Shown here: positions 1 to 36,425 of the stretch, one piece after another
How the letters are laid out: every line of letters starts with the position of its first letter
Position numbering within the stretch: the first letter of the stretch is position 1
From: Thermogladius sp.
GTDB lineage: Archaea; Thermoproteota; Thermoprotei_A; Sulfolobales; Desulfurococcaceae
DNA length: 36,425 bases
Reading direction: 5' to 3'
NCBI GenBank assembly: GCA_022759365.1
Contig: JAEMPJ010000017.1
Location: 7,412 to 43,836, forward strand
The notes under the pieces: model-generated
Databases searched by the model: none
Told to the model about the DNA's origin: nothing
The model's input: the letters and a program-made list of their open reading frames with translations, nothing else
Translations under genes and position numbers: made by a program

Positions 1-1299
1 GGTGGCGGCCAGGCCTGGACCCCGCCTCAGACTATTAAAGCGGCTTGGGTGTACGTTGGGCCTATAGGAGACTTCGGTTGGACATACGCCCACGATGTTG
101 CTAGGAGGGTTGTCCAAGAGCTGTACAAAGACTGGTTGCAGACCACTTACGTTGAGAGCGTTACAGCCGACCAGTTGCCCTCGGTTATAGATAACCTCGT
201 GTCGCAGGGCTACAACGTGATATTTACCACGAGCTTCGACTTCATGGAGAACACTATTAAATCAGCTCAGAAGTACCCGAACGTCCTATTCTTCCACTGC
301 TCTGGCTACATGAGGGCGCCCAACGTGGGCACATACTTCGCTGACTTATACCAGGCCTACTACCTCGACGGCTTACTAGCCGGCGCTCTAACCAAGACTG
401 GCCAGATAGGGTACGTTGCCGCAGTTGAAACCCCCGAGGTTGTTAGGCACATAAACGCTTTTGCCATAGGAGCCCAGGAGGTTGCCCAGCAACTAGGAAA
501 GAACATCACCGTTCATGTTATCGCGATAGGAGGCTGGGTTGCACCGGACAAGGCTAGGCAGGCCGTGCAAACACTATTCCAGACATACAATGTTGACACA
601 TTCGCCTTCACCGAGGACACGCCCACGGTGATCCAGACGGTTGAGCAGCTCTCCACCAGTACTGGTAAGCAACTATACGTGTTCAGCCACTACTCGCCAG
701 GATACACATATGGCACAGACGTCGTGGTGTCAGGCCAGATAGTCCACTGGGAGGTCATATACGCGGATATCCTAGCTAAGATTAAGGCTGGGATCTACAC
801 CCCATACAACCTGCAGAACGTGGACTACTGGTATCTAATGAACACGGGCGCCGTGGATGCGGGTGCCTACATCTACCCGAATGGTACAGTAATGTACATC
901 AACCCCAAGTTCATAGACGAGTTGAAGAGCATCACTGTGACCGATAAAGTTACCGGGATGAAGATGAGCGTCTACGACTTGTTCATGCTAAGGATGGAGG
1001 AGTTCAAGGAGGCCCCGTTGCTGGAGAACATAGAGGAGCAAGCGAACACACACGTCTACGAGACTGTCGTAGGCCTCAAGATACCGCCAGCTAAGCCAGG
1101 TGTATCTGAGCCGGCTACAAACTGGTCATGGAATATAGCCCCAGTCTTCGACCCGTTCACTGGCCCGCTGAGCTTCTGGAACATATCCAACCCGAGCCAG
1201 ATAATAACAGTGCCAGCTGGCGCTAGACTAGGCCACGACGACTTATGGTCAATGCAGTACTATTTATACCCTGTCGTACATAGAGTAGGAGCAATCTAG
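1..1299 (+). CDS. BMP/PnrA-family ABC substrate-binding protein (5' partial)
   Basis: Extracellular binding protein of a BMP (PnrA/Med/NupN-like) importer, a family that mostly binds nucleosides. The frame is open to base 1, so the N-terminus with its signal peptide lies outside the window; the GTG at 49 is an internal Val, not the start. The opening VGPIGDFGWTYAHD is typical of the first beta strand and ligand loop of BMP proteins. It is followed by two Rossmann-like lobes, with GQIGYVAAVETPEV and later NTGAVDAGAY. It ends about 16 bp before an ATPase gene and two permease genes, which completes the importer. Unlike the binding protein at 20272 it has no Thr-rich stalk or C-terminal membrane segment, so anchoring is presumably N-terminal and not visible here. 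The exact ligand (nucleoside or another small molecule) is inferred from family. Confidence 0.9.
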   Translation, partial: GGGQAWTPPQTIKAAWVYVGPIGDFGWTYAHDVARRVVQELYKDWLQTTYVESVTADQLPSVIDNLVSQGYNVIFTTSFDFMENTIKSAQKYPNVLFFHCSGYMRAPNVGTYFADLYQAYYLDGLLAGALTKTGQIGYVAAVETPEVVRHINAFAIGAQEVAQQLGKNITVHVIAIGGWVAPDKARQAVQTLFQTYNVDTFAFTEDTPTVIQTVEQLSTSTGKQLYVFSHYSPGYTYGTDVVVSGQIVHWEVIYADILAKIKAGIYTPYNLQNVDYWYLMNTGAVDAGAYIYPNGTVMYINPKFIDELKSITVTDKVTGMKMSVYDLFMLRMEEFKEAPLLENIEEQANTHVYETVVGLKIPPAKPGVSEPATNWSWNIAPVFDPFTGPLSFWNISNPSQIITVPAGARLGHDDLWSMQYYLYPVVHRVGAI

Positions 1300-1332
1300 G
1301 TAGTAGCATAGCAGTTGAGGGAGGTGCGAGGA

Positions 1333-2874
1333 GTGGAGAAGTCTAGTCAAAGAATTTTTTCCTCTAACCCCTCTCCTAAAACCCCTATTATAAGAGTGGA
1401 GAACATAGTCAAGAGGTTCCCAGGAGCTGTCGCCCTCGACAATGTTAGCGTAGAGTTCTACGAGGGCACTATTCACGCCATCCTGGGCGAGAATGGTTCA
1501 GGGAAGTCGACTCTAGTCAAAATATTGTCTGGCATCTACACGCCCGACGAGGGTGCAATTTACTACAAGGGCAAGAAAGTGACTATAGAGAACCCGATAA
1601 AAGCCCTGAGCCTAGGTATCTCCATGGTCTCCCAGAGCCCTGTTCTAATAGAAAGGTTGACTGTCGCAGAGAACTTGATGCTGGGGTTAAAGCAACTCGG
1701 CGTATTCGCCTCCTCTAAGAGTGTGCTGAAATTGTTCGAGGAGATAACGGAGAAAATAGGTATTAAGGTTGATCCCGAAGAGGATGTCTGGAAGCTGACC
1801 TACACCCAGAGACAGCTTGTCGAGATCGCCAGAGCCCTCATGCTGGGGTCGAAGGTCATAATATTAGACGAAGCCTTAACATACCTGCCACTAGAAGAAC
1901 GCCGGAAGTTCTACCGCTATTTGCTTGAATTCAAGTCGAAGGGCGGTCTCGCGATACTGATAACCCACAAGATACCTGAGGCATTCGAGGTTTCGGACAT
2001 GATCACTGTTCTCAGAAGAGGTAAACACGTTGGAACCGTGAAGACTTCGGAGACGAATTATGATGCTGTAAGGGAAATGATGTTCGCTGAGAGAGCGAAA
2101 GAAATAACGCTGGAAAGACTTATGGATGGCGTGCCCGGTGAAACAGTTCTCGAGGTAAGAGACCTCTGGGTGAAAAACGACTTCGGAACCTACGCCCTTA
2201 GAGGGATCTCGCTAGAGGTGAGAAGAGGCGAGGTTCTCGGACTCGCGGGTATTGTAGGGAACGGGCAGGTTGAGCTCGCCCAGGCGTTGATGGGCTTGAG
2301 GAGCGTTGAAAGAGGCTCCATTATAGTGCACGCTAACGGGAGAAGCTACGTGAACCCCGCGACCAAGACTCTGAGAAAAATAGGCGTAGGCTACATACCA
2401 GACCGACCCCTATCCCACGGGGTCTCAATAGACTACGGCCTGAGAGAGAACATAGCTGTTATGCCGGGTTATACAGGCCCGTTCATCAAGTGGGGGAGAA
2501 TGACGAAGCTGGCGAGAGAGTTCATAGAGGTTCTCAACATTGTGACCCCGAGCCCTAAGACCCCGTTGAAGTATTTGAGTGGAGGCAACTTGATGAAGAG
2601 CCTTGTTGCGAGGGAGCTTGACCTAGCGAGAAGCGCCTTAGTGGCCTATAACCCGACAAGGGGCTTGGACGAGGTCACGAGCATTAAGGTTAGGAGGATG
2701 ATCAAGGAGAAGGTTGTGAAGGATAAGATCGGTGTCCTGCTGATCAGCGAAGACCTCGACGAGATATTCCAGGTGAGCGATAGGATAGCCGTTATAAACG
2801 AGGGCAAGATTGTAGGTTTATTTGATGCAAAGTCTGCTAGTAGAGAGGAAGTAGAGAAGCTAATGGTGATGTAG
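1333..2874 (+). CDS. BMP-type ABC transporter ATPase with two nucleotide-binding domains
   Basis: Cytoplasmic ATPase that energises the nucleoside-type importer, of the RbsA/YufO double-ATPase type. Domain 1 has Walker A GENGSGKST (about residues 52-60 from this start) and Walker B VIILDEAL, but a poor signature region (LTYTQRQLVEIARAL). Domain 2 has a degenerate P-loop (GIVGNGQ, no GKS/T) but a good signature (YLSGGN), a division of labour common in this family. I chose GTG 1333 because GGAGGTG lies at 1320-1326, six bases upstream; an in-frame TTG at 1315 is the longer alternative. The gene sits between the binding protein and the permeases, and ends two bases before the next start with tandem TAG TAG stops, so translation is probably coupled. 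Confidence 0.92.
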   Translation: MEKSSQRIFSSNPSPKTPIIRVENIVKRFPGAVALDNVSVEFYEGTIHAILGENGSGKSTLVKILSGIYTPDEGAIYYKGKKVTIENPIKALSLGISMVSQSPVLIERLTVAENLMLGLKQLGVFASSKSVLKLFEEITEKIGIKVDPEEDVWKLTYTQRQLVEIARALMLGSKVIILDEALTYLPLEERRKFYRYLLEFKSKGGLAILITHKIPEAFEVSDMITVLRRGKHVGTVKTSETNYDAVREMMFAERAKEITLERLMDGVPGETVLEVRDLWVKNDFGTYALRGISLEVRRGEVLGLAGIVGNGQVELAQALMGLRSVERGSIIVHANGRSYVNPATKTLRKIGVGYIPDRPLSHGVSIDYGLRENIAVMPGYTGPFIKWGRMTKLAREFIEVLNIVTPSPKTPLKYLSGGNLMKSLVARELDLARSALVAYNPTRGLDEVTSIKVRRMIKEKVVKDKIGVLLISEDLDEIFQVSDRIAVINEGKIVGLFDAKSASREEVEKLMVM

Positions 2875-2876
2875 TA

Positions 2877-3965
2877 GTGGTAAGCATAGTTGTCGTAAGA
2901 AGAGTCAAGCCAGTCCCCTACTTTATTGTCCCGATACTAGCCCTGTTGATCGGCATCGGCGTAAGCATTGTGATACTATTCTTCCTAACAGGCTACATGG
3001 TTCAGCCAATGGACGTCCTGGTCTCTATTTGGACAGGCCTCTCACAGCCGAACGTGATCGCCAATATATTCCTGATATTAACCATAGTAGGGTTCTCGCT
3101 TGCAATGAGCTTTAAGGGAGGAATATACAATATCGGCGGGGAAGGCCAGTTCTGGATGGCGGCTTGGACGATCGTGTGGCTGGTGTTCACGACTCCAATA
3201 ATAGTATCCCAAGCACCGCTGGTGTCGAAGCTTATAGCCCTGGTAGCAGGGTTCATAGCAGGGTTCGCCTGGGGGTTCCTCGCTGGGATCCTAAGGGGGT
3301 ACGTGGGGGTAGACGAGGTCCCGTTGACGCTGATGATGAACTACGTTGCGTATTACCTAATAGACTGGCTTGTCATGATCCCCGGTAGCCCGTGGAGAGA
3401 CATCTATGGGTACGCTAAGACTCGCTCCCTACCGCAAACCCTTCAATACTCGATTATCCCCGGCACTACAGTCTCAGTGGAGATGATTATAGTAACAATT
3501 GTAATCGGAGTCCTAATATGGTTGATCCTAGACTACACTAGGCTAGGGCTAACTATAAAGATACACGGCAGCAATGTTAACCTGTTGAGGAGTGCTGGCT
3601 ACAGTGTCCCTTTGACGGCTGCTCTAACTCTAGCTTTGTCAGGCGGCTTCATCGGGATCGCAGGCGTCGTCTACCTGTCTGGTGTAACACCGAGTATAAG
3701 GGTACCCGTGGAGACAAGTACCTCGGGGTTCGGCTACCTAGGGATACTTGTAACATGGCTCTCAATGCTGGAGTTGTTCGCTGTCCCTATAGCAGCATAC
3801 GTGGTCAGTAGCCTGTACAACGCGGGGTTCACTCTCATGGCGATAAAGGGGACTCAGCAAGCAGGTGTAACAGCGGGTGTCACAAACGTTTTCATCGGGA
3901 GCGTACTCTTAACCTACGCTCTGCTAATAACGATATCCGAGTACGAGATTAGGATAGTGTGGTGA
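2877..3965 (+). CDS. BMP-type ABC transporter permease, subunit 1
   Basis: Integral membrane subunit of the branched-chain/ribose permease superfamily (BPD_transp_2; NupP-like), 362 residues with about nine or ten hydrophobic segments. The family pattern is visible in the segment around FKGGIYNIGGEGQFWM and in LSGGFIGIAG. It should pair with the next gene product to form the translocation pore served by the upstream ATPase. GTG 2877 is two bases after the preceding stop codon. Its TGA stop (3963-3965) lies inside the GGTGA ribosome-binding site of the next permease gene, a strong sign of one polycistronic message. Substrate assignment follows only from the BMP partner. Confidence 0.9.
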   Translation: MVSIVVVRRVKPVPYFIVPILALLIGIGVSIVILFFLTGYMVQPMDVLVSIWTGLSQPNVIANIFLILTIVGFSLAMSFKGGIYNIGGEGQFWMAAWTIVWLVFTTPIIVSQAPLVSKLIALVAGFIAGFAWGFLAGILRGYVGVDEVPLTLMMNYVAYYLIDWLVMIPGSPWRDIYGYAKTRSLPQTLQYSIIPGTTVSVEMIIVTIVIGVLIWLILDYTRLGLTIKIHGSNVNLLRSAGYSVPLTAALTLALSGGFIGIAGVVYLSGVTPSIRVPVETSTSGFGYLGILVTWLSMLELFAVPIAAYVVSSLYNAGFTLMAIKGTQQAGVTAGVTNVFIGSVLLTYALLITISEYEIRIVW

Positions 3966-3970
3966 GAGAC

Positions 3971-4894
3971 ATGGATGCAGCTTTTACAGGTTTCCTGGAC
4001 ATAATGATATCGTCTGCAGGGCTGTTCGTAGCATTCTACCTCATGGCTCTAGGCCACTCCATAGTTGAGAAGAGCGGCATTTTGAACCTCGCGATAGACG
4101 GAATGTTCGCCCTCTCGGCTACCCTCGCGTTCTTCGCCGATGTATTCTACGGCAACGACCTATTGAGGTCATTCCTCCTGTCAGCTGTGGTAATAGCCTT
4201 CTTCGGGCTGTTCATGGCGTTCGTCCTGACGAAATTCCCGGTCAGCCACGGTGCTGTAGGGTTGTCCTTGATGTTCCTGATGTACGGTCTATCAAGCGTG
4301 ATAGGCTATGGGCCCAGGATAGTTCAAGCCACGATGTCGAACTTCTCACCCGGGATCTCATTGTCCCTCGAGGAGAGGATAGCAGGCTACCTGATAATGG
4401 TAGCCCTCTCGGTATTCGCGTACTGGTTCATTGAGAAAACGAAGATCGGGGTATCAATCAAAGCATCCGGCGAGGACCCGGCGGCTGCTGAGGCGTTGGG
4501 AGTGAACGTCCTCGTGTCGAGGCTTGTAGCAGCTGCGATCGGGTTCACGATGATAGGCCTTGGTGGAGCAGCGTACATGAACTTCTATGTGAGGTTGTGG
4601 GATGAGAGGGCTGTGATATTGAGCGGGTACGGGTGGCTGGCGTTCTCGATTGCTTTAAGCGGTGGAAGACACCCGTTAGTAGTGTTGCTGACATCGTTCA
4701 TATTCTCAATACTAGTCCACTCGAGCCTCCAGCTAGTAGCATGGTACGGTATATCGAGGGAGCTCTCGTACTCTCTGCCGTTCATCGTCGCTATAATATC
4801 CATGACGATCTACATGGCGACACCGTTGAGACGGCGGCTGGCGTCACCTAAAGGCCTGGGGAGAATATACTTCAGGGAGGAGAGGACAGTCTAA
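3971..4894 (+). CDS. BMP-type ABC transporter permease, subunit 2
   Basis: Second pore subunit (NupQ-like, BPD_transp_2), about 307 residues with eight or more membrane segments. Family features are EKSGILNLAIDGMFAL near the N-terminus, IKASGEDPAAAEALGV in the cytoplasmic coupling region, and IGLGGAAYM. ATG 3971 is preferred because GGTGA at 3961-3965 is correctly spaced; an in-frame GTG at 3959 would overlap the upstream gene by seven bases. This is the last gene of the importer operon. It is followed by a pyrimidine-rich, poly-T stretch that looks like a terminator. Confidence 0.9.
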   Translation: MDAAFTGFLDIMISSAGLFVAFYLMALGHSIVEKSGILNLAIDGMFALSATLAFFADVFYGNDLLRSFLLSAVVIAFFGLFMAFVLTKFPVSHGAVGLSLMFLMYGLSSVIGYGPRIVQATMSNFSPGISLSLEERIAGYLIMVALSVFAYWFIEKTKIGVSIKASGEDPAAAEALGVNVLVSRLVAAAIGFTMIGLGGAAYMNFYVRLWDERAVILSGYGWLAFSIALSGGRHPLVVLLTSFIFSILVHSSLQLVAWYGISRELSYSLPFIVAIISMTIYMATPLRRRLASPKGLGRIYFREERTV

Positions 4895-4897
4895 ACC

Positions 4898-4927
4898 CAA
4901 CCTTTTTTCTCTTCTCTTGCTTCTTTA
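4898..4927 (+). terminator. poly-T terminator after BMP importer operon
   Basis: A run of six T and then several TTCT/CTTT repeats directly follows the permease stop. U-rich tracts without a hairpin are the usual intrinsic terminators of archaea. Confidence 0.55.
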
Positions 4928-4930
4928 ACC

Positions 4931-4967
4931 CTTTAAACCTCCTCTATTCCACATTTAGAGCTAGGTG
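4931..4967 (+). promoter_or_regulatory. promoter and RBS of the gene at 4976
   Basis: A TATA-like CTTTAAAC is at 4931-4938, which predicts a transcript start near 4960. AGGTG at 4963-4967 lies eight bases before the TTG start at 4976. This supports the TTG over the out-of-frame ATG at 4972. Confidence 0.45.
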
Positions 4968-4975
4968 TTTCATGG

Positions 4976-5827
4976 TTGAGCAAGATAGCTTTAATATCGC
5001 TGATCCTAGCTGTCTTAGGAGTCTCCTTGATAGTTGTCTCCTTTACTCTACCCAGGGAGCTAGGCTTGAAAAAACAGCACACTCTTAATCTCGGAGGCCA
5101 GTCTTCAGCGAGTGTGGAGACGTGGCTTGACAGTGGAGACCAGGTAGCGGTTACTCTACCAGCACTATCAAACGGCTCTATTGCAATTTCAGGCAGTGAA
5201 TACAACTACACGGATGTGTTCTACGATGTTGCATCGTTCACAATATTCTTCAATGGCCCAAGCGGGTTGTACAACATCAGTATCCGAGTCCAAGGGAGGC
5301 TTAGCCTTGTCAACGTGAGCGTGGTCGGGTATAAGTATAGCGTGGTACAAAACATTGTATCCGCAGTAGGGTTTACCACACTTGTAGCCGGCCCGGGCCT
5401 CTACTACGGCTACCACTTGACGAGGAGGCAGCCCGACACTAGAGAGGGTAGTGTCGGCGGTGTCAGCGTGGTCTGCAGGACTCTCGGCTATGACAGACAT
5501 AGATGCACGATCAAGCCTGTAGAGCACGGTGCCGAAAACCCTCTGGGAGAAGAAATGTTGTCAGCCTTACACCGGTTCCTCGAGGAAAAAGGGTATCAGT
5601 GGAGGGTGTTGAAAGATAGAGTGCTGTTCGCTCGGCATAAAACCGGGAGGAACGAGCTGACGATCATAGTCGGCCCCAGCCAGGTTAGCGTTGACTACCG
5701 TGTCAGAAAGCTGCTTGCTAAGGGCAGTAGGGATCTGGAATGGGTTTTCGGGGAGGCGTTCGAGCTCGCGTCTCTGATTTCGGAGAGACTCGGCGGGAAC
5801 CCGGGTTCCAAGGTTGCTAATGGTTAA
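4976..5827 (+). CDS. hypothetical membrane-anchored protein
   Basis: I do not recognise this 283-residue protein. It begins with a membrane segment (about residues 5-25, ALISLILAVLGVSLIVV) and continues with about 95 residues of probable extracytoplasmic beta-rich sequence with several N-x-S/T sites (for example NGS, NYT, NIS, NVS). A second membrane segment follows (about 125-145), then a cytoplasmic domain of about 130 residues with mixed charge. That tail contains a Cys-x-Cys-poor, basic start and a motif like LEEKGYQWRVLKDRVLF, which resembles a small alpha/beta domain. The TTG start is supported by AGGTG at 4963-4967. It has its own promoter after the importer terminator, so it is probably not part of that operon. 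Function unknown. Confidence 0.75.
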   Translation: MSKIALISLILAVLGVSLIVVSFTLPRELGLKKQHTLNLGGQSSASVETWLDSGDQVAVTLPALSNGSIAISGSEYNYTDVFYDVASFTIFFNGPSGLYNISIRVQGRLSLVNVSVVGYKYSVVQNIVSAVGFTTLVAGPGLYYGYHLTRRQPDTREGSVGGVSVVCRTLGYDRHRCTIKPVEHGAENPLGEEMLSALHRFLEEKGYQWRVLKDRVLFARHKTGRNELTIIVGPSQVSVDYRVRKLLAKGSRDLEWVFGEAFELASLISERLGGNPGSKVANG

Positions 5828-5851
5828 AAACCAGCTTCTTTCATTTAATTA

Positions 5852-5914
5852 AACTGTGATGATGAGGAATCCTGGGCTGCGACTAGTGTTGAAGGCCCCG
5901 CATAGCTGATGACA
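5852..5914 (+). ncRNA. probable C/D box guide sRNA
   Basis: The intergenic segment has box C as GTGATGA (5856-5862) or ATGATGA (5859-5865), a possible box D' CTGC (5877-5880), box C' TGTTGA (5887-5892) and box D CTGA (5906-5909). The span is about 60 nt, normal for archaeal C/D RNAs. The stretch before D' is 11 nt (GGAATCCTGGG) and the stretch before D is 13 nt. A TATA-like GTTAAAAA at 5823-5830 predicts a start near 5852. By the N+5 rule the targets would be a G in CUAUGCGGGG (D guide) and a G in CCCAGGAUUCC (D' guide). I did not match these to a particular rRNA or tRNA. Confidence 0.6.
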
Positions 5915-5927
5915 CTGCTAGGTAACA

Positions 5928-5936
5928 TTTTTATTT
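5928..5936 (+). promoter_or_regulatory. TATA box of the ferredoxin gene
   Basis: TTTTTATTT is placed to start transcription near 5958, about 11 bases before the ferredoxin ATG at 5969. This supports the short form of the protein. Confidence 0.5.
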
Positions 5937-5968
5937 CCTACCCGTCTAAATCAACATGGTGTCGGGTA

Positions 5969-6214
5969 ATGGCTAAGTACAAGGTTGAGATAAGCCCTAG
6001 AGAAAACTGTATATCAGACATGGTTTGTGTATCGATCTGCCCCGACGTATTCGAGATGAGCCCCGAGGACAACAAGTCGCAGATAGTTGAGAAATACCGT
6101 GTGGACAAATCCAATAACGCTGTAGGCATAGTGCCCGAGGACTTGAAGAGCTGTGTTGAAGACGCTGCCGCCGCGTGCCCGGTTCAGATAATACATGTTG
6201 TAAAGGTCGAGTAA
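5969..6214 (+). CDS. ferredoxin, single [4Fe-4S] cluster with Asp ligand
   Basis: Small (81-residue) cytoplasmic electron carrier of the Pyrococcus/Thermotoga single-cluster type. Cluster ligands in order are C14, D17, C20 (CISDMVC) and, near the C-terminus, C70 in ACPV. The second ligand position is Asp, as in P. furiosus ferredoxin. C24 (in ICPDVFEM) and C62 match the pair that forms a disulfide in that protein. I start at ATG 5969: upstream in-frame sequence to 5909 crosses the TATA box and is not conserved in kind. A partner oxidoreductase is not adjacent; likely partners are pyruvate and 2-oxoacid ferredoxin oxidoreductases elsewhere. Confidence 0.92.
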   Translation: MAKYKVEISPRENCISDMVCVSICPDVFEMSPEDNKSQIVEKYRVDKSNNAVGIVPEDLKSCVEDAAAACPVQIIHVVKVE

Positions 6215-7491
6215 ACGTTTTTTCCTTCAAAAAAGTTTTCCTCCCAGATGAAAGGTGGTTTCACACGAGCCCTCTACCCTCATGGGTCGAAGACCTAATT
6301 CTGAAAACCCTTGTCAAGAGTATTGAATACCCAACCGTGCTAGGGGAGAGCTACGAGGAGATAGTGGATTTCTACAAGGAGGTTTTAAGTAGTCACGGGG
6401 TACATGTTACAGTCCACAGGGTGGACGACGAGTACGTTAAGAAGACCATTCCAAGAGAGTATAACCCGGATAAACCAAGGTACATCCTGCTGGCTAGGAT
6501 TGGGAGCGGGGAGAAAACCCTCCAGTTCAACGGACACTACGACGTTGTCGCACCCGGGGAAGGCTGGGAGACGCCTCCATTCAAGGCTGTTGTTAGAGAG
6601 GGCCGAGTCTACGGGAGGGGGTCGACGGATATGAAGGGCGGGATAGCATCGGTCGTAGGCGCCTTGGCTTACCTTGCCTCAACTAGGGAGCCAGAGATAG
6701 TGGTGGAGGCGGCTCTCGTACCCGACGAGGAGATAGGTGGTTTAACCGGGACCGGCTACCTTGTGGACGTGCTGGGTAGTAGACCCGACTGGGCCCTGAT
6801 AGCCGAGCCCAGCGGAATCAACAACATCTATATTGGCCACAGAGGGGGTGTTTGGGCGATGGTTAAAGTCTACGGTAGGCAGGCGCACGGCTCGACGCCC
6901 TGGCTCGGGGATAACGCCTTCGAGAAGATGGTGTACCTAGCCAAGGCCTTCATAGAGGAGTACAAGCCTAGACTAGCTGGGAAGAGGAGTAGTTTCAAGT
7001 ATGAGATGGAGGAGGCCTCGACGCCCACGCTAACACTCGGGGGCCGGCTCGTGGCCCCGGGCTCGATCAACATTGTCCCAGGCATGGTGGGCTTCAGTAT
7101 TGATAGGAGGTTGATAATAGAGGAGAAGGCCGACGACGTAGTGGAGGAGTTGAGGGGCTTCCTCAAGGAGGCTTCGAGCAGGCTCGGGGTTACAGCCGAG
7201 TTGGAGGTCATGGAGAAGTCCGACCCAGCCTTAACAAACCCGGAAGCCCTAATTGTTAAAGCCGTGGAGGAGTCTTCGGCGAGCGTGCTAGGCCAGAGAC
7301 CGAGCAAGACTATCTGTGTGGGCGGGCTAGACCTAAGGTACTACGCTAGGAGGGGTGTGGAGGTAGTCGCCTACGGGCCTGGGGAAGTTGGGTTGGCCCA
7401 CAAGGTCAACGAATTCGTTAAAGTGAGCGACCTAGTGAAGATGGCTGAAGTCTACGTCGACCTTGTCCGCAGGTTGGAGTCTTATAAATGA
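6175..7491 (+). CDS. M20-family metallopeptidase/deacylase (ArgE/DapE-like)
   Basis: Zinc-dependent amidohydrolase of the M20 family (acetylornithine deacetylase, succinyl-diaminopimelate desuccinylase or dipeptidase type). Metal and catalytic motifs appear in order: GHYDVVAPG (His and the catalytic Asp), GRGSTDMKGG (bridging Asp), PDEEIGG (catalytic Glu and metal Glu), IAEPSG, and C-terminal LAHKVNE (His). The dimerisation domain begins near GHRGGVWAMVKV. The substrate cannot be set from sequence; lysine or arginine biosynthesis is possible. GTG 6175 is the only ATG/GTG/TTG in the open frame before 6337, yet it lies 40 bases inside the ferredoxin gene. The true start may be a non-standard codon nearer 6240. 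Confidence 0.85.
   Translation: MPGSDNTCCKGRVNVFSFKKVFLPDERWFHTSPLPSWVEDLILKTLVKSIEYPTVLGESYEEIVDFYKEVLSSHGVHVTVHRVDDEYVKKTIPREYNPDKPRYILLARIGSGEKTLQFNGHYDVVAPGEGWETPPFKAVVREGRVYGRGSTDMKGGIASVVGALAYLASTREPEIVVEAALVPDEEIGGLTGTGYLVDVLGSRPDWALIAEPSGINNIYIGHRGGVWAMVKVYGRQAHGSTPWLGDNAFEKMVYLAKAFIEEYKPRLAGKRSSFKYEMEEASTPTLTLGGRLVAPGSINIVPGMVGFSIDRRLIIEEKADDVVEELRGFLKEASSRLGVTAELEVMEKSDPALTNPEALIVKAVEESSASVLGQRPSKTICVGGLDLRYYARRGVEVVAYGPGEVGLAHKVNEFVKVSDLVKMAEVYVDLVRRLESYK
6218..6223 (+). terminator. poly-T tract after ferredoxin gene
   Basis: Six T follow the ferredoxin stop codon by a few bases. The tract lies inside the 5' part of the M20 peptidase reading frame, which complicates that gene's start. 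Confidence 0.4.
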
Positions 7492-7508
7492 TCTCAACCA
7501 CAGTACAT

Positions 7509-7517
7509 GGTTTTTTA
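7509..7517 (+). promoter_or_regulatory. TATA-like box before biotin carboxylase gene
   Basis: GGTTTTTTA lies 38-46 bases before ATG 7555. GTGGAG at 7543-7548 can serve as ribosome-binding site for that ATG. Confidence 0.35.
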
Positions 7518-7554
7518 CCCTAGACACGTCTCCTCAACTTGAGTGGAGTCGTTT

Positions 7555-9066
7555 ATGCCGATGAGGATACTGATCGCCAACCGCGGCGAGATAGCTGTCA
7601 GGATAGCTAGGAGTATAATCGAGATGGGCCACACCCCTCTGGGAGTCTACACTTCAATAGATGGGAACAGCCTCCACAGGCGTTTCGTCCACGAGGATGC
7701 AGAGGTCTCGAGCTACCTCGACATAGATGAGATAATTGAAGCGGCTATACACTTGGGGGCGGACGCGATCCACCCAGGCTACGGCTTCCTAAGCGAGAAG
7801 AGCGAGTTCGCTAGGAGGGTGATTAACAAGGGGCTTACGTGGATTGGGCCTTCACCCGAAGTGATGGATAGGGCAGGGGATAAACTCGGGTTGAAGGAGA
7901 CGGCTGTGAAGCTAGGGCTACCGACGCTCCCCTACACCCTTGTACGGGATGCAAGGGATGTAGAGGAGTTCGCGAGGGAGCACGGCTACCCTGTGGTGCT
8001 GAAGGCGGCCGGCGGGGGAGGGGGTATTGGCATGAGGGTGATCAACGACGCATCTGAGATTGAAAGCAAGCTCGAGCTCTCGTTGATGGAGGTTGGGAAG
8101 GCCTTCAAGGACACGAGGGTTTACGTTGAACCATACCTTGATAAGAGCAAGCATATCGAGGTACAGGTCATCGGAGACGGCGAGAAGGTGATCCACTTAT
8201 ATGAGAGGGAGTGCTCTATCCAGTTCAGATACCAGAAGATCATTGAGGAGGCCCCATCACCATCGATATCTCCCGAGGAGAGGAGGGAGATCGTGGGTAC
8301 TGCCGTCGAGTTGATGAAGGCCCTAGGCTATGACAACGCGGGCACTGTTGAATTCATATTCGATGTTAAGAAGCGGAGGTTCTACCTCATGGAGGTCAAC
8401 GCTAGGATCCAGGTCGAGCACCCGGTGACAGAGATGGTTACAGGCATTGATATCGTTAAGATGCAGGTTGAGGTCGCCTTCGAGAGAGCGCTTGGGTTGA
8501 GGCAGGATGATATAGTTTTGAGAGGGCACTCCATAGAGGCCAGGATACAAGCGGTTAACCCCCTCGACTTCTCTGGGTCGCCGGGCCATATAACTAGGTT
8601 AATAGAGCCCTCTGGCCCCGGGGTTAGAGTCGACTCGGGTGTTGCCGCGGGCTCCTACGTATCACTCGAATACACCCCCCTGATCTCAAAGGTGATAGTC
8701 TACGGCCGGGATAGGGATGAAGCTTTGAAGAGGCTTCGGAGAGCCCTGGACGAGTATGTGATCGAGGGTATCCAAACGAACATACCTTTCATAAAAGCAG
8801 TGTTGTCGTCCGAGGAATTCAAGAACTCCACGCATACAACGCGGTTCGTAGAGGAAAACATGGATGTGTTGAAGAAGAAAATCGAGGAGGAGCTCGCCGC
8901 GCAAGCTCTAGCTACAGCCGTCGTCAGCTTTGTTAAACCAGACTTCAACAAGGTTTTCAGGGCCAGGAGGATTGTGGAGAAGAGCCCTGAGAGCCGTGTT
9001 GAAGAGGTGAAGAGGAGGGCCTGGACATACTGGAGCCTAGCGAGAAGCAAGCTGAAAAGGAAGTAG
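7555..9066 (+). CDS. biotin carboxylase subunit (AccC/PycA-like)
   Basis: ATP-grasp enzyme that carboxylates a biotin carrier with bicarbonate, as a subunit of acetyl/propionyl-CoA carboxylase or of pyruvate carboxylase. N-terminal MRILIANRGEIAVRI is diagnostic. The glycine-rich ATP loop starts at K150 (KAAGGGGGIG). The bicarbonate/ATP segment at 217-228 reads ERECSIQFRYQK, with F and Y where many homologues have R and H/N. Catalytic MEVNARIQVEHPVTEM is at about 279-294. A C-terminal extension of about 50 charged residues follows the usual domain. ATG 7555 is preferred over GTG 7543. No biotin carrier or carboxyltransferase gene is in the window. The next gene is PEP synthase, so an anaplerotic pyruvate carboxylase role is attractive but unproven. 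Confidence 0.9.
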   Translation: MPMRILIANRGEIAVRIARSIIEMGHTPLGVYTSIDGNSLHRRFVHEDAEVSSYLDIDEIIEAAIHLGADAIHPGYGFLSEKSEFARRVINKGLTWIGPSPEVMDRAGDKLGLKETAVKLGLPTLPYTLVRDARDVEEFAREHGYPVVLKAAGGGGGIGMRVINDASEIESKLELSLMEVGKAFKDTRVYVEPYLDKSKHIEVQVIGDGEKVIHLYERECSIQFRYQKIIEEAPSPSISPEERREIVGTAVELMKALGYDNAGTVEFIFDVKKRRFYLMEVNARIQVEHPVTEMVTGIDIVKMQVEVAFERALGLRQDDIVLRGHSIEARIQAVNPLDFSGSPGHITRLIEPSGPGVRVDSGVAAGSYVSLEYTPLISKVIVYGRDRDEALKRLRRALDEYVIEGIQTNIPFIKAVLSSEEFKNSTHTTRFVEENMDVLKKKIEEELAAQALATAVVSFVKPDFNKVFRARRIVEKSPESRVEEVKRRAWTYWSLARSKLKRK

Positions 9067-9179
9067 GTTATTTATACAGTTATTTATGGACACGCTGATG
9101 TAAATGCGCCTGGTTTTTCATCCTTAATATTTAGGAAAAATATTATCTTAGACTTACTTCACCCGCGGATAAGGAAAAG

Positions 9180-9234
9180 CATTAAAAACCTTGGTGGGTG
9201 TAGTAATGAAATCGAACAAGTGGATTGAGGAGGT
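9180..9234 (+). promoter_or_regulatory. promoter and strong RBS of ppsA
   Basis: An A-rich BRE followed by CATTAAAAAC (9180-9189) predicts transcription from about 9206-9212. GAGGAGGT at 9227-9234, eight bases before ATG 9243, is the best ribosome-binding site in the window and fixes that start over the in-frame TTG at 9225. Confidence 0.6.
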
Positions 9235-9242
9235 TCCCCCAT

Positions 9243-11741
9243 ATGAGTAAACCCAAGGAGAAGAGATTCGTCTTATGGCTAGAGGAACTAAGGAAAGAAG
9301 ACGTACCTTTGGTTGGAGGCAAGAATGCTAACCTCGGCGAGATGATCTCTGCAGGGATACCAATACCGCCGGGGTTTGCTGTCACCTCCTATGCGTTCAA
9401 GTACTTCCTAGATAAAACAGGGTTGGCTGAGAAGATCTACCCGATGCTCAACAAGCTCGACGTAAACAACACGAAGGAGCTCGAGGAGACGACTGCGAAA
9501 GTAAGGCAGATGATACTTGAGCAACCCATGCCGCCGGAGGTTGAAGAGGAGATTAAGAAATACTACAGGGAGCTCGCGAAGAGGCTTGGGATGAAGCCTT
9601 CAGAGCTGAGAGTAGCTGTCAGGAGCAGTGCTACAGCGGAGGATATACCTGAGGCAAGCTTCGCGGGCCAGCAGGACACGTATCTTAACGTTTACGGCGA
9701 GGACAGCGTAGTCTACCATGTTAAGAGGTGTTGGGCAAGCCTCTTCACGGCTAGAGCAGTCTTCTACCGTGTAGCACATGGGATACCGCACGAGAAGACG
9801 CTGATGGGCGTCACAGTGCAGAAGATGGTGAACAGCAAGGTCGCCGGCGTGATGTTCACACTCCACCCTGTTAAAGGAGACGAGAATGTGGTGGTCATCG
9901 AGGGTAGCTGGGGTCTAGGCGAGTCGGTTGTGGCCGGTAAGGTCACTCCAGACGAGTTTGTAGTGGAGAAATCAACTCTAAGCATTGTGGAAAAGAGGAT
10001 CAACAAGAAGGTATCGTTCATCACCTTCAACCCGGCAAAAGGGAGGAATGTAGAGTACAAGTGGGATGAGTCCAAGGGTAAGTGGGTAGACGATGAGGGT
10101 AATGAGGCTGACGTCCCGCTCGCCAAGATAGCTCACCCAGACAAGCAGGCTATGACCGAGGAGGAGGTTAAGAAGCTGGCAGAGCTCGCCATCTTGATCC
10201 AGAAGCACTACGGCAGGCACATGGACATAGAGTGGGCGATAGACCTAGACCTACCCTTCCCCAGCAACGTGTTCATCACGCAGGCTAGGCCGGAGACCTA
10301 CTGGAGCATGGGTAGGGCGAAGGAGAAGAAGGTTGCCGCCGCTGAGGCGAGGAAGACTGTCAGGCTTTCAGAGGCGAAGGTGCTGGTTAAGGGATTGCCC
10401 GCGAGCCCTGGCGTGGGTGCGGGCAAGGCTAGGATAATATTTGACCCGAAGAGCAAGGAGGCTGAGGAGTTCGCGCAGGGCGATATCCTCGTAACCAAGA
10501 TGACGGATCCAGACTGGGTTCCACTAATGAAGAAGGCCGCGGCGATCGTGACAGACGAGGGCGGTATGACCAGCCACGCGGCGATCGTTGGTAGGGAGCT
10601 CGGGATACCCGTCGTGGTGGGCACTAGGGAGGCTACCAAGGTTATACCCAACGGCGCTGACATAACTGTTGACGCCAGCAGTGGTGTAGTGTACGAGGGC
10701 ATCGTGGAGGAATTAGTGGGTAAACCAGCAGCAGCCCCGGCACAGGCCCCGGCTCAAGCTGTTGTCTCAGTTGGTATAAGTAGGGAGGAGTTGCTACCAT
10801 TATACCCTGTGACAGCGACGAAGATCTACATGAACCTAGGCGAGCCGGACGCTATAGACAAGTACAAGGATCTACCCTTCGACGGCATCGGCTTGATGAG
10901 GATCGAGTTCATCTTCACCGACTGGGTTGGCTACCACCCGCTGTACCTGATAAAGGAGAAGAAAGAGGATCTGCTGGTCAATAAGCTGGCAGAGGGTATA
11001 GCAAAGGTCGCGAGGGCCATCTACCCGAGGCCGGTGGTAGTCAGGTTCAGCGACTTCAGAACCAACGAGTACAGGGGGTTGAAGGGAGGCGAGGAGTTCG
11101 AGGGCGAGGAGAGGAACCCGATGATCGGGTGGAGAGGTGTAAGCAGGTACATTAACCCCAAGTACCAGCCCGCCTTCAGGCTGGAGGTTAGAGCTATAAG
11201 GAAAGTGAGAGAGGAGATGGGGCTAACCAATGTGTGGGTGATGTTCCCATTCGTCAGGACGACATGGGAGATCCAGCAGGCGTTGAAGCTAATGGAGGAG
11301 GAGGGCCTTAAGAGGGGCAAGGACTTCAAGGTCTGGGCGATGGCCGAGGTACCCAGCGTAGTCTTCCTAGCCGACAAGTTCGCGGAGTATGTAGACGGGT
11401 TCAGTATAGGTAGCAACGACCTAACACAGCTAGTGCTGGGTGCGGACAGGGACAGCGACATACTCGCGAACATGGGCTACTTCGACGAGAGAGATCCAGC
11501 TGTCAAAGAGGCTATCAAGATGCTAATAGAGAAGGCTCACAGCAAAGGCGCTACAGTGAGCATCTGCGGCCAGGCCCCAAGCGTCTACCCAGAGTTCACT
11601 GAGTTCCTGGTGAGGCTGGGCATAGACAGCATTAGCGTCAACCCCGACGTGGTTGTGTCGACTAGGAGGCTTGTAGCCAGCATTGAGAGAAAGATCATGC
11701 TGGAGAAGCTAGACGCTATAATGAAGAAGCTGAACCTGTAG
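9243..11741 (+). CDS. ppsA: phosphoenolpyruvate synthase
   Basis: Pyruvate, water dikinase: makes PEP, AMP and phosphate from pyruvate and ATP for gluconeogenesis, and may run in reverse in archaeal glycolysis. Of 832 residues, the N-terminal ATP-grasp domain begins with [15 protein letters not shown] and contains [19 protein letters not shown]. The swivelling phosphohistidine domain carries H445 in [12 protein letters not shown] Pro/Ala-rich linker (about 497-511, [11 protein letters not shown]) joins it to the C-terminal PEP/pyruvate barrel with GIGLMRIEF and catalytic C775 in ICGQAPS. The length is usual for archaeal homologues. It has its own promoter and terminator and follows the biotin carboxylase gene, giving two pyruvate-consuming functions side by side. 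Confidence 0.97.
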
Positions 11742-11743
11742 AC

Positions 11744-11755
11744 CCCTTTTTCTCA
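11744..11755 (+). terminator. poly-T terminator after ppsA
   Basis: CCCCTTTTTCTC follows the ppsA stop within a few bases; no hairpin is needed in archaea. Confidence 0.45.
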
Positions 11756-11761
11756 CGAAGA

Positions 11762-11772
11762 TTTTTTATTTA
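11762..11772 (+). promoter_or_regulatory. TATA box for a leaderless transcript
   Basis: TTTTTTATTTA is centred about 24 bases before ATG 11791, so the transcript probably begins at the start codon. No ribosome-binding site is seen. Confidence 0.55.
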
Positions 11773-11790
11773 TCCTATCTATTTCTCAAC

Positions 11791-13134
11791 ATGGGTATCC
11801 GCATGGTTAAGAGAGTTGTAATACTCGGTGCCTCCGGGAGAGACTTCCACAACTTCAACGTCTACTTCCGTGACAACCCCGAGTACAGGGTTGTAGCCTT
11901 CCTCCAAACACAGATCAAAGGGCTGAGCACCAGGGTTTACCCTCCCGAGCTAGCTGGCAGCCTATATCCAAACGGGATACCCATTCTAGGAATAGGCTAC
12001 CTGGAGAGGCTGGCTGAGAACCCGGGCTTCGACGAGGCCGTTTTATCCTACAGCGACCTCACCTTCCAGGAGCTGGGCGAAGTGGTCTCGAGAGTTTTGA
12101 AGACCGGTGCGAGCTTCAGGATACTGGGCTTCAAGGACACCATGCTCGAGAGCATCAAACCCGTGATAGCTGTTACAGGAGTTAAAACTGGAGTAGGGAA
12201 GAGCAGTGTATCACGCGAGATCGCTTTGGAGCTCAGGTCCCGCGGCCTCAGAGTCGGTATCGTAAGGCATCCAATGCCCTACGGCGATGTCTTTTACCCG
12301 GTTCAGAGGTTTGAGAAGCCTGAGGATCTAGATAAATACGGTTTAACGATCGAGGAGAGGGAGGAGTACGAGCACTACGTTAAGAGAGGCTTCACAGTCT
12401 TCGCGGGCGTCGACTACGGTAGGATTCTCAGGGAAGCCGAGAAATCGAGCGACGTAATACTATGGGATGGAGGGAACAACGACTTCCCGTTCTACAAGCC
12501 GGACTTCTATATAACGGTGGCAGACGCTATGAGGCCGGGGCTGGAGACATCGGCTTTCCCAGGCATGGTCAACCTGCTTGCCGCAGACCACGTAATCGTG
12601 AACAAGGCTGACCAAGCAAGTAGGGAAGTCTTGGAGAGCCTCGTCGACAAAATAAAGAAGCTGAACCCCAAGGCGGGTGTAAGCATAGCTGTAAGCGAGG
12701 TATTCATTGAGGAAGGCGAGCCGAAGGGCGTTAAAAGAGTAGTCGTGGTCGAGGACGCCCCCACTGTCACGCACGGCGGGGCCAGCTACGCCGCTGGCTA
12801 TGTGGCGGCAAAGAAGTACGGCCTCGAGGTCGTCGACCCCAGGGAGTACGCGAAGGGATCTATTAAAAGAGTCTACGAGGAGTTCAAGGGGATAGGCCCC
12901 GTTATACCTAGCATGGGCTATAACCAGGAGCAGTTGAGGGATCTAGAGGAGACACTCAACGCTGTCCCAGCCGACGCAGTTCTCCTCGCGACCCCGAGCG
13001 ATATCACGAGGTTGATCAAGCTGAATAAACCTGCATTCCACGTCTCCTTCAGGGTAAAGATCTTAGAGGGGCCTTCATTCAAGGAGATAGTAGATATGTT
13101 CCTGGAGAAGGCTAGTAAAAAATATGTTTTCTAA
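11791..13134 (+). CDS. COG2403-type P-loop GTPase (cyclic 2,3-diphosphoglycerate synthetase-like)
   Basis: Predicted cytoplasmic nucleotide-binding protein, 447 residues. N-terminal VVILGASGRDFHNFN starts a Rossmann-like domain. The P-loop TGVKTGVGKSSVSRE begins at about residue 130, and NKAD (about 271) matches the guanine-specificity motif N-K-x-D. WDGGNND lies in the Walker B region. The family (COG2403) is widespread in archaea; it is often labelled cyclic 2,3-diphosphoglycerate synthetase from similarity to the methanogen enzyme, but this activity is not established for crenarchaeal members. ATG 11791 fits a leaderless transcript; ATG 11803 is an alternative. Its stop shares bases with the stop of the convergent phosphoesterase gene (CTAA, 13131-13134). 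Confidence 0.85.
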   Translation: MGIRMVKRVVILGASGRDFHNFNVYFRDNPEYRVVAFLQTQIKGLSTRVYPPELAGSLYPNGIPILGIGYLERLAENPGFDEAVLSYSDLTFQELGEVVSRVLKTGASFRILGFKDTMLESIKPVIAVTGVKTGVGKSSVSREIALELRSRGLRVGIVRHPMPYGDVFYPVQRFEKPEDLDKYGLTIEEREEYEHYVKRGFTVFAGVDYGRILREAEKSSDVILWDGGNNDFPFYKPDFYITVADAMRPGLETSAFPGMVNLLAADHVIVNKADQASREVLESLVDKIKKLNPKAGVSIAVSEVFIEEGEPKGVKRVVVVEDAPTVTHGGASYAAGYVAAKKYGLEVVDPREYAKGSIKRVYEEFKGIGPVIPSMGYNQEQLRDLEETLNAVPADAVLLATPSDITRLIKLNKPAFHVSFRVKILEGPSFKEIVDMFLEKASKKYVF

Positions 13135-14630
13135 CGCTTCCTAATCAACATTATAGCGAGAGCTACTACGATTACAACTATAGCCACGATCGCTCCAACT
13201 ATCCCAAGGCTAAGGCCTGCTCCAGTAGGCTGTTGCATGCTAGTTGTAGTACTCGTGGTCGACTGAGTCGTCAGGGTTGTAGTAGAGGTGGTTGTGGCTG
13301 GGGTCGTCGGTGAAGCCGAGGTGGTTGTAGTAGTCGCTGGAGGCGTTGTCCGAGACGCGGTAGTAGTCGTGGCTCTCGTAGTAGTTGTCTGAGGAGGTGT
13401 GGTTGTTGTCGGGATCTGTTGCACTACGGTGGGCGGCGCCTCAGCTTCCACGGAAAAGTTCCCTAGGCTTGAGAGGTCTGCGACCCCGTTTACAACGGGT
13501 ATTACCGTGGCTTTTAACGGGTTGTCCGAGTACTGTATGTATACATAGGCGTTTGAGAGGTTTGTCTCAATAACCCGACTGCCCGGATCTAATGAAGCGT
13601 ATGAGGTGGAGTTAGCTCTCGCGAACCCCACGAGGTAAACGCTGAACCCGCTCCCCCTCCACGCCAATCTCACGGGTACATCAGTGTAGTTCCCGTACAC
13701 GTTCACCTTATTGTTGTAAACCAGGAATGTCGAGTCAACCACCTTGACAGTCAAGTTTCCAGCGCCCGGCCCAGCTCTCAGCGGTATTAGTGTGAAGTTG
13801 CCGTTGGGGTAGAGGACTAGAATAACATAGTTGTAGGTTGGGAGGCAGAAGGTTGTAGTAGGTGAAGGGCATTGGTATAAGGGTGCCCCCGCACCTCCTG
13901 ATATAATCCACGCCGTGTTCGCCGTTATGTTCTCAGCGTACCCGTGCCAGTGGCTTTGCAGGACTATCCGTGGGGGAGTAGTGAGGTTTGATATAAAGTT
14001 CAGGATGAGGGACGCCTTATCAGGCTCCTCGTCCTGCATGTTGTGTGCTACATAAGGGTAGAGCGGCCTGTGGAATGAAAGTATTAGCGATCTATTCCCG
14101 AGGTTTGTGGAGGCTAGCGTCAAGCCCTGGTTTAGTTCGTCTATAGAGCCCTCGTCGTTCAACGCGACAAGCCTCCAGCCAGTGATATTGTCGAACAGGG
14201 TTGTAGTGTTCCCTATGTAAGTGGTGTAGTAGCCCCACGACTGTCCCCCGTATGCTTCATCGTGGTTTCCTACAACAGGTATGAAATTCTCGAACCTAGC
14301 CTGGACGACCAACCCGTAGAAGGCCTTGTACTGGTCAAGGGTGCCGAAGGACACGAAGTCTCCCCCGCCCACGGTGGCCTGAGGGTAAATGGAGCTGATC
14401 TCGTTTAAGATGTCCACGAAGACGCTTGGGAACACTACTGAGGCGGGCCCGCTGGTCGCTGAAGGCCTGTCGTCGCCCCAGAAGGCGACTATGTAGTAGG
14501 GGAGGTTGACTGGTATCGGCTTTAAGGTCAGTTGCTGGAGTGGAGTTGTCTCTGAGTTTCCGAGGGGAGTATACGATAGGAGTAGGCTTACTAAGAGGAC
14601 TATTAGGAGAAGTTTAAGAGGCCTACGCAT
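13131..14630 (-). CDS. secreted metallophosphoesterase with Thr-rich stalk and C-terminal anchor
   Basis: Calcineurin-like phosphoesterase displayed on the outer cell surface, 499 residues. There is a signal peptide at 1-25 (RRPLKLLLIVLLVSLLL). The metal-site motifs are GDDRP (52-56), GGGD (88-91), GNHD (121-124), FHRP (186-189) and SHWHG (226-230). The first motif lacks the usual D-x-H histidine and reads D-x-R, so the first metal site may differ. A beta-rich domain (about 285-405) follows, then about 60 residues of almost only Thr/Ser/Pro/Ala (408-468), then a membrane helix (474-495) and RKR. Several N-x-S/T sites suggest N-glycosylation. The substrate is unknown; nucleotides, phosphosugars or phospholipid heads are possible. 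Transcribed divergently from the PIN/KH ATPase. Confidence 0.88.
   Translation of the reverse strand: MRRPLKLLLIVLLVSLLLSYTPLGNSETTPLQQLTLKPIPVNLPYYIVAFWGDDRPSATSGPASVVFPSVFVDILNEISSIYPQATVGGGDFVSFGTLDQYKAFYGLVVQARFENFIPVVGNHDEAYGGQSWGYYTTYIGNTTTLFDNITGWRLVALNDEGSIDELNQGLTLASTNLGNRSLILSFHRPLYPYVAHNMQDEEPDKASLILNFISNLTTPPRIVLQSHWHGYAENITANTAWIISGGAGAPLYQCPSPTTTFCLPTYNYVILVLYPNGNFTLIPLRAGPGAGNLTVKVVDSTFLVYNNKVNVYGNYTDVPVRLAWRGSGFSVYLVGFARANSTSYASLDPGSRVIETNLSNAYVYIQYSDNPLKATVIPVVNGVADLSSLGNFSVEAEAPPTVVQQIPTTTTPPQTTTTRATTTTASRTTPPATTTTTSASPTTPATTTSTTTLTTQSTTSTTTSMQQPTGAGLSLGIVGAIVAIVVIVVALAIMLIRKR
13210..13412 (-). repeat. low-complexity Thr-codon tract (stalk)
   Basis: ACN-rich degenerate triplet tract that encodes the Thr/Ser/Pro stalk of the surface phosphoesterase. 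Comparable tracts occur in three other genes of this window. Confidence 0.7.
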
Positions 14631-14644
14631 CTTGCCGCACCAAT

Positions 14645-14704
14645 CTAAGTTTAAGCACTCGTGTTTTAAAACCTGATTACCAATAGCTAGGCTTGTATCG
14701 GTGG
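14645..14704. promoter_or_regulatory. divergent promoter region
   Basis: On the plus strand GTTTTAAAAC (14663-14672) predicts a start near 14694, and GGTGG (14700-14704) is seven bases before GTG 14712. On the minus strand GCTTAAACT (14648-14656) predicts a nearly leaderless message for ATG 14630. Confidence 0.45.
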
Positions 14705-14711
14705 ATTAGTA

Positions 14712-16271
14712 GTGGGTGTAAGACTAGCAGGCGAGGTTATAGCTGTACCTGATTTGACGGCGATCGTCCAAGGGCTAGTCTCAAAGCTCGTTGAAGAAGG
14801 CGTGATCAAGGGTAGGATTGTGATAAGGAAGGAGATACTGGCCTATCTAGAGCAGGCTGCTCTAAGAGGTCAAGCAGTCGGCTACGCAGGGCTGGAGGAG
14901 TTGAAGAAGTTGAGGGCGCTGAGCGAGAAGGGCTTGGTCGGGCTGGAGTATGCTGGCGGCGACTCAATACACTTCAGGGGGGAGGTGGATGAGAGCACCC
15001 TCAACATGGTTGTGAGAGACTACGCGAGCCAGGTCGGAGGCCTCATTGTGACAGGGAGCAGAGTTCAGAAGATGATTGCTGAGGCCATGGGGTTGGAGGT
15101 GTTGTTCTACGAGCAGGAGGGTAGAGGAATGTTATCTTTTGAGAAATTCTTCGATGAGGACACTATGAGCGTCCACATAAAGGAGAACACTCAGCCTGTG
15201 GCGAAGAAGGGGAGGCCGGGTGATTGGAGGTATGTTAAGATCGGTAACGCTGTCTTCACGAGGAGGGAGATCGAGGAGATGGCCAACGAGATTGTGGAGG
15301 AGGCGAGGAGGCGAGAGGACAGCTTCATAGAGATAGACAGGCCCGGCTCATCCATAATCCAGCTGGGTGTCTACAGGATCGTCATAACGAGGCCTCCAAT
15401 GAGCGATGGATGGGAGCTAACTATCGTGAAGCCTTTGAAGAGGCTTAAGCTAGAGGATTACAACCTGCCGGCCAAGTTGATCAACAGGCTTAACGAGAGG
15501 GCCGAGGGCATCCTCATAGCGGGGGCGCCCGGCATGGGTAAAACAACCTTCGCGCAGGCGTTGGCGGAGTACTATTCTAGGAGGGGTAAAATCGTCAAGA
15601 CTATTGAAAGCCCCAGGGATATGATCCTGCCCGAGGATATCACGCAGTATAGCAAGACATATGCGGATCCGGAAGAGCTCCACGACATCCTCCTGCTGTC
15701 TAGGCCCGACTACACGGTGTTCGACGAGATGAGGACGGATGAGGACTTCAAGCTGTACGCTGACCTCAGGCTGGCGGGTATAGGTATGATAGGTGTAGTA
15801 CACGCGACAAGCCCGATCGACGCTATCCAGAGGTTTATAGGTAGGGTGGAGCTGGGCATGATACCATCCCTCGTGGACACGGTGATCTTCATCAGGAATG
15901 GGTTTGTGGACAAGGTCTACGATGTAAGGATGACGGTGAAACTCCCAACGGGGCTCCGGGAGGCTGAGTTATCGAGGCCTGTTGTGGAGGTGAGGGACTT
16001 CATGACAGACGAGTTAGAGTACGAGATATACACCTTCGGCGAGCAGACAGTCGTAGTACCTGTCAGGAAGCTGAAGTTCGGGAGAAGAGGCGGGGACAAG
16101 CTTTACACCCAGCTTGAAAAGCTCTTCCCGGGGGCTAGAATAGAGGAGAGCGATGAGGGGATAGTAATATCCATACCGAGGGACTCGGCTAACAAATACG
16201 TTAAGTCTATGAGGAAGATAAAGAGGCTCATGGAGAAGTACAAGGTCAACATAAGGGTTAGAATAGAGTAG
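14712..16271 (+). CDS. PIN domain / P-loop ATPase / KH-like protein (COG1855)
   Basis: Archaeal ATPase of the PilT-like secretion superfamily with an N-terminal PIN domain and a C-terminal KH-type RNA-binding domain, 519 residues. PIN-like region 1-135: VPDLTA (D14), LAYLEQ (43-48), GLEELKKLR (60-68), VTGSRVQ (113-119). ATPase: Walker A GAPGMGKTT (271-279), FDEM (337-340), VVHATSP (363-368). The KH-like part is the last 60 residues. Compared with the family pattern I know (E in the S/A-E-L-E motif, D in the T-S-D motif), this protein has Y45 and S116, so the nuclease site looks degraded. GTG 14712 is supported by GGTGG upstream. The family's role is unsettled; ribosome- or RNA-linked work is suggested by its domains. 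Confidence 0.88.
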   Translation: MGVRLAGEVIAVPDLTAIVQGLVSKLVEEGVIKGRIVIRKEILAYLEQAALRGQAVGYAGLEELKKLRALSEKGLVGLEYAGGDSIHFRGEVDESTLNMVVRDYASQVGGLIVTGSRVQKMIAEAMGLEVLFYEQEGRGMLSFEKFFDEDTMSVHIKENTQPVAKKGRPGDWRYVKIGNAVFTRREIEEMANEIVEEARRREDSFIEIDRPGSSIIQLGVYRIVITRPPMSDGWELTIVKPLKRLKLEDYNLPAKLINRLNERAEGILIAGAPGMGKTTFAQALAEYYSRRGKIVKTIESPRDMILPEDITQYSKTYADPEELHDILLLSRPDYTVFDEMRTDEDFKLYADLRLAGIGMIGVVHATSPIDAIQRFIGRVELGMIPSLVDTVIFIRNGFVDKVYDVRMTVKLPTGLREAELSRPVVEVRDFMTDELEYEIYTFGEQTVVVPVRKLKFGRRGGDKLYTQLEKLFPGARIEESDEGIVISIPRDSANKYVKSMRKIKRLMEKYKVNIRVRIE

Positions 16272-16272
16272 T

Positions 16273-16722
16273 CTACTTCTCCAAGTACTCCCTCAACGGC
16301 CTCACGCCTAGGGCAAGCGTTAAAAGGTTATCCAGCTTAAGGAAGCTGGGCTTCTCGAGCCTGCTCAAGGGCACCTTGTACCCTCCGCTCCTCGTCTCCT
16401 CTAGATCACTAATCGGTATGAAAAACCACTCGCCTTCACCTATGATCTTCACCGCGATGAAAGGCATGCCGCCAGACCTCCTAGCGAACTCTACGAGTTT
16501 ATCGACCTGGTGCCTGGGGATGTAGATGTCTCTTTTCCTAGACCTCGTGGTCTTAACCTCAAAGGCGAAGACCACCCCGTTCTTGATCGCGACTACATCA
16601 GGGTATAGGAGCCTCTTAGCCTTAGACCCGCTCGCGGGAGCCCTCATGACCGCGAAGCCCTTGTCCCACAGCTTCATCGCTAGATCTCTTTCATGGGCGA
16701 AACCCCTCCTCCTATTAGACAC
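16273..16722 (-). CDS. hjc: Holliday junction resolvase Hjc
   Basis: Archaeal structure-specific endonuclease that cuts four-way DNA junctions in recombination and fork repair. It has 149 residues; typical length is about 120-145. All active-site positions are present: E11 (AHERD), S31 (PASGS), D42 (YPDVV), E55 and K57 (FEVKTT), nearly identical in spacing to the Sulfolobus enzyme. The basic N-terminus (SNRRRG) fits DNA binding. It starts at GTG 16722. It converges on the PIN/KH ATPase gene with one base between stops and diverges from the secreted phosphoesterase at 16794, so it stands alone in transcription. Confidence 0.95.
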   Translation of the reverse strand: MSNRRRGFAHERDLAMKLWDKGFAVMRAPASGSKAKRLLYPDVVAIKNGVVFAFEVKTTRSRKRDIYIPRHQVDKLVEFARRSGGMPFIAVKIIGEGEWFFIPISDLEETRSGGYKVPLSRLEKPSFLKLDNLLTLALGVRPLREYLEK

Positions 16723-16763
16723 CTGCGACCACTCTCGAAATGTTTATTAGTACGCGCAGGGGG

Positions 16764-16774
16764 AAATAATATAA
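16764..16774 (+). promoter_or_regulatory. TATA box for leaderless start at 16794
   Basis: AAATAATATAA is centred about 25 bases before ATG 16794, which favours that ATG as a leaderless start over the GTG codons at 16782 and 16785. Confidence 0.5.
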
Positions 16775-16793
16775 TGCTTGCGTGGTGAATCCT

Positions 16794-18983
16794 ATGAGTA
16801 TTAGAGTAATAGCTCTCCTATTAACAATCGTATTCTCGATGGCAATAGTCTTACCAGGAGCACAGTTAGCAACAGGTGAGGCACCCACACTGCCGGGCAT
16901 CGTCTACAACCCGTGGAAGACGCCGTCATCCAACGTCTCGATGAATAAGCCTGTTGTAGCCTTCCCAGGGGACACGATCTACATACAGCTGAAGGACGCT
17001 TACTCAGGCGTGTCCGTTAGCGGGGGCTATATATGGACCGTCAAGCTCGTGGGTAGCTCCCTCAAGCTATTCAACTACACTGTAACCGCAGTGAACAACG
17101 GTGGGGTAGTGTCGGTCAAGCTCCCCCAGGATGTTGAGGGAGGCGTCTACGATATCGTCCTGACCGGAAGCCAATCCCTCTACCTGCCGAGGAGCCTGTG
17201 GGTCATCAAGACGCTCGGCGACGTGCTACGGATAGTTCATTTCTCAGACCAGCACTACGGGGCCGGGACTCCCAACATCATTATAGGCGATGAGAACAAA
17301 TTCGCGGGCTACCTGGTGACAGGGTTGCTTAACCCGGATATCGTTATAGACACTGGTGATATAGCTGACACCGCCTCCGAGACCCAGTATCAGCAGGCAG
17401 TCTCATTCGAGTACGCCCTCCTATACAGCTTCCCCATATTCGGGAACCCCGGTAACCACGACTTCCCTAATGATCAATACATCAACTACTTTGGCGACAC
17501 CCAGTGGTATAGGGTTATAGGAGGCAGGATCCTCGTTGTCGCTGTCAACACCAGGGAGGAAGGTCCTCTCGACTGGGATCAAATAGTCTTCCTCGAAAAC
17601 ACGCTTAAACAGTACTCTAACATCCCAATTAAAATACTCTTAATGCACCACCCGATGTTCTACTACCAGGGTGAGCTTGTTACAAGCAGTAGCGACACCC
17701 AGACTCTGAGACCCTACGTGCCCGGAGGCCCGTGGACGCCTCTGAGCAGCTATTGGAGCGGTAACATGACAAGCTTCTTCTACACCCTCAGGTTGATTGA
17801 GGACTACAATGTGACATATGTTTTGGCCGGGCACGTTCACAGAGACCTGTTCGTGAAGTACACGAGCACTAGAACCAACACTACTACATACTTCTTAACG
17901 GTCACGACTCTCGGCATGGGTTCAGCAATCTATGATGGATTAGACTACTACGCCTTGAACACGAAGGACGGGTCACTGTCCTTCCCTATCGTACCTTCAA
18001 CCTTCATAGGGTTCAGCAATATCACTGGAGCGCTCGCGCAGAACTATAAGCCGAACCACGCCATGAACTCTATACCAATAGGCATATACCCGGCTGTGAA
18101 CGATTATGGTCAAGCCAACATGTCCTACATACCGGCTGTGCTATACCAGACACCACACGCCTATATTGTGAATGCATTCAACAACCTCACATACCTCAAT
18201 TTATCCGGTGTCGTGGTGTGGGCTCTACCGTGGAGGGGCGACTTCATATTCAACACGATTAGGACTATCGGGAACGCTCACGTGGAGGTCGTGGACAAAC
18301 TCCTAGTGGGTGACAGGCTTTTCGTGGCGCTGAATATAAGCCTGCCAAGCCGCTCGGGCGTCGAGTTCTCGCTCGCTAACACTCCCGACAACACCCCGCC
18401 TACAGTGAGCATTAAACTCACAGTGCCGAGCGTCCCCACTCTCGGGAGGCAGCTCACAGTATACCTGGACTTAATGGACAGCGAGTGGGGTCCAAAGGAT
18501 ATTAATATAACTTACACATACGACGGCAAGACTATACCGATACAGCCAACCCTCAGTAGCCCCGGGACTCTTGCCTACCCGTTCTCCACCTTCACCTACC
18601 TGCTAACCCTACCATCCCCAAGCGGGAGTCAACCAGCCTCGGCCTACCTGAATGTCACGGGCTGGGACAACGCTGGCCACACAGTGTCGACAGTCTTCAA
18701 GATCACCTTCTACCCGGCTGGGCAGACACCGACGGCTACACCAATAGAGACGCTCACAACCACTACAACAACCACTTACCAGACAACGACCACTACCACT
18801 ACCTCTAGTACCACTATTACAACCACTACAACAACTGCCACGACTACTTCCACCACTACATCAACTACTACACAGCCAACTACGACAACCCAGCAAGGAT
18901 CGAGCGCGCTGTGGCTGATAGCAATCGTAGTGATACTAGTTGTAGTTGTACTCGCTGTAGTTCTCATGGCTAAGAGGAGGTAA
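16794..18983 (+). CDS. secreted metallophosphoesterase with Ig-like domain, Thr-rich stalk and anchor
   Basis: Large surface phosphoesterase, 729 residues. Signal peptide at 1-29. A beta domain (about 33-140) precedes the catalytic domain. The metal motifs are complete: SDQH (151-154), TGD (187-189), GNHD (220-223), HHP (285-287) and GHVH (346-349). This is a canonical two-metal site, unlike the paralogue at 13131. A second beta-rich region (about 480-640) leads to a stalk of about 50 residues dominated by Thr (about 645-693), a membrane helix (about 700-722) and KRR. Many N-x-S/T sites suggest glycosylation. It has its own promoter and a poly-T tract after it. The substrate is not known; it may work on the same class of compounds as the neighbouring phosphoesterase. 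Confidence 0.9.
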   Translation: MSIRVIALLLTIVFSMAIVLPGAQLATGEAPTLPGIVYNPWKTPSSNVSMNKPVVAFPGDTIYIQLKDAYSGVSVSGGYIWTVKLVGSSLKLFNYTVTAVNNGGVVSVKLPQDVEGGVYDIVLTGSQSLYLPRSLWVIKTLGDVLRIVHFSDQHYGAGTPNIIIGDENKFAGYLVTGLLNPDIVIDTGDIADTASETQYQQAVSFEYALLYSFPIFGNPGNHDFPNDQYINYFGDTQWYRVIGGRILVVAVNTREEGPLDWDQIVFLENTLKQYSNIPIKILLMHHPMFYYQGELVTSSSDTQTLRPYVPGGPWTPLSSYWSGNMTSFFYTLRLIEDYNVTYVLAGHVHRDLFVKYTSTRTNTTTYFLTVTTLGMGSAIYDGLDYYALNTKDGSLSFPIVPSTFIGFSNITGALAQNYKPNHAMNSIPIGIYPAVNDYGQANMSYIPAVLYQTPHAYIVNAFNNLTYLNLSGVVVWALPWRGDFIFNTIRTIGNAHVEVVDKLLVGDRLFVALNISLPSRSGVEFSLANTPDNTPPTVSIKLTVPSVPTLGRQLTVYLDLMDSEWGPKDINITYTYDGKTIPIQPTLSSPGTLAYPFSTFTYLLTLPSPSGSQPASAYLNVTGWDNAGHTVSTVFKITFYPAGQTPTATPIETLTTTTTTTYQTTTTTTTSSTTITTTTTTATTTSTTTSTTTQPTTTTQQGSSALWLIAIVVILVVVVLAVVLMAKRR
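18745..18895 (+). repeat. low-complexity Thr-codon tract (stalk)
   Basis: Imperfect ACN triplet run that encodes the Thr-rich stalk of the surface phosphoesterase; such a tract is a likely site of length variation between strains. Confidence 0.7.
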
Positions 18984-18999
18984 AACTAGTAATAAAACA

Positions 19000-19005
19000 T
19001 TTTTT
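19000..19005 (+). terminator. poly-T terminator
   Basis: Six T about 17 bases after the phosphoesterase stop codon. Confidence 0.4.
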
Positions 19006-19015
19006 AGCCACACCC

Positions 19016-19042
19016 CTTTTAAATTATATATCACCGGAGGTG
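19016..19042 (+). promoter_or_regulatory. TATA box and RBS hairpin before the gene at 19045
   Basis: CTTTTAAAT (19016-19024) is a good TATA box, but its predicted start is at the ATG itself, which would leave GGAGGTG (19036-19042) untranscribed. An upstream AATAAAACA (18991-18999) would place the start near 19021 and retain it. CACC (19032-19035) can pair with GGTG (19039-19042) in a tight hairpin. Confidence 0.4.
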
Positions 19043-19044
19043 TA

Positions 19045-20202
19045 ATGTTGAATAAACTATACCTACTCCTAGTCCTAGCAGTTGTCGCTCTATCCATAAT
19101 ATACCCGCTGACCACTGGGAGTATAGCCTACGCTGAGACCAAGAAGGTCACAGTGATGGTTGACCTAGCGCACGGCGAGTCCGATAAGTACCTGAGCTAT
19201 ATCATGGGCAATATAACGTTTGTCAACTGGGTTGTGAACAAGGATCCGATCACGAGCGATAAGCTGGCTAACGTCGACATACTCCTGATAGGTCAGCCGA
19301 CCGTCGCCTTGAGCGCGGATGAGATCACCGCCATAATAAACTGGCTCAACACTGGTAACAAGGCCCTGTGGGTTGGCGGTGACAGCGACTACGGGAACGG
19401 GTACCAGACAATCCAGATAGTGAACAACTTTATGGCTGCGATAGGCTCAGAGCTGAGGCTGGAGCAGGGCGCTGTGTACAGCAACTACAATGGGACGTAC
19501 CCTTACGCTGGGAGCAATCAGCCTGTAACGGCAGGTGCGTACTATAGAATGCTAGCCTTCGTGGAGCCCGACAACAGGCCGGACTTATACACCCAAATGC
19601 TATCCGCAGGGATAACGAAGCCAATCATATTGCACGGCCCAACCTGCGTTATATGGGTTGACTCAAACGGGAACTACCACGACCCGATGACAGACCTAGC
19701 CCCCGACTTGATAAGGCTAGCCTTCTTCCACTACGCTCACATAGGAGTGAACTACGCTGGCTGGACCCCGCTTGTATACGACCCGATAAAGTACTCCACG
19801 GACGTCAACACGTTCGTAGCTTACATGGCGCAGTACTGGAGCGACAAGAACGATATAATAGTCCTATCCGGCGAGTCGCTCTACGGAGACTACGAGCCGG
19901 CGTGGTCTTCTAGCTACTACGGTGTACCGTTAGACGGCCCTAGATGGGTAACCAACTTCATAGCCTGGCTAGCCACCATCGTCACGTCGGGGCCGGCGAC
20001 GACGACCATAACGACCCCGCAGACTGCAACCACCACTGTTACAACGACTATCACCGTCACCTCAACCTACACCACGACTGAGACGACTACCTACACGACA
20101 ACTACTGTGGATTGGACGACGACAGGGATTATCGCTGGAGTCCTCGTATTAATCATAATAATTGAAGGGATCCTACTAGCTAGAAAACCTGGCAAGAAGT
20201 AG
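19045..20202 (+). CDS. surface-anchored protein with Thr-rich stalk, function unknown
   Basis: 385 residues: signal peptide (1-29), one globular domain (about 32-312), Thr-rich stalk (about 315-350), membrane helix (about 353-376) and a short basic end. The domain has an alpha/beta look: a strand and loop VTVMVDLAHGES, then VDILLIGQPT, LSADEITAIINWLNTGNKALWVGGDSD. This resembles the class I glutamine-amidotransferase-like fold used as a non-catalytic module in GldG/IFT52-type proteins; I infer that only from pattern, and no Cys-His-Glu triad is evident. The start is ATG 19045, or TTG 19048, which has better spacing to GGAGGTG. It lies directly before an ABC importer whose binding protein has the same anchor type, so it may bind or present the same ligand. 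Confidence 0.75.
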   Translation: MLNKLYLLLVLAVVALSIIYPLTTGSIAYAETKKVTVMVDLAHGESDKYLSYIMGNITFVNWVVNKDPITSDKLANVDILLIGQPTVALSADEITAIINWLNTGNKALWVGGDSDYGNGYQTIQIVNNFMAAIGSELRLEQGAVYSNYNGTYPYAGSNQPVTAGAYYRMLAFVEPDNRPDLYTQMLSAGITKPIILHGPTCVIWVDSNGNYHDPMTDLAPDLIRLAFFHYAHIGVNYAGWTPLVYDPIKYSTDVNTFVAYMAQYWSDKNDIIVLSGESLYGDYEPAWSSSYYGVPLDGPRWVTNFIAWLATIVTSGPATTTITTPQTATTTVTTTITVTSTYTTTETTTYTTTTVDWTTTGIIAGVLVLIIIIEGILLARKPGKK

Positions 20203-20218
20203 ATCTTTTAACAAAAAC

Positions 20219-20224
20219 TTTTTT
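20219..20224 (+). terminator. poly-T terminator
   Basis: Six T shortly after the stop at 20202; it precedes paired repeats in the leader of the binding-protein gene. Confidence 0.4.
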
Positions 20225-20265
20225 AGACTCCACCCTCAATAGAGTCTATTTAAAACATGAGGGTG
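20224..20265 (+). promoter_or_regulatory. interleaved inverted repeats over the RBS; possible pseudoknot
   Basis: TAGACTC (20224-20230) is the exact complement of GAGTCTA (20242-20248). CACCCTCA (20231-20238) is the exact complement of TGAGGGTG (20258-20265), which includes the ribosome-binding site of the gene at 20272. The arms alternate, so as RNA they could form an H-type pseudoknot with an A-rich third loop. Whether the transcript starts early enough to include both left arms is not known; the first repeat could instead be a DNA operator. Confidence 0.35.
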
Positions 20266-20271
20266 TGGTAA

Positions 20272-22026
20272 TTGGATACGAGATTATTAGTTGCCATACC
20301 TCTCTTAACCTTAGCCCTAACTATGCTAACACCCTTAGCCCAGGTCTCCAGCGCTGAATGGCCGTGGGGCAGTGCAAGCGAGCCCTTCCCATGGTTGAAC
20401 TATCTGAAGAGCCTCCCACACCAGGAGGGGGTCACGCTATACATCCTCACTAGGCACGAGCAGACGATCCAGAGCGCGGCTAGAGTCGCCTTCCTCAACA
20501 GCCCTGTAGCCAAGGCCCTAGGGATATCGGACGTGGTGTTCCTGTATGTAGGTAGCGCGCAGTGGCCGAAGTACATTCAGAACGGTGAAATAGATATTGC
20601 GTGGGGAGGCGGCCCAACACTGTTCAACTGGCTTGACCAGCAAGGCCTATTGCAGCCACTCGACAACAAGACGCACCCTGAGTTCAACGCGATACTATAC
20701 GAGATGAGTAAACTACCGGCAACGTATGCGGGGGCCCAGTCATACCTTGTCGGAAGCGACGGCTACGTCCACTGGATTGGGGCGAGCCTGAGCTCCTTCG
20801 GGTTCACGATAAATAAGGACGTTCTAAACCAATATAACGTCCCAGCACCAGCCAGCTGGTCCGACCTAGGGTCGCCTGTCTACGCCAAGGCCCTACCGGC
20901 GAAGCCGCTTATAGGTACCGCAGACCCTACGGCGAGCACGAGTAACACAAGGATGTTCGAGATAATACTCCAAGCCTACGGTTGGGAAAAGGGATGGGAG
21001 GTTCTCACAACCCTAGCAGCAAACTCGATCATATACAGTGGTTCAAGCGATGTGAGGGACGCTGTGATTAGAGGTGACATAGCGGCTGGCACAACAATAG
21101 ACTTCTACGGCTACACGGCCATGCAACTCAACCCTGACTGCCAGTACATTATACCGCCCAACCAGAGCATCGTCAACTACGACCCGATAGCCATCGTCAA
21201 GAACGCGCCTCACACAGTGCAAGCAGCGGCTTTCGTAGCCTGGGTTCTCAGCGAGTTCGGCGGCCAGCAGGTCTGGCTTAACCCGGATATAAACAGGTTG
21301 CCGGCGAATCCGAACATATTTAACACTCCAGAGGGAGCTAAGAGACCTGACTTAAAGCAGGCATACATCGCCGCAGCTCAGGCTGGTTCAATCCAGTTCA
21401 ACGAGACTTTGAGCTCTATTTGGGTTTACTCTGTAATATACTACTTCAAGGCAACTCTTGTGAACGCTCATGACCAGCTCCAGTCTACATGGACAGCTGT
21501 GGCTCAGGCCTACTTGAACGGTAAGATTACAAAGGATCAATTCGACAAACTGGTGGCCGACCTATCATCCTTCTTCCCCTTCGTGGATCCGTTGACGGGT
21601 AAGAATGTCACGTTCACATTAGACTATGCCATCACAATCAACGGCTACCTGGCCAACAATACCCAGGTATACCAGACGCTGATGAGCGAATGGACTAGCG
21701 GGGCTACTGCAAAGTACCAGTGGGTTTACCAAGAGTTGCAGGCAATCCTGTCGGGACAGCCGGCCCCGCCACCTCCCTGGTCAACCATAACTACCGCTAC
21801 CACAACCCCCACTGGAACCACCTCAACACCTCAAATAACTCAGACCACGCCTACAACAACTTCCACAGTAACACCGGCTACGTCGACATCACCCACAACC
21901 CCCACTACTTCACCTCCTCAGCAACCGCAACAACCTTCATCAAACGTTGCTGTGGTAGTAAGCCTCGCAGTAGTGGGGATAGTAGTCGTAATATTACTAG
22001 TCTACTTTGTTATCAGGAAAAAATGA
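20272..22026 (+). CDS. ABC transporter substrate-binding protein (Fbp/Pot-type) with C-terminal anchor
   Basis: Extracellular binding protein, 584 residues. Signal peptide 1-28. The binding fold (about 50-480) resembles COG1840-like proteins: LYILTRHEQTIQSAARVAF, YIQNGEIDIAWGGGPTLFNWL, and the hinge segment FGFTINKDVL. It then has a Thr/Pro/Ser stalk (about 500-553), a membrane helix (about 556-580) and RKK, so it is tethered at the C-terminus rather than by a lipobox Cys. N-x-S/T sites suggest glycosylation. The TTG start has GGGTG seven bases upstream. The family carries Fe(III), phosphonates, phosphorylated sugars, thiamine or polyamines; with two surface phosphoesterases nearby, a phosphate-containing or phosphoesterase-released ligand is my inference. 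Confidence 0.87.
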   Translation: MDTRLLVAIPLLTLALTMLTPLAQVSSAEWPWGSASEPFPWLNYLKSLPHQEGVTLYILTRHEQTIQSAARVAFLNSPVAKALGISDVVFLYVGSAQWPKYIQNGEIDIAWGGGPTLFNWLDQQGLLQPLDNKTHPEFNAILYEMSKLPATYAGAQSYLVGSDGYVHWIGASLSSFGFTINKDVLNQYNVPAPASWSDLGSPVYAKALPAKPLIGTADPTASTSNTRMFEIILQAYGWEKGWEVLTTLAANSIIYSGSSDVRDAVIRGDIAAGTTIDFYGYTAMQLNPDCQYIIPPNQSIVNYDPIAIVKNAPHTVQAAAFVAWVLSEFGGQQVWLNPDINRLPANPNIFNTPEGAKRPDLKQAYIAAAQAGSIQFNETLSSIWVYSVIYYFKATLVNAHDQLQSTWTAVAQAYLNGKITKDQFDKLVADLSSFFPFVDPLTGKNVTFTLDYAITINGYLANNTQVYQTLMSEWTSGATAKYQWVYQELQAILSGQPAPPPPWSTITTATTTPTGTTSTPQITQTTPTTTSTVTPATSTSPTTPTTSPPQQPQQPSSNVAVVVSLAVVGIVVVILLVYFVIRKK

Positions 22027-22049
22027 ATTTCTTCTCCAAATAAATCACC

Positions 22050-22055
22050 TTTTTT
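22050..22055 (+). terminator. poly-T terminator
   Basis: Six T after the binding-protein stop; it allows higher expression of the binding protein than of the permease and ATPase that follow. Confidence 0.45.
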
Positions 22056-22071
22056 AACTCGCTAACCTTAT

Positions 22072-22111
22072 TCTAAAATACCCCAAATACCTAACCACCG
22101 GCGTGAAGGTG
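22072..22111 (+). promoter_or_regulatory. promoter and RBS of the permease-ATPase pair
   Basis: TCTAAAATA (22072-22080) predicts a start near 22101. GGTG at 22108-22111 lies seven bases before GTG 22119. CACC (22096-22099) could pair with that GGTG if transcription begins a little earlier. Confidence 0.45.
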
Positions 22112-22118
22112 TGGAATA

Positions 22119-24344
22119 GTGAACATGACCATCCGAGATCTATTCGTCATCGGGCTCGCCTTGAGCATAATATATTATGCGCTGTTCGCTCTCATGGGGC
22201 CCAACACAGCGGTTACGGAGATAATTTGGCTTATAGGCATCTTAGCGGGGGCAGTATCTCTTAAGGCGGGGTTCGACTACGATAGAGTGAGGTTCAGCTC
22301 CATCCTAAGCTTCCTCTCCGTAGTGCTATTCATATACATATTCACCATAGCACTCACAGACCTGGAAGGCCCTGCTATGGCTCTCTCACTCCTTGCTCTA
22401 CCATTTGTTTCAGCCGTGTCTACAGCCGCCCTCCTAGGCCTCGTGAAGAAAGGTAGGCCTGCTTCAAAGGGTGTTCCAGAGGCCAGTGTCGCAAGAAGGT
22501 TTAGGGCACTCATGTACGAGCTGGATCCCATAATATGGGTCTTCCTGATCGTCAGCATAGTCTATCTGACGCTATTCCTACTAGTACCCATCGCCTACAT
22601 GCTTGGATACTCTTTCGTCTCACAGGCGGGTTGGTTAGGGAACTTCATCTCTATCTTCAGGGATCCCAGCCAGGGCTTCGTTAGGCCCTACCTGCTACCA
22701 GGGGATGGAGGCCTGTATCAAAGCGAGCATGTCGGGGGGTCGGTGAGGGTCAACTTCTACCTCTTAATCTATGGGTACGGGTACGTTCTCAACAGCCTTA
22801 TCATAGCTACTATTGTGACAGTGTTCGCGACGATCCTGGGTATCCTGGTCGCCTTCGTGATAGCGAGGTTCAACTTCAAAGGCAAGGAGTTGCTGAGGAT
22901 CATCGCGTTGATACCCTTATTCGTCACACCCTTCGTTAACGCGTACGCCCTCAAACTACTGTTCAGCGACCAGGGACCTGTATCCCAGCTGGTCTACCTT
23001 CTCACGGGCGGCAGATTCAAGTTAACTATATCAGGGATGGCTGGCGTGATTATAACGCAGATCATCACATTCTACCCTATCGTCTACTTGAACACTTACT
23101 CCAGCCTAATCAACATCGACCCCTCCATGGAGGAGCAGGCGGAGAACCTGGGTTCCAAAGGCCTCAAGCTATTCTTAGATGTGACAATGCCGCTGGCGTT
23201 GCCGGGTATAGCGGCTGGGGCGATCCTAGTCTACATCTTCAGCCTAGAGGACTTAAGCGCTCCAATAGTCTGGAACTTCCACCACGTGATGAGCTACTAT
23301 ATCTTCAGCAACTTCATCACGGAGCAGGCGATCATCTCGCCTACCGCAGCCGCCGTAGGGGTGGTGATGTTGTTCTTCGCTTTAATGGGGTTCCTCGCTA
23401 TAAGGAACTACGTCAGCATGAGATCCTACGCAATGATCAGCAGGGGAGGTAGGCTTGTCTCAAGGGCAAGAAAGCCGGGGATACTAGCAAGCCTGGCAAT
23501 ATACCTCGGCGTGTTCCCCCTGGTGATCTTCACCGCGCTACCGCAAATATCAGTTGTCCTATTAGCGTTGAAAGTACTCCAGCCATTCGGCTGGACATTC
23601 ATCTTCTCATCGAACCCGGGCACGTACCTGGAGTCCTTCAAGATGATAATGTCCGACCCGCAGGTGTTCAACGGTATATTGAACACGCTGAAGTACGCTG
23701 CCACCTCTGTGACCATAGGGGTGATACTGGCGATCATGGTCGGCTACAGCGTTAGCAGAGTCAACATAAAGTGGCTTACAAACCTCCTGGACTCGATGGC
23801 CACGGCTCCGATCGCCATCCCAGGCCTCGTTGTAGCCCTAGGGTATTGGTTCTTCTTCAGGGATCTAGCCCAGGCAACAGGCCTCTCCTTCCTCAACCCC
23901 CTCGACATCAGGGCATTCCAGTTGTGGGTGGTGCTAGTGATCTCCTTCAGCGTTAGGAGGCTCCCATACGTGGTTAGATCGGTCTACGCCGGCTTCCAGC
24001 AGGTTCACAAGAACCTGGAGGAGGCTGCAATGAACCTCGGGGCCAGCAGGACTAGGGTGATATTCGGCGTGATATTCCCGTTCATACTCTCATACGTGTT
24101 GAGCGGTGCGCTACTGGGATTCGTATACATGTCAACCGAGGTCACCACGAGCATTACGTTGGGAGGGCTGAAAGCAGAGCAGGCCCCCGTGACATACTGG
24201 CTCTACATGTACACGTTGAAGGCCACAGCAGCTGGAATACAGGAGGCCGCAGCAATTGGCAGCCTACTAATCCTAATACAGTTGATCGCAGTAATCATTA
24301 TAATATTAGTGTTTAAACAAAGATATGCATTCATAGGGGTGTAA
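22119..24344 (+). CDS. ABC transporter permease, fused double domain (FbpB-like)
   Basis: Pore protein of 741 residues that holds two BPD_transp_1 permease units in one chain, as in FbpB/ThiP-type importers. Each unit has the cytoplasmic EAA loop that contacts the ATPase: EEQAENLGSKG...LPLALPG-like in the first half (about 335-365) and LEEAAMNLGASRTRVIFGVIFP in the second (about 634-655, the first near residue 338). Before the first unit there are about 115 extra residues with four hydrophobic helices (about 7-25, 31-48, 61-80, 86-108), not part of the usual fold. GTG 22119 is supported by GGTG. It stops two bases before the ATPase ATG, so the two are co-translated. Confidence 0.9.
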   Translation: MNMTIRDLFVIGLALSIIYYALFALMGPNTAVTEIIWLIGILAGAVSLKAGFDYDRVRFSSILSFLSVVLFIYIFTIALTDLEGPAMALSLLALPFVSAVSTAALLGLVKKGRPASKGVPEASVARRFRALMYELDPIIWVFLIVSIVYLTLFLLVPIAYMLGYSFVSQAGWLGNFISIFRDPSQGFVRPYLLPGDGGLYQSEHVGGSVRVNFYLLIYGYGYVLNSLIIATIVTVFATILGILVAFVIARFNFKGKELLRIIALIPLFVTPFVNAYALKLLFSDQGPVSQLVYLLTGGRFKLTISGMAGVIITQIITFYPIVYLNTYSSLINIDPSMEEQAENLGSKGLKLFLDVTMPLALPGIAAGAILVYIFSLEDLSAPIVWNFHHVMSYYIFSNFITEQAIISPTAAAVGVVMLFFALMGFLAIRNYVSMRSYAMISRGGRLVSRARKPGILASLAIYLGVFPLVIFTALPQISVVLLALKVLQPFGWTFIFSSNPGTYLESFKMIMSDPQVFNGILNTLKYAATSVTIGVILAIMVGYSVSRVNIKWLTNLLDSMATAPIAIPGLVVALGYWFFFRDLAQATGLSFLNPLDIRAFQLWVVLVISFSVRRLPYVVRSVYAGFQQVHKNLEEAAMNLGASRTRVIFGVIFPFILSYVLSGALLGFVYMSTEVTTSITLGGLKAEQAPVTYWLYMYTLKATAAGIQEAAAIGSLLILIQLIAVIIIILVFKQRYAFIGV

Positions 24345-24346
24345 GG

Positions 24347-25441
24347 ATGAGCCTCGAGATAAAACCGGTTAGCATTAGGCTGGAGAACGTGAGCAAGTTC
24401 TTCGGGAACGTAGTTGCCGTTGACAACGTCTCCCTCAACGTGGAGAAAGGCGAGTTCTTCACTATCCTCGGCCCTAGCGGATGCGGTAAATCCACCACCC
24501 TGAGGATAATAGCCGGCTTCGAGGTGCCTGACTCCGGGAGAGTCTTCTTCGATGAGGAGGATGTAACGTTCAAGAAACCATATGAAAGAGAGACTGCGAT
24601 GGTCTTCCAGAACTATGCCCTGTGGCCTCATATGACGGTCTTCGACAACATCGCCTACGGGCTTAGGGTTAAAAAGAGGAAGTATAACCTCTCCGAAGAG
24701 GATATAAGGAGGCTTGTCAAGCAGGTTCTGGAGCTTGTAAGGATGGAAGGCTTGGAGAAAAGGTACCCGCTCCAGCTGAGTGGAGGCCAGCAACAGAGGG
24801 TAGCATTAGCTAGGGCTCTGGTAGTGAAGCCTAGAGTGCTACTACTCGACGAGCCTTTAAGCAACCTAGACGCGAAGCTGAGGATCGAGATGAGGGAGGA
24901 GCTCAAGAGAATTCAGAGGAACCTCAAGATAACGACAGTCTACGTGACGCACGACCAGGTTGAGGCTTTGAGCATGAGCGATAGGATAGCGATTATGAAC
25001 AACGGCAGGATAATGCAGGTGGGCAGGCCCGATGAAGTGTATTTCAAGCCGAAGAACTTGTTTGTCGCCGAGTTCCTGGGGAGGAGCAATATCTTTGAGG
25101 GCGAGGTGGTGGGGGAGAAAGGGGATTACGTGCTTGTGAAGCTCAGCGACATGGACATAGAGATACCGGCTACTCCCGTCGAGAAGGGTGTGAAGGGTAA
25201 GGTGGCTGTGGTGATAAGGCCCGAGGTAATCTCGTTGGGCGGGGCAAGAGGCGATACCACAGTTGTATTCAAAGGTCTAGTCGAATTCAAGATGTTCGTT
25301 GGAGATAAACTTGAGACAAGGGTTAAGGTAGGCAATTCAACACTCCTAGTATACCTGCCGAACACCATTGATGTACCGTTGGGTTCCAGCGTCGAGTTAT
25401 TTGTCTCGGCGAATAACATTATAGCTCTACCCTACAAGTAG
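24347..25441 (+). CDS. ABC transporter ATP-binding protein (FbpC/PotA/MalK-like)
   Basis: ATPase of the same importer, 364 residues. Walker A GPSGCGKST (42-50), Q-loop Q88, signature LSGGQ (144-148), Walker B VLLLDEP (164-170), D-loop SNLDAKLR (172-179), H-loop H202. All catalytic elements are intact. The C-terminal third (about 240-364) is a TOBE-type regulatory domain as in FbpC, PotA and MalK. The gene follows the fused permease at a two-base gap. The next gene encodes a phosphodiesterase with its own TATA box. Confidence 0.95.
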   Translation: MSLEIKPVSIRLENVSKFFGNVVAVDNVSLNVEKGEFFTILGPSGCGKSTTLRIIAGFEVPDSGRVFFDEEDVTFKKPYERETAMVFQNYALWPHMTVFDNIAYGLRVKKRKYNLSEEDIRRLVKQVLELVRMEGLEKRYPLQLSGGQQQRVALARALVVKPRVLLLDEPLSNLDAKLRIEMREELKRIQRNLKITTVYVTHDQVEALSMSDRIAIMNNGRIMQVGRPDEVYFKPKNLFVAEFLGRSNIFEGEVVGEKGDYVLVKLSDMDIEIPATPVEKGVKGKVAVVIRPEVISLGGARGDTTVVFKGLVEFKMFVGDKLETRVKVGNSTLLVYLPNTIDVPLGSSVELFVSANNIIALPYK

Positions 25442-25443
25442 CA

Positions 25444-25453
25444 GTTTTAAACC
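25444..25453 (+). promoter_or_regulatory. TATA box of the phosphodiesterase gene
   Basis: GTTTTAAACC is centred about 31 bases before TTG 25480, giving a leader of about six bases or none. No ribosome-binding site is visible. Confidence 0.45.
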
Positions 25454-25479
25454 AAGCCTACCTCCACCAGGGATCCTTT

Positions 25480-26052
25480 TTGAAGATACTGGCTATAGGG
25501 GACACACACATCCCAGACAGAGCAAGCGGGATCCCAGGCGAGCTTCTAGGAATCATAAACTCGGGTAAATGGGATGCTGTCGTCTTCACAGGCGATTTAA
25601 CTGGCAGCGAGGTCTTAAACTGGGTTAAAAGCCTATCCCAGAACGTGTATGTTGTAAAGGGGAACATGGACTATCTCCCACTACCTAAGACAGCTGTCTT
25701 CGACGCCGGCTTATTCAAAGCGGGAGTTCACCACGGCGACCGCGTGTACCCTCGGGGGAATATCAGGCAACTATCTGAGATAGCGGTTAGGCTTGGGGCC
25801 CGGATACTATTCTCTGGTCACACCCACTCCCCGTTCATCGAAATAGACAGGGAGAGAGGCGTCCTACACCTCAACCCAGGCTCCCTGACAGGTGTCTGGG
25901 GTGGGGGAGACGCCTCCCTGATGCCGAGCTTAATGATAGTAGAGTTGAAAGACTCGTTAATAGAGGCTACTATTATAGAGTTGAAGGGTGGAGAACCAGC
26001 TAGGTTTTCAAGGTGTATTGTTTTTAAAGAAGGTAGCTTCAACTACTGCTAG
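25480..26052 (+). CDS. YfcE/MJ0936-type metal-dependent phosphodiesterase
   Basis: Small cytoplasmic calcineurin-like phosphoesterase, 190 residues. The metal motifs are GDTH (7-10), TGDLTG (38-42 region, D39), GNMD (61-64), HHGD (84-87) and GHTH (113-116), the complete set of the YfcE/MJ0936 group, which hydrolyses phosphodiester bonds in vitro with unknown natural substrate. No signal peptide, unlike the two surface phosphoesterases in this window. It starts at TTG 25480; no ATG is available. It follows the importer ATPase by 38 bases in the same direction, and its end overlaps the convergent kinase-like gene by 14 bases. Confidence 0.9.
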   Translation: MKILAIGDTHIPDRASGIPGELLGIINSGKWDAVVFTGDLTGSEVLNWVKSLSQNVYVVKGNMDYLPLPKTAVFDAGLFKAGVHHGDRVYPRGNIRQLSEIAVRLGARILFSGHTHSPFIEIDRERGVLHLNPGSLTGVWGGGDASLMPSLMIVELKDSLIEATIIELKGGEPARFSRCIVFKEGSFNYC

Positions 26053-26767
26053 ATCGAATTGTCTCCAGGAAGACCCTGCTATACGGGTAGGGCAACATTA
26101 AAGAGGATACCAGCTTCACCTGGCTTGTCCCCGCGGCATTAGAGAGTTCTTTTCTAGCCGCAATGTTCCCGAGGTAGGAGTTTAAGAAGAGCAACATCCT
26201 TCTCCTGAAATCCAGTAGCCTCCGGGGGCTTCTCTCAATGGTTAATAGAAGATATGAGCTCAAGAACAGGAGTAGATCCCATATCATGGTTTGAGGTGTA
26301 GCGGATTCAACGACTTGCTCGCCGTCAATTATAAACCATTTCTCTGTTTCAGGGCTGAAGATTATGTTGTCTACCTTGCTGTCCCCGAGGGAGAAGCCTT
26401 GGTTGTGGACTATACTTAACGCTAAACCCAGCTCTTCTATACGCTGATCCAATATTTGAGGGTCGTTTGAGCCGTCGACAAACTCCCTTACAAGCAGGAT
26501 ATCCCTGTAGTCGACGAGGATTACTCTGGGGGTCATGAACCCCCTAAGTGATTTGAAGGCTTTAACCTCCCGTGTAAGCCTGTTGAAAGGGCTCGTCTCA
26601 AACGGGTACATTTGAAAAGGGAGTGTAGAGGCTTTTATGAAAGCCCACTTCAACACGCCGGGCTCTCTACCGTACTCTTTCACAACCAGCCTCAAGCCGC
26701 CGAGGTCGATTATTTTCACTTGAAAATGAACCCCTTTAAGGGACTCGAAAAGATTCTTCAAAATCAA
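26039..26767 (-). CDS. atypical small protein-kinase-like phosphotransferase
   Basis: 242 residues with a minimal kinase fold, in the range of Bud32/RIO or lipopolysaccharide-kinase-like proteins. Visible elements: ATP-anchoring lysine K30 (RLVVKEYG), helix-C glutamate E67 (LTREVKAF), catalytic loop LGDSKVDN (127-134) with D129 and N134, and metal-binding D148 (IIDGEQ in place of DFG). The usual His of H-G/R-D is Leu here. The C-lobe is short and hydrophobic (about 160-180). The substrate could be a protein, sugar or lipid precursor. TTG 26767 is the start that fits the TATA box on the minus strand near 26793-26804. Confidence 0.7.
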   Translation of the reverse strand: MILKNLFESLKGVHFQVKIIDLGGLRLVVKEYGREPGVLKWAFIKASTLPFQMYPFETSPFNRLTREVKAFKSLRGFMTPRVILVDYRDILLVREFVDGSNDPQILDQRIEELGLALSIVHNQGFSLGDSKVDNIIFSPETEKWFIIDGEQVVESATPQTMIWDLLLFLSSYLLLTIERSPRRLLDFRRRMLLFLNSYLGNIAARKELSNAAGTSQVKLVSSLMLPYPYSRVFLETIRSSSS

Positions 26768-26792
26768 CCCCGTTTCAAATAAGTTGGCCTAA

Positions 26793-26804
26793 CTTTATTT
26801 AAAT
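26793..26804. promoter_or_regulatory. near-palindromic TATA box, possibly bidirectional
   Basis: CTTTATTTAAAT reads as a TATA box on both strands. Leftward it predicts a start about at the kinase-like gene (TTG 26767). Rightward it predicts a start near 26822, exactly where the GC-rich structured segment begins. Confidence 0.45.
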
Positions 26805-26820
26805 AATACCATTGATTAGG

Positions 26821-26893
26821 ATTGCCCAGGGGAGTCTCCCCTGCTCATCCCTACCCCTATACCACGGGGGTGTGGCAAGGGCCGGTTCACGTG
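26821..26893 (+). ncRNA. candidate structured RNA in AT-rich gap
   Basis: This is the only segment of high GC in the 309-bp gap between 26767 and 27077. It can fold as a closed multi-arm structure: a seven-pair hairpin 26827-26833/26837-26843 with a three-base loop, a five-pair hairpin 26853-26857/26867-26871, and a closing helix GCC/GGC (26824-26826 with 26880-26882). Alternative CCAC/GTGG pairing (26862-26865/26872-26875) competes with the second hairpin. A TATA box is suitably placed at 26793-26804. The rest of the gap (26894-27076) is AT-rich and holds the probable promoter of the next gene (TTTATTTAAG near 26980). It matches no RNA family I know. Confidence 0.4.
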
Positions 26894-27076
26894 ATTTATT
26901 ATATTTTGAGCTTATTTAATGTTTCTCTGATAAAATATGGATATTGAAAATCCCGGTTTCATGTAAAATCATTATCTGTTTTATTTAAGTATTCATCGAG
27001 CATACAGGATGAGATCCCTACTCAATCATTAATTACTACGGGGTGTTGAATTCAAATGTGCTGACGAGGGAAATAG

Positions 27077-27361
27077 ATGTTGTCGACGGCTGTTCAGCAG
27101 AACGTCATAACCTTAAACCTCAAGCAGAGGAAGCGAGTAATCTCGCTGAGAGTCGACGAGTACGCAGTCTCCGTCATAGACAGGTATCTGGCCTCAAACG
27201 CTCTCCCCACGAGGACGACGGTTTTAAGCAAGCTCATCGAAGCCTTCGCCGCAGGCTTGGAGGGGAGTACAGGGAGGTTAGAGGAGGTTAAAATAAGCTT
27301 GGTTTTCAATTCCGGGTCGACTAGCTTGAAAAGAGAAGTGGTAATAAAGATACCTGGCTAA
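27077..27361 (+). CDS. ribbon-helix-helix DNA-binding protein
   Basis: 94 residues. A beta strand RVISLRV (about 19-25) is followed by helix EYAVSVIDRYLASN (27-40), a turn with TRTTVLSKLIEAFAAGL (45-61): the strand-helix-helix layout of CopG/Arc-type regulators, which bind operators as dimers through the strand. The last 30 residues form a strand-rich tail of unknown role. ATG 27077 has GAGGG at 27066-27070, six bases upstream. Target genes are not evident; no toxin gene follows, so it is not an obvious antitoxin. It ends tail to tail with the winged-helix gene, sharing CTAA at 27358-27361. Confidence 0.65.
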   Translation: MLSTAVQQNVITLNLKQRKRVISLRVDEYAVSVIDRYLASNALPTRTTVLSKLIEAFAAGLEGSTGRLEEVKISLVFNSGSTSLKREVVIKIPG

Positions 27362-27762
27362 AGCTTGCCGGCCTTAGCTTTTTCGACAATAAACCTCACA
27401 ATATCTGCGGGCATACTGATCTGGTGGGCTAGTTCCTCTACTTTGACGTCAGGCCCGAGCTTTGCTATAGCTTCCTTCACAGCTGTGATGGCCTCTATGT
27501 AGTATACTTTACGCCCCTCTCTAACCTTTGCCACAATACCCATCCTGTTGAGCTCTGACAAGTATTTTGACTCTATGGTTCTAGGTCTATTAGTCCTCTG
27601 TGCAACTACATCGGCTGTCACTTTCTTCAATTCGAGAACTGTTTTCAGGGTCTTCATCAGAGTGGGGCGTAGAGATATTCTCCTGTTCATGAGGAACCTT
27701 ATATCGTAAATCGAGCAATACTCTTCACTTGACAATCTTACACCCCATTGTGAAAACTCCAC
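27358..27762 (-). CDS. winged-helix transcriptional regulator
   Basis: 134 residues. The middle (about 32-82) has the winged-helix pattern: LMKTLKTVLELKKVTADVVAQRT, RTIESKYLSELNRMGIVAKVREGRKVYYI, that is, helices two and three followed by a two-stranded wing. This is the ArsR/MarR-like form common in archaeal local regulators. The last 45 residues look like a second small helical unit (VEELAHQISMPADIVRFIV) that also resembles a helix-turn-helix. GTG 27762 is the longest start; ATG at the residue-26 MNRRIS is an alternative that keeps the whole domain. Promoter sequence lies in the AT-rich 27763-27860 segment, shared with the divergent peptidase gene. Confidence 0.72.
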   Translation of the reverse strand: MEFSQWGVRLSSEEYCSIYDIRFLMNRRISLRPTLMKTLKTVLELKKVTADVVAQRTNRPRTIESKYLSELNRMGIVAKVREGRKVYYIEAITAVKEAIAKLGPDVKVEELAHQISMPADIVRFIVEKAKAGKL

Positions 27763-27864
27763 CCTTCATAGAGATCTTAAAAATTAAACCTTAATAAATA
27801 TTTTGAATAAGAAAATGCGATTAATCATCTCTTTCATGTATAGTATTAGGTCTATCTATGAAGT

Positions 27865-27907
27865 GTTTTAAATCCGCGTCTACAATATCTACCCTTGTGC
27901 GAGGTGG
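27865..27907 (+). promoter_or_regulatory. promoter and RBS fixing the start of the isoaspartyl peptidase
   Basis: GTTTTAAAT at 27865-27873 predicts transcription from about 27895. GAGGTGG at 27901-27907 is four bases before GTG 27912. The in-frame ATG at 27858 would lie upstream of the TATA box and outside the transcript. Confidence 0.6.
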
Positions 27908-27911
27908 TTAC

Positions 27912-28868
27912 GTGGGTAGGATAATCCTCCACGGCGGTGCCGGCTCCTGGCGTGACTCCCCTATACGCCTTAAATCCATGGAGGCTGTGAAAAACTGTGC
28001 TCTACACGGGAAAACTGTTCTCGAGAAAACAAATAATGCTGTGGAAGCAGTTGTTGAAGCAGTTAAATGTATGGAGGACTCGGGTTACTTGAACGCCGGT
28101 GTGGGCAGCGTTCTAGATTTAGCTGGGGGCAGAAGCCTCGACGCCGGCTTAATGTCTAGCACGGGCTTAATTGGCGCGGTAGCGGCTGTGAGGAGGCTCA
28201 GGAACCCTATTCTCCTCGCGAAGTATGTAGCCGAGAACACGCCTCACATCATACTCGCAGGCGAGAGCGCTGACGAGCTGGGCTTGATGATAGGCATCCC
28301 ACCTCTACCCCCGCCCCCCAGGCACGTCTACGAGAGGTATATGGAGGGTGTTAGAAAGATTTTAAGAGGCGAGGTCAAAGACGAGTACTACAAGAGGATT
28401 GCCTCCCTAATCGAGAGAATTAAATACCTCAGGGAGGCAGTCTCCAACCCCTTCACACTCGGTGACACCGTTGGCGCTGTGGCAGTAGACGGCAACGGGG
28501 TTTTAGCGGCGGCGACGAGCACAGGCGGCGTCTCCCTGAAGCTACCGGGGAGAGTCGGGGACACACCGATCCCGGGCGCGGGCTTCTACAGCGGTGTTCA
28601 CACAGCTTGTAGCGCGACTGGATACGGCGAGGTGATCATCAGGGAGATGCCGTGTAGAAGGCTCGACGAGTTGGTGGAGAAGGGTTTGAGCCTGGAGGAG
28701 GCTGCGACAATGATTATCAAGGAGGTTACGAGGAGACATGGTCCCGGCAACATGGGTTTCATAGCGGTAGATAGAAATGGGGGGTTTACCGTGAAGTATA
28801 ATACTGAGGCTATGCTTGTATCCTATGTTGAAGAAGAAGGTAACGTCGTAGTCTTAGATAAGCCTTGA
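27912..28868 (+). CDS. isoaspartyl peptidase / plant-type L-asparaginase
   Basis: N-terminal-nucleophile hydrolase, 318 residues from GTG 27912, that removes isoaspartyl residues from damaged peptides and may hydrolyse asparagine. It begins GRIILHGGAGSW, typical of the family. NAGVGSVLD and SLDAGLMSS follow in the alpha part. The autocleavage site is GDTVGAVA with T186 as the new N-terminal nucleophile, and GAGFYSG and ACSATGYGE are substrate-binding loops in the beta part. It needs no ATP or metal. It heads a run of four further co-directional genes (gaps 48, 37, 11 and 33 bases). Isoaspartate formation is fast at high temperature, so the enzyme suits a hyperthermophile. Confidence 0.93.
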   Translation: MGRIILHGGAGSWRDSPIRLKSMEAVKNCALHGKTVLEKTNNAVEAVVEAVKCMEDSGYLNAGVGSVLDLAGGRSLDAGLMSSTGLIGAVAAVRRLRNPILLAKYVAENTPHIILAGESADELGLMIGIPPLPPPPRHVYERYMEGVRKILRGEVKDEYYKRIASLIERIKYLREAVSNPFTLGDTVGAVAVDGNGVLAAATSTGGVSLKLPGRVGDTPIPGAGFYSGVHTACSATGYGEVIIREMPCRRLDELVEKGLSLEEAATMIIKEVTRRHGPGNMGFIAVDRNGGFTVKYNTEAMLVSYVEEEGNVVVLDKP

Positions 28869-28916
28869 AACCGATGACCATCCCCAGAAAGCTTGTTTAC
28901 TGGAAACGTGGGTTAA

Positions 28917-29660
28917 ATGAGGGTAGAAGATCATTCAAAGGAGATTGTGGAGCTAAGGGAAGGGCTTAGGAGGAGAGTGTGGGATCTACTGGAAGAGAGG
29001 GGTGTAGCGGTTTTCCCTAGACCCGTCCACGGTAGGATACCCAACTTCAAAGGGGCTGATGAAGCTGCGGCTAGGCTCATCAACGAGTTGAAGGGTAAGA
29101 GAATAGGGGCAGTCTTCGTAAACCCGGATGCTCCTCAAGCTCCTGTTAGAAGGAGGCTCTTAGAGGAGGGTGTCAAAATCTACGTCTCTACTCCACGGAT
29201 ATCCAAAGGTTTTATCCTGCTCGACCCTCACCGCATTCCTAGAAACTCTTATGGAGTAGCCTCTACAATAAGTGGGATGTTTAAGTATGGTGTGGTAGCC
29301 CACCCGAGTGAAATGGATTTCATCGACGTTTTTATAGCTGGATCCGTGGTAGTAGACTACAAGGGCGGCCGTCTCGGGAAGGGTGAGGGTTACAGCGAGC
29401 TTGAGTACTCGATCTTATCATATTTCAACTTAGTCGACGATAGAACTATAGTAGCAACTACGATACACGATCTCCAATTAGTTGATGTGGAGATACCGTT
29501 GATGCCTTGGGATTTGACTGTGGACTTGATTTCAACGCCGACAAGGATAATATGGGTTTCGAGTAGAAGGCAGAGACCGAGGACAGTTGAATGTAGGCTT
29601 CTACCCCGGGTGAGGATACTGGAGATACCGCTCTTAAAAGAGATATGTTTGAAATCTTAA
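28917..29660 (+). CDS. 5-formyltetrahydrofolate cyclo-ligase family protein
   Basis: 247 residues of the COG0212 family, whose classic member converts 5-formyl-THF to methenyl-THF with ATP. Family signs: basic N-terminal helix LREGLRRRVWDLL, NPDAPQAPVRRRLLEEG, and the nucleotide/pterin loop GRLGKGEGY (151-159) with SELEYSIL. The GKGEGYSELEY form is that of the MTHFSD-like branch rather than the classic GKGGGYYD enzymes, so the activity on folate is uncertain, particularly as crenarchaea use modified pterins. ATG 28917 lacks a clear ribosome-binding site. It lies between the isoaspartyl peptidase and the flavin reductase-like gene. Confidence 0.82.
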   Translation: MRVEDHSKEIVELREGLRRRVWDLLEERGVAVFPRPVHGRIPNFKGADEAAARLINELKGKRIGAVFVNPDAPQAPVRRRLLEEGVKIYVSTPRISKGFILLDPHRIPRNSYGVASTISGMFKYGVVAHPSEMDFIDVFIAGSVVVDYKGGRLGKGEGYSELEYSILSYFNLVDDRTIVATTIHDLQLVDVEIPLMPWDLTVDLISTPTRIIWVSSRRQRPRTVECRLLPRVRILEIPLLKEICLKS

Positions 29661-29697
29661 TCCAGTTAAGACACATTATCTTAGAGCCGTGACCTAA

Positions 29698-30222
29698 ATG
29701 AGTATAAGACCATACAGACTGCTTTACCCCTTGCGTACATACCTTGTGACCTCAGGGGTATACCCCGGCGAATACAATGTTATGACCGCTGATTGGATTA
29801 CAGTGGTTTCGGCTAGGCCATTCTATGTAGCAGTCTCCATCTCGCCTGAAAGATACACGTACAAACTCGTGAAAAAATACGGTGAACTCGTAGTAGCTGT
29901 CCCCGGATGGGAGTTGCTTGAAGAGGTTTGGGAGGCGGGGTCTTTGAGCGGCCCAGCAAAGCTTAAAAAGCTGAAATTAACGTTCGAGAGAGGGGTTGCA
30001 GTCAAGTCGCCTGTAGTCAAGGAGGCTATCGCTAATCTCGAGTGTGAAGTCGTGGATTCCAAGCTTTACGGTGACCACGAGCTATATATCTCAGAATTAG
30101 TCTCCCCATACTACAACCCCATGGCTTTCAACGCTGAGAAGATTAAGCCGGAGACAAAGGTCATACTACACGTAGCAGGAGGTAGGTTTATGACGAACGA
30201 CTCTGTGATACGAGAGCTGTAG
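29698..30222 (+). CDS. flavin reductase-like (FMN-binding split-barrel) protein
   Basis: 174 residues. The order RPYRLLYPLRTYLVTSG, then NVMTADWITVVSARPFYVAVSISP, then GELVVAVPG is the typical start of the flavin reductase-like split barrel, in which the T-A-x-W and S-x-x-P segments hold FMN. The C-terminal part has a segment ECEVVDSKLYGDHELYISELV, as in family members. Likely a cytoplasmic FMN-binding reductase or flavoprotein; the electron partner is unknown. ATG 29698 follows the upstream gene by 37 bases. The next start is 11 bases after its stop, so coupling with the ACT-domain gene is likely. Confidence 0.85.
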   Translation: MSIRPYRLLYPLRTYLVTSGVYPGEYNVMTADWITVVSARPFYVAVSISPERYTYKLVKKYGELVVAVPGWELLEEVWEAGSLSGPAKLKKLKLTFERGVAVKSPVVKEAIANLECEVVDSKLYGDHELYISELVSPYYNPMAFNAEKIKPETKVILHVAGGRFMTNDSVIREL

Positions 30223-30233
30223 AGGTCTGGGTT

Positions 30234-30890
30234 TTGTCTGGAGAAGACCACGCTTTAGACAAAATAGCATTGAAGGTTCTTAGAAACCCATTTCTCGCGT
30301 ATAGCATCTTTAAAAAGATACACTCCTCTAAAGCAGTATGCCAGCTCTTGGAGAGAGAATTAGAGTCGGAGTTTAAAACCCTCAAGGATTGCAGGAGGGT
30401 GTTGAAGAGACTCGAGAAGAAGATAGGTGAGCTGAGGGGATTCGACGAGAGATTAGTTGAATACGTTTGGAATTCTTCAAGCCTAGAATTGAAATCAGAT
30501 TTAACGGTGGTTAGCGTCGGCTTAGACTCATACATGGATGTCCTAAAGCTAATAGCTGAGTTAAGGGGGAGAGCTAGATTCCTCTCGGTTGTTCAAAGTG
30601 CTTCAGCTATAACCGTCATAATCGATAGGGAACACACGAACCAGGTTTTAGAGGCTCTGGGTCATAGGGTACTCTACCATAAAGTAGGCGTTTCAGCAAT
30701 AATAATGGTAAGCCCGGATGAAGTCATTACCACACCCGGCTTTGTAGCGGTAATCACATCCCTCCTGTCCATGAACGGTGTTAACATTCTTCAACTACTC
30801 TCATGCCATAGAGACACAATTATAATTCTAAGCGAGGAGGATAGTAGGAAAGCTTTTCAACTCCTCTCAAGCTTATCAAAACAGGGTTAG
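30234..30890 (+). CDS. ACT-domain protein (COG2150-like regulator)
   Basis: 218 residues. The first 85 residues are charged and helical (coiled-coil-like, KDCRRVLKRLEKKIGEL). From about residue 88 there are two ACT-like beta-alpha-beta units: LTVVSVGLDSYMDVLKLIAEL...SAITVIID, and VSAIIMVSPDEVITTPGFVAVITSLLSMNGVNILQLLS...TIIILSE. The second has the aspartokinase-type pattern (P-G-F/V-, MNGVNI) that binds amino acids at the dimer interface. The family is described as a predicted regulator of amino acid metabolism. TTG 30234 has GAGGT seven bases upstream. No enzyme for amino acid synthesis is adjacent, so its partner is not known. Confidence 0.75.
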   Translation: MSGEDHALDKIALKVLRNPFLAYSIFKKIHSSKAVCQLLERELESEFKTLKDCRRVLKRLEKKIGELRGFDERLVEYVWNSSSLELKSDLTVVSVGLDSYMDVLKLIAELRGRARFLSVVQSASAITVIIDREHTNQVLEALGHRVLYHKVGVSAIIMVSPDEVITTPGFVAVITSLLSMNGVNILQLLSCHRDTIIILSEEDSRKAFQLLSSLSKQG

Positions 30891-30923
30891 ACATAGAAGC
30901 CCGGGAAATGCTAAGGTGATCTC

Positions 30924-31301
30924 TTGGTAAACAGGAGGCTTGTATCCACGTCGCTTTTGATTGCTGGCGTGTTATTTGCCGCTGAGTCCGCGTGGGTCTT
31001 CTACATAGGGTTCTCGTTTCTCGGCGACATCCTAGCGTATGTCAAGCCCTACGCTATCTACCTGGAGAACCTCCACCTCCTCATAATAGTATTCAACCTT
31101 ACCCTATCCGTCCTCTCCATCACATTAGGAATCCTCGTCAGGAAACTGGATGAGACGAGACTAATACAGTTATCCCCCGTAGTAATGGCTGTGGCCGTTA
31201 TTTCGCTATTTGTGGGAGGCGGGTTCATGATAGGGGCTGGGTTGTCCGCCCTGGCCACCAGCATTCTACTGAGCGAGGGTGTTGAATCGAGGTTAAGGTA
31301 G
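30924..31301 (+). CDS. small integral membrane protein, unknown
   Basis: 125 residues with four probable membrane helices (about 7-29, 36-55 weak, 49-68 and 82-115, the last long enough for two). No family recognised. Few charges outside the ends; a short cytoplasmic loop RKLDETRL separates the middle helices. TTG 30924 is supported by AAGGTGAT, five bases upstream. It follows the ACT-domain gene by 33 bases and ends six bases before the stop of the convergent amidohydrolase. Confidence 0.65.
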   Translation: MVNRRLVSTSLLIAGVLFAAESAWVFYIGFSFLGDILAYVKPYAIYLENLHLLIIVFNLTLSVLSITLGILVRKLDETRLIQLSPVVMAVAVISLFVGGGFMIGAGLSALATSILLSEGVESRLR

Positions 31302-31307
31302 AAAACA

Positions 31308-32576
31308 CTATTCTTTAGGTAGCTTATCCTTTAATATCGCTCCACTCCTCATCACGAAGAGTATTTTCTCCTTTTTCAGAAGTACTCTCGGGTTTTCGAG
31401 GGGGTTGCCGTCGACGATTATCAAGTCGGCGAGCATGCCTTTCTCCAGGCTACCGGTCTGTCCTCCAAGCCCAGCCGCCTCCGCCGCGTTTATGGTTGCC
31501 GCTCTCAACGCCTCTATCGCCGGCATACCTATCTTCTCCACGAACAGCACTATTTCCAGGGCGTTGTCGCCGTGCTTGAATGCTTTGACCCCACCCCAGA
31601 AATCCGTTCCCGTAGCCATTTTAACGCCCGCCCTCCACGCGGCTCTAGCTCTCTCGACATGGTATTTGAAGAGGAAGCCCTCCTTCTCCAGAGCCCACTC
31701 TGGTAGGCCCAGCTCCCTGCCGTATGTTAGAATATGCTCCGAGACAGATAGGGTCGGTACAACTACAGCTTTCTTCTCGATGGCTAACTGGATTCCCGTC
31801 TCGTCGATCATGTCTGCGTGGGCTATGACTTTCACACCTGCTTGGAGGGCGTTTACAATACCCTTATCACCCTCGGCGTGCGCGTGGACAAACCTCCCAG
31901 CCGCAGAAGCCTCCTCAACGATCGCCTTTATCTCCTCTAACGTAAACTGAGTGTACTCCGGCCTATCCCTCTGAGACATGACACCGCCCGTTGTGAAAAT
32001 CTTGATGAAGTCCGAGCCCATCCTCAGCGCATGCCTCGCCGCCTTCCTACACTCGTCCACCCCATCGCATATGAGGGAGGCGAATTGCCTCAACCCGTGA
32101 GGAGATCTCGCGTCAACTAGCTCGATGGGCAGGTAGTGAACATCCCCGTGGCCGAAGGTCTGGGATAAGGGGGCTCCAGCAGCCACTATCCTCGGCCCGT
32201 TTACAGTGCCTTCTTCAACAGCCTGCTTCAAGCCCAATGCTATTAGACCACCCGCGTCGACGACTGTCGTGAAGCCCGCCTCGGCTAGGGCTTCGAGGTC
32301 TCTAACCGCTCTGGCCACGAAAGTCTCGTAGCTCACTAGCAAGGGCTCTTTGATTAAGTCGCCTGATCGAGAGCCAGACAAGTGCATGTGCGCGTCTATT
32401 AAACCAGGCATGACTACGCGGCCGCCGGCGTCTATTACCTTCTCAGCCTTGCTCTCATCTACTTCCCCGCTCGTCCCTACATCAGCGATGTATCTCCCAT
32501 CAACTAGGATCCTTGCGTTCTCGATGATCCTACCCTTCTTGACGTCGAGGACACGTGCGTTATCTATCAATAACAT
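31308..32576 (-). CDS. metal-dependent amidohydrolase (imidazolonepropionase/prolidase-like, COG1228)
   Basis: 422-residue cytoplasmic hydrolase of the amidohydrolase superfamily. The metal site is complete: H63 and H65 (DAHMH), K192 (FIKIF, probably carboxylated), H231/H233 (VHAHAEG), H253 (AHAD) and D325 (GTDFWG). This is the two-metal arrangement of the Xaa-Pro dipeptidase/imidazolonepropionase-like group. The N-terminal 55 residues and the last 50 form the small beta domain usual in the family. The substrate is unknown; peptides or cyclic amides are most likely. It starts at ATG 32576 with TATA-like elements on the minus strand near 32591-32600 and 32608-32617. Confidence 0.92.
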   Translation of the reverse strand: MLLIDNARVLDVKKGRIIENARILVDGRYIADVGTSGEVDESKAEKVIDAGGRVVMPGLIDAHMHLSGSRSGDLIKEPLLVSYETFVARAVRDLEALAEAGFTTVVDAGGLIALGLKQAVEEGTVNGPRIVAAGAPLSQTFGHGDVHYLPIELVDARSPHGLRQFASLICDGVDECRKAARHALRMGSDFIKIFTTGGVMSQRDRPEYTQFTLEEIKAIVEEASAAGRFVHAHAEGDKGIVNALQAGVKVIAHADMIDETGIQLAIEKKAVVVPTLSVSEHILTYGRELGLPEWALEKEGFLFKYHVERARAAWRAGVKMATGTDFWGGVKAFKHGDNALEIVLFVEKIGMPAIEALRAATINAAEAAGLGGQTGSLEKGMLADLIIVDGNPLENPRVLLKKEKILFVMRSGAILKDKLPKE

Positions 32577-32633
32577 ATTCTCACAGGCAGTAATAAAAAT
32601 GGGTTTAGCTTAAAAACATGTACATACACACTC

Positions 32634-33155
32634 CTAAGCGTACATTTGCGTATGTTTCTGAGCCGTCTGCTGGGGTACTACGGGATAGGACTCGTTGAAT
32701 AGGGAGACGATTATCGAGTAGGTGTTCAATATCCTCATAATACCCTTTATAAACAAGTGCTTGCCCTGCGTCCTAACCTCCTCGTCGAACAGCACTATGG
32801 CGACCGAGAGGCTCTGGGGGTCCAGAATATTGGGTTGGACTGTCAGCTGGCAGTCGGGGCAGGCAGTCAACACGATCCTCGTCAGCCTGCTCATAAACCT
32901 CAGAATCTCATCCTGCCTCATAGATGTGAGGAACTTCCTGTGCTCCTGCGATATCATAATGCCGATCAATACAATTAGCCTATCCGGCTTATCAGAGGTC
33001 TTGAAAACCTTGAAATTCACCTGGAAAGGGGGAGGGGTGTTCACGTCAAGGCCCCACGATATCTTGAGTTCCGGGGGTGCCTCGAGCTTCTTAACTATGA
33101 AGCCCTCTTGGATCAGCCACTGGTTTATCATCTCTTCAACATTACTCTTACTCAA
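32634..33155 (-). CDS. conserved archaeal protein, DUF2299-like
   Basis: 173 residues, no signal peptide or membrane helix. The layout (N-terminal helix EEMINQWLIQEGF, then VNFKVFKTSDKPDRLIVLIGIMIS, EHRKFL, FMSRLTRIVLTACPDCQLTV) resembles the DUF2299 family of archaeal proteins with an alpha/beta fold of unknown function; I am moderately sure of the match. CPDC could bind a metal or form a disulfide but is a single pair. The C-terminal tail is polar and Gln-rich. TTG 33155 has GGTG about eight bases upstream. An A-run at 33193-33198 (poly-T on this strand) separates it from the permease gene upstream, so it is probably transcribed alone. Confidence 0.68.
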   Translation of the reverse strand: MSKSNVEEMINQWLIQEGFIVKKLEAPPELKISWGLDVNTPPPFQVNFKVFKTSDKPDRLIVLIGIMISQEHRKFLTSMRQDEILRFMSRLTRIVLTACPDCQLTVQPNILDPQSLSVAIVLFDEEVRTQGKHLFIKGIMRILNTYSIIVSLFNESYPVVPQQTAQKHTQMYA

Positions 33156-33192
33156 ATCGCTTGCACCACTACTCTAATATTCGTGACCCTAG

Positions 33193-33198
33193 TAAAAA
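33193..33198 (-). terminator. poly-T terminator on the minus strand
   Basis: Six T on the minus strand, about 22 bases after the stop of the MacB/FtsX-type permease gene. Confidence 0.4.
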
Positions 33199-33220
33199 AT
33201 GCTTTACGGATCCCCGAGCC

Positions 33221-34435
33221 CTACTCGTACCTCAAGGCTTCAGCCGGCGGTATCTTGGCAGCTTTATATGCTGGTAGAATCGACCCAACCACCCCTACTA
33301 ATATGGTCAATCCTACTACACCGCTGAGCATACCTATGGTGAACTTCGGGGTTGTCCTGATCGTTACTTTGAAGAACTCGCCGCTAGATATAGTGAGGCC
33401 TCTTGAGGAAAGCTGGTAAGCCCCAACCACGCCTAGCCCGATCCCAATGACCCCTCCTATAAGGCTCATCAACATGCCTTCGAAAAGCGTGAGCAAGACG
33501 ACCTGGGCGTCTGTGAAGCCGATGGCTTTCATGACACCTATCTCCCTAGTCCTCTCCATGATGCTTGTTATCATTGTTGAAGCAACGCCCGCTACAGCTA
33601 CTGCGAAGGCCGACAAGCTTGCTGCGAAGGTCATGAAGTTGACCGCGCTTGTCACGGAGGAGGCGATCCTAGCTATCCCGATGAAAGATATCACATCAAC
33701 GTTGTTGCCCAGGAGGTCTTTTATCTCGTCCACGATGCTGTCCACGTTGACTGGTGAGTCGGCTAGCACTAGGATCCCGCTCCAGCTGTTCACGCCGAGA
33801 AGAGTCCTCGCCGCTGGGAAGGGGAGGAAAATAGACTTATCGGGGTTTAAGAAGAGGGCGCCCCCGTACTTCGACAACACTGCTGAAACCATGACATTAA
33901 TCCTCTTTTCCGTTAACCCGCTTGACCCCGAGACGTAGACGTTTGCGGACACTACATCCCCGATAGAGTATTCCTGTCTCCCCTGCTCGTCGAAAGCTAT
34001 ATCATAGCCGATCATGCACTTCCCTGTGTCACTGGAGCCTGGCGCCGCGCCCTCCATGATCTGTATAGAGGATATGCTCTTCAAGAGGAAATCAGGGTCT
34101 ACAGCGTAGATGAAGATAGTGTCGCTTTTCCTCCCACTTATATAGCCTTGTGTACTGTAGAAGGGTGTCGCAGCTACAACGTGCTCTATGCTTTTGATCT
34201 TGTTGAGATCGCTGTCGCTGAGCTTGTAGTCCTGGCTGGGGGTTACAACTATCAGGTTCTGCCCTAGACCCTGGATCTGATTGACAACATAATCGCTGTA
34301 AGATGATGTAACCCCGTATATCATCGTGATCGCTAGGGGCCCTATAGCGACGCCTATTATTGTCAGGAGAGCCCTGGCTTTCTTCTCTGTTAAAGCCTTG
34401 AAGCTGAGCATTATGAGATCTGATATCCTTATCAT
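33221..34435 (-). CDS. MacB/FtsX-type ABC transporter permease
   Basis: 404 residues: cytoplasmic start ISDLIMLSFKALTEKKARALLT, membrane helix (about 22-44), large extracytoplasmic domain (about 45-265) and three C-terminal helices (about 266-295, 310-345, 362-390), ending in PAYKAAKIPPAEALRYE, the family signature. These proteins do not move substrate through a pore; they transmit ATPase motion to the outside (lipoprotein or peptide export, or wall/envelope enzymes). The start ATG overlaps the stop of the upstream surface-protein gene as ATGA (34432-34435). The ATP-binding partner is not in the window and should lie upstream beyond 36425 or elsewhere. Confidence 0.92.
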   Translation of the reverse strand: MIRISDLIMLSFKALTEKKARALLTIIGVAIGPLAITMIYGVTSSYSDYVVNQIQGLGQNLIVVTPSQDYKLSDSDLNKIKSIEHVVAATPFYSTQGYISGRKSDTIFIYAVDPDFLLKSISSIQIMEGAAPGSSDTGKCMIGYDIAFDEQGRQEYSIGDVVSANVYVSGSSGLTEKRINVMVSAVLSKYGGALFLNPDKSIFLPFPAARTLLGVNSWSGILVLADSPVNVDSIVDEIKDLLGNNVDVISFIGIARIASSVTSAVNFMTFAASLSAFAVAVAGVASTMITSIMERTREIGVMKAIGFTDAQVVLLTLFEGMLMSLIGGVIGIGLGVVGAYQLSSRGLTISSGEFFKVTIRTTPKFTIGMLSGVVGLTILVGVVGSILPAYKAAKIPPAEALRYE

Positions 34436-36425
34436 CGGCCAGCTCTCCCAGCAAAGTACTTCCTGTAGATGAGGTAGAAGACGCCTGCCAGGAAAACGCC
34501 CACTAACACCACTGTAGCGATATAGTAGGATTCAACGCCAGCAGAGGATCCTTGAGCTGGCGTCGTGCTCGTCGTATTCTGGATCTGGACTGGCAGTATG
34601 AAAGACCTCTCGTACAGGTTGTTGTACTCGTCCCTGTACAGCACCCTAACTTGGATCTTGTCGCTACTCGTCGAAGTAGCCGGTATCTCAACTCTGAAAC
34701 CAGTCTGTGAAGCCGGGTCGATGTCCCCTAGGAACTCGTATGCGGTTTGACTACCGTAAGTGCAGTATACGACAACGCTTCTAGCCCCTGAGACACCCGT
34801 ATTGAGTAGCATCCCGTTAACTACTACACTCCCCCCTATCAGCCTAGCGTTCGTGTCCGGCGTCAAGAGTATTTCGACAAAGGGCTTGACCTGGAATGCG
34901 AGTGTCTTATTCAGCGAGCCCAAGTGCCCGCTTGCATCCCTGTAGAGGATTGTGGCGAGGAAGACTATGGATGGAGACGACGCTGTAATACCCGTGGTCA
35001 CAGAGAATGTGACTGGGTTGTAAACGAGCATGAACTCGAGTGTTATATTGCTCTTGGCAGGTAGCTCGCTTACATATTTCACGTTATCGAAAGGTATCGC
35101 GTTCATGGTCTGCGGTATTAAAGCGATGTATAAATCATAAAGGCTGTAATCGTACTCGTTGGAGATCGCTATCTTCACCCTGCTCGTCCCATTGCTGAAC
35201 TCCACCGCAATTTCATCACTGGTAACCGAGATCAGGGGTGGAGACCCCTTCAAGACGAACGGTATGCTGAGTCTCATAGTGTAGGTTGAACCCCAGTGGT
35301 CTGTGAATGTTATATTCGATGGCAAACCGCATGAATCGACTGTTATATTCTCCACGTTTAAGATGAAGAAGACGTCTATGAAATCCCCTTTACTGAAACT
35401 CCCCTGCGGGGCTGACGCTGACCTGGCGAGGATTTCCTGGAGAGTTGAGCCCGCTAGAGAGGGTTGACCTAGTTGAGCTAGGAGTTGGGGCAGGCTCCCG
35501 ATAAACCCTGACGCAACTGATTGCATAGTGTTGGAGTCCCTCACGCCCTCAGGCAGTTCTGCCTCCACCTCCACCCCGTTCATGACCGGTATATCCCTGT
35601 CCACGAGCCTCACATAGTACACTGCACCTCTCTCACCCGGGTATGGTTGCCCGGTGAGCCACCCGTATGAGACTACGCTGAGAGCAGCTTCCGGGTCGCT
35701 AATGTTGAACAAGACGCCTACAAGCCTTGAGGCCGAATACGCCTCACCACCCGTTACCACACTGTAAGACGCCTCTAGGAGCCCGGGGTAAGCACCGGGG
35801 CTTACATCCCCGATGTCGAGTTGGAATGAGGCGGAAACCGTCTGGAAGGGTTGTAATGGGCCGGGTAGGTAGTATACTAGGCTGTAGTTTGTCGAAGCCT
35901 TCAAGCCGCTTGGGGGCTCCAGCCTCAGCCAGACGCCTGAAACCTGGTATGGGAGCGTGTTTGCCAAAGTAATCGTATACACGGCTCTGCTGGAATTCGG
36001 GTAGGCAGGGTAGTTGTTCTGCCACCCAGCGGATACAAGCTCCAGGCCGCTACCGGCACCCCACTCGTTCAAATAAAGCTGTATGGTTCTCGTAACGTTG
36101 AACAAGACGTGGGTGGAGCCGCCTGAAACCCCGTAGAGTATAGTCACGTTGAATACCTTGAGGCCTGGCGAAGCGTTCTCGAGGTTCAAGTAGAATACTG
36201 CAGTCGCCGAGCCCCCGGGCTGGAGGACGGTGTTCAATGTTAGGTTGTCGTTTAAAACCAGGATGCCGCTTTCCCCGGGCTTCAGAGATATTATTAGTGG
36301 TGAGAGCGGCATCGGGCCGGGATTATATATTGTGATCGATAGCGGGGCCATCCCATTGCCAGGGTAGACGTACTGGGGTGTACCCGAACCCCAGTAGTAG
36401 CTGGATATCTCGGGCGGGGAGGTCG
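34432..36425 (-). CDS. COG1361-like surface protein with C-terminal membrane anchor (5' partial)
   Basis: At least 664 residues; the frame is open to the window edge, so the N-terminus and any signal peptide are missing, and the internal Met at 36351 is not the start. The chain is a string of beta-sandwich repeats of the CARDB/S-layer-like type (COG1361): ITIYNPGPMPLSPLIISLKPGE, LANTLPYQVSGVWLRLEPPSG, SNEYDYSLYDLYIAL, and VVVNGMLLNTGVSGARSVVVY share the same N-x-x-x-Y/L pattern. Many N-x-S/T sites. A membrane helix (SYYIATVVLVGVFLAGVFYLIY) and basic tail end it. Such proteins are often coded next to MacB/FtsX-type permeases in archaea, as here with an ATGA overlap, and probably form the outer partner of that transporter. 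It has no Thr-rich stalk. Confidence 0.83.
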   Translation of the reverse strand, partial: TSPPEISSYYWGSGTPQYVYPGNGMAPLSITIYNPGPMPLSPLIISLKPGESGILVLNDNLTLNTVLQPGGSATAVFYLNLENASPGLKVFNVTILYGVSGGSTHVLFNVTRTIQLYLNEWGAGSGLELVSAGWQNNYPAYPNSSRAVYTITLANTLPYQVSGVWLRLEPPSGLKASTNYSLVYYLPGPLQPFQTVSASFQLDIGDVSPGAYPGLLEASYSVVTGGEAYSASRLVGVLFNISDPEAALSVVSYGWLTGQPYPGERGAVYYVRLVDRDIPVMNGVEVEAELPEGVRDSNTMQSVASGFIGSLPQLLAQLGQPSLAGSTLQEILARSASAPQGSFSKGDFIDVFFILNVENITVDSCGLPSNITFTDHWGSTYTMRLSIPFVLKGSPPLISVTSDEIAVEFSNGTSRVKIAISNEYDYSLYDLYIALIPQTMNAIPFDNVKYVSELPAKSNITLEFMLVYNPVTFSVTTGITASSPSIVFLATILYRDASGHLGSLNKTLAFQVKPFVEILLTPDTNARLIGGSVVVNGMLLNTGVSGARSVVVYCTYGSQTAYEFLGDIDPASQTGFRVEIPATSTSSDKIQVRVLYRDEYNNLYERSFILPVQIQNTTSTTPAQGSSAGVESYYIATVVLVGVFLAGVFYLIYRKYFAGRAGR

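Follow-up and report, generated by a model that had tools for sequence, protein, structure and literature searches.

Does the short gap in front of a ferredoxin gene of Thermogladius sp. encode a C/D box guide RNA, and on which RNA would such a guide act? We analyzed a 36,425-nucleotide stretch of DNA (the window) from a draft genome (G000) of 1.15 Mb in 64 contigs, with a marker-gene completeness of 99%. The locus lies between a 283-aa ORF and the gene for an 81-aa ferredoxin, itself followed by an M20 peptidase gene. A first-pass annotation, made from the letters of the window, had reported a 141-bp gap before the ferredoxin gene, and the distance from the ORF end at 5827 to the ferredoxin ATG at 5969 indeed measures 141 bp. 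In congeners, the upstream ORF is just 45 to 47% identical, compared with 93% for ferredoxin.

A C/D box sRNA gene predicted in the intergenic gap

The annotation had seen boxes C, D′-like, C′, and D in this order with guide-sized spacers, and we read all four at 5856 to 5909 (Table 1), with spacers of 11 nt (C to D′), 5 nt (D′ to C′), and 13 nt (C′ to D). The span given there, 5852 to 5914, was right as to location and too wide in extent, the conserved core being slightly shorter. An alternative C box, ATGATGA at 5859 to 5865, overlaps the GTGATGA at 5856 to 5862. Box D′ had been called imperfect and the second guide less sure, which the CTGC found here bears out; this box is degenerate across relatives too. 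A TATA-like box had been placed about 25 to 30 bases upstream, and TTAAAAA is seen about 26 to 32 nt before the C box, with an A/T run (TTTAAA) at the matching place in two congeners. We infer that TTAAAAA is a TATA-like promoter element of the sRNA. The T-rich stretch downstream probably serves as the ferredoxin TATA box, as the end of the sRNA transcript, or as both.

Table 1. Features at and around the predicted sRNA gene (positions in the window)
Feature	Position	Strand	Basis
Upstream ORF, 283 aa	4976-5827		no Pfam match
TATA-like box TTAAAAA	5824-5830	+	sequence; about 26-32 nt before C box
C/D box sRNA core	5856-5909	+	strict motif order, conservation, model matches
C box GTGATGA	5856-5862	+	sequence; GATGA kept in most homologs
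D′ guide GGAATCCTGGG	5866-5876	+	complementary to tRNA T-arm CCCGGGGUUC; in Thermogladius also to 23S CCAGGGUUCCUC
Imperfect box D′ CTGC	5877-5880	+	sequence; degenerate in relatives
C′ box GTGTTGA	5886-5892	+	sequence; TG at matching place in most homologs
D guide AGGCCCCGCATAG	5893-5905	+	core GCCCCGCAU pairs with tRNA 24-32
Box D CTGA	5906-5909	+	sequence; CTGA, CCGA, or CGGA in homologs
T-rich stretch CATTTTTATTT	5927-5937	+	sequence; conserved in two congeners
Ferredoxin gene, 81 aa, one 4Fe-4S cluster	5969-6214	+	Pfam Fer4_13, Fer4_15; synteny

We scanned the window and its reverse complement with a strict four-box pattern (RTGATGA, N8-14, CTGN, N3-12, RTGWTGA, N9-15, CTGA). It occurred only at the sRNA locus on either strand, with two overlapping starts, and in none of 200 dinucleotide-preserving shuffles of the window. 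A looser pair of C and D boxes is unremarkable, being present in 92 of the 200 shuffles. No Rfam family matched the sRNA segment above its gathering threshold, and the best sub-threshold match, sR18, reached 17.4 of 45 bits. When the threshold was relaxed for positions 5780 to 5990, 14 of the 15 matches were to sR families of archaeal C/D RNAs, and every one of these 14 overlapped the sRNA span on the plus strand. The source genome also carries a fibrillarin gene (E = 2.6e-104); Nop5 and L7Ae are standard archaeal proteins.

Conservation and homologs of the sRNA

The core is 91% identical between G000 and its congeners G001 and G002, compared with 52 to 59% in the upstream and 67 to 70% in the downstream intergenic flank. 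A BLASTN scan of 61 genomes recovered these two congeneric copies (E of about 1e-14) and fragments of the D guide in several other genera, with no copy in the congener G003. Other BLAST leads were discarded as tRNA sequence, as lacking boxes and guides, or as coding-like.

A sequence model (R1) built from 15 BLASTN-derived homologs matched 44 of 214 genomes from the order (E ≤ 0.01). All 22 matches at E ≤ 1e-8 fell in the family of the window (f1), and the weaker ones, read individually, included clear homologs in four other families. Of 15 weak matches fetched, 9 were kept and 6 were dropped for want of a D-guide core followed by box D (the second match in G028 and those in G134, G183, G083, G091, and G149). 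A second model (R2), built from an alignment of 35 homologs (A3) that omits four near-identical strong ones (G024, G031, G036, and G027), matched 57 of 229 genomes from the class (E ≤ 0.001), all in one order and distributed over five families (27 in f1, 14 in f6, 11 in f8, 3 in f10, and 2 in f4). R2 found no match in 13 of the 40 f1 genomes, G003 among them; several of the 13 are incomplete.

Together, the box anatomy, the conservation above that of the flanks, the homologs in 57 of 229 genomes, the sub-threshold Rfam sR matches, and the fibrillarin gene argue that the segment is almost certainly a real C/D box sRNA gene, as the first-pass annotation had read it. We also observed that the loop between D′ and C′ varies in length among the homologs of A3 while the guides stay. 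It measures about 5 to 6 nt in Thermogladius and, in many relatives outside the genus, 20 to 40 nt, often with a hairpin-like appearance.

Predicted pairing of the D guide at G26 of several tRNAs

We compared the guides with all 43 tRNA matches of G000. In the G000 assembly, neither a 16S nor a 23S gene scored over threshold, and rRNA targets were therefore read in relatives. Among these, the 23S match of the congener G001 spans 3683 bases, compared with about 3080 to 3110 in several relatives, an extra length that suggests introns. Pairing of the D guide was anchored on box D, and tRNA positions were numbered from the cloverleaf.

The D guide pairs over 10 to 12 bp with the stretch AUGCGGGGCUU at nt 24 to 34 of tRNA-Pro(UGG/CGG) and tRNA-Gln. 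The longest pairing was with tRNA-Gln(UUG) (12 bp, 1 G-U), followed by tRNA-Pro(UGG) (11 bp, 1 G-U), tRNA-Gln(CUG) (10 bp, 1 G-U), and tRNA-Pro(CGG) (10 bp, 2 G-U); tRNA-Asp and tRNA-Glu each gave 8 bp without G-U pairs. In all six tRNAs, G26 faces the fifth guide nucleotide upstream of box D. The guide does not fit tRNA-Pro(GGG), whose 24-32 stretch is AUGCCGGCC, and the two guide nucleotides adjoining box D are unpaired with the Pro and Gln tRNAs of G000. The Pro and Gln sites exceed the nine bases of complementarity to a stable RNA whose absence the first-pass annotation had named as refuting its reading. The target string it had predicted for the D guide, CUAUGCGGGG, belongs to no stable RNA here, and the stretch that pairs is AUGCGGGGCUU.

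Shuffled D guides reached the observed score on tRNAs in 12 of 4000 cases and on tRNAs plus rRNAs in 29 of 4000. Among 271 CTGA sites in the window, three scored as high against tRNAs, namely the sRNA site and two others. Given the chance scores on tRNAs and at CTGA sites, complementarity in one genome is suggestive only.

Across the 35 aligned homologs, the D guide never varies at position -11 or from -9 to -4, and a single homolog departs at -3. The core GCCCCGCAU complements tRNA nt 24 to 32, and guide position 5 holds the same nucleotide in all 35. Because the homologs were found with models made from the same sequences and were kept only if they had the D-guide core, this core conservation is partly ascertained. 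Variation is found at the edges, at the limits of the pairing: position -1, which faces G22, is G in 27, A in 7, and T in 1 homolog and is unpaired in 34 of the 35, and positions from -12 outward vary. The target stretch is itself conserved in the tRNAs of relatives, as judged with a pattern for AUGC at nt 24 to 27 in 25 genomes, with exceptions such as AUGCGAGGC in G044. The sRNA is most likely a guide for tRNA G26.

Other candidate targets of the D guide were set aside. The best sites in the 16S and 23S rRNAs of G001 gave 7 to 10 bp with up to 3 G-U pairs (10 bp with 3 G-U at best), and a 23S site in G006 (10 bp, 1 G-U) was absent from the other genomes tested. The string CTATGCGGGGCC had its only perfect matches in the sRNA genes, on the opposite strand, in a search of 6 genomes allowing up to 1 mismatch.

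The D′ guide matches the tRNA T-arm and, in Thermogladius, a 23S site

The first-pass annotation had given CCCAGGAUUCC as the target of the D′ guide. This string was not found as such; instead, the guide pairs with the T-arm stretch CCCGGGGUUC through G-U pairs (10 bp, 2 of them G-U, in G000) or, in Thermogladius, with a site in 23S rRNA. In f1, the D′ guide mostly reads GAAYC(C/T)(C/T)GGG and forms at least 10 bp with the T-arm of tRNA-Pro, with 1 to 3 G-U pairs in most cases. T-arm pairing in f4, f6, f8, and f10 is mostly 7 to 8 bp. T-arm matches as good as that observed arose with 40 of 400 shuffled D′ guides, and the best match of the guide within Thermogladius is not the T-arm but 23S CCAGGGUUCCUC. 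Since the placement of box D′ is not fixed, the position of a D′ product is ambiguous and could be 51, 55, or 56.

The guides vary together between Pro/Gln and Asp/Glu types

Two variable positions of the D guide alternate between letters complementary to one tRNA group and letters complementary to the other. Position -2 is A in 25 of the 35 aligned homologs (pairing with U23 of tRNA-Asp and tRNA-Glu), C in 9 (pairing with G23 of tRNA-Pro and tRNA-Gln), and G in a single one. At position -10, 30 homologs have C and 3 have T, either of which pairs with G31 of tRNA-Pro and tRNA-Gln, and 2 have G, which pairs with C31 of tRNA-Asp and tRNA-Glu. Unlike the conservation of the core, the choice of letter at -2 and -10 is not built in by the way homologs were selected.

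We then classified 56 homologs (the 35 of A3 and 21 stretches at R2 matches) by the tRNA group that each guide fits better. Both guides were of the Pro/Gln type in 48 homologs and of the Asp/Glu type in 5; of the remaining 3, two combined a Pro/Gln-type D guide with an Asp/Glu-type D′ guide, and one was a tie at D′. An Asp/Glu-type D guide was thus always accompanied by an Asp/Glu-type D′ guide (5/5), and 48 of the other 51 homologs were of the Pro/Gln type at both. The Asp/Glu-type loci are L171, L177, L247, L249, and L251. Three of these copies share a genome with a Pro/Gln-type copy (G031, G110, and G082), and these three have no clear box D. The five may descend from a single duplication and would then not count as five independent events.

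A proposed route to 2′-O-methylated G26

We consider it likely that the locus encodes a C/D sRNA whose D guide directs ribose methylation of G26 in tRNA-Pro and tRNA-Gln and, more weakly, in tRNA-Asp and tRNA-Glu, with the D′ guide on the T-arm. In this mechanism, L7Ae, Nop5, and fibrillarin would bind the sRNA, whose D guide would base-pair with the D-stem/anticodon-stem strand (nt 23/24 to 34) of tRNA-Pro(UGG, CGG) and tRNA-Gln and less strongly with the same strand of tRNA-Asp and tRNA-Glu. Fibrillarin would methylate the ribose of G26, opposite the fifth guide position, and this methyl group together with base methylation by Trm1 would give m22Gm26. On the T-arm of the same tRNAs, the D′ guide would serve either as a second methylation guide (for G51, U55, or C56, depending on D′ placement) or as an anchor. 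Such double targeting of one tRNA by both guides is plausible.

The m22Gm26 nucleoside is known from thermophilic archaea (PMC6313347, PMC7668247). The relevant entry of a 2018 review assigns it to 'Trm1 + unknown MT' (PMC6313347), and a passage of a 2020 tRNA survey describes orphan methylations of Sulfolobus acidocaldarius tRNA as still awaiting guides or enzymes (PMC7668247). Guided ribose methylation of G26 is perhaps the missing step to m22Gm26. With a conserved guide that sets G26 in four to six tRNAs opposite the catalytic position, the question becomes directly testable in vitro.

A broader proposal, to which we give somewhat less than an even chance, is that the homologs form a family of C/D sRNAs, spread across the order, whose two guides share a single tRNA as their target (D at G26, D′ at the T-arm), that duplicates have been retuned at both guides together for Pro/Gln or Asp/Glu, and that the family provides hyperthermophilic archaea with the as yet unassigned ribose methylation of m22Gm26.

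Alternative readings of the locus

That the boxes fell into place by chance in an intergenic gap is barely credible: the frequency of loose C and D pairs in shuffled windows (92/200) would allow for it, but the strict order appeared in none of the 200, the core is conserved, and the order-wide homologs refute it in effect. The position of the element invites another explanation, in which it would form a C/D-like kink-turn within the 5′ leader of the ferredoxin mRNA; L7Ae would bind it to control translation, and it would have no role as a guide. Of the 24 f1 loci read, 21 have the ferredoxin gene next after the element, and L7Ae-based translation control has been proposed in archaea, as stated in one report (PMC5539422). 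Conservation nevertheless covers the guide sequences as well as the boxes, a separate TATA-like stretch intervenes before the ferredoxin gene, and no such ferredoxin gene follows the element in G005, G006, and G030 or in any of the six loci read in other families (6/6). Since the ferredoxin neighbor is missing at several homolog loci, the sRNA gene is not tied to the ferredoxin mRNA, and we regard control of this mRNA as very improbable.

Among readings that retain a true C/D sRNA, one would have the D′ guide methylate 23S rRNA within CCAGGGUUCCUC (at G1492 in the 23S of G001), with the D guide either a tRNA guide or targetless. The pairing in Thermogladius is long (13 bp, 2 G-U), and 5 of 400 shuffled D′ guides equaled its score at any place in tRNA or rRNA. 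The site was, however, read in the congener G001, the G000 assembly having no 23S gene, and among G001, G006, G016, G020, G024, and G029 the long pairing exists only in G001. G029 keeps 9 bp, and G006, G016, G020, and G024 are mismatched beside or near the target nucleotide, yet they keep the T-arm pairing. A 23S target for D′ is, by this distribution, unlikely. We find it less probable still, and indeed quite improbable, that the role of the sRNA on these tRNAs is not methylation but that of a folding chaperone or a bipartite anchor on the D/anticodon stem and the T-arm. Pairing of both guides with one tRNA would suit such a role, as would the degenerate D′, which leaves its methylation site unfixed; the D guide, however, has a well-formed box D and an unchanging nucleotide at position 5 (35 of 35 homologs), as would be expected of a methylation guide, and 2′-O-methyl G26 occurs in hyperthermophilic archaea according to the two reports cited (PMC6313347, PMC7668247).

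Relation to known C/D sRNAs

The predicted sRNA resembles archaeal box C/D sRNAs (Rfam sR and the Pyrobaculum, Pyrococcus, and Sulfolobus sets) in its boxes (C′ being good and D′ imperfect), guide-sized spacers, and length of about 54 nt, and differs from them in the longer D′-C′ loop of most homologs outside Thermogladius. The 14 Rfam sR models that align to its span and strand do so below the gathering score, and its guides match no family over threshold. In the literature searched, no description of this sRNA was found.

Guided methylation of G26 is not a new idea. C/D sRNAs of Pyrococcus furiosus have been predicted to target G26 of tRNA-Val and tRNA-Gly (Lowe-lab database, as relayed by Wolff et al. 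2020, PMC7668247); compared by that description only, the target nucleotide is the same and the tRNAs here are those for Pro, Gln, Asp, and Glu. Added here are the sRNA family, the particular tRNAs, and the joint switching of both guides. On the T-arm side, C/D sRNAs of Pyrobaculum aerophilum (for Cm56) and of S. acidocaldarius (for C50 of tRNA-Gly) are known (PMC7912444, PMC7668247). As summarized in these sources, they are T-arm guides like the D′ guide, whose target nucleotide here is one of several. The C/D guide in the tRNA-Trp intron likewise acts on tRNA; according to the account in PMC7994747, it is part of the intron of the pre-tRNA and targets positions 34 and 39, whereas the sRNA described here is a separate gene directed at other tRNAs. 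The same review presents the tRNA-targeting sRNA of Pyrobaculum as having one tRNA guide and one targetless guide (PMC7994747), a pattern from which our sRNA would depart if both of its guides act on one tRNA.

A search for G26 guides of other tRNAs, with a pattern combining a C box and a guide, brought up a second conserved C/D sRNA (TGATGAGCGAACCCGTGT...GACGGTTGGCGTTGCTGA) in 8 of 12 genomes. Its copy in G000 lies at C22:9750-9804 (L194), and the others are L191 to L193 and L195 to L198; one further single match was in G008. The D′ guide of this second sRNA fits tRNA T-arms over 8 to 11 bp; for its D guide, a fit to G26 of tRNA requires 3 to 4 G-U pairs.
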